From Roseomonas sp. (lineage in GTDB: Bacteria > Pseudomonadota > Alphaproteobacteria > Acetobacterales > Acetobacteraceae), in NCBI GenBank assembly GCA_020249505.1, contig JADCFN010000028.1:1-64000 (forward strand): a stretch of 64,000 bases of DNA, read 5' to 3'. This document shows, one piece after another, positions 1 to 64,000 of the stretch. The notes below the pieces were generated by a model. That model did no database searches, was not told the origin of the DNA, and saw nothing but the letters and a program-made list of their open reading frames with translations. Every line of letters starts with the position of its first letter. The first letter of the stretch is position 1. The position numbers and the translations under genes were made by a program.

Positions 1-126
1 GACGGGCAGACACCGGACGAGGCCTATTTTACCGCGCTGCCATCAATTCCGATGGCGGCCTAACCAAGGTAGGAATACACTTAGGAGACGCCCAGGAACT
101 GTTCAAACAAACCGAGCCACCTCTAG
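1..126 (+). mobile_element. 3' end of an IS3-family insertion sequence (partial transposase C-terminus)
   Basis: Frame 1 from the first base reads a 20-residue C-terminus containing DGQTPDEAYF and stops at 61-63. The TPDEAYF tail is typical of the end of IS3-family OrfB (DDE) transposases. Shortly after the stop comes the non-coding tail common beyond these genes, which in another frame reads LFKQTEPPL. The body of the element lies outside the window. The right terminal repeat could not be fixed, so the end near 126 is approximate. The insertion sits about 65 bases upstream of the next gene and may have replaced or supplied its promoter. Confidence 0.65.
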
Positions 127-190
127 CGACGACTTGGCCCCCGACTTGGCCTAAGCTGCGCGCTGCTGGGATTCGGGAAAGACAGTCACT

Positions 191-1084
191 TTGGGGGATA
201 ATTCAACGCTACGCGGTGTGGCGCTGATGGTGGTGGCCATGGGGATGCTGCCGCTCTTGGATGTTTGCGCCAAATTCCTGGGCCAAGGCGGCATACCCAT
301 TCTGCAAATTGTCTGGGCGCGCATGTTCTTCGGCGCGGTCTTTACCCTGCCCTTTGCCTGGCAGGTGGCCGGCGCCCGAGCCCTGTGGCCCGATAGGCCC
401 GGCTTTCACGCGGCGCGTGCGGCGTTTCTGGTGGGGTCCACCGCGTGTTTCTTCGGCGCCATCAACTTCATGCCGATTGCCGATAGCCTGGCGATTTTCT
501 TCGTGCAGCCTTTGCTGATTACAGCGCTTTCGCCGCTTTTGCTGAAGGAGAAGGTAGGCCCGCGGCGCTGGGCGGCCGTCGCGATTGGCTTTTGCGGCAC
601 GCTGATCATCATCCGGCCCGGTTTGCAGGAATTCAACCCAGGCATGGCGCTGGCTTTTGCATCCGGCACCTGCATGGCGCTTTATATGCTGATCACGCGG
701 CGGCTGGCGCGGGATGAAGACCCGTTGATGACAACCTTCCACACCAGCCTGATGGGGGCGGCAATGATGAGCCTAACGCTGCCCTTTTTGTGGCAGGCAC
801 CCGATGCCGAGGAATGGGGCTTGTTGCTAATGCTGGCGGCGATTGCGGTGGCCGGGCATTTCCTGATTGCGCGCGCCTATACCATGGCCGAGGCATCGCT
901 TCTGGCCCCGCTAGCCTATACCGAGATGATCATGGCAACACTCGCCGGCTGGTGGTTCTTTGGCGAAATGCCCGATGGATGGACCTTTGTGGGGGTCGCG
1001 ATCCTGATTACCTGCGCGATTTACATCTCAGTGCGCGAAAGGGTGCGGCGGGTTTCGGTAGTGCGAGAATTTGAGCAGCCCTGA
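191..1084 (+). CDS. DMT-superfamily (EamA) inner-membrane transporter
   Basis: This 297-residue protein is almost entirely hydrophobic, with about ten membrane segments in two five-helix halves, as expected of the drug/metabolite exporter superfamily (RhaT/EamA type). The first half begins with the helix around GVALMVVAMGMLPLLD. The second half starts near residue 155 (GMALAFASGTCMALYMLITR). The substrate cannot be predicted. TTG at 191 is the earliest start that gives a complete first helix; a GGGAAAG lies about ten bases upstream. An internal ATG (227) would cut into helix 1. The gene stands alone after the IS3 tail, so its native promoter may be displaced. Confidence 0.8.
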   Translation: MGDNSTLRGVALMVVAMGMLPLLDVCAKFLGQGGIPILQIVWARMFFGAVFTLPFAWQVAGARALWPDRPGFHAARAAFLVGSTACFFGAINFMPIADSLAIFFVQPLLITALSPLLLKEKVGPRRWAAVAIGFCGTLIIIRPGLQEFNPGMALAFASGTCMALYMLITRRLARDEDPLMTTFHTSLMGAAMMSLTLPFLWQAPDAEEWGLLLMLAAIAVAGHFLIARAYTMAEASLLAPLAYTEMIMATLAGWWFFGEMPDGWTFVGVAILITCAIYISVRERVRRVSVVREFEQP

Positions 1085-1532
1085 GAGGAGGATTTCCCAC
1101 GCCATTGGTGCCTTTTCCCATCAAAAAACCAGCTGTGCAGTGCCCGTCGTCAAATCATTTGAGACCAAGGGGCGGGCTTTGTAACGGAGTATCCGGCCCA
1201 TCCGAGGGAAAGGTATAAAGTCGGCTGCCCTATCGATGGGGTCTTCCCTTCCACCCATATAACCTCGTGCACAAAATCTCTGATGGGCCACGCCTTCTGC
1301 GGGCTTTAGATTGCTCTCTGCCTCGCCGCGCACGAAAACCCCGAAACCAGGCGCCGCGGTTATTCCACCCAGTGCCAATCTGGGTAAGCGCGGTTCAAGT
1401 GCAGCTTCTTTCTCAAGTTGCCCCCCAAACCTTTGTTTGATCGCATTTTCCGAGTCGTGAAGAGTTTCCACTTGGCTTGAAAATGCTCTAACACCCTTCG
1501 CGATGCAGCACGGCAAAGCGGGGGCCTAGGCC
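1085..1532. other. Gene-poor interval of 448 bases
   Basis: No convincing gene lies here. The stretch has visibly lower GC than its surroundings. A 131-codon minus-strand frame (1121-1516) has no recognisable homology, no ribosome site, and starts inside the palindromic repeat at 1432-1488, so I do not call it. The only definite structure is that repeat. The region may be a decayed gene. Confidence 0.5.
1432..1488. repeat. Dispersed palindromic intergenic repeat, copy 1
   Basis: The core at 1443-1486 runs from GCATTTTC to the complementary GAAAATGC, enclosing CGAGTCG and an inner hairpin ending CCACTTGG. The flank TTTGTTTGATC on the left is shared with copy 2 (12753-12809). The inner stem is imperfect in this copy (GTGAAGAG in place of CCAAGTG). 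Read in reverse the layout resembles the extragenic palindromes (RPE-like) that I recall from Rhizobiales genomes. It lies 44 bases upstream of the MaoC gene. Confidence 0.8.
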
Positions 1533-1982
1533 ATGGCGGAAATCTATTTCTTTGAAGACCTGACGGTGGGGCTGACCGCCAAATTTTCCAAAACCATCAC
1601 GGAAGCCGATATCGTGCTGTTTGCCGCCGTCACCGGCGATACGAACCCCATGCATCTGGATGCGGAATATGCCGCCACCTCCATTTTCAAGGAACGCATC
1701 GCCCATGGGATGTTGGCCGCCGGGCTGATCACCAAGGTGCTCGGCACGCAACTCCCCGGGCCGGGCACGATCTATATGTCGCAAACGCTGAAATTCCGCG
1801 CCCCGGTGAAAATCGGCGAAACCGTCACTGCCATTGTCGAAGTCGCCGCACTCCATCCCGAAAAGCACCGCGCGACGCTGAAAACCGTGTGTCTCGTCAA
1901 GGGTGAACCGGTGCTGGAGGGGGAGGCTTATGTCTCCGTCCCCTCCCGCGCCGCAGCTTCCACCAGCAAGGCAGCGGAGTAA
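1533..1982 (+). CDS. MaoC-family (R)-specific enoyl-CoA hydratase
   Basis: The 149-residue protein is a single hot-dog domain. The hydratase motif is intact: D36 and H41 in AAVTGDTNPMHLD are the expected catalytic Asp/His pair of PhaJ/MaoC enzymes, which hydrate trans-2-enoyl-CoA to (R)-3-hydroxyacyl-CoA. Length and N-terminus (FFEDLTVGLTAKFSKTITEAD) fit the short PhaJ type. A GGGGG tract upstream of the ATG at 1533 could serve as ribosome site. The gene is followed after four bases by the LOG-family gene and then ribF, so the three are probably one transcript. Substrate chain length is not visible; a supply of PHA monomers or fatty-acid breakdown are both possible. Confidence 0.88.
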   Translation: MAEIYFFEDLTVGLTAKFSKTITEADIVLFAAVTGDTNPMHLDAEYAATSIFKERIAHGMLAAGLITKVLGTQLPGPGTIYMSQTLKFRAPVKIGETVTAIVEVAALHPEKHRATLKTVCLVKGEPVLEGEAYVSVPSRAAASTSKAAE

Positions 1983-1986
1983 GCCC

Positions 1987-2568
1987 ATGCGCCGCGTTTG
2001 CGTTTTTGCCGGTTCCGCCGCCGGCGCCCGCCCGGAATATGCCGCCGCCGCCGCCGCGCTGGGCCGAGAGATCGCCGCGCGCGGGCTTGGCCTGGTTTAT
2101 GGCGGGGGCGGGGTTGGGCTGATGGGCGCGGTTTCCGCCGCCGCGCAGGCCGCAGGAGCTGAGGTGATTGGCATCATCCCCCATGGGCTGGTGGCACGCG
2201 AAGCGGGGGCGAAGCAGCTCAAGGATATGCGCGTGGTCGCTTCCATGCATGAACGCAAGGCGCTGATGGCCGAGCTTTCCGATGGCTTCATCGTGCTGCC
2301 CGGCGGCTATGGCAGCCTGGAGGAAGCGGTGGAAACCCTGACATGGTTGCAGCTTGGCATTCAGCGCAAGGGCATCGTTTTCGTGGATACGCTCGGCTAT
2401 TGGCAGAAGCTGATGGGTGCGCTGGATCACATGGTGGCTGAAGGCTTTGTGCGGGCGGAAATGCGCGCCGCGGCCATGCTGGCGGCGGATGGTGCCGCCG
2501 CGATTGATGCACTCGCACGCTTCATGCCGCCCGATGTGCCGCGCTGGCTGAACCCCGGAGAAACCTGA
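1987..2568 (+). CDS. LOG-family (TIGR00730) Rossmann-fold nucleotide 5'-monophosphate phosphoribohydrolase
   Basis: From ATG 1987 this is a 193-residue protein of the LOG/YvdD family. The N-terminus (RRVCVFAGSAAGARPEY) and the block PGGYGSLEE at 105-113 match the family, where PGGxGTxxE forms the nucleotide-binding and catalytic site; Ser replaces the usual Thr. M88-HERK is also conserved. Members release the base from cytokinin riboside monophosphates or AMP-like nucleotides; the true bacterial substrate is often unknown. An upstream in-frame ATG (1903) lies inside the MaoC gene and gives an unlikely leader. The stop overlaps the ribF start in TGATG, suggesting translational coupling. Confidence 0.87.
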   Translation: MRRVCVFAGSAAGARPEYAAAAAALGREIAARGLGLVYGGGGVGLMGAVSAAAQAAGAEVIGIIPHGLVAREAGAKQLKDMRVVASMHERKALMAELSDGFIVLPGGYGSLEEAVETLTWLQLGIQRKGIVFVDTLGYWQKLMGALDHMVAEGFVRAEMRAAAMLAADGAAAIDALARFMPPDVPRWLNPGET

Positions 2569-3494
2569 TGGCAGCGCAAATCTTCTCCGATTGGCGTTCC
2601 ATCCCCAAGGAAGCGCGTGGTGCGACCGTGGCGCTCGGCAATTTTGATGGCGTGCATCTAGGCCATGTCGCGGTGCTGAAGGCCGCACAAGCGGCGCGGC
2701 CCGAACTGCCTCTGGCGGTGCTGACCTTTGAGCCGCATCCGCGCGAACACTTCCGCCCGGATGATCCGGCCTTTCGGCTGACTCTGCTTCCAGCCAAGGC
2801 GGCTTGTCTTGCCGATGCTGGGGCGCGCTTTGTCTATGCGCTGCGTTTTGATGATGAATTCGCCGCACTTTCGGCGGAAGCCTTTGTGGATCAGGTGCTG
2901 CATAAGGCGCTGGGGGCGAAGCATTTGGCGAGCGGGCCTGATTTCGCCTTCGGCAATCGGCGCGGCGGCGATGTGCGTTTTCTGGCGCGTGAGGCCGCTG
3001 CGCGCGGCATGGGGCTTTCCATCGTACCGCCTTTGGAACAAGGGGGAGAGGCGATTTCGTCCACCCGCATCCGCCGGCTGTTGCAGGATGGCTATCCGGA
3101 TCGGGCGGCGGAAAAGCTTGGCCGGCCATGGGAAATCCGTGGCACGGTGGTGCATGGGGATAAGCTGGGGCGGGTGCTCGGCTGGCCGACGGCGAATATC
3201 TGGCTCGATCGGCATTTGGAACCGGCGCGGGGGGTTTATGCCGTGACGGTGGCGCTGCCGGGGGGCGGGGCGGCAAAGGGCGTTGCTAATGTCGGGCGCC
3301 GGCCGACACTCGGCGGCGATAAGGTGACGCGGTTGGAGGTTTATATCTTCGATTTCGCGGGCGATATTTACGGCCAGGAAATCGGGGTGCGGCTGGTGCA
3401 GTTCCTGCGCCCAGATGCGAAGTTTGATGGGTTGGAAACGCTGAAGGCCGCCATTGAAGCGGATGTGGCGAATGCCCGCGCGGCGCTGGCTTGA
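2568..3494 (+). CDS. ribF: Bifunctional riboflavin kinase / FMN adenylyltransferase
   Basis: This 308-residue cytoplasmic enzyme makes FMN and then FAD from riboflavin. The N-terminal adenylyltransferase half carries GNFDGVHLGH (24-33), the nucleotidyltransferase HxGH-type motif, and an ISSTRIR block near 160. The C-terminal flavokinase half has GRVLGWPTANI with its PTAN signature, then GVANVGRRPT. Length is standard. It shares one base with the stop of the preceding gene (TGATG), so it is probably translated from the same message. No FMN riboswitch is visible, which fits its internal operon position. It precedes ileS, a common alphaproteobacterial order (ribF-ileS-lspA). Confidence 0.95.
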   Translation: MAAQIFSDWRSIPKEARGATVALGNFDGVHLGHVAVLKAAQAARPELPLAVLTFEPHPREHFRPDDPAFRLTLLPAKAACLADAGARFVYALRFDDEFAALSAEAFVDQVLHKALGAKHLASGPDFAFGNRRGGDVRFLAREAAARGMGLSIVPPLEQGGEAISSTRIRRLLQDGYPDRAAEKLGRPWEIRGTVVHGDKLGRVLGWPTANIWLDRHLEPARGVYAVTVALPGGGAAKGVANVGRRPTLGGDKVTRLEVYIFDFAGDIYGQEIGVRLVQFLRPDAKFDGLETLKAAIEADVANARAALA

Positions 3495-3502
3495 CCACCC
3501 GT

Positions 3503-3577
3503 ATGGCCCGCGCCCATATGCTCACCATGAAAATCGTGATGATACCGGCGCGAATTACCCGCCCGGCCTTCTGCTGA
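3503..3577 (+). promoter_or_regulatory. Possible 24-codon leader peptide with clustered Ile codons upstream of ileS
   Basis: ATG 3503 opens a frame that ends at TGA 3575-3577 and has further in-frame ATGs at 3518 and 3527. Codons 3533 (ATC), 3542 (ATA) and 3554 (ATT) are three different isoleucine codons within 24 bases, and the stop lies inside a perfect hairpin (3562-3585). The arrangement recalls an amino-acid attenuator for the isoleucyl-tRNA synthetase that follows. There is no good ribosome site and no long T-tract, so this is a hypothesis. Confidence 0.25.
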
Positions 3578-3585
3578 AGGCCGGG
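3562..3585 (+). terminator. Strong hairpin between ribF and ileS
   Basis: CCCGGCCTTC (3562-3571) pairs perfectly with GAAGGCCGGG (3576-3585) around a TGCT loop. The sequence downstream is pyrimidine-rich (GTTCTTCTTCG) but not a clean T-run. It could be a weak ribF terminator or the terminator arm of an ileS attenuator. Confidence 0.5.
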
Positions 3586-3656
3586 ACTGAGCGTTCTTCT
3601 TCGTCACCCTAGCCGCTCCCTCGGCGGCCCGAGATTAGCCCGCAAGGCTCGAAAAC

Positions 3657-6548
3657 ATGAATGATAGCCCCAAAGAGGCCCGCGATTATCGCGGCACCGT
3701 CTTCCTACCGCAGACCGGCTTTCCCATGCGCGGCGATTTGCCGAAGCGTGAGCCCGATACGCTCGCGCGCTGGGACCGACTGAAGCTGTGGGAGAGGCTC
3801 CGCGCGCAATCCAAAGGGCGGGAGGCATTCGTACTCCATGACGGCCCGCCCTATGCCAATGGCAATCTGCATATCGGCCATGCGCTCAACAAAATTCTCA
3901 AGGATGTGATCAACCGCGCCGCGCAAATGGCCGGCTATGATGCGAATTACGTCCCCGGCTGGGATTGCCACGGCCTGCCGATTGAATGGAAGGTTGAAGA
4001 AGAATACCGCAATAAGGGCCGCGACAAGGATGCGGTGCCCGTTTTGGATTTCCGCGCCGAATGCCGCGCCTATGCCGAACATTGGCTGGAAGTGCAACGC
4101 GAAGAATTCATCCGCCTTGGCGTCGCCGGTGATTGGGCAGATCGTTACGCGACGATGGATTTCGCCTCGGAAGCCGCGATTGCGGGGGAGATCGGCAAGT
4201 TTCTGATGAATGGGTCACTCTATCGCGGGCTGCGCCCGGTGATGTGGAGCCCGGTTGAGAAAACCGCGCTGGCGGAAGCGGAGATTGAATATCACGATCA
4301 TGTCAGCCCGACGCTGCATGCGAAGTTCCGCATTCGAGATACAAAACTCGATGTGCCGAACGGGACCTGCATTGTCATTTGGACTACCACGCCTTGGACC
4401 ATCCCAGGCAACCGGGCAATCGCCTATGGCCCAGAAATTGACTACGCTGTAATTGAAGTCGAGAAGGTAAATGAAGGGTCACATCTGAACCCTGAGCGCG
4501 GCGAGTTTCTTGTTGTGGCCTTGCAACTTTTGCCGAATTTTTTGAAGGATGCTCAAATCGTCGAGTATAAACAAGTAGGGGCTGCGTTTAAGGGCACTGA
4601 GCTTGTAGGGACGATTGCCGCGCATCCCCTCTCGCGCGATCAGTTTTCGCACGTTAATCCCCCGCCCGAGGGTATGGAAATTCTCGCTTCTTGCCTTGAT
4701 TATGTTTTCGATGTGCCTTTGCTGCCCGGTGACTTTGTCACCACCGAAGCCGGCACGGGCTTTGTGCATATCGCGCCTGGCCATGGCGAGGATGACTTCA
4801 ATCTGGGCCGCGCACATAATCTGCCGATCCCGGAAACCGTCAATGATGACGGCACCTTCACCCATCACGCGCCAGGCTTTGAGGGCTTGCATGTCTTCAA
4901 GGCGCATACAGCGGTTTATACTGCGATGGAGGCAGCGGGGACGCTCGCTGCCACGGGCAAGCTGAGCCATAGCTATCCGCATAGCTGGCGGTCCAAGAAG
5001 CCGGTGATTTTCCGCGCGACGCCGCAATGGTTCATCGCGATGGATGATGCCAATGCGATCCGCGCCAAATCTTTGGATGCCATCGCCAAGACGCATTTCG
5101 TGCCGGAGGCGGGGCGGAATCGCATTGGTTCCATGGTCGCGGCGCGGCCCGATTGGTGCATCAGCCGCCAGCGCGCCTGGGGCGTGCCGATTCCAGTATT
5201 TGTGAGCAAGCAGTCGGGCGAGCCGCTGCGTGATCCGGCCATCATCGAACGCGTGATGGAAGCCTTCCGCGCTGAGGGCGCGGATGCCTGGTATAAGCCA
5301 GGTGCGGCGGCGCGCTTCCTCGGCCCAGACCGTGATCCGGCTGCCTATGAGCAGGTGATGGATATTGTGGATGTCTGGTTTGAATCGGGCTCCACCCACG
5401 CCTTTGTGCTGCCGCCGCGCGGCTTGCCCTTCCCGGCTAATCTTTATCTGGAAGGCTCGGACCAGCATCGCGGCTGGTTCCATTCATCGCTGTTGGAATC
5501 GGTTGGCACCAATGGTGTCGCGCCCTTCAAGGCCGTGCTGACGCATGGTTTTGTGCTGGATGAGCAGGGGCGGAAAATGTCCAAATCCATGGGCAATGTG
5601 ACCGCGCCGCAGGATGTGATGAAGCAATATGGCGCGGATATTCTGCGCCTATGGGTGATGAATTCCGATACCGCGCTGGATCTGCGCATTGGCCCGGAAA
5701 TCCTGAAGCAGCAGGCGGAATTGTATCGGCGCATCCGCAACACCTTGCGCTGGCTGCTCGGTAATCTGGATGGTTTCTCGGAAGATGAGATCGTTCCCTA
5801 TGGCGAATTGCCGGAACTGGAGCGTTGGCTGCTGCATCGCTTGACTGAATTGGATGCGAAGATCAGGCGCGCGGTTGAAACCCATGACTGGACCGGGGTT
5901 TATCCGGAAATCCATCAGTTTTGCGCCACTGATCTTTCGGCATTTTACTTTGATATCCGGAAGGACAGCCTGTATTGCGATGCCCCGGATGCGCTGCGCC
6001 GGCGTGCCGCGCGCACAGTGTTGGATATTCTGCATCGCTGCCTGTGTGCCTGGTTCGCGCCGGTCTTGGTCTTCACGGCTGAGGAAGCGTGGCTCGCGCG
6101 TTTCCCGGATCAGGGGGGGAGTGTGCATTTGCTCGATTTCCCCTTTGTGCCCGAAGGCTGGAAGGATCAGGTACTGGCCGCGAAATGGGCGCGCTTGCGG
6201 GAATTGCGCCGTGCCGTGACGGGTGCGCTTGAACGTGCGCGTGTGGCGCAGGAGATTGGTTCATCCCTGCAAGCTTCGCCGGTGTTGCATGTGGCGCCTG
6301 AGGATGCCGCGTTGTTGACGCCTGAGTTGTGGGCGGAGCTTTGTATTACTTCGGGCTTCGCGCTTTCCTCCGATGTGGCGCCTGAGGGTGCTTTTGTGGC
6401 CGATGGTGTTGCCGATGCTGCCGCGGTGTTCCGCCCCGCCCCCGGTTTAAAGTGCGACCGCTGCTGGCGTGTCCTGCCCGAAGTCGGCGAATGTTCGTCT
6501 CACCCCACGCTGTGCCGCCGCTGCGACGCAGTGGTCGAGGCGCTTTAG
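3657..6548 (+). CDS. ileS: Isoleucyl-tRNA synthetase
   Basis: This 963-residue class Ia synthetase charges tRNA-Ile. The HIGH motif is at residues 72-75 (LHIGHALNK) and the KMSKS loop at 640-644. A CP1 editing domain lies between them; TTTPWTIPGN and HGEDDF are its hallmarks. The C-terminus ends in a zinc finger with Cys933, 936, 953 and 956. Length is normal for proteobacteria. It begins at ATG 3657, about 160 bases after ribF. Bases 4441-4620, inside the editing domain, are only about 48% GC against about 60% on either side. The stop TAG overlaps the GTG start of lspA. Confidence 0.97.
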   Translation: MNDSPKEARDYRGTVFLPQTGFPMRGDLPKREPDTLARWDRLKLWERLRAQSKGREAFVLHDGPPYANGNLHIGHALNKILKDVINRAAQMAGYDANYVPGWDCHGLPIEWKVEEEYRNKGRDKDAVPVLDFRAECRAYAEHWLEVQREEFIRLGVAGDWADRYATMDFASEAAIAGEIGKFLMNGSLYRGLRPVMWSPVEKTALAEAEIEYHDHVSPTLHAKFRIRDTKLDVPNGTCIVIWTTTPWTIPGNRAIAYGPEIDYAVIEVEKVNEGSHLNPERGEFLVVALQLLPNFLKDAQIVEYKQVGAAFKGTELVGTIAAHPLSRDQFSHVNPPPEGMEILASCLDYVFDVPLLPGDFVTTEAGTGFVHIAPGHGEDDFNLGRAHNLPIPETVNDDGTFTHHAPGFEGLHVFKAHTAVYTAMEAAGTLAATGKLSHSYPHSWRSKKPVIFRATPQWFIAMDDANAIRAKSLDAIAKTHFVPEAGRNRIGSMVAARPDWCISRQRAWGVPIPVFVSKQSGEPLRDPAIIERVMEAFRAEGADAWYKPGAAARFLGPDRDPAAYEQVMDIVDVWFESGSTHAFVLPPRGLPFPANLYLEGSDQHRGWFHSSLLESVGTNGVAPFKAVLTHGFVLDEQGRKMSKSMGNVTAPQDVMKQYGADILRLWVMNSDTALDLRIGPEILKQQAELYRRIRNTLRWLLGNLDGFSEDEIVPYGELPELERWLLHRLTELDAKIRRAVETHDWTGVYPEIHQFCATDLSAFYFDIRKDSLYCDAPDALRRRAARTVLDILHRCLCAWFAPVLVFTAEEAWLARFPDQGGSVHLLDFPFVPEGWKDQVLAAKWARLRELRRAVTGALERARVAQEIGSSLQASPVLHVAPEDAALLTPELWAELCITSGFALSSDVAPEGAFVADGVADAAAVFRPAPGLKCDRCWRVLPEVGECSSHPTLCRRCDAVVEAL

Positions 6549-7105
6549 TGTCGGCGGGGTCCGGGGAGACACTGTCTCCCCGGCGGGGGTCTGGGGGCAG
6601 CGCCCCCGGCCTTTTCCGCCTAGGTCTGATATTTGCGGCTGTGATTTTTGTATTCGACCAATTGTCGAAGTGGTGGGTGTTGGATGTAGTGCTGTTACCG
6701 GAGCGCCAGCACATCCCCCTGTTTTCGGCTGGCCCTTTTGGCCTTGATCTGACCATGGTCTGGAATCGGGGTGTCACTTTCGGCCTGTTTTCCGGCGATG
6801 GCCCTTGGAATCATTTGATTTTGGCCGGGCTTGGGGTCGCGATTGCCATTTTTCTGCTGCGCTGGCTGAAGCGGGCCGAGGGGCGGATGGTGGCTTTGGC
6901 GCTGGGGGCGGTGATTGGCGGCGCCTTTGGCAATGTCGTGGATCGCTTGCGTTTTGGGGCGGTGGTAGACTTCGTGGATACCCATGCCTGGGGCTGGCAT
7001 TGGTATGTGTTCAATGTGGCGGATGCCGCGATTGTTTGCGGGGTGGGGGCGTTGTTGCTGGATGCCTTGTTGCCGCCACGCCAAACGCCTAAAGATAATT
7101 CATGA
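6548..7105 (+). CDS. lspA: Lipoprotein signal peptidase (signal peptidase II)
   Basis: LspA is the inner-membrane aspartyl protease that cuts lipoprotein signal peptides after diacylglyceryl modification. Four hydrophobic segments are present. The catalytic pair is intact: D132 in FGNVVDRLRF and D159 in VFNVADAAI, 27 residues apart as in E. coli. The start chosen is GTG 6548, which overlaps the ileS stop and gives 185 residues, about 20 more than usual. The extra N-terminal residues are encoded by the two hairpins at 6561-6607, so either these really code or translation begins farther in. The downstream lipoprotein gene overlaps its stop (ATGA). Confidence 0.9.
   Translation: MSAGSGETLSPRRGSGGSAPGLFRLGLIFAAVIFVFDQLSKWWVLDVVLLPERQHIPLFSAGPFGLDLTMVWNRGVTFGLFSGDGPWNHLILAGLGVAIAIFLLRWLKRAEGRMVALALGAVIGGAFGNVVDRLRFGAVVDFVDTHAWGWHWYVFNVADAAIVCGVGALLLDALLPPRQTPKDNS
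6561..6607 (+). repeat. Two tandem GC-rich hairpins at the ileS/lspA junction
   Basis: CCGGGGAGACA and TGTCTCCCCGG (6561-6583) form a perfect 11-bp palindrome about one base. GGGGGC (6593-6598) pairs with GCCCCC (6602-6607), followed by GGCCTTTTCC. Both hairpins are preceded by GGGGTC(C/T)GGGG, so they look like diverged copies of one unit. They resemble terminator-like or REP-like intergenic elements but lie within the lspA reading frame. Confidence 0.6.
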
Positions 7106-7677
7106 CTCGGCGTCTCAAGACCTTTTTGCCTGCTTTTTCGCTGCTGCTGCTGGTCGGCTGTGGGGAGAATACGGCGCGCTCGCTTGGCTTTATTCGTGAT
7201 GCGCCGGATGAATTCCGCGTGACCACCAGGGCGCCGCTTTCCATGCCGCCGGATATGGCGGGTGGCTTGCCTTCGCCAAGGGCGGGCGCGCCGCGCCCGA
7301 TGGAGCGCAGCGCGCGGGATGAGGCGGAGGCAGTTTTGGTGCCGTCTTTGGCGCTCCGGGACCCGCGCCAGCAGCCGCGTGCGGCTGGGGGCAGTGTGGG
7401 GGAAATGGCGCTGTTGCAGGCGGCCGGGCCGGCGCCGTCGCGCGATATTCGCCGCCAGGTGGATGAGGAAAGCCAAAGGCTTGATCGCCCGCCGCGTGAT
7501 TTGGCGGATCGCTTGATTTTCTGGCGTGATCCGCCGCCGCCTGGGATCGCGGTTGATCCGGGGCGTGAGCGTGAGCGCATTCGTGAAAATGCCGCGCTTG
7601 GGATTGAGGGCACGGCCGGTGATACGCCGATCCAGCAGCCGCGCGAGCAGAATATTTGGAGGAGGCTTGGCCTCTGA
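7102..7677 (+). CDS. DUF3035-type lipoprotein
   Basis: The 191-residue protein has a lipoprotein signal: a short basic N-terminus, a hydrophobic stretch, and the lipobox LLVGC with the modifiable Cys at about residue 20. After it comes APDEFRVTTRAPLSMPPD, the segment that defines DUF3035 proteins of alphaproteobacteria. The rest is Pro/Arg-rich and probably disordered. The start ATG overlaps the lspA stop in ATGA, a fitting coupling since LspA would process this protein. Placement next to M16 peptidases is common in alphaproteobacteria. The family has been linked to outer-membrane assembly, but its molecular job is not certain. Confidence 0.8.
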   Translation: MTRRLKTFLPAFSLLLLVGCGENTARSLGFIRDAPDEFRVTTRAPLSMPPDMAGGLPSPRAGAPRPMERSARDEAEAVLVPSLALRDPRQQPRAAGGSVGEMALLQAAGPAPSRDIRRQVDEESQRLDRPPRDLADRLIFWRDPPPPGIAVDPGRERERIRENAALGIEGTAGDTPIQQPREQNIWRRLGL

Positions 7678-7725
7678 CCCAAGGTTGGCTTGGTTTCTGG
7701 CCAGTCTGATACCATTTCTGGGGGC

Positions 7726-9087
7726 ATGATGCGCTTGACCCGACGCCAAACCCTTGCCTCTGCCGCGGCGCTTTGCGCCGCAAGCCCCGCACTAGCACAA
7801 AACGCCGCGCCGCCGCCGCAAAGGCCGCTGTTTGGCGCGAAGCATTGGCGGCTGGCCAATGGGCTGGAGGTTGCCTTCATTCCCTTCAGCCGTGCGCCGG
7901 TGGTTACGCAATATCTTTTCTATGCGGCGGGTGGGGCGGAAGACCCGGCGGGGCGTTCGGGGGTCGCGCATTTCCTGGAACATATGATGTTCAAGGGCAG
8001 CCCGAAGGTCGGGGTTGGCGATTTCTCGCGGCTGGTCGCGCGGGAAGGCGGCAATGACAATGCCTTCACGTCGCGCGATGTGACGGCATACCACCAGGCG
8101 GTGGAGGCTTCACGCCTTGGCATGATCCTGGAGATGGAGGCGGACCGCATGGCCGCCCCCCTGATCCCTCAGGAATTCATGGAAAGTGAGCGCGGCGTGG
8201 TGCTGGAAGAACGCCAGCAAAGGACGGATTCCAACCCAAGGGCGCGCTTCCGGGAGGCGTTTACCGCCGCGCTTTGGGGCCGCCAGCATTGGGCCGGCCG
8301 GCCGATTATTGGCTGGGAAGATGAGATTCGCGCGATTTCTCGCGATGATCTTGCGGGGTTCCATGCGCGTTTTTATGCGCCTTCCAATGCGACACTGGTG
8401 ATCAGCGGCGCCGTGCCGGACGAAGAAGTGCGCCGGCTGGTGGATCAGCATTATGGCGGCATTCCTGCACGGGTAGCAGCAAGACGGGATCGTGCGCCGA
8501 AGCCGTCGCAGGCCGTGGAGCCCCGGCTGATCCGGCGTGATCCGATGACGCGCGATGCGCTATTCCTGAAGGCCTGGATGGCGCCGTCACTCACGGCCGG
8601 TGAGCGTGCACATGCGCTGCCGCTTGAAGTGCTTTCGCATCTGCTGGGCGGCGGGCAAGGGAGCCGGCTTCATAAGGCGCTGGTGGAAACCGGCCTCGCG
8701 GTATCAGCCGGTACGGGGTATGATGGAGATGCGGCGGGGATGACGGAGTTTTTCCTCTCCGCCATGCCGCGCCCAGGTGTGGCGCCGGAACGGCTGGAAG
8801 AAGCCGCCAATGGCGTGATTGACACCCTGATTCAGCAAGGCCCGACCGAAGCGGAAGTGGCGCGTGCAATCCGGCAGCTTACCGCCGGCGCCATGCTGGC
8901 TTTGGATGGCTTTGGTGCCGGGCCGCGCATGGTGGGCGGGACGCTTTCCATTGGCTTGCCCTTGGATGCGGTGGAATTCTGGCCGGCGCGGATCAGCGCG
9001 GTCACGCGGGATCAGGTGGAAGCCGCCGCAAGGGCGGTTTTGCCCAGTGCTCCCAATACCGCCGCCTGGCTATTGCCCAGCGCATGA
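7726..9087 (+). CDS. M16-family zinc metallopeptidase, catalytic subunit
   Basis: The protein (453 residues from ATG 7726) is a pitrilysin/processing-peptidase relative. The inverted zinc motif HxxEH is intact at H82-F-L-E85-H86, and the distal metal ligand E162 sits 76 residues farther in GVVLEERQQ, as in active M16 enzymes. A twin-arginine-like signal (LTRRQTLASAAAL) ending at ALAQ places it in the periplasm. A TTG 36 bases upstream is in frame, but ATG 7726 (or 7729) starts a clean signal peptide. Its stop overlaps the start of the second M16 gene (ATGA). The pair probably works as a heterodimer. The substrate is unknown. Confidence 0.9.
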   Translation: MMRLTRRQTLASAAALCAASPALAQNAAPPPQRPLFGAKHWRLANGLEVAFIPFSRAPVVTQYLFYAAGGAEDPAGRSGVAHFLEHMMFKGSPKVGVGDFSRLVAREGGNDNAFTSRDVTAYHQAVEASRLGMILEMEADRMAAPLIPQEFMESERGVVLEERQQRTDSNPRARFREAFTAALWGRQHWAGRPIIGWEDEIRAISRDDLAGFHARFYAPSNATLVISGAVPDEEVRRLVDQHYGGIPARVAARRDRAPKPSQAVEPRLIRRDPMTRDALFLKAWMAPSLTAGERAHALPLEVLSHLLGGGQGSRLHKALVETGLAVSAGTGYDGDAAGMTEFFLSAMPRPGVAPERLEEAANGVIDTLIQQGPTEAEVARAIRQLTAGAMLALDGFGAGPRMVGGTLSIGLPLDAVEFWPARISAVTRDQVEAAARAVLPSAPNTAAWLLPSA

Positions 9088-10337
9088 GCACGCCCTTTCG
9101 CCTGCCCATTCAGCGCGTGGTGGCGCATGGGCTGACCGCCTGGCTGGTCGAGGATCATTCCGTGCCGGTGGTCTCGCTGTCCTGGTCCTGGCCGGGTGGG
9201 GCAGCCTTTGATGCGCCGGGGCGGGAGGGCACGGCAAGCCTTGCGGCAGCGCTGCTGACCGAGGGCGCGGGCGATTTGCCGGCGGCGGCGTTTACCGATG
9301 CGTTGCGCGATGCGGGGATTGGGCTTTCCTTCGCTGCGGGGCGGGATGATGTGGATGGCGGGTTTCGCTGCCTGATTGATGCCCTGCCGGAGGCCGAGCG
9401 CTTGGCGCGGCTGGCGATGACCGCGCCAAGGCTGGATCAGGCGGCGATTGAAAGGCTGCGGGCGCGCGCCATTGCCGGGGCGCGGCAATCGCTGGAAACG
9501 CCGCGCGGCCAGGCGGGGCGCGCCTTTTGGGCGGCTTCCTTCCCGTCGCATCCGGCGGGGCGGCCTTCGGGTGGCACGGCGGAAAGCCTTGCCGCCATCA
9601 CGCCCGATGATTTGCGCGGCCATTTGGGGCGGCAATTGCGGCGCGACGGGCTGACGCTTGCCGCAGCCGGGGCCATTCGCCCGGATGATCTGGCGGCCTT
9701 GCTTGGGCGGCTTTTCGCCGGGCTGCCGGCGGGCGCGCCGGAGACACCGTCAACGCTGCCGGCCTTTACCAGCTTCGGCCAACGCGTGGTTGGCATGGAT
9801 AGCCCGCAATCCCAGGCGATTTTCGGGCATGAGGGGATTGGCGCGCGCGATCCGCAATTCGAAGCGGCGCAAATCGTCATGCGTATTTTTGGTGGCGGTG
9901 GGTTTTCCTCGCGGCTTACAGAATCCGTGCGCGTCAAGCGCGGGCTGACCTATGGGATCGGGGTTGGGCTCGATACCGGGTTTGGCGGCGGTGTGCTTGT
10001 CGGCAGTGTCGCGAGCGATAATGGCAAGATCGCCGAGGCTCTGGCCGTGACGCGCGATGAATGGGCGCGCATGGCGGCTGATGGTCCGACGGATGCCGAG
10101 ATGGCGGAAGCAGTGGCGTTTCTGACCGGATCACTCGCGCTGCAATTCACCGATAGCCGACGCATCGCGAATACGCTGATGGCGATGCAGCGCAATGGCC
10201 GACCGCTCGATTGGCTGGATGGGCGTTCGGAAAGGCTGCGCGCCATCAGCCGCGATGATGCGGCGCGCATGGCACGGCGACTATTGAAGCCTGAGGCGCT
10301 TTCGGTGACGGTGGCAGGCCGGCCGGTGGGGTTATAG
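9084..10337 (+). CDS. M16-family peptidase-like protein, non-catalytic partner
   Basis: This 417-residue M16 homologue lacks the HxxEH metal site: the corresponding segment reads GREGTASLAAALLTEG. The C-terminal M16 domain keeps the Arg/Tyr substrate-binding block (SVRVKRGLTYGIG). Such inactive partners pair with an active M16 subunit, as in mitochondrial processing peptidase and many bacterial two-gene loci. The start overlaps the previous stop (ATGA), consistent with equimolar synthesis. No clear signal peptide is seen, unlike its partner, so either export depends on the partner or the true N-terminus is atypical. Confidence 0.85.
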   Translation: MSTPFRLPIQRVVAHGLTAWLVEDHSVPVVSLSWSWPGGAAFDAPGREGTASLAAALLTEGAGDLPAAAFTDALRDAGIGLSFAAGRDDVDGGFRCLIDALPEAERLARLAMTAPRLDQAAIERLRARAIAGARQSLETPRGQAGRAFWAASFPSHPAGRPSGGTAESLAAITPDDLRGHLGRQLRRDGLTLAAAGAIRPDDLAALLGRLFAGLPAGAPETPSTLPAFTSFGQRVVGMDSPQSQAIFGHEGIGARDPQFEAAQIVMRIFGGGGFSSRLTESVRVKRGLTYGIGVGLDTGFGGGVLVGSVASDNGKIAEALAVTRDEWARMAADGPTDAEMAEAVAFLTGSLALQFTDSRRIANTLMAMQRNGRPLDWLDGRSERLRAISRDDAARMARRLLKPEALSVTVAGRPVGL

Positions 10338-10416
10338 TTTCAGGACCTGGCTGGGCTTGCGCCCAAGGCCAGCTTTGCGCAGGCTGCGATCCTCTCGCAG
10401 GATTCCACCTAGCACC

Positions 10417-11049
10417 ATGCCCGATATCTCGGAACAAACCCTGATCCCCGCGCCGCTTGGCGTGGTTTGGCCATTATTGAGCGACCCGGCCGAGGTCGCT
10501 GCCTGTATCCCCGGCGCGCAATTGGCACCTTCTACCGGGGATGGGCTGTGGCGCGGTTCCATCAAGGTGAAATTCGGCCCCACCACAGCAGCCTTTCGCG
10601 GTGAGGCGAAGCTTGAATATGACCATGATGCGCATCGCTGCCGCATTGAAGGGCGCGGGATTGACCAGCGCGGCGCATCACGCGCGCTGGCGAACGGAGA
10701 TGTGCTGGCGGCGGCGGAAGGGGATGCGACGCGGCTCACAGTCAATGGCAGCTTCACCGTGACCGGCCCTTTGGAAACCTTCGCCAATGCCGGCGGCGTG
10801 CATGTGGCGCGCGCCCTTTTGGCGGAATTCGCGAAAAACATGGCGAACCGCGCCATGGCCGCTGCGCCCACTGCGGCACCGGTTGTGGAACAGGCCGCGC
10901 CTGAGGCACCCGCAGCAGCGGCCCCTGTCGCAGCAGCGCCTCCGCCACCACCTCCCCCCGCGCCGGCGGCGGAGCTTAATGCTTTCGGCCTGCTCTGGCG
11001 GGCCTTTCTATCCTGGATCAGCAGTCTTTTCGGTAAAGGGAAAAACTAA
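10417..11049 (+). CDS. CoxG-like SRPBCC-domain protein with proline/alanine linker
   Basis: From ATG 10417 the protein has 210 residues. Residues 1-145 match the CO-dehydrogenase subunit G (CoxG) branch of the SRPBCC fold: LIPAPLGVVWPLLSDPAEVAACIPGA is the family signature. An Ala/Pro-rich linker (about 150-190) then leads to a short amphipathic/hydrophobic tail (FGLLWRAFLSWISSLFG) that could touch the membrane. CoxG recruits CO dehydrogenase to the membrane in Oligotropha, but no cox genes are in view, so the target here is unknown. An upstream alternative start (10357) is less likely. It is followed after two bases by the ThDP enzyme. Confidence 0.82.
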   Translation: MPDISEQTLIPAPLGVVWPLLSDPAEVAACIPGAQLAPSTGDGLWRGSIKVKFGPTTAAFRGEAKLEYDHDAHRCRIEGRGIDQRGASRALANGDVLAAAEGDATRLTVNGSFTVTGPLETFANAGGVHVARALLAEFAKNMANRAMAAAPTAAPVVEQAAPEAPAAAAPVAAAPPPPPPPAPAAELNAFGLLWRAFLSWISSLFGKGKN

Positions 11050-11051
11050 CC

Positions 11052-12716
11052 ATGGCAGCGCCCAAGCTTTCAGACGTTCTGGCAACCGTTTTCGCGCAAG
11101 AAGGCTGCGATACGCTTTTCACCCTGATGGGTGATGCGAATATGTATTGGACGGAGGCGATGCAGCGCCAGCCGGGGATGAACATCATCCATGCAAGGCA
11201 TGAACATTGCGCCGTTGCCATGGCCGATGCTTATGCGCGCGCCACCGGCAAGGTGGGTGTGGCTTCCACCACCTGCGGGCCGGGCTTTACGCAAATCATG
11301 ACTGGGCTTGCCATTGCCGCGCGCGCCAATACGCCGATGGTGGTGTTCGCGGGCGATTCACCCATCGCCGCACCCTATTACATCCAACAGATTGATATGG
11401 CGCCGCTGACGCAAGCAACGGGCGCCCATCATATCTCGGTGAAAACCATGGATCGCGCGCTGGATAATGTGCGCGAAGCCTTTCACCTCGCGGCACTGGA
11501 ACGCCGCCCGGTGGTGATCAGCATTCCGATGGACCTGCAAAAGCAGGCCTATCCGCATATGGTGGATTACATCCCATCGGCTGATTATCTGCCCGCGGCG
11601 CAGCGCCCGCAGCCGGACCCGACACTCGTTGAAAAACTGGTCGAGATGATTGCGGCTTCCGAAAAGCCCATCATCATCGCAGGTCGCGGGGCGAAGCTGT
11701 CCCAGGCGCGTGAAGCGATTGAAGAAATGGCGGAAGCCATGGGCGCGTTGCTCACCACTTCCTTGCAAGCCAAGGGGCTATTTACTGGCAATCGCTTCGC
11801 CATGGATATCTCCGGCGCCTATGCCAGCGATTTCTCGCGCGAACGCTTTGCGGAGGCTGATTTGGTGATCGGGCTTGGCGTTGGGCTTGGCGCCTATACG
11901 ACGGAAAGCGGTTACCTCTATCCCGGCGCGCAGACGGTGCAGATTGATATCGGCCCGCGCGGGCTATGGCAGGGGCTGCGCACGGCGGATTTGCATATCC
12001 GCGCCGATGCCAAGGCGGCGGCGGAAGCCGTGACCGCCGCCATCAAGCGCCATGGTGCCGGCGGCAAGCGCTTCCGCAGTGAAGAAATGGCGGCGCTGAT
12101 TGCCGCCGATGTACCGGACCGCAAGGAATTCACGATTGCGCCCGGCACGGTTGATCCGCGTAAGGCGATCATGGAATTGGATGCGGTGGTGCCCAAGGAT
12201 TGGGATGTGGTGATTGGCGGCGGCCATTACCTTGGCTTTGCCATGACCTATCTGAAAGGTCGCGCCGCCGAACGCTATCATGTGGTGAGCGATTTCGGCG
12301 CCATCGGCAATGGCCTGCCGGCGGCGATTGGCGTCGCCGCCGCGCGCAAGGATGGCAAGGTGCTGCTGATTGAAGGCGATGGCAGCTTGCTGATGCATAT
12401 CCAGGAATTGGAAACCGCGCGCCGCCATGGCACCAAATTCCTGATGGCGATCATCAATGATGGTGGCTATGGCGCGGAAATTCATAAATTCCGTGCCGGC
12501 AATATTGATGCCGGCATTGTCATTCATGGCCGTGGCGATCTAGCGGGTGTGGCCAATGGCTTTGGCGTGCGCGGCCAGACCGTGAGTGCACTTGGCCAAA
12601 TGGGTGCGATGTTCGAGGCCCACCAAAGCGGCAATAGCGCCAGCCTTTGGGATGTGCACACTGATGATACGGTGGTGTCCCGCCCTTATCGCCGTATTCA
12701 TTACGGGGAAGCGTGA
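11052..12716 (+). CDS. Thiamine-diphosphate-dependent enzyme of the acetolactate synthase / benzoylformate decarboxylase type
   Basis: This 554-residue protein has the three-domain ThDP layout. E51 in ARHEHCAVAMADAYAR is the glutamate that activates the cofactor. The middle domain includes KPIIIAGRGAK. The C-terminal domain binds Mg-ThDP through GDG (442-444) to INDGGYGAE. It looks like the acetolactate-synthase-like group without a regulatory subunit nearby, so it is probably not ilvB. A 2-oxo-acid decarboxylase or carboligase role is inferred; the substrate is unknown. It shares an operon with the CoxG-like gene, and a strong terminator follows directly. Confidence 0.85.
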   Translation: MAAPKLSDVLATVFAQEGCDTLFTLMGDANMYWTEAMQRQPGMNIIHARHEHCAVAMADAYARATGKVGVASTTCGPGFTQIMTGLAIAARANTPMVVFAGDSPIAAPYYIQQIDMAPLTQATGAHHISVKTMDRALDNVREAFHLAALERRPVVISIPMDLQKQAYPHMVDYIPSADYLPAAQRPQPDPTLVEKLVEMIAASEKPIIIAGRGAKLSQAREAIEEMAEAMGALLTTSLQAKGLFTGNRFAMDISGAYASDFSRERFAEADLVIGLGVGLGAYTTESGYLYPGAQTVQIDIGPRGLWQGLRTADLHIRADAKAAAEAVTAAIKRHGAGGKRFRSEEMAALIAADVPDRKEFTIAPGTVDPRKAIMELDAVVPKDWDVVIGGGHYLGFAMTYLKGRAAERYHVVSDFGAIGNGLPAAIGVAAARKDGKVLLIEGDGSLLMHIQELETARRHGTKFLMAIINDGGYGAEIHKFRAGNIDAGIVIHGRGDLAGVANGFGVRGQTVSALGQMGAMFEAHQSGNSASLWDVHTDDTVVSRPYRRIHYGEA

Positions 12717-12719
12717 ATC

Positions 12720-12755
12720 AAAAAGGGCGCTGCCTGATCTGGCAGCGCCCTTTTT
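12720..12755 (+). terminator. Rho-independent terminator after the ThDP enzyme
   Basis: A perfect 15-bp stem, 12720-12734 with 12741-12755 (AAAAAGGGCGCTGCC and its complement), encloses a TGATCT loop and ends in TTTTT. It lies four bases after the TGA. The T-tract runs into the TTTGTTTG flank of the adjacent palindromic repeat. Confidence 0.93.
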
Positions 12756-12809
12756 GTTTGGTCGCATTTTCCGAGTCGCCAAGTGATTCCACTTGGCTTG
12801 AAAATGCTC
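12753..12809. repeat. Dispersed palindromic repeat, copy 2
   Basis: The core 12764-12807 is GCATTTTC, CGAGTCG, a perfect hairpin CCAAGTG-ATTC-CACTTGG, CTT, GAAAATGC. It is the most complete copy: the left flank TTTGTTTGGTC matches copy 1 at 1432, and CTC follows the core in all three copies. It sits directly behind the terminator. Confidence 0.88.
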
Positions 12810-12817
12810 ACTTATCC

Positions 12818-12867
12818 GGTCGCATTTTCCGAGTCGCCAAGTGATTCCACTTGGCTTGAAAATGCTC
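12818..12867. repeat. Dispersed palindromic repeat, copy 3 (tandem)
   Basis: The core 12822-12865 is identical to that of copy 2 and displaced by exactly 58 bases. It lacks the TTTGTTT flank. The tandem arrangement ends just before the stop of the minus-strand crotonase gene, so the pair occupies the space between two convergent genes. Confidence 0.88.
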
Positions 12868-12880
12868 CGGCCCGCTTCGA

Positions 12881-13660
12881 TCACCGCCCGCGAAAGACAG
12901 GCGCTCTTTTTTCGCGGAAGGCGGCAAGGCCTTCTTGGATATCCTCACTTTCCTTGCAGAGCCGCGCGCGTTCGGCACAGGCCTCGGCATCCAGCCGGCC
13001 ATGGCCGATCTCATTCAGCGCCTGCTTCATGCCCTGAATGGCAAGCGGCGCACCATTGGCAAGCGTGGTCGCCAGGGTGTCCACCGCGGCATCCAATTCC
13101 GCAGGCGCCACCAAATGCGTGAGGTAGCCGATGCGGAGCAATTCCTCGGCCCCCAGCTTTTCTGCGGTCATGAACAGGCGTTTCGCATTGTTCAGCCCAA
13201 GGCGGGAGACATAACGCGATAGCCCGGTTGGGTAGTAATGGACGCCAAGCCGCGCGGCCGGCATGAACATTTCCATCCCCGTCACACCAACGCGGAAATC
13301 CGCCGTCAGCGCCAAATCCGTGGAACCGCCATAAACGCCACCTTGCAGCCGGCAAATGGTCGGCACGCGGACAGCTTCAAACCGATCAACCATGGCCTCA
13401 AAACTCGGCGCGCGGGCGGCGGCTTCCTTATCCTCGGCAAAGCCGCCCAGATGGAAGCCCGCGCTGAAGGCCGGCCCGCTCGCGGCCAGCACCAGCACGC
13501 GGAGCGACGGGTTGGCATCCACCTGATCCAGATGCTCCATGATGCGGATGATATCGCCAGGCTCCACGCGATTGCGGTGGCGGGAACGATGCAGGCGGAT
13601 GGTCGCACGATTGCCCGCGATTTCGAGGCTCGGCGGATCAAGGCGGGTATCTTCGGTCAT
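12881..13660 (-). CDS. Enoyl-CoA hydratase/isomerase-family protein (crotonase)
   Basis: The 259-residue protein has the crotonase fold with both oxyanion-hole segments: FSAGFHLGGF near residue 70 and LQGGVYGGSTDLALTADFRV near 110-130. The segment that usually supplies the second catalytic glutamate reads MFMPAARLGVHYYPTG, without that Glu. The activity may therefore be isomerase, hydrolase or another crotonase chemistry rather than plain hydration. A purine-rich AGAGGGA precedes the ATG. It lies downstream of the Bug gene but is separated by a terminator, so it probably has its own promoter. Confidence 0.83.
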   Translation of the reverse strand: MTEDTRLDPPSLEIAGNRATIRLHRSRHRNRVEPGDIIRIMEHLDQVDANPSLRVLVLAASGPAFSAGFHLGGFAEDKEAAARAPSFEAMVDRFEAVRVPTICRLQGGVYGGSTDLALTADFRVGVTGMEMFMPAARLGVHYYPTGLSRYVSRLGLNNAKRLFMTAEKLGAEELLRIGYLTHLVAPAELDAAVDTLATTLANGAPLAIQGMKQALNEIGHGRLDAEACAERARLCKESEDIQEGLAAFREKRAPVFRGR

Positions 13661-13733
13661 GGGGTCCCTCTCATCGGCGCCTGTTTTCTCAGATTTCGGG
13701 CTGCGGCGCTATTGCAAGGGGCGCCTCGCAAAC

Positions 13734-13760
13734 AAAAAAGGGCGGCCCGTAAGCCGCCCC
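13734..13760 (-). terminator. Rho-independent terminator of the minus-strand Bug gene
   Basis: On the minus strand GGGCGGC pairs with GCCGCCC (13753-13759 with 13740-13746) around a six-base loop, followed by a run of six T (complement of 13734-13739). It lies 24 bases after the Bug-protein stop. Confidence 0.85.
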
Positions 13761-13783
13761 AATGCCGCGATGGATAGGCCCGA

Positions 13784-14767
13784 TCAGCCATCCACCTTGA
13801 TGTTATTGGCCTGAATAACCTCACGGAATTCTTCGCGATGGCGGGCCAGGAAGGTGGTGAAATCGGCCGTATTGCGGAATTGCGGCTGGAAGCCGATCTG
13901 CGCCAGTCGAGCCTTCACGTCTGACGTCGCAAGCGCCTTTTCCATCTCCGCTGCCAGACGCTCCACGATCGGGCGCGGGGTTGCGGCGGGGACCATATAG
14001 CCGCCGAAAGCACCGGCATCATAACCCTCAACGCCCGGCAGGCGGGCCAGCGGCATGAGGTCCGGCTGCAATTCGGTGCCGTCCTTCAGGCTGACGCCAA
14101 GTGCGCGCACCGCGCCCTGACGGAATAGGGCCGAGGTCGCGACAAGGGTTTCAATGGCGAAATCCACCTGGCCGGCGGTCACGGCCGTCAGGCCAGGGCC
14201 GCTGCCCTGGAAAGGCACATGCACGGCGTCCAGCTTGGCGCGGGAGAGGAACATGAGCGTAATCAGATGCGCCGCGGCACCGGTGCCAGAGGTGGCATAG
14301 TTGTATTTTCCGGGCTCCGCGCGGACACGGGCGACGAATTCGGCTGCGGTTTGCGCCGGGAAATCCTTCCGTACGACGAGTACATAGGGGGAAATGCCGA
14401 TTTGCGCGACCGGTGCCAAATCCCGTTGCACATCATAAGGCGTGCGCTGCACGAGCGGCGCGGTGGTGATGGGACCGGTAGAGGCCGCAAGCACCGTATA
14501 GCCATCCGGCTCTGCCTTGGCGACGAGATCAGTGCCGATCATGCCGCCGGCACCCGCGCGGTTTTCCGGCACAAAGGGCTGGCCCCAGGTTTCGGAAATC
14601 CTGGTTGCGGTCACGCGCGCCATCAGGTCGGTCGCCTGGCCGGGCGGCCAGGGGATCACGAGCCGCACCGGGCGGGACGGATAGGCGCCCTGCGCCTGGA
14701 CAATGGCGGGGGCGGCAAATCCTGCGGCCAGGCCGCTGGCGCCGAGCAATAGGGAACGACGATCCAT
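13784..14767 (-). CDS. Bug/TTT-type periplasmic substrate-binding protein
   Basis: A 327-residue extracytoplasmic receptor of the Bordetella-uptake-gene (tripartite tricarboxylate transport) family. The signal peptide is MDRRSLLLGASGLAAGFA to IVQAQG. The mature start YPSRPVRLVIPWPPGQATD and ENRAGAGGMIGTDLVAKAEPDGYT are family hallmarks that form the carboxylate-binding region. ATG 14767 is preceded by AGGAGG at a good distance; an upstream in-frame start (14866) would spoil the signal peptide. No TctA/TctB membrane genes are adjacent, so it is an orphan receptor. It may serve a distant transporter, and the ligand is unknown, probably an organic acid. Confidence 0.9.
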   Translation of the reverse strand: MDRRSLLLGASGLAAGFAAPAIVQAQGAYPSRPVRLVIPWPPGQATDLMARVTATRISETWGQPFVPENRAGAGGMIGTDLVAKAEPDGYTVLAASTGPITTAPLVQRTPYDVQRDLAPVAQIGISPYVLVVRKDFPAQTAAEFVARVRAEPGKYNYATSGTGAAAHLITLMFLSRAKLDAVHVPFQGSGPGLTAVTAGQVDFAIETLVATSALFRQGAVRALGVSLKDGTELQPDLMPLARLPGVEGYDAGAFGGYMVPAATPRPIVERLAAEMEKALATSDVKARLAQIGFQPQFRNTADFTTFLARHREEFREVIQANNIKVDG

Positions 14768-14891
14768 GATAGGCGAAGCCTCCTGGTTGGGAAGGGACAG
14801 CCCCGGCTGCTGAGGCTCCCAATTGCGCGCTAACTGGATCGGAGATGTGTCAAAAACAAGGTCCACCCAAAAAAATGGCAGCCCGCCGCCC

Positions 14892-16187
14892 TTAGGCCGC
14901 CTTGGCGGGTAGGGATTTCATCGCCGCGCGAAAGGCATCCAGGGTCTGCGCCACATCGGCGGCGGTGTGCGCCAGGGACATGTAGAATTTGCTCTCGCCT
15001 TTCAGAATACCGCGCCCACGCAGCACGCCATTCACATGCTTCTGCATCGCTGCGTCCTGGCGGATCACGCTGCGATAATCCCGAATATCACCCGTGGCAT
15101 AGACCACATCGAACAAGGGCGGCTCACCCACCACCTGGGCGGGAATGCCAGCTTCATGGATCAGGCCGGTGAGGCCCTCCATCAGGCTGCGGCCAGTCGC
15201 GAAAATCTGCTCATAGGCGCCGGGTTCGCGCAGCACTTCCATGGTGGCCAGCCCCGCGACCGAGGCAACAGGGTTGCCCGAAAGCGTGCCGATCTGCGTG
15301 AGGAAGCGGTCTTCGCCCACCGCCGCCTTGTCGAATTGCGCCATGATATCGGCGCGCCCGCCGAGGGCGGCCAAGGGAAAACCACCGCCGATAATCTTGC
15401 CCATGGTGCAGATATCGGGCGTCACGCCGTAATATTCCTGCGCGCCGCCATAGGCGAAGCGGAAACCTGTCACGACCTCATCAAAAATCAGCGGAATGCC
15501 AAGCCGCGCCGTCACTTCCCGGATCGCTTGCAGAAAGCCGGGCTTGGGCGGGATCAGGCGCTGGAAGGGCTCCAGGATCACGCCGCCAATCTCATCATGC
15601 CGCGCTTCAATCAGCCGCACCGCCGCTTCCGTGTCATTGAAGGGGGCGACCAGCATTTCGGCACGCACACTCTCCGGGATGCCGGGCGTATCCGGCACGG
15701 CTTCCGGGAAATTGGCGAGCTTCTTGGGTGCCAGGCTCATCAACCCCCAATCGCTCATGCCGTGATAGCCGCCTTCGAACTTCACGATCTTCGGGCGCTG
15801 GCGATAGGCGCGCGCAAGCCGCATGGCGTAAAGATCAGCTTCCGAGCCTGAGGAGACAAAGCGCACCTGCTCCACACAGGGCATGGCGTCCGCAATGGCG
15901 GCGGCGAGGCGAATGCCATGTTCATTGTTGGCGAAGAAGGTGGTCCCTTTCGGCACCTGCGCCAGCACCGCTTCCAGCACTTTCGGGTGGTTATGCCCGA
16001 CATACATGGGACCGCTGCCGAGCAGAAAATCAATATATTCGCGCCCCGAAACATCCCAGACATGGGCGCCACGGCCTTCCCGCAGGATGATCTCGGCCGG
16101 GAAATTGCCGAAATGCCCGCCCGGTAGCGCGCGTTTGGCGAGGGCGAGCAGTTCCTGTTCGTCGGCGGAAGGGGCGATGCTGGTCAT
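14892..16187 (-). CDS. Class III PLP-dependent aminotransferase (glutamate-1-semialdehyde aminomutase-like)
   Basis: The 431-residue enzyme belongs to aminotransferase class III. The PLP lysine is K264 in MGKIIGGGFPLAALGG, and D236-E237 in LIFDEVVTGFR contacts the cofactor. GSEADLYAMRLARAY (114-128) is the phosphate-binding segment. The GKIIGGG block is closest to glutamate-1-semialdehyde aminomutases, but the context is catabolic: it sits between Bug receptors and not with haem genes. I therefore infer an omega-amino-acid or beta-amino-acid transaminase. The minus-strand Bug gene lies about 120 bases downstream and may share the transcript. Confidence 0.85.
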   Translation of the reverse strand: MTSIAPSADEQELLALAKRALPGGHFGNFPAEIILREGRGAHVWDVSGREYIDFLLGSGPMYVGHNHPKVLEAVLAQVPKGTTFFANNEHGIRLAAAIADAMPCVEQVRFVSSGSEADLYAMRLARAYRQRPKIVKFEGGYHGMSDWGLMSLAPKKLANFPEAVPDTPGIPESVRAEMLVAPFNDTEAAVRLIEARHDEIGGVILEPFQRLIPPKPGFLQAIREVTARLGIPLIFDEVVTGFRFAYGGAQEYYGVTPDICTMGKIIGGGFPLAALGGRADIMAQFDKAAVGEDRFLTQIGTLSGNPVASVAGLATMEVLREPGAYEQIFATGRSLMEGLTGLIHEAGIPAQVVGEPPLFDVVYATGDIRDYRSVIRQDAAMQKHVNGVLRGRGILKGESKFYMSLAHTAADVAQTLDAFRAAMKSLPAKAA

Positions 16188-16443
16188 GGCGCTGGTTCCT
16201 CAAGCGTTGTTTGAAACACTATAGGGTGCGTTTCATCGGGATGGAATGAGACGATCCCAGCCAAGCCCTCAACCGGCTCTGGCGCCGGCTCGCCGGCTAG
16301 GCCATGATCCGGCGCAGTCAAGAAGTCATCATAGGAAGCCTAAGAAGCGGCCTTCCGTGCCATTGGTTGGAAGCCAGAAATCGGCATGGCAGAGGGGCTT
16401 TGTGGGCTGAATATCGGGAATGAAAGCAAGGAAGGGAAATGTC
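16188..16443. other. Divergent intergenic region of 256 bases
   Basis: It separates the aminotransferase (minus) from the second Bug gene (plus) and must hold both promoters. Short GC-rich inverted repeats around 16285-16300 (GCCGG-CTCG-CCGGC) are visible. I see no convincing -35/-10 pair or small gene. Confidence 0.4.
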
Positions 16444-17400
16444 ATGAACATGAAGCGTCGTAGTCTTTTGGCTTCGGCTGGGGCCATGCTGGCCGCGCCT
16501 GCTCTGGCGCAGCCGCGCTGGCCGGATCGGCCAGTTGAAATCATTGTCGGCTTCACCGCCGGCGGGGCGACCGATCTTGATGCGCGTGGCTATGCGGCTG
16601 CCCTTGAAAAGCGCATCGGTGGTTCGGTGGTGGTGGTGAATCGCCCCGGTGCGGGTGGCGAGGTTGCCTTGGCCGCCGTGGCGCGCGCTCGCCCTGACGG
16701 CCATACCATTGGCACCACCAATATGCCGGGCTTTCTGACCATCCCGATCGAGCGAACGGCGCAATTCAAGCTGGATGATTTTGTCGGCATCGGCAATCTG
16801 GTGACCGACCCTTCCGCCATTACGGTGCATGAAGACAGCCCCTACCGGACGCTGGCTGATCTGCTGGCAGCCGCGCGGGCACGGCCTGAGACCATCACCT
16901 ATGCGTCGCCCGGTGTGGGCACGGATGATCATTTGCAGCTTGTGTTGCTGCAGGCGGCGACCGGAACGCGTTTTGTGCATGTGGTCTATCAGGGTGACCC
17001 CCAGCTTCGCACCGCAGTTCTTGGCAAGCAGGTGGACAGCATGGGGCTGAACCTTGGCCCTGTCACGGCGAATACCGAAAAGCTCCGCGTGCTGTCGCAG
17101 GGCGGGGCTACGCGCAGCCGCTTCCGCCAGGATGTGCCGACCCTGATCGAGCTTGGCTTCCCGGTGCAAATGGCCTCTGAACGGGGCTTGGTGCTGGCGG
17201 CGGGTACGCCGCCAGCCATTGTGCAGCGCCTGCGTGAGGCTACTGCCGATATCGCGCGCGATCCGGAATTCGTTAAAATCCTGGAAGGCCGCTTTACTGA
17301 ACCGGCTTATGAGCCGGGCGATGCTTGGTTTGAGCGGCTGCGCCGGCAGGAAGGGGAGTATCGGCGGCTGTGGCAGGTGACGCCCTGGTCGCAGCGCTAA
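16444..17400 (+). CDS. Bug/TTT-type periplasmic substrate-binding protein
   Basis: This 318-residue receptor starts at ATG 16444 with MNMKRRSLLASAGAMLAAPALAQ, a clear export signal. The body shows Bug-family blocks: WPDRPVEIIVGFTAGGATD, VVNRPGAGGEVALAAVARARPDGHT and YASPGVGTDDHLQ. It diverges from the aminotransferase across a 256-base intergenic region. A purine-rich AAGGAAGGG lies upstream of the start. It is more distant from the other Bug proteins in the window than they are from one another. No membrane subunits are nearby. The ligand is unknown. Confidence 0.88.
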   Translation: MNMKRRSLLASAGAMLAAPALAQPRWPDRPVEIIVGFTAGGATDLDARGYAAALEKRIGGSVVVVNRPGAGGEVALAAVARARPDGHTIGTTNMPGFLTIPIERTAQFKLDDFVGIGNLVTDPSAITVHEDSPYRTLADLLAAARARPETITYASPGVGTDDHLQLVLLQAATGTRFVHVVYQGDPQLRTAVLGKQVDSMGLNLGPVTANTEKLRVLSQGGATRSRFRQDVPTLIELGFPVQMASERGLVLAAGTPPAIVQRLREATADIARDPEFVKILEGRFTEPAYEPGDAWFERLRRQEGEYRRLWQVTPWSQR

Positions 17401-17537
17401 TGGCGCGGTTCATGCTACGTTTTCCCGTTTCAAAACTGCCCCCGCGCACCACTACCTTAATATCTGGTGGGCCGATTCACGCTGGTTTCGAAAACGGCCA
17501 GCAGCGACCAGACTAATAGTCTGATGGCTTGCCGATT

Positions 17538-17574
17538 GGCTGGGTAGGGCGGCTTTGGTTGACCCTGCCCAGCC
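17538..17574 (+). promoter_or_regulatory. Hairpin abutting the kpsS start codon
   Basis: GGCTGGGTAGGG (17538-17549) pairs with CCCTGCCCAGCC (17563-17574) with one G-U pair and a 13-base loop. Its 3' arm ends three bases before ATG 17578 and covers where a Shine-Dalgarno site would be. It could restrict translation of kpsS, or hint that translation starts at GTG 17593. Confidence 0.5.
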
Positions 17575-17577
17575 AGG

Positions 17578-18864
17578 ATGCCATGGCGGGGCGTGATCCC
17601 TGCACCGCACAGCGCACCCAGCAAGCGCCGTTTCCTTTTTCTGCAAGGCCCGATTTCGCCGTTTTTTGCCCGGGTCGCCCATGGGCTGCGGTCGCTTGGC
17701 CATCAGGTGCATCGCGTCAATCTGCATTTGGGCGATCGGGCTTTCTGGGGCGCCACCGGCAGCGTTGATTTCACGGGCCGTCTTGAGGCTTGGCCGGATT
17801 GGATTGCGGATTTCCTGACGCGCCACGCCATTACCGACCTACTGCTGATTGGCGAACAGCGCCCCTATCACCGCATCGCCATTGCAGCCGCCAAGGCGCG
17901 CGGCATTGCGGTGATCGTCACCGATTACGGCTATTTGCGGCCGGATTGGATTACGCTGGAAAGCGATGGCATGGGCGGGCAGAGTCTTTTCCCACGTGAC
18001 CCTGCCGAGATTCGTCGGCGCGCGGCGGGGCTGAAGCTGCCTGATCTCACGCCGCGCCATAGCGATCATTTCGCGACCATGGCGCTCCGCGATGTCTATT
18101 ATCACGCGCTGGCGCAATGGCCCTTTCCTTTCCGCCATTATCGGCGCCATCAATTACGGCATCCGTTTGTGGTTTATGCGGGGCTCGCGCGGCGGCTGGC
18201 GCTGCGCTGGCTGGAAGATCGCCAATCCTCGCAGGTGTTTCAGGGCCTGAAGGCGCGCGGTGAGCCGTTCTGGGCCTTCGCCATGCAATTGGAAACGGAT
18301 TTTGCCATTCGTGCCTATTCGCCCTTTGCCGATATGGATGGTCCGCTTGGTCAGGTGATGGCCTCCTTCGCTGCCCATGCGCCATTGGGCACCGCATTGG
18401 TCATCAAGCTGCATCCTTTGGATCCCTGCTGGAAGCCCTGGCCTCGGCGCATTGCGGCCCTGGCACAGGCAGCGGGCATAGCGGGGCGCGTTCACATCAT
18501 GCCGCGCGGGCGATTGCCTGAGTTGCTGGCGGCGTCACGCGGGTTACTGACGGTGAACAGCACCGCAGCCACCACCGCCATGGTTCTGGGTAAGCCGGTA
18601 AAGCTGCTTGGCCAGGCGGTCTACGATGTCCCGGGCCTCAGCTTTCAGGGCGGGCTTGACGAGTTCTGGACTCAAGCGTCGCCGCCTGATCCGGAATTGC
18701 TGCAGGCCTTTCTGGCCTTGCTCTGCGGTGCCCATATGGTGCGCGGCGCGTTTCACCAGGATTCTGGCCTGGAAGAAGCTGTTGCGGGCGCGGTGGCGCG
18801 GCTCGATCAGGGCTGCATCAACCTTCCTATGCCCGAAGCGCTATCGGAAAGCGGCGCAGCGTGA
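17578..18864 (+). CDS. kpsS: Capsule polysaccharide export/modification protein KpsS (Kdo transferase type)
   Basis: This 428-residue protein matches KpsS/LipB, the cytoplasmic enzyme that starts the poly-Kdo linker on lyso-phosphatidylglycerol in ABC-exported capsules. FLFLQGPISPFFARVAHGL is the N-terminal signature. VIVTDYGYLRPDWITLESDGM and LVIKLHPLDPCWKPW (a KxHP block) follow, then LLTVNSTAATTAMVLGKPVKLLG near the nucleotide site. ATG 17578 yields a 16-residue lead-in; GTG 17593 is an alternative. It converges with kpsC 35 bases downstream. The upstream hairpin is described separately. Confidence 0.87.
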   Translation: MPWRGVIPAPHSAPSKRRFLFLQGPISPFFARVAHGLRSLGHQVHRVNLHLGDRAFWGATGSVDFTGRLEAWPDWIADFLTRHAITDLLLIGEQRPYHRIAIAAAKARGIAVIVTDYGYLRPDWITLESDGMGGQSLFPRDPAEIRRRAAGLKLPDLTPRHSDHFATMALRDVYYHALAQWPFPFRHYRRHQLRHPFVVYAGLARRLALRWLEDRQSSQVFQGLKARGEPFWAFAMQLETDFAIRAYSPFADMDGPLGQVMASFAAHAPLGTALVIKLHPLDPCWKPWPRRIAALAQAAGIAGRVHIMPRGRLPELLAASRGLLTVNSTAATTAMVLGKPVKLLGQAVYDVPGLSFQGGLDEFWTQASPPDPELLQAFLALLCGAHMVRGAFHQDSGLEEAVAGAVARLDQGCINLPMPEALSESGAA

Positions 18865-18899
18865 GGCAAAGGCTCCGCCCGGTGGCGCCCTTTACCCGA

Positions 18900-20777
18900 T
18901 CAACGCCAGCGCAGAAGGCGCGCGGCTTGCCGCCTGACCCAGCCCTGAGCCGAACGCCAGCCGCCCCCCCGCGCCAGCGGCCAATGCTCCGGCGCGGCCA
19001 GCCGTTCCAGAAAGACCTCCACCGGACAGGGCAATTGCGTTACTGGATCAAGATAGCGTGGATAGAGGATCAGGGCGGCCGCGACCAAGGCGTCCAAATC
19101 AAGCCGCCGGCGCCGACGCTCAGCGGGGAAACTTGGCCCGCGATCCTCCGTCAGGCCCCAGCCGGCATAGAAGGGCTGTCCCCAAAGCGTTACCGGCAGC
19201 CCGCGCAGCAGCGCCTCAAACCCTGAGAGTGAGGTGAGGCAATGCACGCCATCCACCTTGGCAAAAAGCCCGGCCATTGGGGTTTCCACCGCGACGTGAT
19301 CGGCAAGGCCAATCAGGTCCTTGGCGGTAATCCGGCCGCGGCGAAACCCAGCCTCTACATCCGGATGGGGTTTATAGATCAGGAAAGCATCCGGCGCAGC
19401 GGCGCGCACGGCGCGCAGCAGATCAAGATTGCTCATACCGCCGCCGCCCAGGAGGACCGAGGCGTCATCCTCAACCTGGCCTGCCACCAGAAGGCGCGGC
19501 TTCCCCTGCGGCGCAGTGATCCTGGGGGCTGGACCGGTGAGGTTGTATTTGGTCAGGCCGCGATCAAGGATGGCTTGGCGCAGCGCCGCCGCACGGGCGC
19601 GGAGTGGGGCAGTGAAGTCAGCCTCATTAAGCATTACCTCAAGATCGGAAGGCTGAGCCGGATCGTAATGCGGGCCCCTATGATCCAGCACGAAGGAACC
19701 ACCTGGGCGAAAGGCAGCGCCTATGCCGGTGGAGCGTAGAAAACCATCCTCCAGGAATATCACGGGCACCCCGGCTGCGGCGGCCTTTGCACGGAAGTCA
19801 GGTGAGGCGCGCGACGCCCAAACAAGGGCAGCGCCGCCGCGGGCATTGGCAATGGTAATGGCTTTGTCAGGCCCCTTGGCGAAAACCGGCGCTGGGAGGG
19901 CCGAGGCCAGCAGCGCGCCTACCCTTGCCTGCTTCCAACCCTGCACGCCAAGGCAGGCGGCGATATCCTGGTTTTCCTTGGCCTGACTCCGCCAAAGAGC
20001 CATAAAATCAATAGCTTCCGGAAGGGGGATCGCAATGCACCTGAAAGGATCAGCGGCACGCGTTGCTGTAATCAGCCTCGCATAGATGTCCGTGGCATCG
20101 GTGCCGGCCAAGGCCCCATCCGCCAAGGGCATCGCGCCCGCGAGCGCCAGCAGCGCCATGGGGCGAGAGGCTCCGTGGAGTATTGCCGCGCCATCAAGCA
20201 GGCTCCAGGGATCATAGGGGCCTTCACTTTCGGGCCAGATCGCAGGCGCGCCTATGGGCGCAAAGGGATCGCGAAAGCAGCGCATGGGAAGGCGAGAGGC
20301 CAGGGCGGCTTCACGCGCAGCTTCGGCTGATGCCTTTTGAGACGGATCACAGGGATCGAGCAGAATCGCGGTACTGCGCGGCGCCATGCCAAGCGCTAAG
20401 CCGCCCGGATCAGCGAGGCCGGCCGGTCCGCCCAGCCGCGCCCGGACAAGAAGGGCGATGATGCCCGGTGCGGCGGTGCGCGCTGCATCTGATGCGGGGG
20501 TAGCGAGCGCTGCTGCGATGGGGTCCGGCGCTTCTGCTTGCACCAGGGCAATGATGGGTTCCTGCGCACCCAGACGGATATTGCCCCAAGGGCCTGGGGT
20601 GAAGCGGATAATGCGCCCAGCCCCTGGCGGTGCTGCCACCCCCACGGGCAAGGCAATCAGGCCGGGCGGCGGGCCGCCAGGCCAGGGGTTTGCACGGCAT
20701 TCGGGCCAGAAAGCAGGCAAATGAGGCGCTGCCGCCAAAAGGCCCGATGGTAGGGCCAGGGCAGGGGGGACGGTCAT
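18900..20777 (-). CDS. kpsC: Capsule polysaccharide biosynthesis protein KpsC (linker Kdo transferase)
   Basis: From ATG 20777 the protein has 625 residues; a GTG at 20819 is possible. KpsC normally carries two glycosyltransferase halves that extend the poly-Kdo linker. The C-terminal half is intact: EDGFLRS (343-349), KPHPDV (469-474), TSLSGFEALL and GQPFYAGWGLTEDR (533-546). The N-terminal half (about 1-290) has similar length but none of these motifs. It is Ala/Pro-rich with CFRDPF at the place where a KxHPDV would be expected. The first half therefore looks degenerate, or very divergent. The gene opposes kpsS and diverges from the export operon. Confidence 0.85.
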   Translation of the reverse strand: MTVPPALALPSGLLAAAPHLPAFWPECRANPWPGGPPPGLIALPVGVAAPPGAGRIIRFTPGPWGNIRLGAQEPIIALVQAEAPDPIAAALATPASDAARTAAPGIIALLVRARLGGPAGLADPGGLALGMAPRSTAILLDPCDPSQKASAEAAREAALASRLPMRCFRDPFAPIGAPAIWPESEGPYDPWSLLDGAAILHGASRPMALLALAGAMPLADGALAGTDATDIYARLITATRAADPFRCIAIPLPEAIDFMALWRSQAKENQDIAACLGVQGWKQARVGALLASALPAPVFAKGPDKAITIANARGGAALVWASRASPDFRAKAAAAGVPVIFLEDGFLRSTGIGAAFRPGGSFVLDHRGPHYDPAQPSDLEVMLNEADFTAPLRARAAALRQAILDRGLTKYNLTGPAPRITAPQGKPRLLVAGQVEDDASVLLGGGGMSNLDLLRAVRAAAPDAFLIYKPHPDVEAGFRRGRITAKDLIGLADHVAVETPMAGLFAKVDGVHCLTSLSGFEALLRGLPVTLWGQPFYAGWGLTEDRGPSFPAERRRRRLDLDALVAAALILYPRYLDPVTQLPCPVEVFLERLAAPEHWPLARGGGWRSAQGWVRRQAARLLRWR

Positions 20778-20963
20778 GACTTGCGTCCATCCGCTGGGCC
20801 TTGGCGAGGGCCAACGCACCTAAACCCGCTCCACCGGCGCTGTAGGCGCCCGGGCGCTGGCACGCGGCGCCTGGATCCCATTCGGTTCAGTAACAAAAGC
20901 GCGTTTTTTGCCGTTCATCTTGTATTTGGGGGCTCCGGGGAAAACATGATGGGCGTATTCAAT

Positions 20964-20990
20964 TTGCCTTAGACATTCGGGTGATACTAT
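20964..20990 (+). promoter_or_regulatory. Candidate extended -10 promoter of the capsule export operon
   Basis: TGATACTAT (20982-20990) fits the extended -10 consensus TGnTAnnnT. A TTGCCT at 20964-20969 lies 15 bases before the hexamer, a slightly short spacer that an extended -10 tolerates. It is in the AT-richer part of the 230-base region between kpsC and the lipoprotein gene, 60 bases before ATG 21051. Confidence 0.4.
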
Positions 20991-21050
20991 TCAACCGAAG
21001 CACATAATTTCGTGCTATGCATGCGAATCGGTGTGAGGAGGAAGGTTTTG

Positions 21051-21425
21051 ATGCCCATAAGCGGAAATTTCCAGCGCCGCTTCCTGCCGATGGTTTTTGT
21101 GCTGCCTGGTCTGCTGCTGGCCGGCTGCGGCGTGATGACTGAAGATCAAAGGCCCGCCACGCCGCAAGTAACCCGTATTCTGGACCCGATAGCAGCCTTT
21201 GCGGCAGAACCGCCCGCCGGCGGTGAAGCGCAGGTGCGCCTTGCAGATACGGGTGAAATGGCGCGGGTTCGCCTGATCCGCCAATACGCCGCCGCCAGTG
21301 GTCGCGAATGCCGTGAAGTGCGTATCAGCCGCCGTGGTGGTGATCAAAATCGGCTTTTTTGCCGCGCTGGTACCGGCTGGATAGAGGCACGGCCCTTGCT
21401 GACGCAGGCCGCGGTACAGCAATGA
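21051..21425 (+). CDS. Small capsule-locus lipoprotein of unknown function
   Basis: ATG 21051 follows GAGGAGGAAGG at an ideal distance and gives 124 residues. The N-terminus is a lipoprotein signal: RRF, a hydrophobic run, then LLLAGC. The mature part contains a Cys pair near the C-terminus (GRECREV and NRLFCRAGTGW) likely to form a disulfide in the periplasm. I do not recognise a named family. Its stop overlaps the kpsM start (ATGA), so it is translated together with the capsule transporter and is probably an accessory of export or of the KpsD/KpsE envelope complex. Confidence 0.75.
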   Translation: MPISGNFQRRFLPMVFVLPGLLLAGCGVMTEDQRPATPQVTRILDPIAAFAAEPPAGGEAQVRLADTGEMARVRLIRQYAAASGRECREVRISRRGGDQNRLFCRAGTGWIEARPLLTQAAVQQ

Positions 21426-22213
21426 GCCTGCAGGGCGAAGCCGCCCTGATCCTGCGTGGCGCGCGGATGCAATCGCGCGTGATCGGCGCGCTGATCATTC
21501 GCGAAATGCATTCGCGCTTCGGCCGCCATTATATGGGCTATGTCTGGCTTTACTTTGAGCCTTTGCTGCTTGGGATTTGCATTGGGCTTATCCATGCTTG
21601 GCGGGATCGGCCCGCGGCCTTTGGGGCGTTTGAATTCCATGCCGTAGGATACATCCTTTTCTTTGTCTTTCGTGGCATTCTCAATCGCGCCACCATGGCG
21701 ATCAACATGAACAAGCCGCTGCTCTATCATCGCAGCGTCACCTTGCCCGATGTTTTTTACGCCAGGCACATCATTGAATTCCTGTCCTGTACCGGTGTCA
21801 TGCTGGCGATGCTTTTCGGTTTATTTGCCGCGAATGGCAGCCTGCCGGAAAGCCCGCTCAAAATGGCGCTTGCCATGATCATGATGGCACTGTTCAGCCA
21901 GGGCCTCGCCTTTCTGGCATCAGCGGTCACTGCGGCGGTTGAGGGGTCTGAGCGTGTGGTGCACGCAGTGACTTATCTTCTGTTGCCCGTGAGCGGGCTG
22001 TTCTTTCTGGTCGAATGGTTGCCGGATTGGTTGGCGCAAATGGCGCTTTGGGTGCCGACCGTGCATTTGTTCGAATTGCTGCGTGATGGGCAATTCGGCT
22101 CCCGCTTTCGTGCGGAATACGACCTTGGCTATATTTGGGGCTGGATCATGATTACTCATCTGATCGGGCTTGCTGCCCTGCGCATTACGCGTGCGCGAAT
22201 CGGCTTGGAATAG
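21422..22213 (+). CDS. kpsM: Capsule ABC transporter permease KpsM
   Basis: This 263-residue ABC-2 permease has about six membrane helices, starting after an amphipathic N-terminus (SRVIGALIIREMHSRFGRHYMGYVW) that is diagnostic of KpsM/CtrC/BexB. With KpsT it moves lipid-linked capsule across the inner membrane. The motif VVHAVTYLLLPVSGLFFLVEWLP is the typical fifth-helix region. ATG 21422 overlaps the lipoprotein stop. Nine bases separate it from kpsT. Confidence 0.92.
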   Translation: MSLQGEAALILRGARMQSRVIGALIIREMHSRFGRHYMGYVWLYFEPLLLGICIGLIHAWRDRPAAFGAFEFHAVGYILFFVFRGILNRATMAINMNKPLLYHRSVTLPDVFYARHIIEFLSCTGVMLAMLFGLFAANGSLPESPLKMALAMIMMALFSQGLAFLASAVTAAVEGSERVVHAVTYLLLPVSGLFFLVEWLPDWLAQMALWVPTVHLFELLRDGQFGSRFRAEYDLGYIWGWIMITHLIGLAALRITRARIGLE

Positions 22214-22221
22214 GTGCCGCA

Positions 22222-22860
22222 ATGGGCCTTGAGATGGTGAATGTCCATAAGACCTATGTGACCCGTGGCCTGCGCAAGGACATTCTGCGCGGCGCGAGCG
22301 CGTTTTTCGCGCGTGGTGAAAGGGTAGGAATCCTTGGCCGCAATGGTTCCGGCAAATCCACGCTGGTACGCTTGCTTGGTGGTATAGAGGCGCCCACAAA
22401 GGGCCTAATAAAGCGCAATATGACGATTTCCTGGCCGATCGGCATGGCGGCCGGGTTTCAGCATACGCTGTCGGGGGCGGATAATGCCCGCTTCATCGCC
22501 CGCATCTATGGCCGCCCGATTCAGGAAACAGTCGATTTTGTCGAGGATTTCGCCGAACTTGGCGAGTATATGCGCATGCCCATGATGACCTATTCGTCTG
22601 GCATGCGCTCGCGACTCGCCTTGGCCGTTTCGCTGGCGATTGATTTCGATTGCTACCTGGTGGATGAGGCGCTGGCCGTGGGCGATACGCGCTTTGGGCG
22701 CGCCTTCGCCGAACGAATCGAGCGATCGGGCCTTATTCTTGTTTCCCATTCACCAGCGCTTGTGCGCAAACTTTGCACCCGTGCGGCTGTGCTGGACCAA
22801 GGGCAGATAACCTTCTATGACGATATCGATGAAGCTCTCGCCACCTATCACGCTCTCTGA
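22222..22860 (+). CDS. kpsT: Capsule ABC transporter ATP-binding protein KpsT
   Basis: The 212-residue ATPase has Walker A GRNGSGKST (39-47), signature SSGMR (125-129), Walker B DFDCYLVDE (141-149) and H-loop His176. The short length and YSSGMRSRLA variant signature are typical of the KpsT/CtrD/BexA polysaccharide exporters. It powers export through KpsM. The start ATG 22222 gives the expected N-terminus; an upstream in-frame start lies within kpsM. Its last 44 bases overlap the start of kpsE. Confidence 0.93.
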   Translation: MGLEMVNVHKTYVTRGLRKDILRGASAFFARGERVGILGRNGSGKSTLVRLLGGIEAPTKGLIKRNMTISWPIGMAAGFQHTLSGADNARFIARIYGRPIQETVDFVEDFAELGEYMRMPMMTYSSGMRSRLALAVSLAIDFDCYLVDEALAVGDTRFGRAFAERIERSGLILVSHSPALVRKLCTRAAVLDQGQITFYDDIDEALATYHAL

Positions 22861-24031
22861 AGCGAGCGGGAGGCCGCTTAGCCTGTCGCAGGAGCCGGAG
22901 CCGGCGCCCCGGCCCTGGTATGCGCGGTTTTGGCGGCGACCCTTCTTTTTGTTGGTGATCCTGCCAAGCCTTATCGCCGCAACCTACTTTTACGGCATTG
23001 CCGCATCCCAATTCGTCTCGGAAGCGCGGTTTGTTGTGAGCTCGCGCGGGAGTGAAGGTGGCGTTGCGGCTTCCATGCGTGGCATGGCAGGCGGAGCCTT
23101 TGGTGGGTTTGGCGGTGGCGGTGCGTCGAACGAGACGAATAGCGTGCGCGATTTCCTTACCTCGCTTGATGCGGTGATGGATGCGCATGGCAAGCTCGAC
23201 CTGATCGCCATGTGGCAACGACCAGAAGCCGATTGGCTTTCTGAATTGTGGCGGACGGAACCGGAACTTCTTGCGCGTTTCTACAACAAGATGGTGACGG
23301 TATCGCTCGATCCCTCAACCAATGTGACCACGCTTCGGGTGCGGAGTTTCCGGCCGGAGGATTCAAAGGCTTTGGCGGAAACCCTGCTTGCCTCGGCGGA
23401 AACCTTGGTCAACAGGCTTTCTGAGCGGACCCGGAACGAAACCCTGCGGGTCGCACGCCATGAGATGGAAATATCCGAACAGCGTGTGCAGGAAAGCCGG
23501 GCTGCCCTGGTGCGCTTTCGCGAACAGGAACGTGAATTGGACAGCGCCGGGGCTGTGCAGGCGGCCGTTGCGCTTCGCGGGCAATTGGAAGTGGCGCTGG
23601 CGCAGGCCCGTGCTGAATTGACCGAACGATTGAAATTCATGCGCCCCGACAATCCGGCATTGCAGGCCACGCGCAACAGGATTGAGGCGCTGGAACGCCA
23701 AATCACTTCCGAACGGGCGCGGCATACGGAAACCACAGCGGGTGGCGACGGTGCGGTATTGGCACGGCAATTGGCCACCTTCGAACGGCTAATGCTTGAG
23801 CGGGAGTTTGCCGACAGGCAGCTTGCTTCGGCGACGGCCAGCCTTGAGACGGCACGACTCGAGGCGCAGCGGCAGCAGCTTTTCCTCTCACGCATTGTCG
23901 AGCCTAATCTTGCGGTCTATCCGCTTTATCCAAGGAAACTCGTGAACGTGGCGAGCATTGTTGTCGGGCTTACCATTGCCTATGGCATTGGCTGGCTTTT
24001 GATTGTTGGGATGCGAGAACATGCGGCCTGA
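22817..24031 (+). CDS. kpsE: Capsule export inner-membrane/periplasmic adaptor KpsE
   Basis: The 404-residue protein is a polysaccharide co-polymerase type 3 (KpsE/CtrB/BexC). It has an N-terminal membrane segment (about 43-63, FFLLVILPSLIAATYFYGIA) and a C-terminal one (about 375-395). Between them is a long periplasmic coiled coil (about 200-340) rich in Glu, Arg and Gln. A Gly-rich insert lies near residues 80-100 (MRGMAGGAFGGFGGGG). The SQFVSEARFVV block after the first helix is diagnostic. It bridges the KpsMT pump to KpsD. Start at ATG 22817 overlaps kpsT, and the stop overlaps kpsD by 11 bases. Confidence 0.88.
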   Translation: MTISMKLSPPITLSEASGRPLSLSQEPEPAPRPWYARFWRRPFFLLVILPSLIAATYFYGIAASQFVSEARFVVSSRGSEGGVAASMRGMAGGAFGGFGGGGASNETNSVRDFLTSLDAVMDAHGKLDLIAMWQRPEADWLSELWRTEPELLARFYNKMVTVSLDPSTNVTTLRVRSFRPEDSKALAETLLASAETLVNRLSERTRNETLRVARHEMEISEQRVQESRAALVRFREQERELDSAGAVQAAVALRGQLEVALAQARAELTERLKFMRPDNPALQATRNRIEALERQITSERARHTETTAGGDGAVLARQLATFERLMLEREFADRQLASATASLETARLEAQRQQLFLSRIVEPNLAVYPLYPRKLVNVASIVVGLTIAYGIGWLLIVGMREHAA

Positions 24032-25973
24032 ACGACGCGCAAGCCTCCTGCGTTTTTTCTTCCCTGTGGTTTTGTTGGCATTTGGCGTGCAAACGGGCGC
24101 GTATAGTCAAACGGGGATGCCAACCTCGCCGCAATTTCAGTCCCAGCAATTTCAGCCCCAGCAATTTCAGACGCAGCAGGGCATGCCGATGCAGGGGCAA
24201 ACGCCCGGCCGGGCGCCAGGCGCACAGCAAGCGCCCATGACGCAGCCAAGCATGGTGCCGGGTGTGCCATTTACGTCAGGCGGGATGATTCCGGGTTTTC
24301 CAACCTTGCCCGGTATGGCGCCGGGCGGCGATCAACTGCGCCCACCATCCGTATTCGATCAACGGAGCCTGGCTGACCTGCCCGGCCAGGCGCGCGGTAC
24401 AGAACGCCCCGGCAGCCCCACCCAGGCAGAAGGTGGGCCCACTTTAGTGACGCCGCTTGGCGATTTAACGCGTAATTCCGGTCCTGCCACGGCAGTCTTT
24501 GGTGCATCGCTATTCACCGGCATGGCGCAATCTTCCTCTGACGCGCCCAATCCGAATTATGTGCTCGCACCGGGTGATAGGGTCAGCATTCGCGCCTGGG
24601 GCGCGGTAGATGCTGAGCAGGTTTCCCAGATTGATCCGGCAGGAAATCTGTTTTTGCCAAATGTTGGGCCGATCCGTGTGGCGGGTACCAGGGTCGGTGA
24701 TTTGCAGCGCGTAGTGGAAGGCGAAATCCGCCGCGTTTATACGCAGCAGGTGCAGGTCTATGCCACCGTGCTATCCACCCAGAGGGTTGGCATCTTTGTC
24801 ACGGGGTTTGTGCGCAATCCAGGGCGCTATGCGGGCGTTGCTTCCGATAGCGTTCTCGATTTTCTGTTGCGCGCAGGGGGGATTGATTCCGCGCGTGGTT
24901 CCTTCCGTGATGTGCGGGTTCAGCGCGGTAATACTACCGTTGCACGCTTCGATCTCTATCGCTTCCTGCTGGAAGGGCGCATGCCGGATATGAGCCTGCA
25001 GGAAGGCGATACCATTGTGGTGGATCGCCAGCGCCCGCTGATCGGCGCTGACGGGGCAGTGCGCAATAACTTCCTGTTCGAAAGTGCGCAGCTTGGCCCC
25101 ATGCGTGGCCAGGACCTGATCAATTATGCGCGGCCCTTGCCGGCGGCCACCAATGCCGTGGTGCGCGGCGTGCGCAATGCGCAGCCTTTTTCCCGCTACG
25201 TGACCATAGCGGAACTTGCACGACAGAACTTGCAGGATCAGGACACGGTGACCTTTGTCGCGGATGTCGCCCTGCGTACAGTGCGGATTACTATCGAAGG
25301 CAGCCGGCTGTATCCTTCGGTACTGGTGGCCGATCGCGACTTCTCGCTCTGCCAGATACTTGATCATGTCGCGGTTGATCCCTCACTCGCCAATACTTCA
25401 GCGGTTTTTCTGTTGCGGCCGCGCCTTGCGTTACAGCAGCGGCGTTCCATTGATGACGCGCTTGATCGGCTTGAGAGGCAGCTTTTTCTCTCCCCCGCCA
25501 TGACGCCGGGGACGGCAACCGCGCGTTCGGCTGAGGCCAATATGGTGCTGTCCTACATCAGCCGCGCGCGGCGCAGCCAGCCGGAGGGACGGTTGGTGGT
25601 GGTGAATGAAGACGGGACCTGCGCCCCCGTGCGGCTTGAGGATGGCGATACCATCGTCATTCCTGAAAGATCGCAAACGGTGATGGTGCAAGGCGAGGTT
25701 TCCATGCCGCGTGCCGTATTGTGGCGGCAAGGCATGACTATCGAGCAATATTTGAATGAGGCAGGGGGGCTCACCGCGCGCGGGGCGCGTTCCACCCTCA
25801 TGCTGCGCCGTCCGAGCGGCCAGGTGTTGCTTAACCCGCAGCAAACGCCGCAGCCGGGGGATGAATTGATTGCCTTGCCCTATCTTGATCCGAAATTCTT
25901 CATTATCGGTCAGGAATTCATCACGGCTCTGTTCCAGGTCGCACTCGCGGCGCGGGTCATCAAGGATTGGTAG
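24021..25973 (+). CDS. kpsD: Outer-membrane polysaccharide export protein KpsD (OPX family)
   Basis: From ATG 24021 this 650-residue protein has a signal sequence (hydrophobic core FFFPVVLLAFGVQ). A Gln/Pro/Met-rich low-complexity stretch follows (about 35-150) and includes a threefold QFQxQ repeat. The Poly_export domain begins at NYVLAPGDRVSIRAWG, and several SLBB beta-grasp domains follow (RVGIFVTGFVRNPGRYAG and VMVQGEVSMPRAVLW). It forms the outer-membrane/periplasmic conduit with KpsE. There is no obvious lipobox, as in KpsD rather than Wza. It is last in the export operon. Confidence 0.9.
   Translation: MRPERRASLLRFFFPVVLLAFGVQTGAYSQTGMPTSPQFQSQQFQPQQFQTQQGMPMQGQTPGRAPGAQQAPMTQPSMVPGVPFTSGGMIPGFPTLPGMAPGGDQLRPPSVFDQRSLADLPGQARGTERPGSPTQAEGGPTLVTPLGDLTRNSGPATAVFGASLFTGMAQSSSDAPNPNYVLAPGDRVSIRAWGAVDAEQVSQIDPAGNLFLPNVGPIRVAGTRVGDLQRVVEGEIRRVYTQQVQVYATVLSTQRVGIFVTGFVRNPGRYAGVASDSVLDFLLRAGGIDSARGSFRDVRVQRGNTTVARFDLYRFLLEGRMPDMSLQEGDTIVVDRQRPLIGADGAVRNNFLFESAQLGPMRGQDLINYARPLPAATNAVVRGVRNAQPFSRYVTIAELARQNLQDQDTVTFVADVALRTVRITIEGSRLYPSVLVADRDFSLCQILDHVAVDPSLANTSAVFLLRPRLALQQRRSIDDALDRLERQLFLSPAMTPGTATARSAEANMVLSYISRARRSQPEGRLVVVNEDGTCAPVRLEDGDTIVIPERSQTVMVQGEVSMPRAVLWRQGMTIEQYLNEAGGLTARGARSTLMLRRPSGQVLLNPQQTPQPGDELIALPYLDPKFFIIGQEFITALFQVALAARVIKDW
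24131..24175 (+). repeat. Three 15-bp tandem repeats in kpsD
   Basis: GCAATTTCAG plus five bases (TCCCA, CCCCA, ACGCA) occurs three times in phase with the reading frame and encodes QFQSQ, QFQPQ, QFQTQ. The repeat lies in the low-complexity region after the signal peptide and could change in copy number by slippage without a frameshift. Confidence 0.9.
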
Positions 25974-26081
25974 CGCGGGCTTCTCCTGGGGGCTGGCACC
26001 GGCGCGGCGCGCTTAAGGCAGGATCCCCCCCTGCAGGACCCTGCTAAGGGGCGGCTCTCCCGACGCTGCGGCAGCGCCGCC

Positions 26082-26807
26082 TCAACACCCAAGCTGATCA
26101 GCCAAATCCTCAAAGCTGGTCGCAATCGCGCCCCAATCCTGCTCAGCCTTCAAATCCGTTCCTTGATCCGCCCCATGTTCATTGGGGCGGAGCACGAAGG
26201 CTGTCGCCAGCCCGCATTTACGCGCGGCCGCCAAATCGCCGTTATGCGCGGCAACAAGCGCAACCTGGGCGGGCTTCAGGCCGAGGATCTCGCAGGTGCG
26301 CAAATAAGCTTCTGGCTGCGGCTTATAGGCTTTTGCGGCTTCAGCCCCTAGGATCGCATCCCAAGGCATGCCCGCGCGCTTAGCCATATTCGCCAGCAGC
26401 AGGATATTCCCGTTGGATAATGGCGCGATGAAGTGCTTGGCCTTCAGGCGGATCAGGCCCGGAATGGTATCGGGCCAGGGGTCCAGCCGATGCCAGGCGC
26501 GGTTGAGCCACTCAAGCTCCTCCGCGCTGACGCCAGAAGTGCTGACACCGAAATCCTGCAAGACGCCATCGAGGTTCTCACGATGGAGCACATCAAGCCG
26601 CGTGAAGGGGCGGCGGCCGCTGCGTACTTCTTCCATGGCGGGCTGGTAGCGCTTGCGCCAGGCATCGGCGAAGCGATGCGGGTCAATATCAGTGCGTCCA
26701 TGACGGGCCAGGAAGGTCCGTGCATCGCGCGCGATGCCATTGCGCCAATCCACCACCGTGCCGAAAACATCGAAAACCAAAGCCTTCACTTCGGGAAGCG
26801 CGCTCAT
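26082..26807 (-). CDS. Type II haloacid dehalogenase (HAD superfamily)
   Basis: This 241-residue enzyme has the HAD nucleophile D13 in VFDVFGTVVDW. FIAPLSNGN supplies the second motif, the motif III lysine is in AKAYKPQPEAY, and ALVAAHNGDLAAA closes the site. The layout matches (S)-2-haloacid dehalogenases, which replace halogen by hydroxyl on short 2-haloacids. Its start ATG 26807 overlaps the stop of the upstream lyase gene (ATGA). It is the last gene of the minus-strand catabolic operon. Activity on a haloacid or on a phosphorylated or other acid remains to be shown; many annotated dehalogenases act elsewhere. Confidence 0.85.
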   Translation of the reverse strand: MSALPEVKALVFDVFGTVVDWRNGIARDARTFLARHGRTDIDPHRFADAWRKRYQPAMEEVRSGRRPFTRLDVLHRENLDGVLQDFGVSTSGVSAEELEWLNRAWHRLDPWPDTIPGLIRLKAKHFIAPLSNGNILLLANMAKRAGMPWDAILGAEAAKAYKPQPEAYLRTCEILGLKPAQVALVAAHNGDLAAARKCGLATAFVLRPNEHGADQGTDLKAEQDWGAIATSFEDLADQLGC

Positions 26808-27682
26808 GCTGCAGTGTCCTTTTCTGGAACGGCCCATTTCTTTTCAAAATCCCAAACATCCGGGAAGCCCATGAGTTCCGTCATTTTCTTGAAGCCATAG
26901 GATTCGCCAAGCGCCAGGCTGTCGCCGGTTGTCTTCAAATGCGCATAGGCGCGTTCAAGGGCGGCGGCGGCGGCAAGGAAGCCAATGGCGGGATAGATCG
27001 CCATGGCATAGCCAATTTCCTGCAAGCGCGCGGCGGGCAGAATGGGCGTGCGCCCGCCTTCGACCATATTCGCAAGCAAAGGCTTGGAAATCGCCTTGCC
27101 GATGGCGCGCATTTCATCTTCGCTTTCCGGGCTTTCGATGAAAACGATATCAGCGCCCGCATCGCCATACATGCGCCCGCGCCGAATGGCTTCTTCCAGG
27201 CCGAGTGTGGTGCGTGAATCGGTGCGCGCCACAATCAGGAAATTTGGATCGCGCCGCGCTTCGGCGGCCACCTTGATCTTCAGCACCATTTCCTCGGCCG
27301 GGATCACGCGCCGGCCCGGGGTGTGGCCGCATTTCTTCGGCATTTCCTGATCTTCAAGCTGAATGCCTGTCATGCCTGCGGCTTCATAGCCAAGCGTGGT
27401 GTGGCGCACATTCAAAAGACCACCATAGCCAGTATCGGCATCCGCGACTAAAGGCGTTTTGCACCCGCGTGCCATGGTGCCCATGCGCGCGACCATATCC
27501 GCATAGGTGGCAATGCCCGCATCCGCGACACCAAGCGCCGAGGCAACAGCGCCAAAGCCCGTGCCATAAATGCAGTCAAACCCCATGCCATCGGCGATCT
27601 TGGCCGAGATCATGTCGAAGACACCGGGGGCGAGGATGAAGCGCTTTTCAGCAAGCGCCTTGCGGAGCGATGGGTTGGCCAT
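26804..27682 (-). CDS. Isocitrate lyase / PEP mutase superfamily carboxylic-acid lyase
   Basis: The 292-residue enzyme has the metal-binding D81ADTGYGG and the flexible-loop KKCGH (116-120) whose Cys118 is the catalytic thiol of the lyase branch (2-methylisocitrate lyase, oxaloacetate hydrolase, dimethylmalate lyase). LIVARTDSR and IFIESPES-type blocks complete the barrel. It probably cleaves a 2-hydroxy di- or tricarboxylate to a 2-oxo acid plus succinate, pyruvate or oxalate. ATG 27682 is preceded by AAAGGAAA. The upstream in-frame start (27742) overlaps the Bug gene. It is coupled to the dehalogenase by ATGA. Confidence 0.87.
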   Translation of the reverse strand: MANPSLRKALAEKRFILAPGVFDMISAKIADGMGFDCIYGTGFGAVASALGVADAGIATYADMVARMGTMARGCKTPLVADADTGYGGLLNVRHTTLGYEAAGMTGIQLEDQEMPKKCGHTPGRRVIPAEEMVLKIKVAAEARRDPNFLIVARTDSRTTLGLEEAIRRGRMYGDAGADIVFIESPESEDEMRAIGKAISKPLLANMVEGGRTPILPAARLQEIGYAMAIYPAIGFLAAAAALERAYAHLKTTGDSLALGESYGFKKMTELMGFPDVWDFEKKWAVPEKDTAA

Positions 27683-27699
27683 AAGATTTCCTTTGTTGC

Positions 27700-28668
27700 T
27701 TATTGAGGACGGATATGGCCGGCAGCGCTGGCCGCGGCCCAAATACGGTCATCGCGCTGCATGGCTTCCAGCAGCGCTGCGCCTGGGCGCATATCGGCTT
27801 CCACACCAAGCGCCATCAGCCGTTGCTTGAAGGTCTCATCGGCGAAAACTGCACTGACGGTGCGGTAGATGCGATCCACCAGAGCGGGCGCCATGCGAGG
27901 CGGCCCTAGCATGGCGACCCAGCCGGAAAGATCAAAATCGCGCACGCCTTGTTCGGCGGGCGTTGGCGCATCCGGGAAGAAGGGCGAACGCGTGCCGGTA
28001 GAGGCCGCCAGCACACGCACGCGCCCGGTTTGCATATGCGGCATGGCACTGACCGTGCTGGTCCAACCACTCGGCAGATGCCCGGCGACGATGTCGTTCA
28101 TCAGTGGCCCGCCGCTGCGATAGGCGATATCGGGCATTTCCACCCCTGCGCGCCGCGCCATTTCCTGGCCAATGAAGGAGGACAGCGCCTCGGTTGAACC
28201 CGTACCCACCTTGCCCGGATTGGCCTTGGCATAGGCAAGCATGGAGGTGAGCGAATCAAAAGGCTGATTGGCGCCCGCGACCAGCACCATGGTATTCCGT
28301 GTCAGCATCGCAATCGGTGTGAAATCGCGGATGGCGTCATAAGGCATGCTGGGTAGGTGATATTTATTCATGATATGGGTTGAAACCACAACCAGCAGCG
28401 TATGCCCATCGGGTTCCGCGCGCGCCACCACTTCGGAACCAATCACGCCTGCCGCGCCCGCGCGGTTTTCCACGATGAAGGGTTGGGGGAGGGTGCTGCG
28501 CAGCGCCTCACCAATCGCGCGCACCAGAATATCCGTCCCGCCGCTGGCGGCATAAGGCACCACCACGCGCACAGGTTTGGTGGGCCAGACGATATCTTGT
28601 GCTTCTGCCATACTTGGCAGCGCGCTTGCTACCAGGGCGCCGAAAAGCGTGCGTCTGTCGATATTCAT
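27700..28668 (-). CDS. Bug/TTT-type periplasmic substrate-binding protein (operon copy 1)
   Basis: The 322-residue receptor has a signal peptide (MNIDRRTLFGALVASALPSM to AEAQ) and Bug hallmarks: WPTKPVRVVVPYAASGGTD, VENRAGAGV-like VENRAGAAGVIGSEVVARAEP, and a DIAYRSGGPLMND ligand loop. It probably captures the carboxylate degraded by the enzymes of this operon. It lies 12 bases downstream of a second Bug gene and 17 bases upstream of the lyase. No membrane components are present, so it depends on a transporter elsewhere. Confidence 0.9.
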   Translation of the reverse strand: MNIDRRTLFGALVASALPSMAEAQDIVWPTKPVRVVVPYAASGGTDILVRAIGEALRSTLPQPFIVENRAGAAGVIGSEVVARAEPDGHTLLVVVSTHIMNKYHLPSMPYDAIRDFTPIAMLTRNTMVLVAGANQPFDSLTSMLAYAKANPGKVGTGSTEALSSFIGQEMARRAGVEMPDIAYRSGGPLMNDIVAGHLPSGWTSTVSAMPHMQTGRVRVLAASTGTRSPFFPDAPTPAEQGVRDFDLSGWVAMLGPPRMAPALVDRIYRTVSAVFADETFKQRLMALGVEADMRPGAALLEAMQRDDRIWAAASAAGHIRPQ

Positions 28669-28680
28669 TTGCCTTCTTCC

Positions 28681-29667
28681 TCAATCAACCCGCGCGCCGG
28701 TGGCACGCACAATTGGCACCCATTTATCAAGCTCAGCCGCGATAAAGGCGCGCGTTGCCTCCGGCGTCATGCCATCCGGGATGGTATTGCCAAGCTGAAT
28801 CAGCCGATCCCGTACATCGGGCTTACGCAGCGCAATGGCGATCTGCTCATAAAGAAATTGCCGGATCGGCAAAGGCGTGCCGAGTGTCGCGGACCACGGT
28901 GTCCAGGTTGTGGCCTGGAAGGCAGGCAGGCCCGCTTCCGCCGCCGTTGGCACATCGGGCGCCATGGGCGAACGTTCGGGTGTGCCAATCACAATGCCAT
29001 TCACCGTGCCGTTTTTGATATGTTCTGCCAGGAATGAAATCGTATCCGATTGGAAGCTGATGCGCCCTGCCATCAAATCCTGAAAGGCCGCGGCTGATCC
29101 GCGATAAGGCACATGGGTCGCAGGCACGCCGAGCAGATGCAGCAGCAAGGCCGAAGAAATATGCCCTGTCGAACCATTACCGGAAGACCCATACAGCACA
29201 TTGCCGCCACCGGCTGCGACCGCCGCACGAAACTCCGCGAGTGTGCGGACATTCATGGAAGGGTGGGTCGCCAGCACAATTGGCGAATGGCTGGAAATGG
29301 TGATGTGATCCACACCGGTCAGCGGATGGATGCGCAAGCGGTCGCCATAAAGCCCCACATTGAGCGTATGCGACCCAAGCGCGCCAACCAGAAGCGTATA
29401 GCCATCCGGCGGTGTTTGCGAGATGGTTTCAAAGGCAACTGTGCCACCGCCGGAGGGCCGATTTTCCACAACAAATTGCTGGCCTAATTGCTGCGACAGC
29501 GCCGTTGAAATCAGCCTGGCATTGATATCGGCATTGCCACCGGCGGCGAAGGCCACAATCACGCGCACCGGCTTATTCGGATAATCCGAGCCCGGCGCCT
29601 TGGGTTGCGCCCAAGCCGGTAGCGCCAGCAATGCGGCCAAAGCCGCCGTCAGAAATGATCTTCTCAT
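28681..29667 (-). CDS. Bug/TTT-type periplasmic substrate-binding protein (operon copy 2)
   Basis: The 328-residue receptor has a classical signal (MRRSFLTAALAALLALPAWA) and Bug motifs YPNKPVRVIVAFAAGGNAD, VENRPSGGGTVAFETIS and HVPYRGSAAAFQDL. It is clearly a paralogue of the neighbouring Bug protein but not a recent duplicate, so the two may bind different substrates or intermediates of the same pathway. Eighteen bases separate it from the FAH gene upstream, and it is almost certainly on the same transcript. Confidence 0.9.
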   Translation of the reverse strand: MRRSFLTAALAALLALPAWAQPKAPGSDYPNKPVRVIVAFAAGGNADINARLISTALSQQLGQQFVVENRPSGGGTVAFETISQTPPDGYTLLVGALGSHTLNVGLYGDRLRIHPLTGVDHITISSHSPIVLATHPSMNVRTLAEFRAAVAAGGGNVLYGSSGNGSTGHISSALLLHLLGVPATHVPYRGSAAAFQDLMAGRISFQSDTISFLAEHIKNGTVNGIVIGTPERSPMAPDVPTAAEAGLPAFQATTWTPWSATLGTPLPIRQFLYEQIAIALRKPDVRDRLIQLGNTIPDGMTPEATRAFIAAELDKWVPIVRATGARVD

Positions 29668-29685
29668 TCTTGCCTCCCTTATATT

Positions 29686-30594
29686 TCAACCAATCGAATG
29701 TTGCAGCACGCCAACGCGTTCGACTTCCAGCTTAAGCTTGTCACCCGGTCTCAAATAGCGTGGCGGATCGCGGAAATGCCCAACCCCGGCTGGCGTACCG
29801 GTCGCAATCACATCGCCCGGCTCCAAAGTCATGTAACGCGACAGAAACGCAATCAGCGCCGAGACCGAAAAAATCAGATCGCGCGTATTGCCATGCTGTA
29901 CTTCTTCGCCATTCAGCCAGCATTTCACGTCAAGCATCCAGGGCTCGCCCACTTCCTCCGGTGTCACAATCCAGGGGCCGATCGGACAGAAGCCATCCAT
30001 GCCCTTGGCGAAGGATGTCATGGCAAGCGGCACATCGAATTGAAATTCCCGCGCGCTGACATCATTCAGCACGGTGTAGCCTGCGACATAATCCAGCGCG
30101 ATGCCTTCGGGGACATCCCGCGCTGCCTTGCCGATCACGACGCCAAGTTCCACTTCCCAATCGGGCTTTTTCACATCGCGCGGGATTTTCACCACCGCCC
30201 CGGGGCCTACGACCGAGCTTGTGGGCTTCATGAAAATGCGCGGCATTTCCAGCTTTGGGCCGCCCACTTCCCTGGCGTGATCACTGTAATTGCGCCCAAC
30301 GCCGAGGATCTTCCCTGGCTTCAGCGGCGCCAACATTTTCGCACCCGCCAGCGGTTGGCGCAGCGCGGCGTTCTCGGCGCGCGCGGCAAAGGCAAGCGCG
30401 CGGCCGGCCGCCGTCATGGCCGGTTCATTGCCGAGTAGTGCGACCATATCGGCCGGGATGGTCTCCGCACCGCGATCAACCTCACCAGCGGCGTGCATTG
30501 CAGCGGAAAGGGCAGGGCGCAGCGCGACCAAGCTATCATCAACCACACCACCAAGTGTGGGGCCTTGCGCGCCCTGAAAAGTCACCAGCTTCAT
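29686..30594 (-). CDS. Fumarylacetoacetate hydrolase-family protein
   Basis: This 302-residue enzyme has the FAH C-terminal fold. The metal ligands E147 and E149 lie in DWEVELGVVIG and D178 in VLNDVSAREFQ. RNYSDHAREVG (101-111) contributes the catalytic His106. Members hydrolyse C-C bonds of acylpyruvates or decarboxylate or isomerise 2-oxo acids of aromatic meta-pathways. The start overlaps the TauD-type gene stop (ATGA). Partnered with a dioxygenase and a lyase, it probably acts on an oxo- or hydroxy-dicarboxylate in the middle of the pathway. Confidence 0.9.
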   Translation of the reverse strand: MKLVTFQGAQGPTLGGVVDDSLVALRPALSAAMHAAGEVDRGAETIPADMVALLGNEPAMTAAGRALAFAARAENAALRQPLAGAKMLAPLKPGKILGVGRNYSDHAREVGGPKLEMPRIFMKPTSSVVGPGAVVKIPRDVKKPDWEVELGVVIGKAARDVPEGIALDYVAGYTVLNDVSAREFQFDVPLAMTSFAKGMDGFCPIGPWIVTPEEVGEPWMLDVKCWLNGEEVQHGNTRDLIFSVSALIAFLSRYMTLEPGDVIATGTPAGVGHFRDPPRYLRPGDKLKLEVERVGVLQHSIG

Positions 30595-31472
30595 GCTGCC
30601 AGCGCCGCGTAATCGAGGGTCGCCATGACTTGAACGCGTAGAATATAGCGATCCTCACCGGGCAGGTAATCCGCGACCGCATTATGCATGGTGCCGATAT
30701 TGTCCCAGATCAGCACATCACCTTCCGACCATTCATGCGTATAGAGGTATTTTTCCTGTGCCTGGTGGCGGAACAGATAATCCAGCAGCGCATCAGATTC
30801 CGCGCGGTCCATATCCTTCACATACATGGCATAGCCGCAATTGCAGTAGAGAACGGGCCGCCCCGTGATCGGATGAATGCGCACAATCGGCTGTTCCACC
30901 GGCGGCTTTTTCGCGCGCTGTTCGGGCGTGAGCGGGCCGCGAATGCTGCCGGGGCGCTGGCGCATCATATCCCAGAATTTGCTGAAATCATGGATGGCAA
31001 CACGGCCTTCAATACGCGCCTTCACCTCGGCTGGCAGATCGGCATAGGCGGCATGCATATTGCGGAATTGCGTCGCCCCCAGCACCTTGCCATCGCGCCG
31101 CGGCACACGCTTGGCGTGCAGCATATTGGCCAGCGCGATTTCCTTGGAATAGGACATATCCGTATGCCAGCCCTGGCCGGCATCATTCAGCCCCAAGGGC
31201 TTGCCCGCCGCATCCTTCATATTGGATAGGATCATCACCTCTGGTTGGCCAGGCGCGTGAAATAGATTGGCGACATTCACTTCAAGATCGCCAAAGCGCT
31301 TGCCGAAAGCGGCCACATGCGGCGCTTCCAGATCCTGCTTTGGAAAACACAGCACGCCATATTCGCCAAGGGCGCGCAAAAGCGTGCGGAAATCCTCGGG
31401 CGAGGCGGCCTCACGCAGGTCAATGCCTTCAACCCGGGCGCCGAGCCCGGCATTATTGGGGGTGATTTTCAT
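30591..31472 (-). CDS. TauD/TfdA-family 2-oxoglutarate-dependent dioxygenase
   Basis: The 293-residue oxygenase has the Fe(II) facial triad H103-x-D105 (QGWHTDMSYSK) and H263 (NIGTMHNAVADY), with R275/R279 placed to hold 2-oxoglutarate. It resembles TauD/TfdA, which hydroxylate the carbon next to a leaving group and so release sulfite, phenol or another group. ATG 31472 follows GGAGGA; upstream codons are not family-like. It is the first gene of the six-gene minus-strand operon and diverges from the DAO gene, with 94 bases between. The substrate is unknown. Confidence 0.9.
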   Translation of the reverse strand: MKITPNNAGLGARVEGIDLREAASPEDFRTLLRALGEYGVLCFPKQDLEAPHVAAFGKRFGDLEVNVANLFHAPGQPEVMILSNMKDAAGKPLGLNDAGQGWHTDMSYSKEIALANMLHAKRVPRRDGKVLGATQFRNMHAAYADLPAEVKARIEGRVAIHDFSKFWDMMRQRPGSIRGPLTPEQRAKKPPVEQPIVRIHPITGRPVLYCNCGYAMYVKDMDRAESDALLDYLFRHQAQEKYLYTHEWSEGDVLIWDNIGTMHNAVADYLPGEDRYILRVQVMATLDYAALAA

Positions 31473-31566
31473 GCTGGCATCCTCCGGAAGGGCCAAAGTG
31501 AGGCGCTGGCCCCTGGGCGTCAACCGGGCGCTTCCCCGGGGGCGTTTGTTGCGTCAGGATGGCACC

Positions 31567-32820
31567 ATGGAAACGCAATCATCCAAACCCGCCCCTGTCA
31601 TTATTGGCGGTGGTATTGTTGGCCTTTGCATCGCCTGGCATTTGGCACGGCGCGGGCTGAAGCCGTTGGTGCTGGAAGCCGGCAAGGAAGGTGCCGCCTA
31701 TACCGGCAATGCGGGCGCCATCAGCCATGGATCGGTGGCACCGCTCGCCATGCCGGGCGTGCTGGCGCAGGTGCCAAAAATGCTGATGGACCCGGCCGGC
31801 GCGCTGCATATCCCCGCGCGCTACTGGTTGCGCGCCATGCCCTGGCTGCTGCGCTTTGTTGCCTCTGCGCGCCGAGAGAAGGTTGAAGGCGCGGCAGTGG
31901 CGCTTTCCGCCCTGCTGTTTTCCGCACCGGATCGGCATCGCGAAATCCTGGCCGCGGAAGGGGCGAGTGACCTGATTCGCGAAGAAGGCCAGATGTATCT
32001 CTATCGGAATGAGGAACAGCTTGCGAAGGATAATGCCTCCCTCACGCTGCGCCAAAAGCATGGGCTGAAGGTGCAAAAGCTGGTCGGTCCAGCCTTGCGT
32101 GAATTGGAACCGGAAATCTCGGAAGATTACCAGATTGGCCTTTATCTGCCCGATCACGGTTCCTGCGTGAATCCAGCGCGGCTCGCTGCCGTGGTGGCCA
32201 ATGGCGTGCGCCGTATGGGTGGCGAAATTCGCGTAGCTGAGGTGCAGGCCATTCTGACCGAGGGCAAGCGCGTTGTCGGTGTGCGCTGCGCCGGCGAAGA
32301 TATCCCCGCCGATCAGATTGTGCTCGCCGCCGGTGCCTGGTCTGCGCGTTTGCTGGCACCCCTTGGGCTAAAGGTGCCTTTGGAAACCCAGCGCGGCTAT
32401 CATGTGATGCTGCCGGATGCGGGGGTGCGGGTTGGGCGCGTGCTGTCGCCCGCTGATCGCAAGGTCTTCATCAGCCCGATGGAAGAAGGTTTGCGCGTGG
32501 CGGGTTCAGTCGAAATTGCCGGGCTTGATGCGCCGCCCACGGAAGCGCGCGCGATGTTGTTGTTGGGCGATCTGAAAAAGGTATTTCCGAAGGCGCGCAC
32601 GGAAGGCGGCAAGATTTGGATGGGCCATCGCCCCTGCCTGCCCGATAGCGTGCCGGTGATGGGGCCGGTCAGCGCCTGGCAGGGGCTTTATTGCGCCTTT
32701 GGTCATGGGCATTTGGGCCTGACGGGCTCAGCACCCACCGGCGCGCTGATGGGCGCTTTGGTTGCGGGCGAAAAGCCCAATTTTGATTTCGCGCCCTTCG
32801 CGGCGGAACGTTTTGCGTAA
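31567..32820 (+). CDS. FAD-dependent oxidoreductase of the DAO (D-amino-acid dehydrogenase) family
   Basis: From ATG 31567 the protein has 417 residues. The FAD-binding GxGxxG is at the N-terminus (VIIGGGIVGLCIAWHLARRG), followed by the acidic ribose-binding end LVLEAG. The C-terminal GHRPCLPDSVPVMGP and HGHLGLTGS blocks match DadA-type enzymes that oxidise D-amino acids or N-methyl amino acids and pass electrons to quinone. The extended upstream frame (from 31267) overlaps the divergent dioxygenase gene and is rejected. Two SDR genes follow closely, forming a plus-strand operon. Confidence 0.87.
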   Translation: METQSSKPAPVIIGGGIVGLCIAWHLARRGLKPLVLEAGKEGAAYTGNAGAISHGSVAPLAMPGVLAQVPKMLMDPAGALHIPARYWLRAMPWLLRFVASARREKVEGAAVALSALLFSAPDRHREILAAEGASDLIREEGQMYLYRNEEQLAKDNASLTLRQKHGLKVQKLVGPALRELEPEISEDYQIGLYLPDHGSCVNPARLAAVVANGVRRMGGEIRVAEVQAILTEGKRVVGVRCAGEDIPADQIVLAAGAWSARLLAPLGLKVPLETQRGYHVMLPDAGVRVGRVLSPADRKVFISPMEEGLRVAGSVEIAGLDAPPTEARAMLLLGDLKKVFPKARTEGGKIWMGHRPCLPDSVPVMGPVSAWQGLYCAFGHGHLGLTGSAPTGALMGALVAGEKPNFDFAPFAAERFA

Positions 32821-32838
32821 ACATAAGGGGAGAAAGCG

Positions 32839-33642
32839 ATGGGACAGGTTCAAGGCAAGGTCGCGCTGATCACTGGCGCCGCGGCGGGTATTGGTGCCGC
32901 TTGCGCGGAAGCACTCGCCGCCGAAGGGGCGCGCGTGGTGCTGACTGATGTTGATGATGCGCGTGGTGAGGCTTTGGCGGCAAAACTCCGCGCCGCCGGG
33001 CATCAGGCGCTTTACCTCCATCAGGATGTGGTGGATGAGGCGCGTTGGGCGGAGGTGATTGCCGCCATTGAAGCGCAATTTGGCCGTCTGGATGTGCTGG
33101 TTTCCAATGCTGGCATCGCCATCATGAAGCCTTTGCTTGATATGTCGCTGGCCGAATGGCGGCGGCAGAATGCGGTCAATATTGATGGCGTGTTTTTGTC
33201 CGTGAAATACGCCATCCCCGCCATGCGCCGTGCGGGGGGTGGTTCCATCATCATGATGTCCTCCATCGCCGGCATTCGCGGTTCTGCCGGTTTGGCTGGT
33301 TATTCCGCGAGCAAGGGGGCGGTGCGGCTATTCTCAAAATCCGTGGCGCTGGAATGCGCCGGCGCGCGGGATGGCATTCGCTGCAATTCGGTCCATCCCG
33401 GCGTGATCGAAACCGATATCTGGCAGAAGATGCCGCAGGGTAGTCCTGGTGGGCGCAATGCGCCGATTGATCCGCGCCAATTGGCGGCGAATATCGTGCC
33501 CCTGGGTGAAGCCGGCACGGCGGCCGATATCGCGGCTGGTGTTGTGTTCCTGGCATCCGACGCATCGCGGCATATGACAGGCAGTGAATTGGTGATTGAC
33601 GGCGGGTCAACTGCCGGGCGCGCCGGCACGATGCCGCGGTGA
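32839..33642 (+). CDS. Short-chain dehydrogenase/reductase
   Basis: This 267-residue classical SDR has the cofactor motif TGAAAGIG (12-19), NAG at 90-92, and catalytic S142, Y155 and K159 (YSASK). D37 in VVLTDVDD suggests NAD(H) preference. It ends with the usual C-terminal ELVIDGGST. It lies 18 bases after the DAO gene and 16 before another SDR, so these probably act in sequence on one alcohol/ketone pathway. The exact substrate is not predictable. Confidence 0.88.
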   Translation: MGQVQGKVALITGAAAGIGAACAEALAAEGARVVLTDVDDARGEALAAKLRAAGHQALYLHQDVVDEARWAEVIAAIEAQFGRLDVLVSNAGIAIMKPLLDMSLAEWRRQNAVNIDGVFLSVKYAIPAMRRAGGGSIIMMSSIAGIRGSAGLAGYSASKGAVRLFSKSVALECAGARDGIRCNSVHPGVIETDIWQKMPQGSPGGRNAPIDPRQLAANIVPLGEAGTAADIAAGVVFLASDASRHMTGSELVIDGGSTAGRAGTMPR

Positions 33643-33658
33643 TGGAAAGGATCTCGCC

Positions 33659-34432
33659 ATGAAAACCGCCCTTGTGACCGGTGCCGCGCGCGGCATCGGC
33701 CTTGCTGTTGTGAAGCGCTTCCTCGCTGAGGGGTGGAATGTTGCGCTGCTCGATATCAACGCAGCCGAACTGCGTGAGACCATGGCGGCGCTGGCCGAAC
33801 CCGCAAAAACCCTCGAGATCATCTGCGATGTTTCAGACCCGCCCGCGATTGCGGCTGCGGTGCGTCAGGCAGCGGCGCATTTCGGGCGGCTGGATGCGCT
33901 GGTGAATAATGCTGGCATCGCCATTTTCAAACCGATCCTGCAAACCACGGCGGAAGATTGGGCGCGTGTGCTGGCGGTGAACCTGACCGGCCCCTTCCTC
34001 GCGGCGCAGGCAGCGGCACCGATTATGGCTGAGGCGGGCGGCGGGGTGATGGTGAATATCACCTCCATCTCTGGCCTGCGCGCTTCGACGCTCCGCGTCG
34101 CCTATGGCACCAGCAAGGCCGGGCTTGCGCATCTGACCAAACAGCAGGCGGTGGAATTCGCGAGCCTTGGCATTCGTGTGAATGCGGTCGCCCCCGGCCC
34201 GGTGGATACGGCCATGGCGAAGGCGGTGCACACGCCAGAAATTCGCGCCGATTATCACGACCATTTACCGCTTAATCGCTATGGGCTGGAAGTGGAATTG
34301 GCGGAAGCTGTATTTTTCTTGTGCAGCGACCGCGCGAGCTATCTGACCGGCCAGGTGATTGCTGTGGATGGCGGGTTTGACGCCACCGGCATCGGCCTGC
34401 CCACACTCAGGGCAGAACGGCGGAATCTTTAA
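33659..34432 (+). CDS. Short-chain dehydrogenase/reductase
   Basis: From ATG 33659 the protein has 257 residues with TGAARGIG (7-14), NNAG (83-86) and catalytic Ser about 136-138, Tyr149 and Lys153 (YGTSK). The Asp in VALLDINA suggests NAD use. A GGAAAGG precedes the start. It is about as long as the preceding SDR but clearly different in sequence, so they are likely paralogues with different substrates. Its final codons overlap the stop of the convergent Fe-alcohol dehydrogenase by four bases. Confidence 0.88.
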   Translation: MKTALVTGAARGIGLAVVKRFLAEGWNVALLDINAAELRETMAALAEPAKTLEIICDVSDPPAIAAAVRQAAAHFGRLDALVNNAGIAIFKPILQTTAEDWARVLAVNLTGPFLAAQAAAPIMAEAGGGVMVNITSISGLRASTLRVAYGTSKAGLAHLTKQQAVEFASLGIRVNAVAPGPVDTAMAKAVHTPEIRADYHDHLPLNRYGLEVELAEAVFFLCSDRASYLTGQVIAVDGGFDATGIGLPTLRAERRNL

Positions 34433-35568
34433 CTTGCCAGCCTCAGAATCTCTTCCAAATCCGCCGCCCCGCGTACCGGGCGCGGGTTGGTCGCAATAGG
34501 CGCATCGCCGGTCCAGCGCGCGGCAAGGCCCGGGATTTCTGCCTCCGTGATGCCCTGCTGATGCAAGCGCGTCGGCAATCCAAGCCCTGCGACAAATTCT
34601 TCAATGGCCGGCCCCGCTTCCGCACCGCGAAAAATCGCCGCGATATCCGCCTGCCGCGCCGCATTCGCCGGCGCATTCCAGCGCATCACCGCATGCAGCA
34701 TGAGGCAGGAAGTGATGCCATGCGGCACGCCGCGCGCCGCACCGAGAATATAGCCGAGCCCATGGCTGGCACCGACTGTTACGCCCGCCCATCCGCCCTG
34801 GACGGAAAGCCAGGCCGCTTGCTGGCAAAGCGCGCGGGCGCGCAAATCCCCCGCGGCCTCTGCCACGCGCGGCAGGCCCTCCGCCAGCATCAGCATGGCC
34901 TGTCGTGATACCGCATCGGAAAAGGGCGCGGGTTCCAAAGCGCACCAACGCTCGGCCGCATGATCCAGGGCGCGAATACCGGATGAAAGGAAAAGTTCCG
35001 CCGGCGTTTCCAAAGTGGCGGCAGGGTCAAGCAAAACGGCGCGCGGTACCATCCAGGGGTCAAGCGCGCGATACTTCCGCCCCTCGGCCAAATCCGTATA
35101 GCCGGCATGGGGTGCGAATTCAGCGGCTGAAAGCGTGGTTGGCACCGCGACCAAACGCGGCGAGGGCGCGGCGCCGTCCCAGGCACCGGGCGAGGCACCA
35201 CGCGAAACCGCTGCTTCAATCAGCGCTGCACGTTCCGTAATGCCACGCCAGACGGCAAGGCAGGCAACCTTGGCGCCATCAATCACCGAACCGCCACCAA
35301 GCGCCACCACCAATTCGGCGCGGCTTTCACGCAGCAACGCGGCCAGCGCCAAGACATCCTCAACCGGGCTATGGGCGCGCATGGCAGCGCTTTCCGCAAC
35401 CAGTCGCGCGCCCAAGGCTTCCCGTACTTCCGCCGCGATGCGGCTACCTGCGAGTGATCTTGTGGTCAAAAGCGCAATGCGTTGCGCGTCAGCAACCTCA
35501 CCCGGCAGCGCCTCGGCCACACTCACATCATGATAAACCCGCGCCTGGGCCGGCCATTGGTGCAGCAT
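34429..35568 (-). CDS. Iron-containing alcohol dehydrogenase / maleylacetate reductase-like
   Basis: From ATG 35568 the protein has 379 residues. GGGSVIDGAKV is the NAD-binding loop and PTTLSAAEFAPHAG the following signature. Metal-binding His residues are in IRALDHAAERW and SHGLGYILGAARGVPHG. The family pattern is closest to maleylacetate reductases, which finish chloroaromatic and hydroxyquinol breakdown. An extended upstream frame lies over the crotonase gene and is rejected; only four bases separate the two genes. Assignment to maleylacetate is plausible but unproved, since no hydroxyquinol dioxygenase is nearby. Confidence 0.82.
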   Translation of the reverse strand: MLHQWPAQARVYHDVSVAEALPGEVADAQRIALLTTRSLAGSRIAAEVREALGARLVAESAAMRAHSPVEDVLALAALLRESRAELVVALGGGSVIDGAKVACLAVWRGITERAALIEAAVSRGASPGAWDGAAPSPRLVAVPTTLSAAEFAPHAGYTDLAEGRKYRALDPWMVPRAVLLDPAATLETPAELFLSSGIRALDHAAERWCALEPAPFSDAVSRQAMLMLAEGLPRVAEAAGDLRARALCQQAAWLSVQGGWAGVTVGASHGLGYILGAARGVPHGITSCLMLHAVMRWNAPANAARQADIAAIFRGAEAGPAIEEFVAGLGLPTRLHQQGITEAEIPGLAARWTGDAPIATNPRPVRGAADLEEILRLAS

Positions 35569-35572
35569 GGCC

Positions 35573-36361
35573 TCAACCCTTTCCGCCAGCGAAAAAGCGC
35601 GAAAAATCCGGCTTGCGCTTTTCCTGAAACGCCGCGACAGCTTCCGCCGCTTCCGGTCCGCGCAATAGCGCGCCGAAGGCTGCGAATTCCACCTGCATAT
35701 GTTCTGCGATGCGCGCAGCATCGGCACGGCGCAACAGCGCCTTGGTTTGCGCCATGGCCGCCGGTGGCTTGGCGGCCAAAGCGCGAGCCTTGGCTTCCGC
35801 ATGGGCCAGCAATTCGGCGGCGGGCATCACGGCATTGATGATGCCAGCGCGCAATGCGACTTCCGGCGCAAAGGCATCCCCCAGCATCAGCAATTCATTG
35901 GCAAGCAATTGCCCGCCGCGCATCGGCACCAGCAGGGAAGAACCGCCTTCCGGGCACAACCCCAAATCCACAAAAGGCATGCGGAAGATGGCGTTATCCC
36001 CGGCATAGACCAGGTCACAATGCAAAAGCAGCGTCGTGCCAATGCCAATCGCATAACCCGCCACCGCCGCCACCACGGGCTTCGGGCATTCGCCAAGAGC
36101 CGCCAGCATTTCCCGCGCGGGTGAGGGAACCTCCGCCTGCTGTTCCCCGCGCGCCCGAAAATCCGCAACATCATTGCCAGAGGTAAAACAGGCATCGCTG
36201 CCAGTGATCATTACGGCGCGAATGGCCGGTGTGGCCGCAGCCTCCCGCAGTCCCGCCGCCATCGCGCTATACATCGCGCGCGTCAGGGCGTTTTTCTTCT
36301 CGGGGCGGTTCAGGCGAATGATGCGCAGCCCAGCATCATCGGTGATATCAATTTCAGGCAT
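35573..36361 (-). CDS. Enoyl-CoA hydratase/isomerase-family protein
   Basis: The 262-residue crotonase has oxyanion-hole segments CFTSGNDVADF and AVAGYAIGIGTTLLLHCDLVYA. It keeps the catalytic-region glutamate in FVDLGLCPEGGSSLLVP. This pattern resembles delta3,delta2-enoyl-CoA isomerases and related hydratases. It is upstream of the Fe-ADH gene by four bases. The next gene upstream, an SDR, ends 76 bases away, so an operon SDR-crotonase-ADH is likely. Confidence 0.87.
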   Translation of the reverse strand: MPEIDITDDAGLRIIRLNRPEKKNALTRAMYSAMAAGLREAAATPAIRAVMITGSDACFTSGNDVADFRARGEQQAEVPSPAREMLAALGECPKPVVAAVAGYAIGIGTTLLLHCDLVYAGDNAIFRMPFVDLGLCPEGGSSLLVPMRGGQLLANELLMLGDAFAPEVALRAGIINAVMPAAELLAHAEAKARALAAKPPAAMAQTKALLRRADAARIAEHMQVEFAAFGALLRGPEAAEAVAAFQEKRKPDFSRFFAGGKG

Positions 36362-36437
36362 TGGCGTTCCTCAAACAAAAATGGGCGGGATGGCAGCGGC
36401 AATCCAAGGTGCAATCATGCCCGCTTCAGGAAGTGCG

Positions 36438-37208
36438 TCAAATCGCCGTATAGCCGCCATCCACCGCCCAGGAGACTCCCGTCACAAAGCTCGCTTTCGG
36501 GCTACAAAGCCATACTACCGCTTCGGCGATCTCACTTGCCTGGCCCATGCGCGCCATTGGCACTCGCGCCAGGATGCGCTCACCGCGCCGGCGCATCGTC
36601 TCCTCGGTCATGGGTGTCTCGATATAACCCGGGCAAACCGCATTGACGCGGATGTTATCCTCGGCATGGTCAGCTGCCGCTGTCTTCGTCAGACCCACCA
36701 CACCATGCTTTGCCGCAACATAGGCTGAGGAGGTAGCCGATCCGATCAACCCAAGGATCGAAGCCGTATTGATGATGACGCCGCCCGAACCCTGCGCGCG
36801 CATTTGTGCTACTTCATGCCTCAGGCATAGCCAAACGCCAGTCAGATTCACATCAATCAGGCGACGCCACGCTTCGGGTGCGACATCCGCGATTTTCTGC
36901 CCCCCGGCATTTACCTGATAAGGGGCGATGCCAGCATTGTTGAAGGCGCAGTCAAGGCCGCCAAAGGCATCCGCCGTCGCGGCGATCATGGCCTTTACCG
37001 CGTCATCATCCGTGACATCACAGGCGATGGCGAGCGCCTGGCCTCCCATCGCCTTGATCTCTGAGACAGTGTTTTGCGCGGCCTCCTCCAGGATATCCGC
37101 CACCGCCACCCGCGCTCCCTCGCGCGCAAAAGCCAGCGCCGTAGCCCGCCCTATGCCAGAAGCGCCGCCAGTCACGAGCGCGCTCTTGCCTTCCAGATCG
37201 CGTGTCAT
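36438..37208 (-). CDS. Short-chain dehydrogenase/reductase
   Basis: The 256-residue SDR has TGGASGIG (13-20), NNAG, and a Tyr/Lys active site in SSAYVAAKHG. Asp in VAVADILEE indicates NAD(H). The C-terminus WAVDGGYTAI is standard. A 36-codon mini-ORF with an excellent ribosome site ends three bases before its ATG, so the SDR is probably translated by coupling from it. Similar to 3-oxoacyl-ACP reductase-like and 2,5-dichloro-diol dehydrogenase-like enzymes; the substrate is unknown. Confidence 0.87.
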   Translation of the reverse strand: MTRDLEGKSALVTGGASGIGRATALAFAREGARVAVADILEEAAQNTVSEIKAMGGQALAIACDVTDDDAVKAMIAATADAFGGLDCAFNNAGIAPYQVNAGGQKIADVAPEAWRRLIDVNLTGVWLCLRHEVAQMRAQGSGGVIINTASILGLIGSATSSAYVAAKHGVVGLTKTAAADHAEDNIRVNAVCPGYIETPMTEETMRRRGERILARVPMARMGQASEIAEAVVWLCSPKASFVTGVSWAVDGGYTAI

Positions 37209-37211
37209 GAT

Positions 37212-37322
37212 TCAGCCTTTCCTGTCTTGCGCCGGTGCTGATGCGTGGTGCAGCGTTGGAAAGCGCGGCAGGGCATCATCAAAGGTCAGCGGCTTGAAGC
37301 TGGTGGGTGAATATGGGGTCAT
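37212..37322 (-). CDS. 36-residue mini-ORF, amidase N-terminus-like, upstream of an SDR
   Basis: On the minus strand AGGAGG (37328-37333) stands five bases before ATG 37322. The frame runs 36 codons to TGA 37212-37214, and the SDR starts three bases later. The peptide includes PLTFDDALPRF, which resembles the extreme N-terminus of some amidase-signature enzymes, and then turns into an unrelated Pro/Ala/His tail. It may be the stub left when an amidase gene was deleted and fused to the SDR operon, or a short leader kept for translational coupling. Confidence 0.5.
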   Translation of the reverse strand: MTPYSPTSFKPLTFDDALPRFPTLHHASAPAQDRKG

Positions 37323-37418
37323 CGTGGCCTCCTAATCCCTGATGCTCACCCGCCGCGCGGGTATCGGCAAGCCTGCCATCCCATGCCATAAAGACCGGGA
37401 AAACAAAGGGGATTGTCC

Positions 37419-38168
37419 ATGTCGAAAAAAGTTATGCTGATCACCGGTGCCGGGCGTGGCATTGGCGCGGCCACCGCGCGCATGGCCGCCGCCCGCGGCT
37501 ATGACCTATGCCTAACGTATCAGCAGGATAGCGCCAGCGCCGAAGCCGTGAAGCGCGATTGCGAAGCGGCCGGGGCGAAGGTCTTGCTGCTGCAAGGCTC
37601 GGTCGAGGATGAGGCGCATGCGGTCGGCGCTTTTGATGCCATCATGAAGCATTTCGGGCGCATTGATGTGGTCGTGAATAATGCCGGCGGGACAGGGCCG
37701 CGCGGGCGGCTGGAGGATATTACCCATGCCGGCTGGGCCAATACCATGGGCGCCAATGTCACCGGCCTTGCTATGTTCTGCCGCGAAGCGGTGAAGCGCA
37801 TGTCCACCAAGCATGGCGGCAAGGGGGGTGCGATTGTGAATGTTTCCTCCCGCGCCTCGGAACTCGGCAGTGCGGGCGAATATGTCCATTACGCTGCGAG
37901 CAAGGCCGCGGTGGATACGCTGACCATCGGGCTTGCGCGCGAAGTGGCGCAGGAAGGCATGCGGGTAAATGCGGTCAATCCTGGCCTGATTGAAACGGAA
38001 ATCCATGCCCGCGGCGGCGCGCCGGATCGGCTGGCGCGGCTTGGGCCGCTGGTGCCCATGGGCCGGCCTGGCAAGCCAGAGGAAGTGGCGGAATGCATCC
38101 TGTTCCTGGCGTCCGACGCGGCTTCCTATGTAACCGCTTCTTGCATGCAGGTGGGCGGCGGGCGCTAA
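37419..38168 (+). CDS. Short-chain dehydrogenase/reductase
   Basis: From ATG 37419, eight bases after AAAGGG, the protein has 249 residues. Its cofactor loop is TGAGRGIG and the substrate region has NNAGG. The active site lies in SSRASELGSAGEYVHYAASK, with a longer Ser-Tyr spacing than its neighbours, a pattern seen in glucose-1-dehydrogenase and FabG-like relatives. It diverges from the minus-strand SDR cluster and is followed by the three-gene flavoprotein dehydrogenase. It may convert a product of that enzyme. Confidence 0.87.
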   Translation: MSKKVMLITGAGRGIGAATARMAAARGYDLCLTYQQDSASAEAVKRDCEAAGAKVLLLQGSVEDEAHAVGAFDAIMKHFGRIDVVVNNAGGTGPRGRLEDITHAGWANTMGANVTGLAMFCREAVKRMSTKHGGKGGAIVNVSSRASELGSAGEYVHYAASKAAVDTLTIGLAREVAQEGMRVNAVNPGLIETEIHARGGAPDRLARLGPLVPMGRPGKPEEVAECILFLASDAASYVTASCMQVGGGR

Positions 38169-38211
38169 TCCCATCTTTCCTTAACCGAGAGCGCGTAAAC
38201 CGGGCCTTGTC

Positions 38212-39315
38212 ATGACCGCGAGACGCTTTGACGCAATGGTGATTGGGGGCGGGCTTGTGGGGTCCGCCATTGCCTGGGGCCTCCGGCGCGAAGGGCTTTC
38301 GGTTGTGCTGCTGGATGAAGGTGACGCGGCCTATCGCGCCAGCCGCGGTAATTTCGGCCTGGTCTGGGTGCAATCCAAGGGGCTCGGCGCGCCCTGGTAT
38401 CAGCGCTGGACTCGCCAATCAGCGGAAAGCTGGGCGGAATTGGCGGATGATCTGGCCAAGCAAACCGGACAATCCCTTGGCCTGTCGCAGCCGGGCGGGC
38501 TGCATCTATGCCTTTCCGATAAAGAAATGAAGGAACGTGCCGAGCGCCTGGAACAGATGAAGCGCGAAGCGGGCAATTACGGGTTTGAGTACCGGATGCT
38601 GGATGCGCGGGAAGCACGCGAAATGCTGCCCGGCCTTGGCCCCGCCGTGGTGGGCGCTTCCTTCACGCCCTATGATGGGCATGTCAGCCCGCTGGCACTT
38701 CTGCGCAGCCTGCATCACGGTTTCACGGCGCTTGGCGGGGTTTATCTGCCCAATGTGAAGATCACCGGCATCGCGACAGCGCCACGCAATTTCCTGCTGG
38801 AAACCAATCTTGGCACCATCCAGGCAGAACGCGCCGTGCTGGCGGCTGGCCTCGGCAATGCCACCCTCGCTTCCCATTTCGGCTTGAAGGCGCCGGTGCG
38901 CCCGCAGCGTGGCCAGGTATTGGTGACGGAACGCACGCGCGCTGCCCTGCCCATGCCCACCACCACCATTCGCCAAACCGGTGAAGGCAGCATCATGCTG
39001 GGCGATAGCGTGGAAGAAGTGGGCTTCGATACACGCCAAACCCAACCGGTGATGGCCGAAATCGCCCATCGCGCGGCGCTTTGTTTTCCCTGGATCGGCA
39101 AGCTGAATGTGGTGCGGGCCTGGTCCGCGCTGCGCGTCATGTCGCCCGATGGGCTGCCCATCTATGACCAGTCCGAGACCCTGCCCGGCGCCTTCACTGC
39201 CAATTGCCATTCCGGCGTCACGCTGGCGGCCGCGCATGGCAAGCTGTTGGCGCCCATGATTGCACGCGGCGCGCTTGATCCTTTCCTGGCACCGTTTTCG
39301 GCTGAGCGTTTTTGA
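38212..39315 (+). CDS. FAD-dependent dehydrogenase, DAO-type subunit (HcnC / opine-oxidase B-like)
   Basis: The 367-residue protein has GGGLVGSAIAWGLRREG for FAD binding and a conserved SRGNFGLVWVQSKG segment. It belongs to the DAO family subunits of heterotrimeric dehydrogenases (hydrogen cyanide synthase HcnC, opine oxidase OoxB, D-hydroxyproline dehydrogenase). The next two genes provide the matching [2Fe-2S] and NAD-type flavoprotein subunits, with TGATG and ATGA overlaps, so the three form one complex. The substrate is a secondary or D-amino acid, by inference. Confidence 0.88.
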   Translation: MTARRFDAMVIGGGLVGSAIAWGLRREGLSVVLLDEGDAAYRASRGNFGLVWVQSKGLGAPWYQRWTRQSAESWAELADDLAKQTGQSLGLSQPGGLHLCLSDKEMKERAERLEQMKREAGNYGFEYRMLDAREAREMLPGLGPAVVGASFTPYDGHVSPLALLRSLHHGFTALGGVYLPNVKITGIATAPRNFLLETNLGTIQAERAVLAAGLGNATLASHFGLKAPVRPQRGQVLVTERTRAALPMPTTTIRQTGEGSIMLGDSVEEVGFDTRQTQPVMAEIAHRAALCFPWIGKLNVVRAWSALRVMSPDGLPIYDQSETLPGAFTANCHSGVTLAAAHGKLLAPMIARGALDPFLAPFSAERF

Positions 39316-39611
39316 TGTTTCATACGCGCCCCGATCATCGGCCGGAAACCGTGCAGGTTTACGTGGAAGGCCGCGCCTTGATGGTGCCGGAAGGCAGCAG
39401 CGCCGCCGCCGCCATTCTGATTGCGGGCCTGCCTGCCATTCGTGAAACAGCGGTGTCCGGCAGCCCGCGTTTGCCCTGGTGCATGATGGGCGTTTGCTTC
39501 GATTGCCTGGCCGAGATTGATGGGGTCGCGAACCGGCAAGCCTGCATGGTGCCGGTTGCGGCCGGCATGCGCATCGCCCGCCAGCATGGCGCGCGGGAGC
39601 CGCAGCGATGA
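39315..39611 (+). CDS. [2Fe-2S]-binding small subunit of the three-subunit dehydrogenase (HcnA-like)
   Basis: This 98-residue protein has a plant-type ferredoxin cluster: C56, C61, C64 and C77 (Cx4Cx2Cx12C) in WCMMGVCFDCLAEIDG. It belongs to the short (2Fe-2S) proteins that link HcnB/HcnC or OoxA/OoxB-type flavoproteins. It transfers electrons between the FAD of the DAO subunit and the partner flavoprotein. The start shares bases with the preceding stop (TGATG), and the stop overlaps the next start (ATGA), supporting fixed stoichiometry. Confidence 0.9.
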   Translation: MFHTRPDHRPETVQVYVEGRALMVPEGSSAAAAILIAGLPAIRETAVSGSPRLPWCMMGVCFDCLAEIDGVANRQACMVPVAAGMRIARQHGAREPQR

Positions 39612-41017
39612 GCCTTGTGCCCGTTATCACGCCTCAGGCGCCGCGCAGCTTTGACCTGGCCATTGTGGGCGCTGGGCCGGCGGGCATGGCGGCCGCGATC
39701 ACGGCGCGCGAATGCGGGCTTTCCGTGCTGGTGGTGGATGAAAACGCGGCACCTGGCGGGCAGGTCTTTCGCGCCGCCGAATTGGCCGGCACCGATCCCG
39801 CCTTGGCGCGCGATATGGCGCCCGGGCTTGATCTGATCGCACGATTTCGCGCGCTTGATGTTACCTACCGCCCCGGCGCTACACTTTGGATGCTTGATCC
39901 CGATACGGGCACGCTTTCGCTTTCGCGCCTGAATGAGACGCTGGAATTCGTGGCAGATCGCATCCTGCTTGCAACCGGCGCCCAGGAAAGGCCAGTGCCC
40001 ATTCCGGGCTGGACTCTGCCTGGGGTGATGAGTGCTGGCGCGGCGCAGATTGCGCTGAAGACCGCAGGCATGGTGCCATCGGGCAAGGTGGTGCTGGCAG
40101 GGCAGGGGCCGCTGATGTGGCTGCTCGCCAATCAATTGATCCGCGCGGGCGTGATGCCGGTGCTGGTGGAAACACGCACGCAGCCGATCCTGCGCACGGC
40201 CTTGGAACAGGGCGGGATTTTTGCGGGTTTTCCGCAACTCGCCAAAGGCATTGGCCTGGTCCTGAAGGCGCGTCAGGCCGGGATGCGGGTGATCTCGGGT
40301 GCGCGGCATCTGCGCGCGGAAGGCAACGCACGCGTGCAAGCGCTCCGCTTCGAAGGCGGTGTTGAGCCTTGCGATACGCTTTTGCTGCATGAAGGTGTGA
40401 TCCCTGCGACGCATATTTCGATGGCGATTGGGCTTGAGCATGTTTGGGATGCGCGCCAGCTTTGCTGGCGGCCCAAGCTTGATGTTTTCGGCGCATCTTC
40501 CCATGCGCGCGTTGCGGTCGCAGGCGATGGCGCCGTGATTGGCGGTTGGGAAGCGGCGGTGGCAGCCGGGCAATTGGCGGCATTGGATGCGGCGGTCCGG
40601 CTTGGTCGGCTTTCGCGCGCAGATCGGGATTTTCGTGCGGAGGCGAGTGCGGATGCGCTGTTGCAGGCCCGTGCGCTCCGCCCCTTTTTGGATGCGCTTT
40701 ACGCGCCATCGCAGGAAATCCTGGCGCCACCTGAAGAATCCACCATCATTTGCCGGTGTGAGGAAGTGACGGCAGGTTCGCTCCGTTGGGCGGCGGCGAT
40801 TGGCGCAACCGGTCCCAACCAGGCGAAGGCCTATTTGCGCTGTGGCATGGGGCCTTGCCAGGGGCGGCTTTGCGGCCCGACTGTGGCGGCTGTTATTGCA
40901 GAAACGCGCAGCGTGCCGGTGCAGGAGGTCGGGCATTTCCGCCCCCGCGCGCCCTATAAGCCGATCACCGTCAATGAACTTGCCGGGGCGCCGCATGGTG
41001 CGGATCGGCTTTCCTGA
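39608..41017 (+). CDS. FAD/NAD(P)-binding subunit with BFD-type [2Fe-2S] domain (HcnB / OoxA-like)
   Basis: The 469-residue protein begins with VGAGPAGMAAAITARECG and ENAAPGGQVFR, typical of pyridine-nucleotide-disulphide-type flavoproteins. A middle second dinucleotide fold follows. The C-terminal BFD-like domain carries cluster cysteines in IICRCEEVT and RCGMGPCQGRLCG. This arrangement is specific to HcnB, OoxA and SoxA-related subunits. It accepts electrons from the DAO subunit via the small ferredoxin-like protein and probably reduces the quinone pool. It is the last gene of the set. Confidence 0.9.
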   Translation: MSLVPVITPQAPRSFDLAIVGAGPAGMAAAITARECGLSVLVVDENAAPGGQVFRAAELAGTDPALARDMAPGLDLIARFRALDVTYRPGATLWMLDPDTGTLSLSRLNETLEFVADRILLATGAQERPVPIPGWTLPGVMSAGAAQIALKTAGMVPSGKVVLAGQGPLMWLLANQLIRAGVMPVLVETRTQPILRTALEQGGIFAGFPQLAKGIGLVLKARQAGMRVISGARHLRAEGNARVQALRFEGGVEPCDTLLLHEGVIPATHISMAIGLEHVWDARQLCWRPKLDVFGASSHARVAVAGDGAVIGGWEAAVAAGQLAALDAAVRLGRLSRADRDFRAEASADALLQARALRPFLDALYAPSQEILAPPEESTIICRCEEVTAGSLRWAAAIGATGPNQAKAYLRCGMGPCQGRLCGPTVAAVIAETRSVPVQEVGHFRPRAPYKPITVNELAGAPHGADRLS

Positions 41018-41068
41018 GGCAAACAAAGAAGATTGCACGCCAACTATTTAAAGCGCTAACAAAATTGC

Positions 41069-42550
41069 ATGATTGATTCCAAGCGATTCGCGCGGCGCGA
41101 TGTGATGCTGGGTTTGGCTGTGGCGGGGCTTGCCGCGGCCGCGCCGCGCCGCGCGAGCGCCGCATCGCGCACCGCGCTTGAGAACTTGACGCACCGGCTG
41201 GAAGCGCTTGGCGAAGATGGACTTGACCCGCGCCATTATGATCTGCCGGGCGTTGCGCCGATGTCTCGTGCCGAAGCGGCTTTGCGTGATCTGGTGCTGG
41301 GCCGGGTTGCATCCCTGCCGGGGCGCGCGGATATCAGGCGTGATGCCGCGCGGGCTGATTTTCCCGCCTGGCGCGACCGGCTTTTCGCGAGCGCCGATCC
41401 GGCCAGCGTCCTGGACCAAGCGGCGATGCTTCATCCCGATGCGGCGCCGATTAAGGCAGCGCTGGCGCGTTTTCTGGCCATCGCTGCGCGTGGTGGTTGG
41501 CCGGGCATTGAAGGCAATCTTACCAGCACGCTCGAACCCGGCAGCCATGATGCCGCGCGGGTCGGGCAGCTTCGTGCCAGGCTGGCGCTGCTTGATCCGG
41601 AAGTCCTGCGCGGCGCGGCGGCGGAAAGCCCCGTTTACGATGCTCGGCTGGAAGAAGCCGTCCGGCGCTTTCAGGCCACAGAAGGGCTGGAAGCGGATGG
41701 CCGCATCGGGCGCCTCACCTGGGCTGCCTTGAATACGCCTGTTGAGGCCAAGATTGCCCAGCTACGCGTGGCACTTGATATGCGCCGCGGCCTGGCGGCC
41801 CCGCCTGAGCGGCGCATTGAGGTGAATATCCCCCATTTCCGCCTGCGCCTGACCGATGCCGGGCGCGTGGTGCAGGATATGGCCGTGGTGGTGGGCAGGA
41901 CAGATCGGCAAACCCCAATGCTCGATGTCCGGCTGGTCGCGGTGCAATTCAACCCGCCCTGGGGTGTGCCGGATCGCAATGCGCGGGAGGATTTGCTGCC
42001 GCGCTTCCGCCGAGAGCCCGGGCGCATGCAGGCCTTGGGCTATCGGCTGTATCAGCGCATAGATGGCGAACTCACCGAAATTGACGCGACCACAGTGGAT
42101 TTCAGCGCCTATTCCAAGGACCGCTTCCCCTTCATCATCCGCCAGGACCCCGGTGAGGTGAATGCACTCGGGCGCATCAAATTCGTCATGCCGAACCGCG
42201 ACGATATCTTCATGCATGACACGCCGGATCGGCATTTGTTCCGCCGGGCGGAACGCGCCTTTTCCTCTGGCTGCATTCGCCTGGAACGGCCGATGGATTT
42301 GCTGGCCGAAGCCTTTAGCGGCATGCCGGCCTGGAATCAGGAACGCTTCGATCGTGTCTTGGATAGCGGGGTGACCCAGGGCATTTCCCTGGCCCGGCCC
42401 ATGCCCGTACGCCTTCATTATGACACGGTGATAGTTGAATCCGGAAATGTGGTCATGCGCCGGGACATTTACGGCCTTGATGCCGCCTATCTCCGCGCTC
42501 TGGACGCACCGCGCAGCGAAAGGCTGGCAGAGGCACCGCCCCGGCGCTGA
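41069..42550 (+). CDS. L,D-transpeptidase with peptidoglycan-binding domain (YcbB type)
   Basis: The 493-residue protein has a Tat-type signal (FARRDVMLGLAVAGLAAAAP). It continues with an N-terminal scaffold, a peptidoglycan-binding domain (about 190-225, VYDARLEEAVRRFQATEGLEADGRIG), and a C-terminal YkuD catalytic domain. The catalytic cysteine is C402 in SSGCIRLERP, with the upstream His in MHDTPDRHLF. It would form 3-3 cross-links in periplasmic peptidoglycan or attach lipoproteins. It lies upstream of galE by 22 bases; the two may share a transcript. Confidence 0.9.
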   Translation: MIDSKRFARRDVMLGLAVAGLAAAAPRRASAASRTALENLTHRLEALGEDGLDPRHYDLPGVAPMSRAEAALRDLVLGRVASLPGRADIRRDAARADFPAWRDRLFASADPASVLDQAAMLHPDAAPIKAALARFLAIAARGGWPGIEGNLTSTLEPGSHDAARVGQLRARLALLDPEVLRGAAAESPVYDARLEEAVRRFQATEGLEADGRIGRLTWAALNTPVEAKIAQLRVALDMRRGLAAPPERRIEVNIPHFRLRLTDAGRVVQDMAVVVGRTDRQTPMLDVRLVAVQFNPPWGVPDRNAREDLLPRFRREPGRMQALGYRLYQRIDGELTEIDATTVDFSAYSKDRFPFIIRQDPGEVNALGRIKFVMPNRDDIFMHDTPDRHLFRRAERAFSSGCIRLERPMDLLAEAFSGMPAWNQERFDRVLDSGVTQGISLARPMPVRLHYDTVIVESGNVVMRRDIYGLDAAYLRALDAPRSERLAEAPPRR

Positions 42551-42572
42551 GGTTTTGGGCAGGAATTAGGAC

Positions 42573-43565
42573 ATGGCGCGTTATCTGGTGACAGGCGGGG
42601 CCGGTTTCGTCGGCAGCCATGCGGTGCTGGCGCTGCTTGATCGCGGTGATGAGGTGGTGGTGCTGGATGACCTCAGCCAGGGCCACCGCGCTGCCGTGCC
42701 CTCTGCTGCCACCTTGGTGCAGGCGCCGCTTGCGGATCGCGCGGAACTGGCACGCGTTTTCGCCAATTGGCGCTTTGATGCGGTGCTGCATTTCGCCGCC
42801 CTTTCCCTGGTAGGCGAAAGCATGAAATCGCCCATGCATTACCTGGCAGAAAACCTCGGCAATAGCGTGCGGCTGATTGAAGCGGCGGTCGAAGCTGGGT
42901 GCTTGCGCTTTGTTCTCTCATCCACCGCAGCACTTTTCGGCAAGCCGGAACGCGTGCCGATTGATGAGGATTGCCCCGTCGCCCCCGGCAATCCCTATGG
43001 CGAAAGCAAGCTCATGGTGGAAACCGCGCTTGCCTGGGCTGAACGCATCCACGGGCTGCGCTATGCCGCGCTGCGCTATTTCAACGCCGCCGGATCGGAC
43101 CCTGCCGGGCGCGCGGGGGAAGATCACAACCCCGAAACCCATCTGGTGCCACTCGCCATTGATGCAGCGCTTGGCCGGCGCCCGGCGCTAACGGTGTTTG
43201 GCGATGATTACCCAACGCCCGATGGCACCTGCATTCGCGATTACGTACATGTGACTGATCTGGCGGATGCGCATCTGCGCGTGCTCACGCGGTTGGAGAC
43301 CCATGGTTCCTGCCGCTACAATATCGGCAATGGTGAAGGCCATTCCGTGAAGCAGGTGCTTGGCGCGATTGAACGCGTGAGTGGCCGCGCCGTGCCGCAT
43401 AGCATCGGCCCCCGCCGCCCCGGTGATCCTGCCGTGCTGGTGGCAGCAAGTGAAAGGCTCAGGCGCGAAACCGGCTGGGCGCCGCGTTTTGGCGATATTG
43501 AGGAGATTGTGCGTACCACCTGGGCCTGGCGGGAGGCGCATCCCAAGGGCTATGGGGACCGCTGA
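42573..43565 (+). CDS. galE: UDP-glucose 4-epimerase
   Basis: This 330-residue extended SDR interconverts UDP-glucose and UDP-galactose. GGAGFVGSH is at 7-15, the catalytic Y142-x3-K146 lies in NPYGESKLM, and the Ser/Thr of the triad is in LSSTAALFG. RYFNAAGSDPAGRAGEDHNPETHLVP is the GalE substrate-loop region. Length is typical. It may provide galactose precursors for envelope or capsule sugars, although the capsule export genes are 17 kb away. No gal operon is linked. Confidence 0.92.
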   Translation: MARYLVTGGAGFVGSHAVLALLDRGDEVVVLDDLSQGHRAAVPSAATLVQAPLADRAELARVFANWRFDAVLHFAALSLVGESMKSPMHYLAENLGNSVRLIEAAVEAGCLRFVLSSTAALFGKPERVPIDEDCPVAPGNPYGESKLMVETALAWAERIHGLRYAALRYFNAAGSDPAGRAGEDHNPETHLVPLAIDAALGRRPALTVFGDDYPTPDGTCIRDYVHVTDLADAHLRVLTRLETHGSCRYNIGNGEGHSVKQVLGAIERVSGRAVPHSIGPRRPGDPAVLVAASERLRRETGWAPRFGDIEEIVRTTWAWREAHPKGYGDR

Positions 43566-43671
43566 TCCCACAGCGCTTAAGCCCTTGATGAATCGTAAAA
43601 ATTAAGATTTTCTTGGAAATGACTTGGCAAGTTCGGCCAGGGTTCGCCCACTTGCCCTTCGCCCCCCCTGA

Positions 43672-45972
<2,301 letters not shown>

Positions 45973-46000
45973 GCCGAACCACCCCCAAAGCAAGGCTATG

Positions 46001-46036
46001 GCGTGATCCGGGAAACTGGGTCACGCTATTTTTTTG
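46001..46036 (+). terminator. Rho-independent terminator after icd
   Basis: GCGTGATCC (46001-46009) pairs with GGGTCACGC (46018-46026), with one G-U pair and an eight-base loop, and is followed by TATTTTTTT. It separates icd from the following Bug gene. Confidence 0.85.
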
Positions 46037-46059
46037 CCGTAACGGGGGAGGGTTCGGCC

Positions 46060-47028
46060 ATGCCGCTTTTGTCTCGTCGGGGGGTGCTTGCCGCTGGGCT
46101 TTTGGCGCCCGCCATCGTCAAGGCGCAGGGCGCCTGGCCAGCTGCGCCCATCCGCTTCGTGATCGCCTTCCCGCCCGGCGGGCCGAGTGACATTCTGGGC
46201 CGGCTGGTGGCGCGCAAGATCACTGAGCAAAAAGGCTGGCAGATTGTGGTGGAAAACCGCGCCGGCGCTTCGGGCATTATTGGCATGGGTGAGGTCGCCC
46301 GCGCGGCACCCGATGGCTATACAGTGCTGATCAATGCCTCGGCCCATTCCATCCTGCCGACCACGCATAAGGACAAGGCGCCCTTCGACATTCCAAGCGC
46401 CTTCCTCCCCATCACGATGATAGGGCGCACGCCGATGCTGGTGACCGCAACACCCAGCCTGCCCATCCGAACCATTGCCGAATTGCTGGCCTATGCGCGG
46501 GCCAATCCGGGCAAGCTGAATCATACGGCGGGCTCACCGGGCGGTGGGCCGCATTTGGGGGCGGAGCTGTTTCGCCTGACGACCGGGGTGGATATTCAAT
46601 ACATCCCCTATCGCGGCTCCGGCCCTGCCTTGCAGGATTTGGCCGCGGGCAATGTGCAGCTTGGTTTTGACTCGCTGACGGCCTCAGCGGGGTTGGCGCG
46701 GGCAGGGCAGATCAGGCCCATCGCGGTCACGTCCCCCACGCGCAATCGCGCTTTTCCGGAGGTGCCGAGTGTCGCGGAAACCGTGCCCGGCTTTGAAGCG
46801 GATACCTGGGTCGCGGCCTTACTGCCCGCGCGCACGCCTGCCGCCATTCAAGCGCAATTGCATGAGGCGTTTGCTGCGGCGATTGCAGCACCTGATCTCA
46901 CGCAACGCATTTTGGAACTTGGCACGGAACCCGGCGGGCAAAGCCCGGCTGAATTCGATGCGGTGCTGAAGCGAGAAATTGCGATGTGGGCGGATGTGGT
47001 GGCCAAGGCCGGGATCAAGGTGGAATAA
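46060..47028 (+). CDS. Bug/TTT-type periplasmic substrate-binding protein
   Basis: From ATG 46060 (GGGGGAGGG nearby) the receptor has 322 residues. The signal is PLLSRRGVLAAGLLAPAIVKAQ, a twin-arginine-like pattern. Family blocks include WPAAPIRFVIAFPPGGPSD, VENRAGASGIIGMGEVARAAPDGYT and DIQYIPYRGSGPALQDLAAG. It is the fifth Bug protein in the window, again without membrane partners. It converges with the GNAT gene, two bases away. Ligand unknown. Confidence 0.9.
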   Translation: MPLLSRRGVLAAGLLAPAIVKAQGAWPAAPIRFVIAFPPGGPSDILGRLVARKITEQKGWQIVVENRAGASGIIGMGEVARAAPDGYTVLINASAHSILPTTHKDKAPFDIPSAFLPITMIGRTPMLVTATPSLPIRTIAELLAYARANPGKLNHTAGSPGGGPHLGAELFRLTTGVDIQYIPYRGSGPALQDLAAGNVQLGFDSLTASAGLARAGQIRPIAVTSPTRNRAFPEVPSVAETVPGFEADTWVAALLPARTPAAIQAQLHEAFAAAIAAPDLTQRILELGTEPGGQSPAEFDAVLKREIAMWADVVAKAGIKVE

Positions 47029-47030
47029 AG

Positions 47031-47468
47031 CTACAACTTCTTCCGCAGCCACACCCGCGCATGGCCAGCCGGCATGCCTTCCAGCTTGCCGAATTCCACA
47101 TAGCCATTGCGCTTCCAAAAGCCCGGCGCCTGGAAGCTGAATGTATCCGTATAGGCATTGGTGCAGCCGCGCTCGCGGCCAATCGCTTCCGCGCGGCGCA
47201 GCAATTCCTCACCAATGCCGCGCCGGCGCATGCCGCGTTCCAGGTAAAGCCAATCAATGAACAGCCAGCCCCAGAAGGTCAGGCCCAATAACCCGCCCAG
47301 CGTCTTGCCATCGGCATCCTGCACCAGCAGCGTCACTGGTTCCCGGTCATAAGAACCGCCGGTTTCCTGGTTGAAATTATGCAGGCCGCGCTGAATGGCG
47401 GCGACAGCTTCAAATTCTGGCGCGGCATCTTCAACAATTTGAATGCCGTTCTTCAGCGCAATGCTCAT
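47031..47468 (-). CDS. GNAT-family N-acetyltransferase
   Basis: The 145-residue protein has the acetyl-CoA loop in ERGMRRRGIGEELLRRAEAIG (about 85-105), the R/Q-x-x-G-x-G/A motif of GNAT enzymes. The central strand is LGLTFWGWLFIDWLYLE. The rest matches small single-domain GNATs of undefined substrate. Its start overlaps the CopD-like gene stop (ATGA), making it the third gene of a parA-copD-GNAT minus-strand set. Confidence 0.87.
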   Translation of the reverse strand: MSIALKNGIQIVEDAAPEFEAVAAIQRGLHNFNQETGGSYDREPVTLLVQDADGKTLGGLLGLTFWGWLFIDWLYLERGMRRRGIGEELLRRAEAIGRERGCTNAYTDTFSFQAPGFWKRNGYVEFGKLEGMPAGHARVWLRKKL

Positions 47469-47926
47469 CCCGCGATACGCCCAACGCCGGAGAATGCCAC
47501 CACAATCAACCCCATGATCAAATTCATCAAAACGAGCTTCCTGATACTCTCCAACGCGCGCGCTGCGCCCGGTTTATCGCCGGCCGCCATGGCGCGGCGC
47601 ATGGCACCCCAAGGCCCGAAGAACAGCGCAAGAAAGACCAATGCCATAATCAGCCCCAGCAGATGCATCAGATGCAGGCTCCATCGCGCGCCACCGAAGC
47701 CGCCATGCCACAGGAAGAACAAGGCCCAGCCGGTCAGCAGCACGATTGGCATAGCGTGCCACACAATCAGAAAAAAACGCCTAAAGGCGGCTTGGGCGAG
47801 TGCCAGGCGCTCCGGCGCCTCCAGCACTTCATGCGCCGCGGGGCGCAGCACCAAAAGCGCGAAGGCCATGCCGCCCACCCAAAGCACCGCGCCCAATAGA
47901 TGCAGCGCCAGTAAAAGATCACCCAT
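47465..47926 (-). CDS. CopD-family (DUF4149-like) four-helix membrane protein
   Basis: From ATG 47926 this 153-residue protein has four predicted membrane helices. They include LLLALHLLGAVLWVGGMAFALLVLRP at the start, where HLLGAVLWVGGMAF is the CopD/YjfB-like signature with a conserved His. It could bind haem or copper, or be a general membrane protein; the family is loosely characterised. The start lies two bases after the ParA stop, and a TTG overlapping that stop is an alternative. Its job in this set is not evident. Confidence 0.8.
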   Translation of the reverse strand: MGDLLLALHLLGAVLWVGGMAFALLVLRPAAHEVLEAPERLALAQAAFRRFFLIVWHAMPIVLLTGWALFFLWHGGFGGARWSLHLMHLLGLIMALVFLALFFGPWGAMRRAMAAGDKPGAARALESIRKLVLMNLIMGLIVVAFSGVGRIAG

Positions 47927-47928
47927 GA

Positions 47929-48567
47929 TCAAACACCTTTCTTCCGGATGGCTTCCAGCGCCGCTGCAAGGGCGCGCGCTTCCGCTGCCGCCGGCCCGCG
48001 CGGTGATGCTTCCACCACGCCAAGCCCCGACATGAAGGCTTGGGCATAGGCGGTGCGGTTGCCAAGCGTGGTTTCCAGCATCGGCAGATTGCGGTCGCGG
48101 ATTTGGCCTTCAATATCCTCGCGCAGCTTGCCCGAAGCAGGGGCGCGGTTCAGCAGCAGGCGGAAGGGGCGCCTTTCCTGCTTGGCGATATCAAGCGTCG
48201 CATCCATGGACCAAAGATCCGCCGCCGAGGGCTGTAAGGGCACCAGCACCAGATCGGCTCCGCGAATGGCGAGCTTGGCATCCGTGTCGTCATGCGGGGC
48301 CGTGTCCAGCAGCACGAAATCCTGTTCCCGCTTCAGGCGTTCCAGGGTGGCGGGCAGGCGCCAGCCGGTCGGTGCCTCAAAATGCAGGGTATGGGCTTTT
48401 TTGCTCGCGCCGCGCTGCTGGTCCCAGCGCGCCAGGCTGCGCTGCGGGTCTATGTCCAAAAGCCCAACGCGATGGCCCGATTCCGCAAGCGCGGTAGCCA
48501 GATTGGCCGCCACGGTGGATTTGCCGGCGCCGCCCTTGCGCTGGGCGATGGCGATCACGAAAGCCAT
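47929..48567 (-). CDS. ParA-family ATPase (orphan)
   Basis: The 212-residue protein has the deviant Walker A KGGAGKST (11-18) with the signature lysine, and DIDPQRSLARW as the switch region. FVLLDTAPHDDTDAKLAIRGADLVLVPLQPS completes the ATPase. It lacks the N-terminal DNA-binding domain of plasmid ParA and has no ParB next to it. It is therefore one of the short orphan ParA-like proteins used to position cell structures. AGGAGT precedes the ATG. It diverges from nnrDE and leads the set with CopD-like and GNAT genes. Confidence 0.88.
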   Translation of the reverse strand: MAFVIAIAQRKGGAGKSTVAANLATALAESGHRVGLLDIDPQRSLARWDQQRGASKKAHTLHFEAPTGWRLPATLERLKREQDFVLLDTAPHDDTDAKLAIRGADLVLVPLQPSAADLWSMDATLDIAKQERRPFRLLLNRAPASGKLREDIEGQIRDRNLPMLETTLGNRTAYAQAFMSGLGVVEASPRGPAAAEARALAAALEAIRKKGV

Positions 48568-48652
48568 GCACGACTCCTAAACTCAAGCGTCTTCTATAGC
48601 AGAGCTTGATGCAGCCCATATGGACGGCGCGCAGATCGGCTATAAATGCGCC

Positions 48653-50083
48653 ATGGCGCGCCCTTACCCCACTGAATTGCTGACCCCGGCGGAGATGGCG
48701 CGCGCCGATGCGGCGGCACTGGCGGCGGGTATCCCCACCGAAACCCTGATGGAAGCGGCGGGCAGGGCGGTGGCGCGGGCCATCCTTGCCCGTTTTCGCC
48801 CTTGCCGGACCCTGGTGCTGGCCGGCCCCGGCAATAATGGCGGGGATGGCTATGTCGCCGCGCGCTATCTGGAACAGGCAGGCTGGCCCGTTGCAGTCGC
48901 GGCGCTTACGCCACCCAACCCAGGCACGGCGGCGGCAGCCGCAGCGGCGCGCTGGCGCGGGCCCAGGGTGGCCTTCAGCGCTGCCGAGGCCGCGCGCGCC
49001 GGTCTTGTAGTGGATGCGCTGTTCGGCGCGGGGCTGCCGCGCCCCTTGGCGCCGGAAGTCGAGAATGTTCTGCGCGGAGTACGGGCGCCCCTGGTCGCGG
49101 TGGATGTGCCCTCCGGCTTGGATGGCGCAACCGGGCGGGTGCTGGGTTATGCCCCGCAAGCGGCGCTCACGATCAGCTTCTTTCGCCTCAAGCCTGGGCA
49201 TTTGCTGCTGCCGGGCCGCGCGCTTTGTGGCGAGACCTTGCTCGCCGATATCGGCCTGCCCGAGGCAGTGCTGGAAGGCATCGCACCGCAGTGTTGGCGC
49301 AATCACCCATCGCTTTGGGCGCTGCCTTCGCTTGAACTCAGCGCCCATAAATACACGCGCGGCCATCTGACCATTCTGGCGGGGGCGGCCATGCCCGGTG
49401 CCGCGCGGCTGGCAGCGGCCGCGGCGCGGCGGCTCGGCGCCGGCTTGGTCACGCTGCATGCCGAAAACCTGGAACTGGCCGCGATGCTGCGCGCCGATGC
49501 GCCCGGCCAATTGGTGAGCGATGCGACGCTGGAAGCGCTGCTGGCGGATGCGCGGCGCAAGGTCTGGCTCGCCGGGCCTGGGCTTTTGCCTCATGAGCCG
49601 ACACGTGCGGCTATCCGCAGCGTGATTGATGCGGGCAAAACCCTGATCGCCGATGCCGGCGCATTGATGGCGGCTGCTGACGCTCCCGAATTATTGCGTG
49701 GCGCGGCGGTGATCACGCCCCATGCCGGCGAATTCGCCCGGCTTTTCGGTGCGCCTGGCGCGGATAGGCTCAGCGCTACGCGCGCCGCCGCGGCACGGCT
49801 TGGCGCGGTTGTCGTGCTGAAAGGCCCGGATAGCATCATCGCCGCGCCGGATGGTCGCGTGATCATCAACGACAATGCGCCGCCATCATTGGCCACCGCC
49901 GGCACAGGCGATATCCTGTCCGGCGCCATCGCCGCCTTGTTGACGCAAGGCATGGCCCCGTTTGATGCGGCCGCCGCTGCCGTCTGGCTGCATGGCGCCG
50001 GCGCAGCTTCAGGCCCACCTGGTTTGATCGCCGAGGATTTGCCGGCGTTGATCGCCAAGGCGCGGCATGATCTTTCTTCCTGA
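48653..50083 (+). CDS. nnr: Bifunctional NAD(P)H-hydrate epimerase / ADP-dependent dehydratase
   Basis: This 476-residue protein repairs hydrated NAD(P)H. The N-terminal YjeF epimerase domain has AGPGNNGGDGYVAARYL (residues about 57-73). The C-terminal ribokinase-like dehydratase has VVLKGPDSIIAAPDGRV and LATAGTGDILSGAIAALL, the ATP/ADP site. ATG 48653 gives the usual start (PTELLTPAEMARADAAA); a start at 48620 is possible. It diverges from parA. Two-domain fusion is the common bacterial form. Confidence 0.93.
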   Translation: MARPYPTELLTPAEMARADAAALAAGIPTETLMEAAGRAVARAILARFRPCRTLVLAGPGNNGGDGYVAARYLEQAGWPVAVAALTPPNPGTAAAAAAARWRGPRVAFSAAEAARAGLVVDALFGAGLPRPLAPEVENVLRGVRAPLVAVDVPSGLDGATGRVLGYAPQAALTISFFRLKPGHLLLPGRALCGETLLADIGLPEAVLEGIAPQCWRNHPSLWALPSLELSAHKYTRGHLTILAGAAMPGAARLAAAAARRLGAGLVTLHAENLELAAMLRADAPGQLVSDATLEALLADARRKVWLAGPGLLPHEPTRAAIRSVIDAGKTLIADAGALMAAADAPELLRGAAVITPHAGEFARLFGAPGADRLSATRAAAARLGAVVVLKGPDSIIAAPDGRVIINDNAPPSLATAGTGDILSGAIAALLTQGMAPFDAAAAAVWLHGAGAASGPPGLIAEDLPALIAKARHDLSS

Positions 50084-50166
50084 AGCCAATCAAGCCCGCC
50101 ACAAATCCTTTGTTTTTTAAGAAATGTTTCGATAGGCTTTCCCCCAAAAGGGAAACGCTACACACC

Positions 50167-51558
50167 ATGTCCGATATCGCTATTGAAGCCGGCTTAATGA
50201 ACCGTGCCATGCAGCGCGTGGCTTCCCTCTGGCGCGATCTGGCCTGGGTGGTGCAACGCAGCCCTGCCGCTTCCAATGATTTTGCCGAGGAATTCCGCGA
50301 ATGCCTCCAGGCACGCGGTGGTGAGGTTTCCGCCCGCAACCGCGCGGCATCCCTGGCTGAGCGTTATCGCGGCTTGGATGAGGCTGGCCGCCTTGGCTTC
50401 CTGCGCGCCTTGGCCGGTTTTGATTCCAACGCGGCGGCGGTGACGCACGCCATCGAAAAACTGAGCGCCGCGCCAGATGCGGCCTTGCGCGCCATTGCCC
50501 TTGCCGGGTTGCGCCGCGCCTTGGAACCGCCGCGCCTCAAGCTGCTCACGGCCTTCGCCGCCATTCCGGATGGGGTGAAGTTCCTCGTGGAAATGCGCTC
50601 GGAATTGCTCCGCCTCAAGGATCACGAAGCGCCCTTGCAGGCATTGGAGACTGACCTGAAGGGCTTGCTCGCTTCCTGGTTCGATGTCGGCTTTCTGGAA
50701 TTGCGCGCGATTGACTGGAAATCGCCCGCAGCTTTGCTTGAAAAGCTGGTGCAATATGAAGCGGTGCATCGCATCCGCACCTGGCGCGATTTGCGCAATC
50801 GGCTTGATTCGGACCGCCGCTGCTACGCCTTCTTCCATCCGCGCATGCCGGATGAACCGCTGATTTTCGTCGAGGTCGCGCTGGAACGCGGCATGGCTGC
50901 CAGTGTGCAAAAGCTACTCGATGAAAAGGCGCCGTTGCAGGATGCCGGGCAGGCGGATACGGCGGTGTTCTATTCCATTAACAATTGCCAGCGCGGCTTG
51001 GATGGCATTTCCTTTGGCAATTTCCTGATCAAGCGCGTGGTGGAATTGCTCGCCGCGGAATTCCCGAAGCTCAAGACCTTTTGCACGCTTTCCCCCATGC
51101 CGGGCTTTCGCGCCTGGCTAGAGAAAAGCGCGCGGGATGGCGTGGCACTGCTGACCGCCGAGGAAGAGGCAACCCTGACCGCCGCCATGGGCAATGGCAT
51201 GGCGCTTGATTTCGCCAAGCTCATCACGGACCGCGCCTGGCTCAAGCAGGAAGCGCTCGCCCGCGCCATGGCACCCATTCTGATCCGGCTTGGCGCGCGG
51301 TATTTGATCAAGGAAGCCCCCAAGGGAAAACCCGGTCGCGCTCTCGATCCCGTGGCGCATTTCCACCTGTCCAATGGCGCGCGCGTCGAAAGGCTCAATT
51401 GGCGCGCCGATGTCTCAGAGAATGGTCTTCGCCAATCCTGCGGCCTGATGGTGAATTACCTCTATGACCCGGCCTCCATCGAGGAAAATCACGAAGCCTA
51501 TGTGGGGGAGGGGCAGCGCGCGGCCTCGGGCGGGCTGAAGCGGCTGATCCGCGCCTGA
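50167..51558 (+). CDS. Malonyl-CoA decarboxylase
   Basis: The 463-residue enzyme converts malonyl-CoA to acetyl-CoA and CO2. The N-terminal helical domain is followed by the acetyltransferase-like catalytic domain. S309 in TLSPMPGFRAW and H442 in IEENHEAY correspond to the conserved catalytic Ser and His of the family. CYAFFHPRMPDEPLIFVEVAL is also diagnostic. ATG 50167 is preferred over an in-frame start at 50110. No malonate transporter or malonyl-CoA synthetase adjoins it, so it may serve to balance malonyl-CoA rather than use external malonate. Confidence 0.92.
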   Translation: MSDIAIEAGLMNRAMQRVASLWRDLAWVVQRSPAASNDFAEEFRECLQARGGEVSARNRAASLAERYRGLDEAGRLGFLRALAGFDSNAAAVTHAIEKLSAAPDAALRAIALAGLRRALEPPRLKLLTAFAAIPDGVKFLVEMRSELLRLKDHEAPLQALETDLKGLLASWFDVGFLELRAIDWKSPAALLEKLVQYEAVHRIRTWRDLRNRLDSDRRCYAFFHPRMPDEPLIFVEVALERGMAASVQKLLDEKAPLQDAGQADTAVFYSINNCQRGLDGISFGNFLIKRVVELLAAEFPKLKTFCTLSPMPGFRAWLEKSARDGVALLTAEEEATLTAAMGNGMALDFAKLITDRAWLKQEALARAMAPILIRLGARYLIKEAPKGKPGRALDPVAHFHLSNGARVERLNWRADVSENGLRQSCGLMVNYLYDPASIEENHEAYVGEGQRAASGGLKRLIRA

Positions 51559-51622
51559 TTTGCCCCTTCCTTCGGCGCGGGCAAAGCGCCATATTCCAAG
51601 CAGGTTGTGGGGGGATCGGATC

Positions 51623-54007
51623 ATGACAGTGCAAGGCAAGGGCAAGGCGCGCCATCTGCCGGGCAGCGCGCGGCGGATTGAAGTCCTCCACGCGCTGGAG
51701 AAGAAGCTGCTCTGGCTGTCTTCCTGGATGATCCATCACGCCAACCACATTCGCCCCAATCGGGATGGGTTGAAGGTGGGCGGCCATCAGGCATCCTGCG
51801 CTTCCTGCATTTCCATCCTGACGGCGCTTTACTTCGATATCCTGAAACCCGCCGATCGCGTGGCGGTGAAGCCCCATGCGGGTCCGGTGTTTCACGCCAT
51901 CAATTACCTGCTGGGTCGTCAGCAGCGGGAAAAACTGGAAACGCTGCGGCAATTCCGCGGCATCCAGCCCTATCCCTCCCGCACCAAGGACGGGGCGGAG
52001 GTGGATTTCTCCACCGGCTCGGTTGGGCTTGGCGTCGCACTCGCCTCCTTCGGCTCGCTGGTGCAGGATTATGTGCATCTGCACCGCATGGCGCCCGAGG
52101 GGATTCCTCCTGGCCGGCATGTTGCCGTGGTCGGCGATGCCGAATTGGATGAGGGCAATATCTACGAAGCCCTGTTGGAAGGCTGGAAGCACGATATCCG
52201 CAATGTCTGGTGGGTGGTGGATTACAACCGCCAATCCCTCGATTCCGTTGTGCCGGACAGGCTTTTTGGTCGGATCGAGGGCCTGTTCCGCGATATGGGC
52301 TGGAATGTCGTTACGCTCAAATACGGCCGCAAGCTGGAAGCGGCCTTTGCGCGGCCCGATGGCGATCAATTGCGCCGCTGGATTGATGATTGCCCGAACA
52401 GCCTCTACGCCGCTTTGACCTTCCAAGGCGGCGCCGCCTGGCGCGCCGCCATCCTGGCTGATCTTGGCCGCGTTGCCGGCATTCGCGCCATTATTGACCC
52501 GCTTTCGGATGATGAGCTTTCCGCGCTGATGACCAATCTCGGTGGGCATGACATTGAAACCCTGACCGAGGCCTTCCGCGCCCAGGATGCGGCAGGCGAT
52601 CAGCCCACCTGTTTCATCGCCTATACCATCAAGGGCATGGGCCTGCCCTTCGCCGGGCATAAGGATAATCATGCCGGACTGATGACGAAGGAGCAGATGG
52701 AAGGCTTCCGCGCCGCCATGCGGATTCGTCCTGGCCATGAATGGGATGAATTTGAAGGGCTTGATGTGCCCGAAGAAGAATTGCGCGAATTCCTCGCCGG
52801 CATTGATTTCGCCAAGCCCCTGTCGCCGCAGGGCCGTTCCCTGCAATCCCCCGTGATCCATGTGCCGGAACGTTTCGCCACACCGCGCGTGCCAGCGGGG
52901 CGCAAGCACTCCACCCAGGCGGCCTTTGGCGAAATCCTGGCCGAGATTGGACGCGGGCAGGGGGAAAATGCTGAACTCGCCAAGCGCATCGTCACCACCA
53001 GCCCGGATGTGACGGTTTCCACCAATCTCGGGCCTTGGGTGAATCGGCGCGGGATTTTTGACCGCCACAAGAAGAATGACGTGTTCCGCGATGCCAAGCT
53101 GGCCTCTGCCCAGCGCTGGGGCATGTCGCCCGAAGGCCAGCATGTGGAATTGGGTATTGCGGAACAGAATTTGTTTCTGCTGCTGGCGGGGCTTGGCTTG
53201 GCCGACAGGCTTTATGGTGCGCGGCTTTTGCCGGTGGGCACTGTCTATGATCCCTTCGTCAATCGCGGCCTGGATGCGCTGATTTACGCCTGCTATCAGG
53301 ATGCGCGGTTTCTTTTGGTTTCAACGCCTTCGGGCCTGACATTGGCGCCGGAAGGCGGCCAGCATCAAAGCGTCAATACGCCCCTGATCGGCATGGCGCA
53401 GGATAGGCTTGTGTCTTACGAACCGGCCCATGCGGATGAACTGGCGATCCTGCTCCGACACGCCTTTTTTCACATGCAGCAGCCGAATGGCTCCGCGGTA
53501 TGGCTCCGGCTGTCGACGCGCGGGCTTGAACAGCCTGAACGCAACCTGGACCCGGCGGCGGTGATCGCCGGCGCCCATTGGGTGGTGCCGCCGGCACCGG
53601 GGGCAAGTTTTGCGCTCGCCTATCAAGGCGCCCTGGCACCGGAGGCCCTGGCCGCCTTCAACACCATTCGCGAAGATATCCCCGAAGCCGGGTTGCTCGC
53701 CATTACTAGCCCCGACAAGCTGCATACGGATTGGCTGGCGGCGCGGCGCAAGGCACGGGCGGGCTTTGGTGCGCCAAGCTGGATCGAAACCCTGCTGGCG
53801 CCTTTGGCCCCCGGCGCTGCCCTGGTGACGTTGTTGGATGGCCACCCGGCGGCCCATGCCTGGCTCGGGTCTGTCCGTGGGCAGAAGGTGGTACCGCTTG
53901 GCGTGGACCGCTTCGGCCAGGCCGGCGATATTCCCGACCTCTACCGCGAATACGGGCTGGATGAGGCCGCCATTCTGGACGCCTGCGCCCAGGCTTTGGT
54001 TTCCTGA
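51623..54007 (+). CDS. AceE-like transketolase-family ThDP enzyme (stand-alone E1-type)
   Basis: From ATG 51623, with GGGGGA upstream, the protein has 794 residues. HHANHIRPNRDGLKVGGHQAS and PHAGPVFHAINYLLGR match the homodimeric pyruvate dehydrogenase E1 group. The ThDP/Mg motif is GDAELDEGNIYEA (171-183), with Ala where most have Gly, and the closing Asn is N202. The pyrimidine domain has HVELGIAEQNLFLLLAGLGLA. No E2 or E3 gene is next to it. It may therefore be a stand-alone 2-oxo-acid dehydrogenase component or a transketolase-like enzyme of unknown substrate. Confidence 0.83.
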   Translation: MTVQGKGKARHLPGSARRIEVLHALEKKLLWLSSWMIHHANHIRPNRDGLKVGGHQASCASCISILTALYFDILKPADRVAVKPHAGPVFHAINYLLGRQQREKLETLRQFRGIQPYPSRTKDGAEVDFSTGSVGLGVALASFGSLVQDYVHLHRMAPEGIPPGRHVAVVGDAELDEGNIYEALLEGWKHDIRNVWWVVDYNRQSLDSVVPDRLFGRIEGLFRDMGWNVVTLKYGRKLEAAFARPDGDQLRRWIDDCPNSLYAALTFQGGAAWRAAILADLGRVAGIRAIIDPLSDDELSALMTNLGGHDIETLTEAFRAQDAAGDQPTCFIAYTIKGMGLPFAGHKDNHAGLMTKEQMEGFRAAMRIRPGHEWDEFEGLDVPEEELREFLAGIDFAKPLSPQGRSLQSPVIHVPERFATPRVPAGRKHSTQAAFGEILAEIGRGQGENAELAKRIVTTSPDVTVSTNLGPWVNRRGIFDRHKKNDVFRDAKLASAQRWGMSPEGQHVELGIAEQNLFLLLAGLGLADRLYGARLLPVGTVYDPFVNRGLDALIYACYQDARFLLVSTPSGLTLAPEGGQHQSVNTPLIGMAQDRLVSYEPAHADELAILLRHAFFHMQQPNGSAVWLRLSTRGLEQPERNLDPAAVIAGAHWVVPPAPGASFALAYQGALAPEALAAFNTIREDIPEAGLLAITSPDKLHTDWLAARRKARAGFGAPSWIETLLAPLAPGAALVTLLDGHPAAHAWLGSVRGQKVVPLGVDRFGQAGDIPDLYREYGLDEAAILDACAQALVS

Positions 54008-54091
54008 TACGGTTTTGGCGCATCCTCACTTGGAAAGCGCCAAGGCATAGGCTAAAGCCCTGCCGCCGACCGCGGCGCGGCGCCGTTGGGC

Positions 54092-54176
54092 GCGGGCGTG
54101 GTGGAATCGGTAGACACGCCGGATTTAGGTTCCGGTGGCGCAAGCCTTGGGGGTTCGAGTCCCTTCGCCCGCACCA
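54092..54176 (+). tRNA. tRNA-Leu (UAG anticodon)
   Basis: The acceptor stem GCGGGCG pairs with CGCCCGC, and the CCA end is encoded (54174-54176). The anticodon stem-loop CCGGA-TTTAGGT-TCCGG places TAG at 54126-54128, reading CUA/CUG-type leucine codons. A long variable arm (TGGCGCAAGCCTTGG region) marks a class II tRNA, and GGTTCGAGTCC forms the T arm. It lies between the AceE-like gene and tig. tRNA-Leu genes are frequent phage integration sites; no integrase is present here. Confidence 0.96.
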
Positions 54177-54227
54177 AAGCGCCGCCGGCACTATTTGTTT
54201 CTCTAGCTTGGGATGGACGATCCTCCG

Positions 54228-56078
54228 ATGCAGGTTAATGAGCTCGCGCATGAAGGTTTGAAGCGCGCCTATTCCGTGACGCTTCCGGCGGGCGATATCG
54301 CCTCCAGCCGCGAAAAGCGCCTTTCCGAAATCGCCAAGACGGTTTCGCTGCCGGGCTTCCGCCCGGGCAAGGTGCCGCTTTCCATTGTGCGCCAGCGCTA
54401 TGGCACCGCCGTGATGGGTGAGGTGCTGGAACAATCCGTGGGCGATGCATCGCGCAAGGTTGTGACGGATCGTGGCCTGAAGCCCGCGCTGCAACCGAAG
54501 ATCGAGGTGACGAATTTCGCCGAAGGCACTGATCTTGAATTCCGCATGGAATTGGAAGTGCTGCCGGATGTGCCGATGCCAGAATTTTCCGGCATTGAGT
54601 TGGAACGCCTGCGCGCTGAGCCTTCCGATGAGGAAGTGCAGAAAATCCTGGAAACGCTCGCGACGCGCAATGGTGAATTGACCGATGTGACCGATGCCCG
54701 CCCGGCTACAAAGGGTGAGGTGATGGTGTGCGATTTCGCGGGCTCCGTCGTGCCGGATTTGCTGACCAATGGCCCGGCCCTTGGTGCTGTGCCCGGCATT
54801 CCAGGTCAGGCGCCGCGCGGTTGGGAAATTGGGCTTGCGGGTGGGCTGACGTCCGAGATCGCTGCCATCGGCACGGATGAGGCTCTGCCCTATTTCGATC
54901 TTCGCGTGCGCGGTACGGCGAGTGAAGCCGGCTGGGTCCAGGTATACCTGGAAGGGCCAAAGGGGATCGCCGCAGCACCGGGTGCGACGCAAAGCTTGAT
55001 GGTCAGCACCAGACTGGCTGGCGGCAGCCTGCCGGAAGGCACCCAGGGTAAGCTTGGCTTCAATTTCTACAGCCTGCGCGCCGATGGCGTTGATTTCCTG
55101 GATATGCAGCGCGAAGCCTTTGATGTGACGGCTGGGCGCAGCACGCTTGCCTTTACCTTCCCCAATCAAGCGGAAATCGGCGCCTGCCGGCCCTTCATCT
55201 ATCTGCATGGTATGCCGGCCGGGGCGGCGGTGGAATTCACGCTCCGCGTCGGCCCGTCACGGCTGATCGCGGGGACGGAAGAACCGGCCCTTGCCCCCTT
55301 CGCGGGCGGGTCTGCCACCGATATGCCGATTGAAGTGGGCGGCCCTGGTTTCATTCCAGGCTTTACCGAGCAGATGGAAGGGATGTCGGTTGGCGATAGC
55401 CGCGATATCCAGGTGGTCTTCCCGCTGGATTACGGTTCGGCCGAATTGGCGGGCAAGCGCGCGGTGTTTTCCATCACGGCGAAAAAGCTGCAGCAGCGCG
55501 TGCCGCGCGCCATTGATGATGAATTGGCGAAGACTGTCGGACAGGCCGATCTGGCCGGGCTTCAAGCGCAGGTGAAGGAAGGCTTGCAGCGCGAATATGA
55601 TGGCATGTCGCGCATGCGCTTGAAGCGCGCGCTTCTGGACAAGCTTGCGGATCAGGCAAGCTTCCCCGTGCCGGAAGGCATGGTGGATGGCGAATTCGGC
55701 CAAATCTGGCAGCGCGTGGAAGCGGATTTGAAGGCCGGGCGGCTCGATTCGGATGATGCGGGCAAGGACGAGGCGACGCTGCGCGACGAATATCGCGGCA
55801 TCGCTCAACGCCGCATCCGTCTTGGCCTGCTGCTGTCCGAAATTGGCCGCAGCAACAACATCCAGGTGACACCGGATGAACTCAGCCGTGCGCTTCGCCA
55901 GGAAGCGTCACGCTACCGCGGCCAGGAACAGCAGGTGATCGACTTCTTCCGCAAGAATCCGGAAGCGATGGAAAACCTCCGCGCCCCAATTTTCGAGGAA
56001 AAGGTTGTCGATTTCATCCTGGAACTCGCCAAGGTGGCCGAGCGTCAGGTGAAGCCTGAGGAATTGTCGGAAGCCTGA
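54228..56078 (+). CDS. tig: Trigger factor with a large insertion in the PPIase domain
   Basis: Trigger factor is the ribosome-bound chaperone. The N-terminal domain is normal, with the signature GFRPGKVP at residues 43-50, exactly the E. coli positions. The C-terminal arms are also normal. The FKBP-type PPIase domain starts with GEVMVCDFAGSVVPD (164-177) and resumes at FAGGSATDMPIEVGGPGFIPGF (358 onward). About 179 residues (178-356) separate these halves. Without them the protein would be about 437 residues, the usual size. ATG 54228 (MQVNELAHEGLKR) is the standard start; ATG 54213 is possible. It is followed by a terminator. Confidence 0.95.
   Translation: MQVNELAHEGLKRAYSVTLPAGDIASSREKRLSEIAKTVSLPGFRPGKVPLSIVRQRYGTAVMGEVLEQSVGDASRKVVTDRGLKPALQPKIEVTNFAEGTDLEFRMELEVLPDVPMPEFSGIELERLRAEPSDEEVQKILETLATRNGELTDVTDARPATKGEVMVCDFAGSVVPDLLTNGPALGAVPGIPGQAPRGWEIGLAGGLTSEIAAIGTDEALPYFDLRVRGTASEAGWVQVYLEGPKGIAAAPGATQSLMVSTRLAGGSLPEGTQGKLGFNFYSLRADGVDFLDMQREAFDVTAGRSTLAFTFPNQAEIGACRPFIYLHGMPAGAAVEFTLRVGPSRLIAGTEEPALAPFAGGSATDMPIEVGGPGFIPGFTEQMEGMSVGDSRDIQVVFPLDYGSAELAGKRAVFSITAKKLQQRVPRAIDDELAKTVGQADLAGLQAQVKEGLQREYDGMSRMRLKRALLDKLADQASFPVPEGMVDGEFGQIWQRVEADLKAGRLDSDDAGKDEATLRDEYRGIAQRRIRLGLLLSEIGRSNNIQVTPDELSRALRQEASRYRGQEQQVIDFFRKNPEAMENLRAPIFEEKVVDFILELAKVAERQVKPEELSEA
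54759..55295 (+). other. Inserted domain within trigger factor (about 179 residues)
   Basis: This in-frame block splits the FKBP domain in the loop after its first strands. It begins with a Gly/Pro/Ala-rich linker. Then come PRGWEIGLAGGLTSEI, PYFDLRVRGTA, WVQVYLEG and FTLRVGPSRL, alternating strand-like segments with Trp and aromatic residues. The order resembles jelly-roll carbohydrate-binding-like modules that I recall from alphaproteobacterial phage-tail and surface proteins. GC content is like that of the rest of the gene. Family membership is recalled, not searched. Confidence 0.6.
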
Positions 56079-56102
56079 CCCGGCGAGCGGTTAGGATTTA
56101 CG

Positions 56103-56132
56103 AGGGCAGGGGGGAACCTCTGCCCTTTTTTT
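56103..56132 (+). terminator. Rho-independent terminator after tig
   Basis: AGGGCAGGGG (56103-56112) pairs with CCTCTGCCCT with one mismatch across a GGAA loop, followed by a run of seven T's. It begins 25 bases after the tig stop. Confidence 0.88.
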
Positions 56133-56265
56133 GTTCAGATGGCGCGCCGCCGATTTTTGTCGGGAAATGAAGGGGGTGGCTTGCAGGAAGGCTACGCCTC
56201 GCATAGGAAGGAGACCAAAGAGGCTTGGCGGTATTCGCCGCTACAAGAAGGGGGGCGCGGTTCGG

Positions 56266-57042
56266 GTGTCTGACACCATCCTTGAAACGGAAGGGCTTAC
56301 GAAGGAATTCCGGGGCTTCGTCGCAGTCAGCGACGTGAACCTGAATGTCCGCCGCGGCACCATCCATGGCTTGATCGGCCCGAACGGCGCCGGCAAGACC
56401 ACTTGCTTCAATATGCTGACGAAATTCCTGCCGCCAACCCGCGGTGCCATCCGCTATGATGGTCGCGACATCACGGGGATGAAGGCGGCCGAGGTGGCCC
56501 GCCTTGGCCTGGTGCGGAGCTTCCAGATCTCCGCCGTGTTTCCGCATCTGACCGTACTTGAAAATGTGCGCGTGGCCTTGCAGCGCGCCCGTGGCGGTTC
56601 CTTCGATTTCTGGCGTTCCGATTCGGTGCTGCGCAAATTCGATGCGCGCGCTGAGGAATTGCTGGCCGATGTGGGCCTGACGGAATGGATGCACCTGACC
56701 GCCGGTGAATTGCCCTATGGCCGCAAGCGCGCGCTTGAAATCGCAACCACACTCGCGCTTGATCCGGTGATGATGCTGTTGGATGAACCGACAGCCGGCA
56801 TGGCGCATGATGATGTGGACCGCGTGGTGGCGCTGGTGAAGCGAGTTTCCGTTGGTCGCACCATTCTGCTGGTGGAACATAACCTGCGTGTTGTGCAAGG
56901 GCTTTGCGATACCATCACCGTGCTCGCGCGCGGCAGCGTGCTGGCGGAAGGCGATTACGCGGCGGTGTCGCGCAACCCGGATGTGATTGCGGCTTATCTT
57001 GGCACGGATGCATCAACCGAAGCGGAGCCGGCCCATGGCTGA
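56266..57042 (+). CDS. livG: Branched-chain amino-acid-type ABC transporter ATP-binding protein LivG
   Basis: The 258-residue ATPase has Walker A GPNGAGKTT (38-46) and Walker B in MMLLDEPTAGMA. The signature region reads LPYGRKRALEIA, the usual LivG variant of LSGGQ. GTG 56266 produces SDTILETEGLTKEFRGFVAV, the normal N-terminus; upstream in-frame starts add about 45 unlikely basic residues. It energises uptake through LivH/LivM. It overlaps livF by eight bases and opens the seven-gene operon. Confidence 0.93.
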   Translation: MSDTILETEGLTKEFRGFVAVSDVNLNVRRGTIHGLIGPNGAGKTTCFNMLTKFLPPTRGAIRYDGRDITGMKAAEVARLGLVRSFQISAVFPHLTVLENVRVALQRARGGSFDFWRSDSVLRKFDARAEELLADVGLTEWMHLTAGELPYGRKRALEIATTLALDPVMMLLDEPTAGMAHDDVDRVVALVKRVSVGRTILLVEHNLRVVQGLCDTITVLARGSVLAEGDYAAVSRNPDVIAAYLGTDASTEAEPAHG

Positions 57043-57778
57043 TGTGATGACCGCCCCCGCTGGCACCAAGCCCAGCACCGGTGCGCTGATGGAAATTCGC
57101 GGGCTTGAGGCCTGGTATGGCGAAAGCCATGTCCTGCACGGCGTGGATATTGATATTCGCGAAGGCGAAGTTGTGACGCTGCTTGGCCGCAATGGCGCGG
57201 GCAAGACCTCCACGCTCCGGTCCGTGATGGGCCTGGTGCCGCGCCGCAGTGGTTCCATCAAGTATGAGGGCAAGGAATTCGTCAATGCGCGTTCGGATGT
57301 GATTGCGCGCGCCGGCATTGCCTATTGCCCTGAGGAGCGGGGGATTTTCGCGTCGCTCGACGTGACCGAAAACCTGATGCTGCCGCCCATGGTGCGCCCC
57401 GGTGGGCTGCCCTTGGATGAAATCTACACGCTATTCCCGAATTTGAAGGAAAGGGCGCGCAGCCAAGGCACCAAGCTTTCGGGCGGTGAACAGCAAATGC
57501 TGGCCATTGCGCGGATCCTGCGCACCGGGGCGCGGCTGCTGCTGCTGGATGAGCCTTCAGAAGGCCTGGCGCCGGTGATTGTGCAGCAGATCGGGCGCAC
57601 CATCCGCGAATTGAAGAAGCGCGGCTTTACGGTTTTGCTGGTCGAGCAGAATTTCCGCTTCGCGCAAACAGTCGCGGATCGGCACTATGTCATGGAACAT
57701 GGCCGTGTGGTGGATATGGTCGCCAATGAAGACCTGAATGCATCACTCGACCGGTTGCATGAATATCTTGGCGTTTAA
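57035..57778 (+). CDS. livF: Branched-chain amino-acid-type ABC transporter ATP-binding protein LivF
   Basis: The 247-residue ATPase has Walker A GRNGAGKT (51-58), signature LSGGEQQMLAIAR, Walker B LLLLDEPSEGLAP, and the typical PEERGIFASLDVTENL loop. ATG 57035 lies within the end of livG, so the two are translationally coupled. LivF pairs with LivG to drive LivHM. The first substrate-binding gene follows 51 bases later. Confidence 0.94.
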   Translation: MADVMTAPAGTKPSTGALMEIRGLEAWYGESHVLHGVDIDIREGEVVTLLGRNGAGKTSTLRSVMGLVPRRSGSIKYEGKEFVNARSDVIARAGIAYCPEERGIFASLDVTENLMLPPMVRPGGLPLDEIYTLFPNLKERARSQGTKLSGGEQQMLAIARILRTGARLLLLDEPSEGLAPVIVQQIGRTIRELKKRGFTVLLVEQNFRFAQTVADRHYVMEHGRVVDMVANEDLNASLDRLHEYLGV

Positions 57779-57829
57779 CAGGGCCGTTTTCCAAGCCGGG
57801 GCGGCTAAGCAAAAAAGGGGAAACCAAAA

Positions 57830-59065
57830 ATGAGCCTTTCACGTCGGGACATTTTGGCCGGTTCAGCCGGCGCCGCAGCCTTTGGCGCACTGCCCTATCG
57901 CAGCGCCAAGGCCCAGGCTGCGAATACCATCCGCATCGGCGTCTTGAATGACATGTCGGGCATGTATCGCGACATTTCGGGCATGAGCTCGGTGGTGTGC
58001 GCGCGCGCCGCGGTGCAGGAATTTGCAGGCCGCGGCTTCAATGTTGAAGTGCTGTCGGCGGACCATCAGAACCGCGCCGATGTTGGCGTGAATATCGCGC
58101 GCCAGTGGATTGATCGCGAAGGGGTGGATGTGCTGCTGGATGTGACCACATCCTCGGTGGCGCTCGCGGTTTCCGATATCTGCCGCGAAAAGAACAAGGT
58201 GCATATCAATTGCAGTGCGGCGACCAGCGACCTGACGGGCGCGCGTTGCAATGCCAATACCGTGCATTGGACTTATGACACCTGGATGTGCGCCAAATCC
58301 ACCGGTGGGGCGATGGTGCGCGCCGGCGGCGATAGCTGGTTCTTCATCACGGCGGATTACGCTTTCGGCCATGCGCTGGAACGCGACACCAGCAACTTCA
58401 TCCGTGCCGCTGGCGGACGGGTGCTGGGCCAAGTGCGCACGCCCTTTCCGGGCACGACCGATTTCTCTTCCTTCCTTGTGCAGGCGCAAGCCTCTCGCGC
58501 CAAGGTGATCGGGCTTGCCAATGCGGGCGCGGATACCACCAATTGCGTCAAGCAGGCCGCCGAATTTGGCATTACGCGCCGCGGCATCAAGATCGCTTCC
58601 TTGCTCATGTTCATCAATGATGTGCATGGGCTTGGTCTGCAAACGGCGCAGGGGCTGGTGCTGACCGAAACCTTCTACTGGGATTTGAATGACGCAACGC
58701 GGCGCTTCACCAATCGGGTGCGCTCCGCCATGGCGCCGAATATGCCGGCCATGACCCATGCTGGCACCTATGCCGGTGCGCTGCATTACCTGAAGACGGT
58801 GGCCGATATGGGCGTGGCAGCGGCCAAGGCCGATGGCGCGGCGGCGGTTGCGCGCATGAAGGCGATACCGACGGAAGATGATTGCTTCGGCAAGGGCACT
58901 ATCCGCGCCGATGGCCGGAAGCTTCACCCCGCCTATTTGTTTGAAGTCAAGACGCCGGCGGAAAGCCGTGGGCCTTGGGATTACTATAAGCTGCTGCAAA
59001 CCACACCTGGCGAGGAAGCTTTCCGTCCACTCGCTGAGGGCGCTTGCCCGCTCGTGCGTAGCTGA
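57830..59065 (+). CDS. Branched-chain-type ABC transporter substrate-binding protein, paralogue 1
   Basis: The 411-residue periplasmic binding protein (type 1 fold) has a Tat-like signal (SLSRRDILAGSAGAAAFGA). The mature N-terminus is NTIRIGVLNDMSGMYRDISG, with the ADHQNRADVGVNIARQW and FFITADYAFGHALERDT blocks. It is very similar to the next two genes. The WDLNDATRRF segment and DYYKLLQTTPGEEAF end are shared by all three. It delivers a ligand, perhaps a small amide, urea-like or aromatic compound rather than leucine, to LivHM. Confidence 0.92.
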   Translation: MSLSRRDILAGSAGAAAFGALPYRSAKAQAANTIRIGVLNDMSGMYRDISGMSSVVCARAAVQEFAGRGFNVEVLSADHQNRADVGVNIARQWIDREGVDVLLDVTTSSVALAVSDICREKNKVHINCSAATSDLTGARCNANTVHWTYDTWMCAKSTGGAMVRAGGDSWFFITADYAFGHALERDTSNFIRAAGGRVLGQVRTPFPGTTDFSSFLVQAQASRAKVIGLANAGADTTNCVKQAAEFGITRRGIKIASLLMFINDVHGLGLQTAQGLVLTETFYWDLNDATRRFTNRVRSAMAPNMPAMTHAGTYAGALHYLKTVADMGVAAAKADGAAAVARMKAIPTEDDCFGKGTIRADGRKLHPAYLFEVKTPAESRGPWDYYKLLQTTPGEEAFRPLAEGACPLVRS

Positions 59066-59098
59066 TCCAACAACATCATCGCTTGAGGGAGATAAAAA

Positions 59099-60325
59099 AT
59101 GCAGGTTTCACGTCGTAGTGTTTTAGCCGGAGCGGCCGCCACCGGCGCCCTGCCGCTCTCCCTTGCGCGCGCGCAGGCGGCGAATACCGTTCGTATCGGT
59201 GTCATGACCGATATGTCGGGCATGTATCGTGACAATACCGGCCCGACTTCGGTGGCCGCTGCGCGTGAAGCCGCGTCGGAATTCGGCGCGAGCCACGGCT
59301 TCCGTGTGGAAATCATCGAAGCCGATCACCAGAACCGCCCGGATGTTGGCGTCAATCTGGCGCGGCAATGGTATGATCAGGGCGTGGACCTGATCATTGA
59401 TGTGCCGACCTCCTCCGTGGGGTTGGCCGTTTCCAATGTCGCGCGTGAAAAGAACAAGGCCTATATCAATGTCGGTTCAGCCACCGCTGACCTGACGGGC
59501 GCGCAATGCAGCCCGAATACCATTCACTGGGCCTATGATACCTTCATGCTGGCACGTTCCACCGGCGGGGCGACGGTGCGCGCGGGTGGCGATACCTGGT
59601 TCTTCATCACCGCCGATTACGCCTTTGGCCACGCGCTGGAACGCGATACTACTAACTTTGTGCGTGCGGCTGGCGGGCGTATCCTTGGTCAGGTGCGCAC
59701 TCCCTTCCCGGGCACGACGGATTTCTCCTCCTTCCTGGTGCAGGCTCAGGCGTCGCGCGCCAAGGTGATTGGCCTCGCCAATGCTGGCGCGGATACGCAG
59801 AATTGCGTGAAGCAGGCGGCGGAATTCGGGCTCACGCGGCGCGGCATCAAGCTTGCTTCGCTGCTGCTTTTTGTGAATGACGTGCATGGCCTTGGGCTGC
59901 AAACGGCGCAGGGGCTGGTTTGCACCGAAAGCTTCTATTGGGATCTGAACGACAAGACCCGCGCCTGGACCGAGCGTATGCTGCGCCGCGTGCCGACCAA
60001 TTACCCGAACATGATCCATGCCGGCTGCTATTCCGGCACGCTGCACTTCCTAAAGACCGTGGCGGCGATGGGCGTGCCGGCCGCCAAGGCCTCTGGCCTT
60101 GACCTGGTGAACCGGATGAAGGCGCAGCCTTCGGAGGATGATCTTTACGGCAGGGCGGTCATCCGTCCGGATGGCCGGCGCTTGATCCCCTCCTACCTGT
60201 TTGAGGTGAAGACGCCCGCCGAAAGCCGTAGGCCGTGGGATTACTACAAGCTGTTGCAAACCACCCCGGCCGAGGAAGCCTTCCGCCCGATCGGTGAAGG
60301 TGGCTGCGCGCTCGTGCGTTCGTGA
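59099..60325 (+). CDS. Branched-chain-type ABC transporter substrate-binding protein, paralogue 2
   Basis: The 408-residue protein has a Tat-like signal (QVSRRSVLAGAAATGALPL) and the same block order as its neighbours: NTVRIGVMTDMSGMYRD, EADHQNRPDVGVNLARQW, DYAFGHALERDTTNFVRAAGG. Differences cluster in the ligand region (for example VPTSSVGLAVSNVAREKNKAY and the WAYDTFMLARSTGG segment), so it may bind a related but distinct compound. It lies 33 bases after paralogue 1, clearly in one operon. Confidence 0.92.
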   Translation: MQVSRRSVLAGAAATGALPLSLARAQAANTVRIGVMTDMSGMYRDNTGPTSVAAAREAASEFGASHGFRVEIIEADHQNRPDVGVNLARQWYDQGVDLIIDVPTSSVGLAVSNVAREKNKAYINVGSATADLTGAQCSPNTIHWAYDTFMLARSTGGATVRAGGDTWFFITADYAFGHALERDTTNFVRAAGGRILGQVRTPFPGTTDFSSFLVQAQASRAKVIGLANAGADTQNCVKQAAEFGLTRRGIKLASLLLFVNDVHGLGLQTAQGLVCTESFYWDLNDKTRAWTERMLRRVPTNYPNMIHAGCYSGTLHFLKTVAAMGVPAAKASGLDLVNRMKAQPSEDDLYGRAVIRPDGRRLIPSYLFEVKTPAESRRPWDYYKLLQTTPAEEAFRPIGEGGCALVRS

Positions 60326-60351
60326 TCTGATCTGTTGGGGAAGGAAACGTC

Positions 60352-61587
60352 ATGACAACAACAAGGCGTAATGTTCTTGGGAGTGCCGCCGCTGGCGGCG
60401 CTGCCCTTGGTGGCTTGCCATGGCGTTCCGCCCGCGCGCAGGCGGCGAATACCATTCGCATCGGTGTGCTGAATGACATGTCCGGCCCGTATCGCGACAT
60501 CAGCGGCCCCTATGGGCTTGAGTGTACGCGCCAGGCCGTCCAGGAATTCGGCAATCGCGGCTTTAATGTTGAGATCATCAACGCGGACCATCAGAACCGC
60601 CCTGATGTTGGCGTGAATATCGCCCGCCAATGGTATGACCAGGGCGTGGATATGGTCATTGATGTGCCAACATCTTCGGTTGGCCTCGCGGTTGCCAATA
60701 TCGCGCGGGAAAAAAACAAGGTCTGCGTCAATACCGGTTCTGCGACTTCGGACCTGACGGGGCCGGCCTGCACGCCCAATACCGTGCATTGGATGTATGA
60801 TACCTACATGCTGGCGAAATCCACGGGTGGGGCCATGGTGCGTGCCGGTGGTGATAGCTGGTTCTTCATCACCGCCGATTACGCCTTTGGCCATGCGCTG
60901 GAACGCGATACAGCGAATTTCGTGCGCAATGCCGGCGGGCGCGTGGTGGGGCAGGTGCGTTATCCCTTCCCGGCGACGACCGATTTCTCATCCTTCCTGG
61001 TGCAGGCGCAGGCCTCCCGCGCCAAGGTGATCGGCATGGCCAATGCCGGCGCGGATACGATCAATACGGTGAAGCAGGCGGCTGAATTCGGCGTTACGCG
61101 CCGCGGCGTGAAGCTTGCGGCGCTGCTCATGTTCCTGCCCGATGTGCATGCGCTTGGCCTGCAAACCGCGCAGGGCCTGATCCTGACGGAAAGCTTCTAT
61201 TGGGATCTGAACGATCGCACCCGCGCCATTTCCGAAAGGCTCCGCCCAAGGTTGCGTGATGTGCGGCCCAATATGGCGTCCATCGCCAATTACTCGGGCG
61301 CGCTGCATTACCTGAAGGCGATTGCCGATATGGGTGTCGCGGCGTCGAAAGCCTCCGGTGCGGAAGTGGTCGCGCGCATGAAGTCCATCCCCTGCGATGA
61401 TGACGCGTTCGGCCCTGGCATCATTCGCCCCGATGGCCGTAAGCTTTGCCCTTCCTATCTGTTTGAGGTGAAGGCACCCTCCGAAAGCCGCGGACCTTAT
61501 GATTACTACAAGCTCTTGCAAACGACCCCGGCCAATGAAGCCTTCCGCCCAATGAATGAGGGTAATTGCCCTCTCGTTCGTACCTGA
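60352..61587 (+). CDS. Branched-chain-type ABC transporter substrate-binding protein, paralogue 3
   Basis: The 411-residue protein has a Tat-like signal (TTTRRNVLGSAAAGGAALG) and NTIRIGVLNDMSGPYRDISG. It is closest to paralogue 1 at the start and to paralogue 2 in the middle (VPTSSVGLAVANIAREKNK). WMYDTYMLAKSTGGAM and AISERLRPRLRDVRPNM are its own variants. A gap of 26 bases separates it from paralogue 2. The livH permease follows after about 80 bases. Three receptors feeding one LivHMGF core are implied. Confidence 0.92.
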   Translation: MTTTRRNVLGSAAAGGAALGGLPWRSARAQAANTIRIGVLNDMSGPYRDISGPYGLECTRQAVQEFGNRGFNVEIINADHQNRPDVGVNIARQWYDQGVDMVIDVPTSSVGLAVANIAREKNKVCVNTGSATSDLTGPACTPNTVHWMYDTYMLAKSTGGAMVRAGGDSWFFITADYAFGHALERDTANFVRNAGGRVVGQVRYPFPATTDFSSFLVQAQASRAKVIGMANAGADTINTVKQAAEFGVTRRGVKLAALLMFLPDVHALGLQTAQGLILTESFYWDLNDRTRAISERLRPRLRDVRPNMASIANYSGALHYLKAIADMGVAASKASGAEVVARMKSIPCDDDAFGPGIIRPDGRKLCPSYLFEVKAPSESRGPYDYYKLLQTTPANEAFRPMNEGNCPLVRT

Positions 61588-61667
61588 CATGACGCACACC
61601 CTATCCACTTCGCGCTCCGCCTGTGGCTTCGGCCATAGGGCGGCGGCGCCCTGAGGGAATTCTCCGT

Positions 61668-62552
61668 ATGGATGAGATATTCGGCATACCGACGCCGCTG
61701 CTTTTTGGGCAGCTTTTGCTCGGACTGATCAATGGCGCCTTTTACGCGATGCTGTCACTTGGCCTCGCGGTGATTTTCGGGCTGCTCAACATCATCAACT
61801 TCACCCATGGCGCGCAGTTCATGATGGGCGCCTTTGTCGCCTGGATGCTGCTGCATTACCTGGGCATCGGCTATTGGTGGGCTCTGATCCTCTCGCCGCT
61901 GCTGGTCGGGCTTACGGGGGTGATATTGGAACGAACAATGATCTGTCGATTATATAAGATGGATCATTTGTACGGGATGCTGCTGACCTTCGGGATATCA
62001 CTGATCCTCGAAGGTATATTCCGAAATCAATACGGCTCCTCGGGTATGCCTTATCGCATTCCCTCGCAGCTTTCCGGCGCCTGGGATTTGGGCTTCATGT
62101 TCATGCCGGTCTATCGCGGTTGGGTTGTGGTCTTTGCGCTTTTTGCCTGCATCACAACTTGGCTCGTGATCGAAAAGACCCGGCTTGGCGCCTATCTGCG
62201 CGCGGCGACGGAAAACGCGCCGCTGGTGCAGGCCTTTGGCGTGAATGTGCCGCGCATGATCACGCTGACCTATGGTGCGGGTGTTGCTTTGGCCGCGCTG
62301 GCTGGCGTGCTTGCCGCACCAATCTATTCGGTCAATCCGCAAATGGGGACCAATCTGATCATCGTGGTGTTTGCGGTGGTAGTGATCGGCGGCATGGGGT
62401 CCATCCTGGGGTCCGTGCTTACGGGCTTTGGTCTTGGTATCGTCGAAGGTCTAACCAAGGTTTTCTACCCTGAAGCCTCGGCCACTGTGATCTTCATCAT
62501 CATGGTCATTGTCTTGCTGGCGCGTCCTGCCGGCCTTTTTGGGAGGGCATGA
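61668..62552 (+). CDS. livH: Branched-chain-type ABC transporter permease LivH
   Basis: The 294-residue protein has about eight membrane helices. GLINGAFYAMLSLGLAVIFGLLNIINFTHG at the start is the LivH hallmark, and the cytoplasmic EAA-type loop AATENAPLVQAFGVNVPRM lies near residue 185. ATG 61668 after GAGGGAAT is preferred; the in-frame start at 61623 would add 15 non-hydrophobic residues. Translation of livM begins four bases after the stop. Confidence 0.94.
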   Translation: MDEIFGIPTPLLFGQLLLGLINGAFYAMLSLGLAVIFGLLNIINFTHGAQFMMGAFVAWMLLHYLGIGYWWALILSPLLVGLTGVILERTMICRLYKMDHLYGMLLTFGISLILEGIFRNQYGSSGMPYRIPSQLSGAWDLGFMFMPVYRGWVVVFALFACITTWLVIEKTRLGAYLRAATENAPLVQAFGVNVPRMITLTYGAGVALAALAGVLAAPIYSVNPQMGTNLIIVVFAVVVIGGMGSILGSVLTGFGLGIVEGLTKVFYPEASATVIFIIMVIVLLARPAGLFGRA

Positions 62553-62555
62553 TCC

Positions 62556-63545
62556 ATGGCCGGTCATTCCATGACGAGCAGCAGCTCAGCACCTGCGGGA
62601 CCGCAGGAAGAAATCTTTGGCTTCACCAAGGCGCAATTCGTGGCCCTTTTGGTCATGTTTGCGGCGCTGGTGATCGCCCCCTTCTTCCTCTACCCCGTCT
62701 TCCTGATGAAGCTGCTTTGCTTCGCGATCTTCGCTTGCGCCTTCAACCTTCTGATCGGTTATGTGGGGCTGACTTCCTTCGGCCATGCCGCCTATTTCGG
62801 CATGGGGAGCTATATTGCCGCGCATAGCGCCAAGGTCTGGGGCCTTTCGCCGGAGCTTTCAATCCTGGTCGGCGCCTTGCTGGCTGGGGTGCAGGGGGCC
62901 ATTTTCGGCTGGATCGCCATTCGCCGCCAGGGCATTTACTTCGCCATGATTACGCTCGCGCTGGCGCAGATGATCTACTTCTTCTGTCTGCAAGCGCCTT
63001 TCACCGGCGGTGAAGACGGTATTCAGGCAGTGCCGCGTGGGCATCTGTTTGGCGTTATTTCGCTTTCCTCCGACATGACGATGTATTGGTTTGTTGCAGT
63101 CATCTTTGTCGCCTGCTTCCTGCTGATCCATCGCATTGTACATTCGCCCTTCGGACAGGTGCTGAAGGCCATTCGTGAGAATGAAGCGCGCACCACTTCG
63201 CTTGGCTATCGGACGGATGACTATAAGCTGGTCGCCTTCATCCTTTCCGCCACCCTCGCCGGTGTGGCGGGTGGCACCAAGTCGCTCGTCTTCGGCATTG
63301 CCACGCTGACTGACGTGCATTGGTCCATGTCCGGTGAGGTGCTGCTGATGACGCTGGTGGGCGGGCTCGGCACGGTGTTTGGCCCGATGATTGGCGCCGC
63401 GGTGATCGTGGCGATGCAGAATTACCTGGCGGAGATGGGCGCCTGGGTCACCGTGATCCAGGGCGTGATCTTCATTGCCTGCGTGCTTGCGTTCCGGCGC
63501 GGCATTGTGGGGGAAATCGCCAATCTGCTGCGCGTGCGCCTGTAA
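62556..63545 (+). CDS. livM: Branched-chain-type ABC transporter permease LivM
   Basis: The 329-residue permease has about ten helices. LIGYVGLTSFGHAAYFGMGSYIAA and AIRENEARTTSLGYRTDDYKL are diagnostic of LivM. It forms the channel with LivH. ATG 62556 follows GGGAGG. It is the final gene of the operon livG-livF-three receptors-livH-livM, and a hairpin terminator lies 25 bases past the stop. Confidence 0.94.
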   Translation: MAGHSMTSSSSAPAGPQEEIFGFTKAQFVALLVMFAALVIAPFFLYPVFLMKLLCFAIFACAFNLLIGYVGLTSFGHAAYFGMGSYIAAHSAKVWGLSPELSILVGALLAGVQGAIFGWIAIRRQGIYFAMITLALAQMIYFFCLQAPFTGGEDGIQAVPRGHLFGVISLSSDMTMYWFVAVIFVACFLLIHRIVHSPFGQVLKAIRENEARTTSLGYRTDDYKLVAFILSATLAGVAGGTKSLVFGIATLTDVHWSMSGEVLLMTLVGGLGTVFGPMIGAAVIVAMQNYLAEMGAWVTVIQGVIFIACVLAFRRGIVGEIANLLRVRL

Positions 63546-63569
63546 CGCCAGCCGCACTCTCGAAACAAG

Positions 63570-63610
63570 GCGCCTCTGCTGCGGTTCGCGGCAGGGGCGC
63601 TTTGCTTTTG
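63570..63610 (+). terminator. Hairpin terminator after livM
   Basis: GCGCCTCTGCTGCG (63570-63583) pairs with CGCGGCAGGGGCGC (63587-63600) with two G-T wobbles and a GTT loop, then TTTGCTTTTG. The stem is strong and the T-tract is interrupted once. Confidence 0.75.
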
Positions 63611-63673
63611 GGCAGGGCGCATCGCCGTTGGGGCGCGCCGCACCAGGTCAGGGCTTGCGAAAGAAGCGCTTTG

Positions 63674-63718
63674 GGGGCTTTTTAGGCGGGTGATAGCAAA
63701 GCCCCCCTTTCCCGCCTG
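63674..63718 (+). promoter_or_regulatory. Possible H-type pseudoknot upstream of the last ABC gene
   Basis: GGGGGCTTT (63674-63682) pairs perfectly with AAAGCCCCC (63699-63707). Inside its loop AGGCGGG (63685-63691) can pair perfectly with CCCGCCT (63712-63718). These crossing stems form an H-type pseudoknot, or two exclusive hairpins, ending 12 bases before ATG 63731. It could control translation, but no known riboswitch class was matched. Confidence 0.35.
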
Positions 63719-63730
63719 TCGGTACCGCCC

Positions 63731-64000
63731 ATGACCGCGCCGGTGCTGGAGGTTGCTGGCCTGAACCTGGCCTTTCGCCAGGATGGCCGCGCGCTTTCCA
63801 TTCTGGATGGCATTTCCTTCCGCGCCGAAGCGGGGAAGACACTCGCGATTGTGGGGGAAAGCGGTTGCGGCAAATCGGTGGCCTCACTCGCCATCATGGG
63901 GCTGCTGCCGGAAAACGCGATGGTTGCGGGCAGCGCGCGGCTGATGGGGCGGGAATTGATCGGGCTGCCCGCGGAAGAACGCCGGGCCTTGCGCGGCGCT
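63731..64000 (+). CDS. Peptide/nickel-type ABC transporter ATP-binding protein (truncated by window end)
   Basis: Only the first 90 codons are present. LEVAGLNLAFRQDG then ILDGISFRAEAGKTLAIVGESGCGKSV is the start of a DppD/OppD/GsiA-like ATPase, with Walker A GESGCGKS at about 44-51. The following segment MGLLPENAMVAGSARLMGREL is typical of the oligopeptide group. The rest is beyond the window. It lies after the liv operon and its terminator, so it belongs to a separate transport unit. Confidence 0.88.
   Translation, partial: MTAPVLEVAGLNLAFRQDGRALSILDGISFRAEAGKTLAIVGESGCGKSVASLAIMGLLPENAMVAGSARLMGRELIGLPAEERRALRGA

Follow-up and report, generated by a model that had tools for sequence, protein, structure and literature searches.

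The trigger factor gene (tig) in the window, the whole stretch of 64,000 nucleotides that was analysed, encodes a protein whose FKBP/PPIase domain is interrupted by an insert of about 182 residues. Profile comparison identifies this insert as a homologue of a domain found in phage tail and baseplate proteins. In our sample of the family, Acetobacteraceae, at least seven genera carry the insert in their main trigger factor, and it also occurs in second copies of the gene. The features of the locus are as follows.

54092 to 54176, + strand: tRNA-Leu (ARAGORN), upstream of tig, an ancestral neighbour
54228 to 56078, + strand: tig, trigger factor with insert, 616 amino acids (Pfam, NCBIfam, start kept in relatives)
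54228 to 54659, + strand: Trigger_N, ribosome-binding domain (Pfam), with GFRPGK at 54354 to 54371
54660 to 54749, + strand: FKBP/PPIase domain, first part (1w26 alignment), with Phe175 (E. coli Phe168) at 54735 to 54737
54750 to 55295, + strand: inserted domain, about 182 amino acids (1w26 alignment; homology to phage tail/baseplate domain; putative jelly-roll fold)
55296 to 55478, + strand: FKBP/PPIase domain, second part (Pfam FKBP_C 363-422, 1w26 alignment), with pocket residues Phe363 (E. coli Phe177), Ile381, Pro382, Phe384, Phe403, Pro404, Tyr407 and Phe419
55551 to 56024, + strand: Trigger_C, substrate-binding arms (Pfam)

The tig open reading frame (ORF) extends from 54213 to 56078 on the + strand (621 amino acids from the first ATG) and is intact, with its stop at 56078. 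The start conserved in relatives is the ATG at 54228 (MQV..., 616 amino acids); the ATG at 54213 adds five amino acids. The product exceeded the Pfam cut-offs for Trigger_N (residues 6-149), FKBP_C (second part only, 363-422) and Trigger_C (447-604), and scored 375 bits against a cut-off of 180 for NCBIfam TIGR00115 (tig). The window's genome had one tig match.

The ribosome signature GFRPGK was found in all 24 insert-bearing main trigger factors and all 23 insert-less ones. The residues of the PPIase pocket, including Phe168 and Phe177, were taken as named in the available part of PMC6166725. All of E. coli Phe168, Phe177, Ile195, Phe198, Phe217, Tyr221 and Phe233 were present in the window tig, and they were kept in 24 of 24 insert-bearing main trigger factors, except for Phe177 (23 of 24). 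E. coli His222 was replaced by Gly, likewise in 19 of the 23 insert-less trigger factors. Because signature and pocket are kept, we take the window protein to be a working trigger factor. It has all three domains of the bacterial trigger factor (TIGR00115), its signature, its pocket residues and its ancestral tRNA-Leu neighbour; it differs in the extra FKBP residues, absent from the two aligned solved structures and from trigger factors sampled outside the family. By eye, none of the ORFs adjoining tig (53000-60000) was an obvious phage gene. Two adjacent genes there (57830-59065 and 59099-60325), alike by eye and resembling ABC transporter substrate-binding proteins, form an apparent tandem duplication downstream of two ABC ATPase-like genes.

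Positions 1-172 and 176-427 of E. coli trigger factor (1w26) aligned to window residues 6-179 and 362-618 of the 621-residue ORF. The insert corresponds to residues 180-361 (54750-55295), where E. coli has three residues, and falls between Phe168 and Phe177 of the pocket (E. coli numbering). The original prediction, made from the sequence alone, had placed a foreign domain inside an otherwise ordinary trigger factor at 54759-55295 (178-356 counted from MQV). The 1w26 alignment puts these borders right within a few residues, and the sequence and profile searches described below, in which the relatives are phage domains, agree with a foreign domain. The prediction had also drawn an analogy with SlyD, which holds loosely in that a domain is inserted in an FKBP fold, but not in its position: the insert lies in another loop, just before Phe177 and between E. 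coli positions 172 and 176, and not in the flap (80s loop) as in SlyD. The flap was placed by FKBP alignment and from PMC11013033. In SlyD the chaperone domain replaces the flap of the FKBP domain (PMC11013033, available part). In the insert-in-flap FKBP chaperones SlyD and SlpA the insert has about 65 residues, against about 182 here, and the insert here has phage relatives.

The GC content at third codon positions was 0.70 in the insert and 0.69 and 0.72 in the flanks; overall GC was 0.65 in the insert versus 0.60 in the flanks. At the limits used, searches of Pfam, NCBIfam, PHROGs and PDB sequences gave no match to the insert alone. With the insert domain as query, the only matches among PDB sequences were repeat-inflated ones to designed Pizza proteins, besides weak matches (5e7t_B, E 0.66 and 0.2). 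The original prediction had seen in the insert a resemblance to jelly-roll carbohydrate-binding modules; such a fold and such binding are putative.

Three other accounts of the insert were rejected. Inteins end in a splice-junction motif of HN plus Cys, Ser or Thr, and none was seen by eye in the insert. No pair of repeats brackets the insert, as border repeats of a mobile element would. Against disordered or low-complexity filler, an objection raised with the original prediction, speak the lack of tandem repeats, the motif-level conservation with phage domains and the purifying selection described below.

The insert was widespread in the window's genus (Neoroseomonas). Thirty-five genomes, the window's own included, were searched; one (G009) had no tig match and one (G026) matched only the first 103 residues. 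All 33 genomes whose tig match covers the region carried the insert at the same site, so that the insert is neither chance nor chimera. It was found in the tig frame in 29 named contigs, isolates included, among them Neoroseomonas soli, eburnea, oryzicola, marina, terrae, alba and lacus, a count that is not independent since many look like the same assemblies as the 35-genome set. An assembly chimera, the other objection raised at the outset, is excluded by these 33 genomes and 29 contigs. In a metagenome-assembled genome (G013), the insert-bearing tig (L013/L216) has an in-frame TAG near its start, either an error or real.

Of the 299 genomes in the family sample, 276 had a tig match, and the match ran unbroken across the insert in at least 20 genomes of at least seven genera. 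Its spread in Acetobacteraceae, proposed earlier as a point to check, is patchy. It can be patchy within a genus too: in g41, 3 of 17 genomes had the insert and 14 lacked it. With the insert as query, matches were found in 35 of the 299 genomes, trigger factors included. In other families of the class, the 21 genomes (of 24) with a tig match had it split into two pieces separated by no more than about 130 bases, which means that 21 of 21 lack the insert; the same was true of the phylum sample of 70 genomes, where the other 68 with a match had two pieces within about 100 bases (68 of 68 without insert). The domain profile matched one of 288 class genomes besides the window's own, in a 402-residue open frame. 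No insert-bearing trigger factor turned up in viral contigs when these were searched for exact matches to short patterns. Thirty-three phage and 43 plasmid records matched the protein, and among the matches listed (20 and 15, respectively) all were too short for the insert. A phage family of unknown function in PHROGs, phrog_26774, matched the insert-bearing trigger factor L086 (E 1.3e-75) and seems to be an unnamed family of trigger factors in that database.

The homology to phage domains was seen in several comparisons. When a profile of trigger-factor inserts only was aligned with one of phage domains only (hhalign), the probability was 99.9% (E 1.9e-34), versus at most 0.3% for column-shuffled controls. 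The set of 31 trigger-factor inserts omits near-copies, further representatives of the same genus, and L089, which has no C-terminal match. A profile of phage and prophage domains, in which bacterial-genome copies were classed as prophage genes from protein family alone, found 30 of the 31 at E <=3.2e-10; among 310 shuffled sequences the lowest E was 2.6. A profile built from viral contigs and phage Cd alone also found 30 of 31, at E <=4e-9. The matches of these 30 spanned the full length, and the window insert reached E 2.6e-28 and 1.4e-26, respectively. The insert of L085 by itself had no match to the phage profiles, a point against the explanation proposed below.

The carriers of the domain other than trigger factors show its relatives to be domains of phage-tail proteins, a kinship that the original prediction had guessed from the flavour of the sequence. 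In the family they included two Phage_Mu_Gp48 proteins (Pfam, E 1.5e-23 and 3.1e-26) and one GP46 protein (E 1.7e-29); four other carriers of the ten scanned matched no Pfam family. In PHROGs, tail or baseplate families were matched by 7 of 8 carriers from bacterial genomes and, among the carriers taken from viral contigs and phage Cd, by 8 of 10. The domain was found at 45 IMG/VR loci and in gp49 of Azospirillum phage Cd (E 2e-28 from a bacterial-genome copy, 2e-3 from the window insert). Carriers of phage type were also found in genomes belonging to Acetobacteraceae and to the window's genus.

The phage tail and baseplate proteins (GP46, Phage_Mu_Gp48, phage Cd gp49, phrog_5939) have the same domain at full length. 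An N-terminal N....GA..G.PG..P..W and a C-terminal TLRIG are common to the trigger-factor insert and the phage domains. The phage domain often stands behind a RAS...PR stretch and before TRAAD, both of which are absent from the trigger factor. The phage carriers are structural proteins of the particle, whereas the host of the insert is tig, not a virion protein. In two genomes of the window's genus (G033, G024), Mu-like Gp48-type proteins (L031-L034; by Pfam for L031 and L032, by eye for L033 and L034) are themselves interrupted by the same domain, and L031, L033 and L034, from one genome, carry differing versions of it. By eye, the domain splits a FTRASTATYFD...PRWDYDP stretch common in tail proteins in viral contigs L154 and L155.

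In an unrooted tree of the 31 trigger-factor inserts and 45 phage domains, one branch parted the two groups (96/99, bootstrap not settled), suggesting a single transfer of the domain. A quick tree of 34 inserts and 63 phage domains, with L233 and L245 left out as duplicates, gave the same split (SH-aLRT 97). On a trigger-factor tree without the insert columns (54 rows), the presence of the insert needs at least six changes. The trees would be compatible with one old gain and many losses, or with transfers between trigger factors. Among the 23 insert-less trigger factors, the spacing at the site was longer (8-19) in 16; in the remaining seven, of which two are basal members of the family, two belong to other families and three to g40, it was 6. 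The longer form was also seen in all 14 insert-less g41 genomes. The longer spacing may be a scar of past losses or a loop inviting insertion. In g40, the short form is found beside one insert-bearing member, at odds with the scar reading.

A tRNA-Leu is also the neighbour of tig where the insert is lacking: in 13 of the 14 such family members and in both of the examined members from other families. For this reason the tRNA-Leu, whose involvement had earlier been raised as speculation, has no visible part in the history of the insert; a phage attachment site there is ruled out, as the neighbourhood is ancestral.

We propose that a phage tail-protein domain was captured in frame, probably once, into the FKBP loop between Phe168 and Phe177 in an ancestor within Acetobacteraceae, after which trigger factors inherited it, lost it or passed it between one another. 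The chaperone would still dock on the ribosome and isomerise prolines, and the extra domain, attached through a loop at the pocket's rim, would capture particular clients or a ligand. Taken as a whole, this mechanism, in which the insert would act as an accessory client- or ligand-binding lobe by analogy with the insert-in-flap domain of SlyD, though from a different loop, has in our judgement slightly less than an even chance of being right.

The rates of change of the insert bear on this proposal. In all 18 pairs of main trigger factors compared, the insert was less alike than either flank. At the extreme, L083 and L084 are 97% and 96% alike in the flanks but 37% in the insert; in sliding windows (two pairs were compared in this way), their flanks were 90-100% alike and the insert mostly 26-36%, with sharp borders. 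The dN/dS ratio (Nei-Gojobori) of the insert was 0.07-0.14 in the window's clade (flanks 0.05-0.11; 5 pairs) and 0.21-0.44 in the rest of the genus (flanks 0.06-0.23; 6 pairs). In g41 (3 pairs) it was 0.94-1.35, a rough value at such divergence, and synonymous divergence was 2.4 to 3.3 times that of the flanks. Divergence in g41 was confined to the insert, and the raised synonymous divergence may reflect exchange with diverged copies. In the window's clade, where the ratio is near that of the flanks, the insert is, judged by dN/dS, under purifying selection, which holds it there.

These results could also be explained by a passenger: a loop that tolerates a folded domain would have captured one by accident, and the domain would be kept folded only to spare the chaperone, drifting fast and often being lost. 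The lower conservation in 18 of 18 pairs, the sharp borders between L083 and L084, the g41 ratios and the patchy presence all fit such a course. The lower conservation also speaks against an accessory lobe, as do the higher ratios in the rest of the genus and g41, expected if the insert matters less there, its absence from 14 of 17 g41 genomes and an unbroken match in at least 20 of the 276 family genomes with tig. Against a passenger stand the insert's presence in all 33 informative Neoroseomonas genomes, the low ratio in the window's clade, and the second copies (below), in which the insert was kept in 9 of 9 cases despite altered pockets and was the best-kept part in g120. We consider it unlikely.

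Another explanation is that the domain still does an ancestral job, the binding of a surface polysaccharide or of the cytoplasmic precursor of one, and thereby recruits the chaperone to a glycan or to proteins that assemble glycans. The tail and baseplate proteins among its relatives would fit this, as would a remote similarity, spanning the entire phage domain, to the family of Rcc01080, the head spike fibre of RcGTA (6tb9 by sequence). The phage-domain profile matched this family by hhalign at 94.9% (E 4.5e-8; 30 shuffled controls <=1.5%), while a first profile of six sequences gave 11% (E 7e-4; 20 controls <=1.1%). A member of the family is the neighbouring domain in phage Cd gp49. The trigger-factor inserts alone did not reach it (0.23%, controls up to 0.43%), and the relation is indirect. 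We know of no member of the insert domain that is a glycan binder.

The trigger factor is, moreover, cytosolic, and similarity to the carbohydrate-binding family CBM_4_9 (PF02018) stayed below the cut-off. The window tig had no match to that family, and none of 54 members matched at E 0.1; the one sub-cut-off match was in carrier L052 (15.6 bits vs cut-off 25.9). By hhalign, CBM_4_9 gave 2.4% and 0.2%, and 38% with the profile of trigger-factor inserts only (E 3e-4, a value without control). Membership in CBM_4_9 was rejected on these scores. In favour of a glycan role, cells that bear a capsule are bound by the RcGTA head spike fibre (PMC10218006, available part), of which only residues 2-10 are resolved according to the available part of PMC7296036. 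A glycan-directed chaperone seems unlikely to us.

A further trigger-factor-like protein with the insert was found in five genomes of the window's genus and in genomes of g53, g72 and g120. These second copies (L035-L039, L088-L090, L092, L244, L246, L252) have altered pockets and keep the insert. In a rough alignment, Phe168, Ile195 and Tyr221 were replaced in 9 of 9 second copies examined, and Phe177 was kept in six. Of the ribosome signature, GFRxG but not the full GFRPGK is retained in the five second copies from the window's genus, and nothing is left of it in the remaining four. In g120, the insert was the best-conserved part of the second copies in 6 of 6 pairs. Between genera, again in a rough alignment, it was not, which counts against an accessory lobe. 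No tRNA-Leu was found beside the eight second copies examined. In the window's genus, L222 and L036 share one neighbourhood and L223 and L225 another, and the g120 second copies L227 and L229 share one neighbouring gene. From rough gene calls based on GC3, no neighbourhood was common to different genera.

The retention of the domain in copies with altered pockets suggests a binding role of its own. Carried further, a viral tail domain would have been domesticated in a chaperone, the second copies would in some lineages have decayed into its carriers, and the domain would be a cytosolic binding protein, possibly against phages, whose turnover would be the trace of an arms race. We regard this extended history as quite unlikely.

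Direct interference with phages, in which a cytosolic copy of the tail domain competes for the tail partners or chaperones of an infecting phage and the turnover reflects an arms race, appears more doubtful still. Phage-type carriers in the same family and genus, the divergence confined to the insert in g41 and the domain kept in altered second copies would fit it. Against it speak the one branch for all trigger-factor inserts tested, which gives no sign of repeated uptake from phages, and the purifying selection in the window's clade.

We consider the direction of transfer to be probably from phage to host, a little less firmly than at first because the midpoint root of the unrooted domain tree falls among trigger factors, with the phage domains nested inside, so that the tree gives no help to a capture from phages. 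Taken at face value, this root would mean a transfer from trigger factor to phage, but we discounted it because the inserts have the fastest branches, the phage carriers are diverse and trigger factors elsewhere have no insert. An origin in trigger factors with later passage to phages, whose small chance the midpoint root raised slightly, is highly improbable given long, fast insert branches that pull such a root towards themselves, varied phage carriers that extend beyond Acetobacteraceae, and the lack of the insert in 21 of 21 class genomes of other families and 68 of 68 of the phylum sample.

An accessory lobe in a chaperone has partial parallels in known systems. In evolved Dit, carbohydrate-binding modules are inserted in a loop of a phage baseplate protein (PMC9692632, available part). 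Beta-rich modules are likewise placed there in loops of unrelated scaffolds; the scaffold is a phage baseplate in that case and a ribosome-bound host chaperone here. The chloroplast trigger factor differs from the bacterial one in loops of the PPIase domain, and the available part of PMC9527764 mentions no added domain. Among openly licensed PMC papers, we found none on a trigger factor with an inserted domain.

The trigger factor is among the most constant bacterial proteins, and a large insert by its active site throughout a genus is a natural domain-graft experiment. Chaperone domains grafted into the FKBP12 flap raised folding activity (PMC11013033, available part). The insert makes it testable whether an added binding module re-aims the PPIase head at new clients, as the FKBP12-SlyD grafts suggest, and the g41 strains with, without and with different inserts are ready-made controls. 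It would also be an example of a phage tail domain taken over by a host, here into a core protein of the cytosol.
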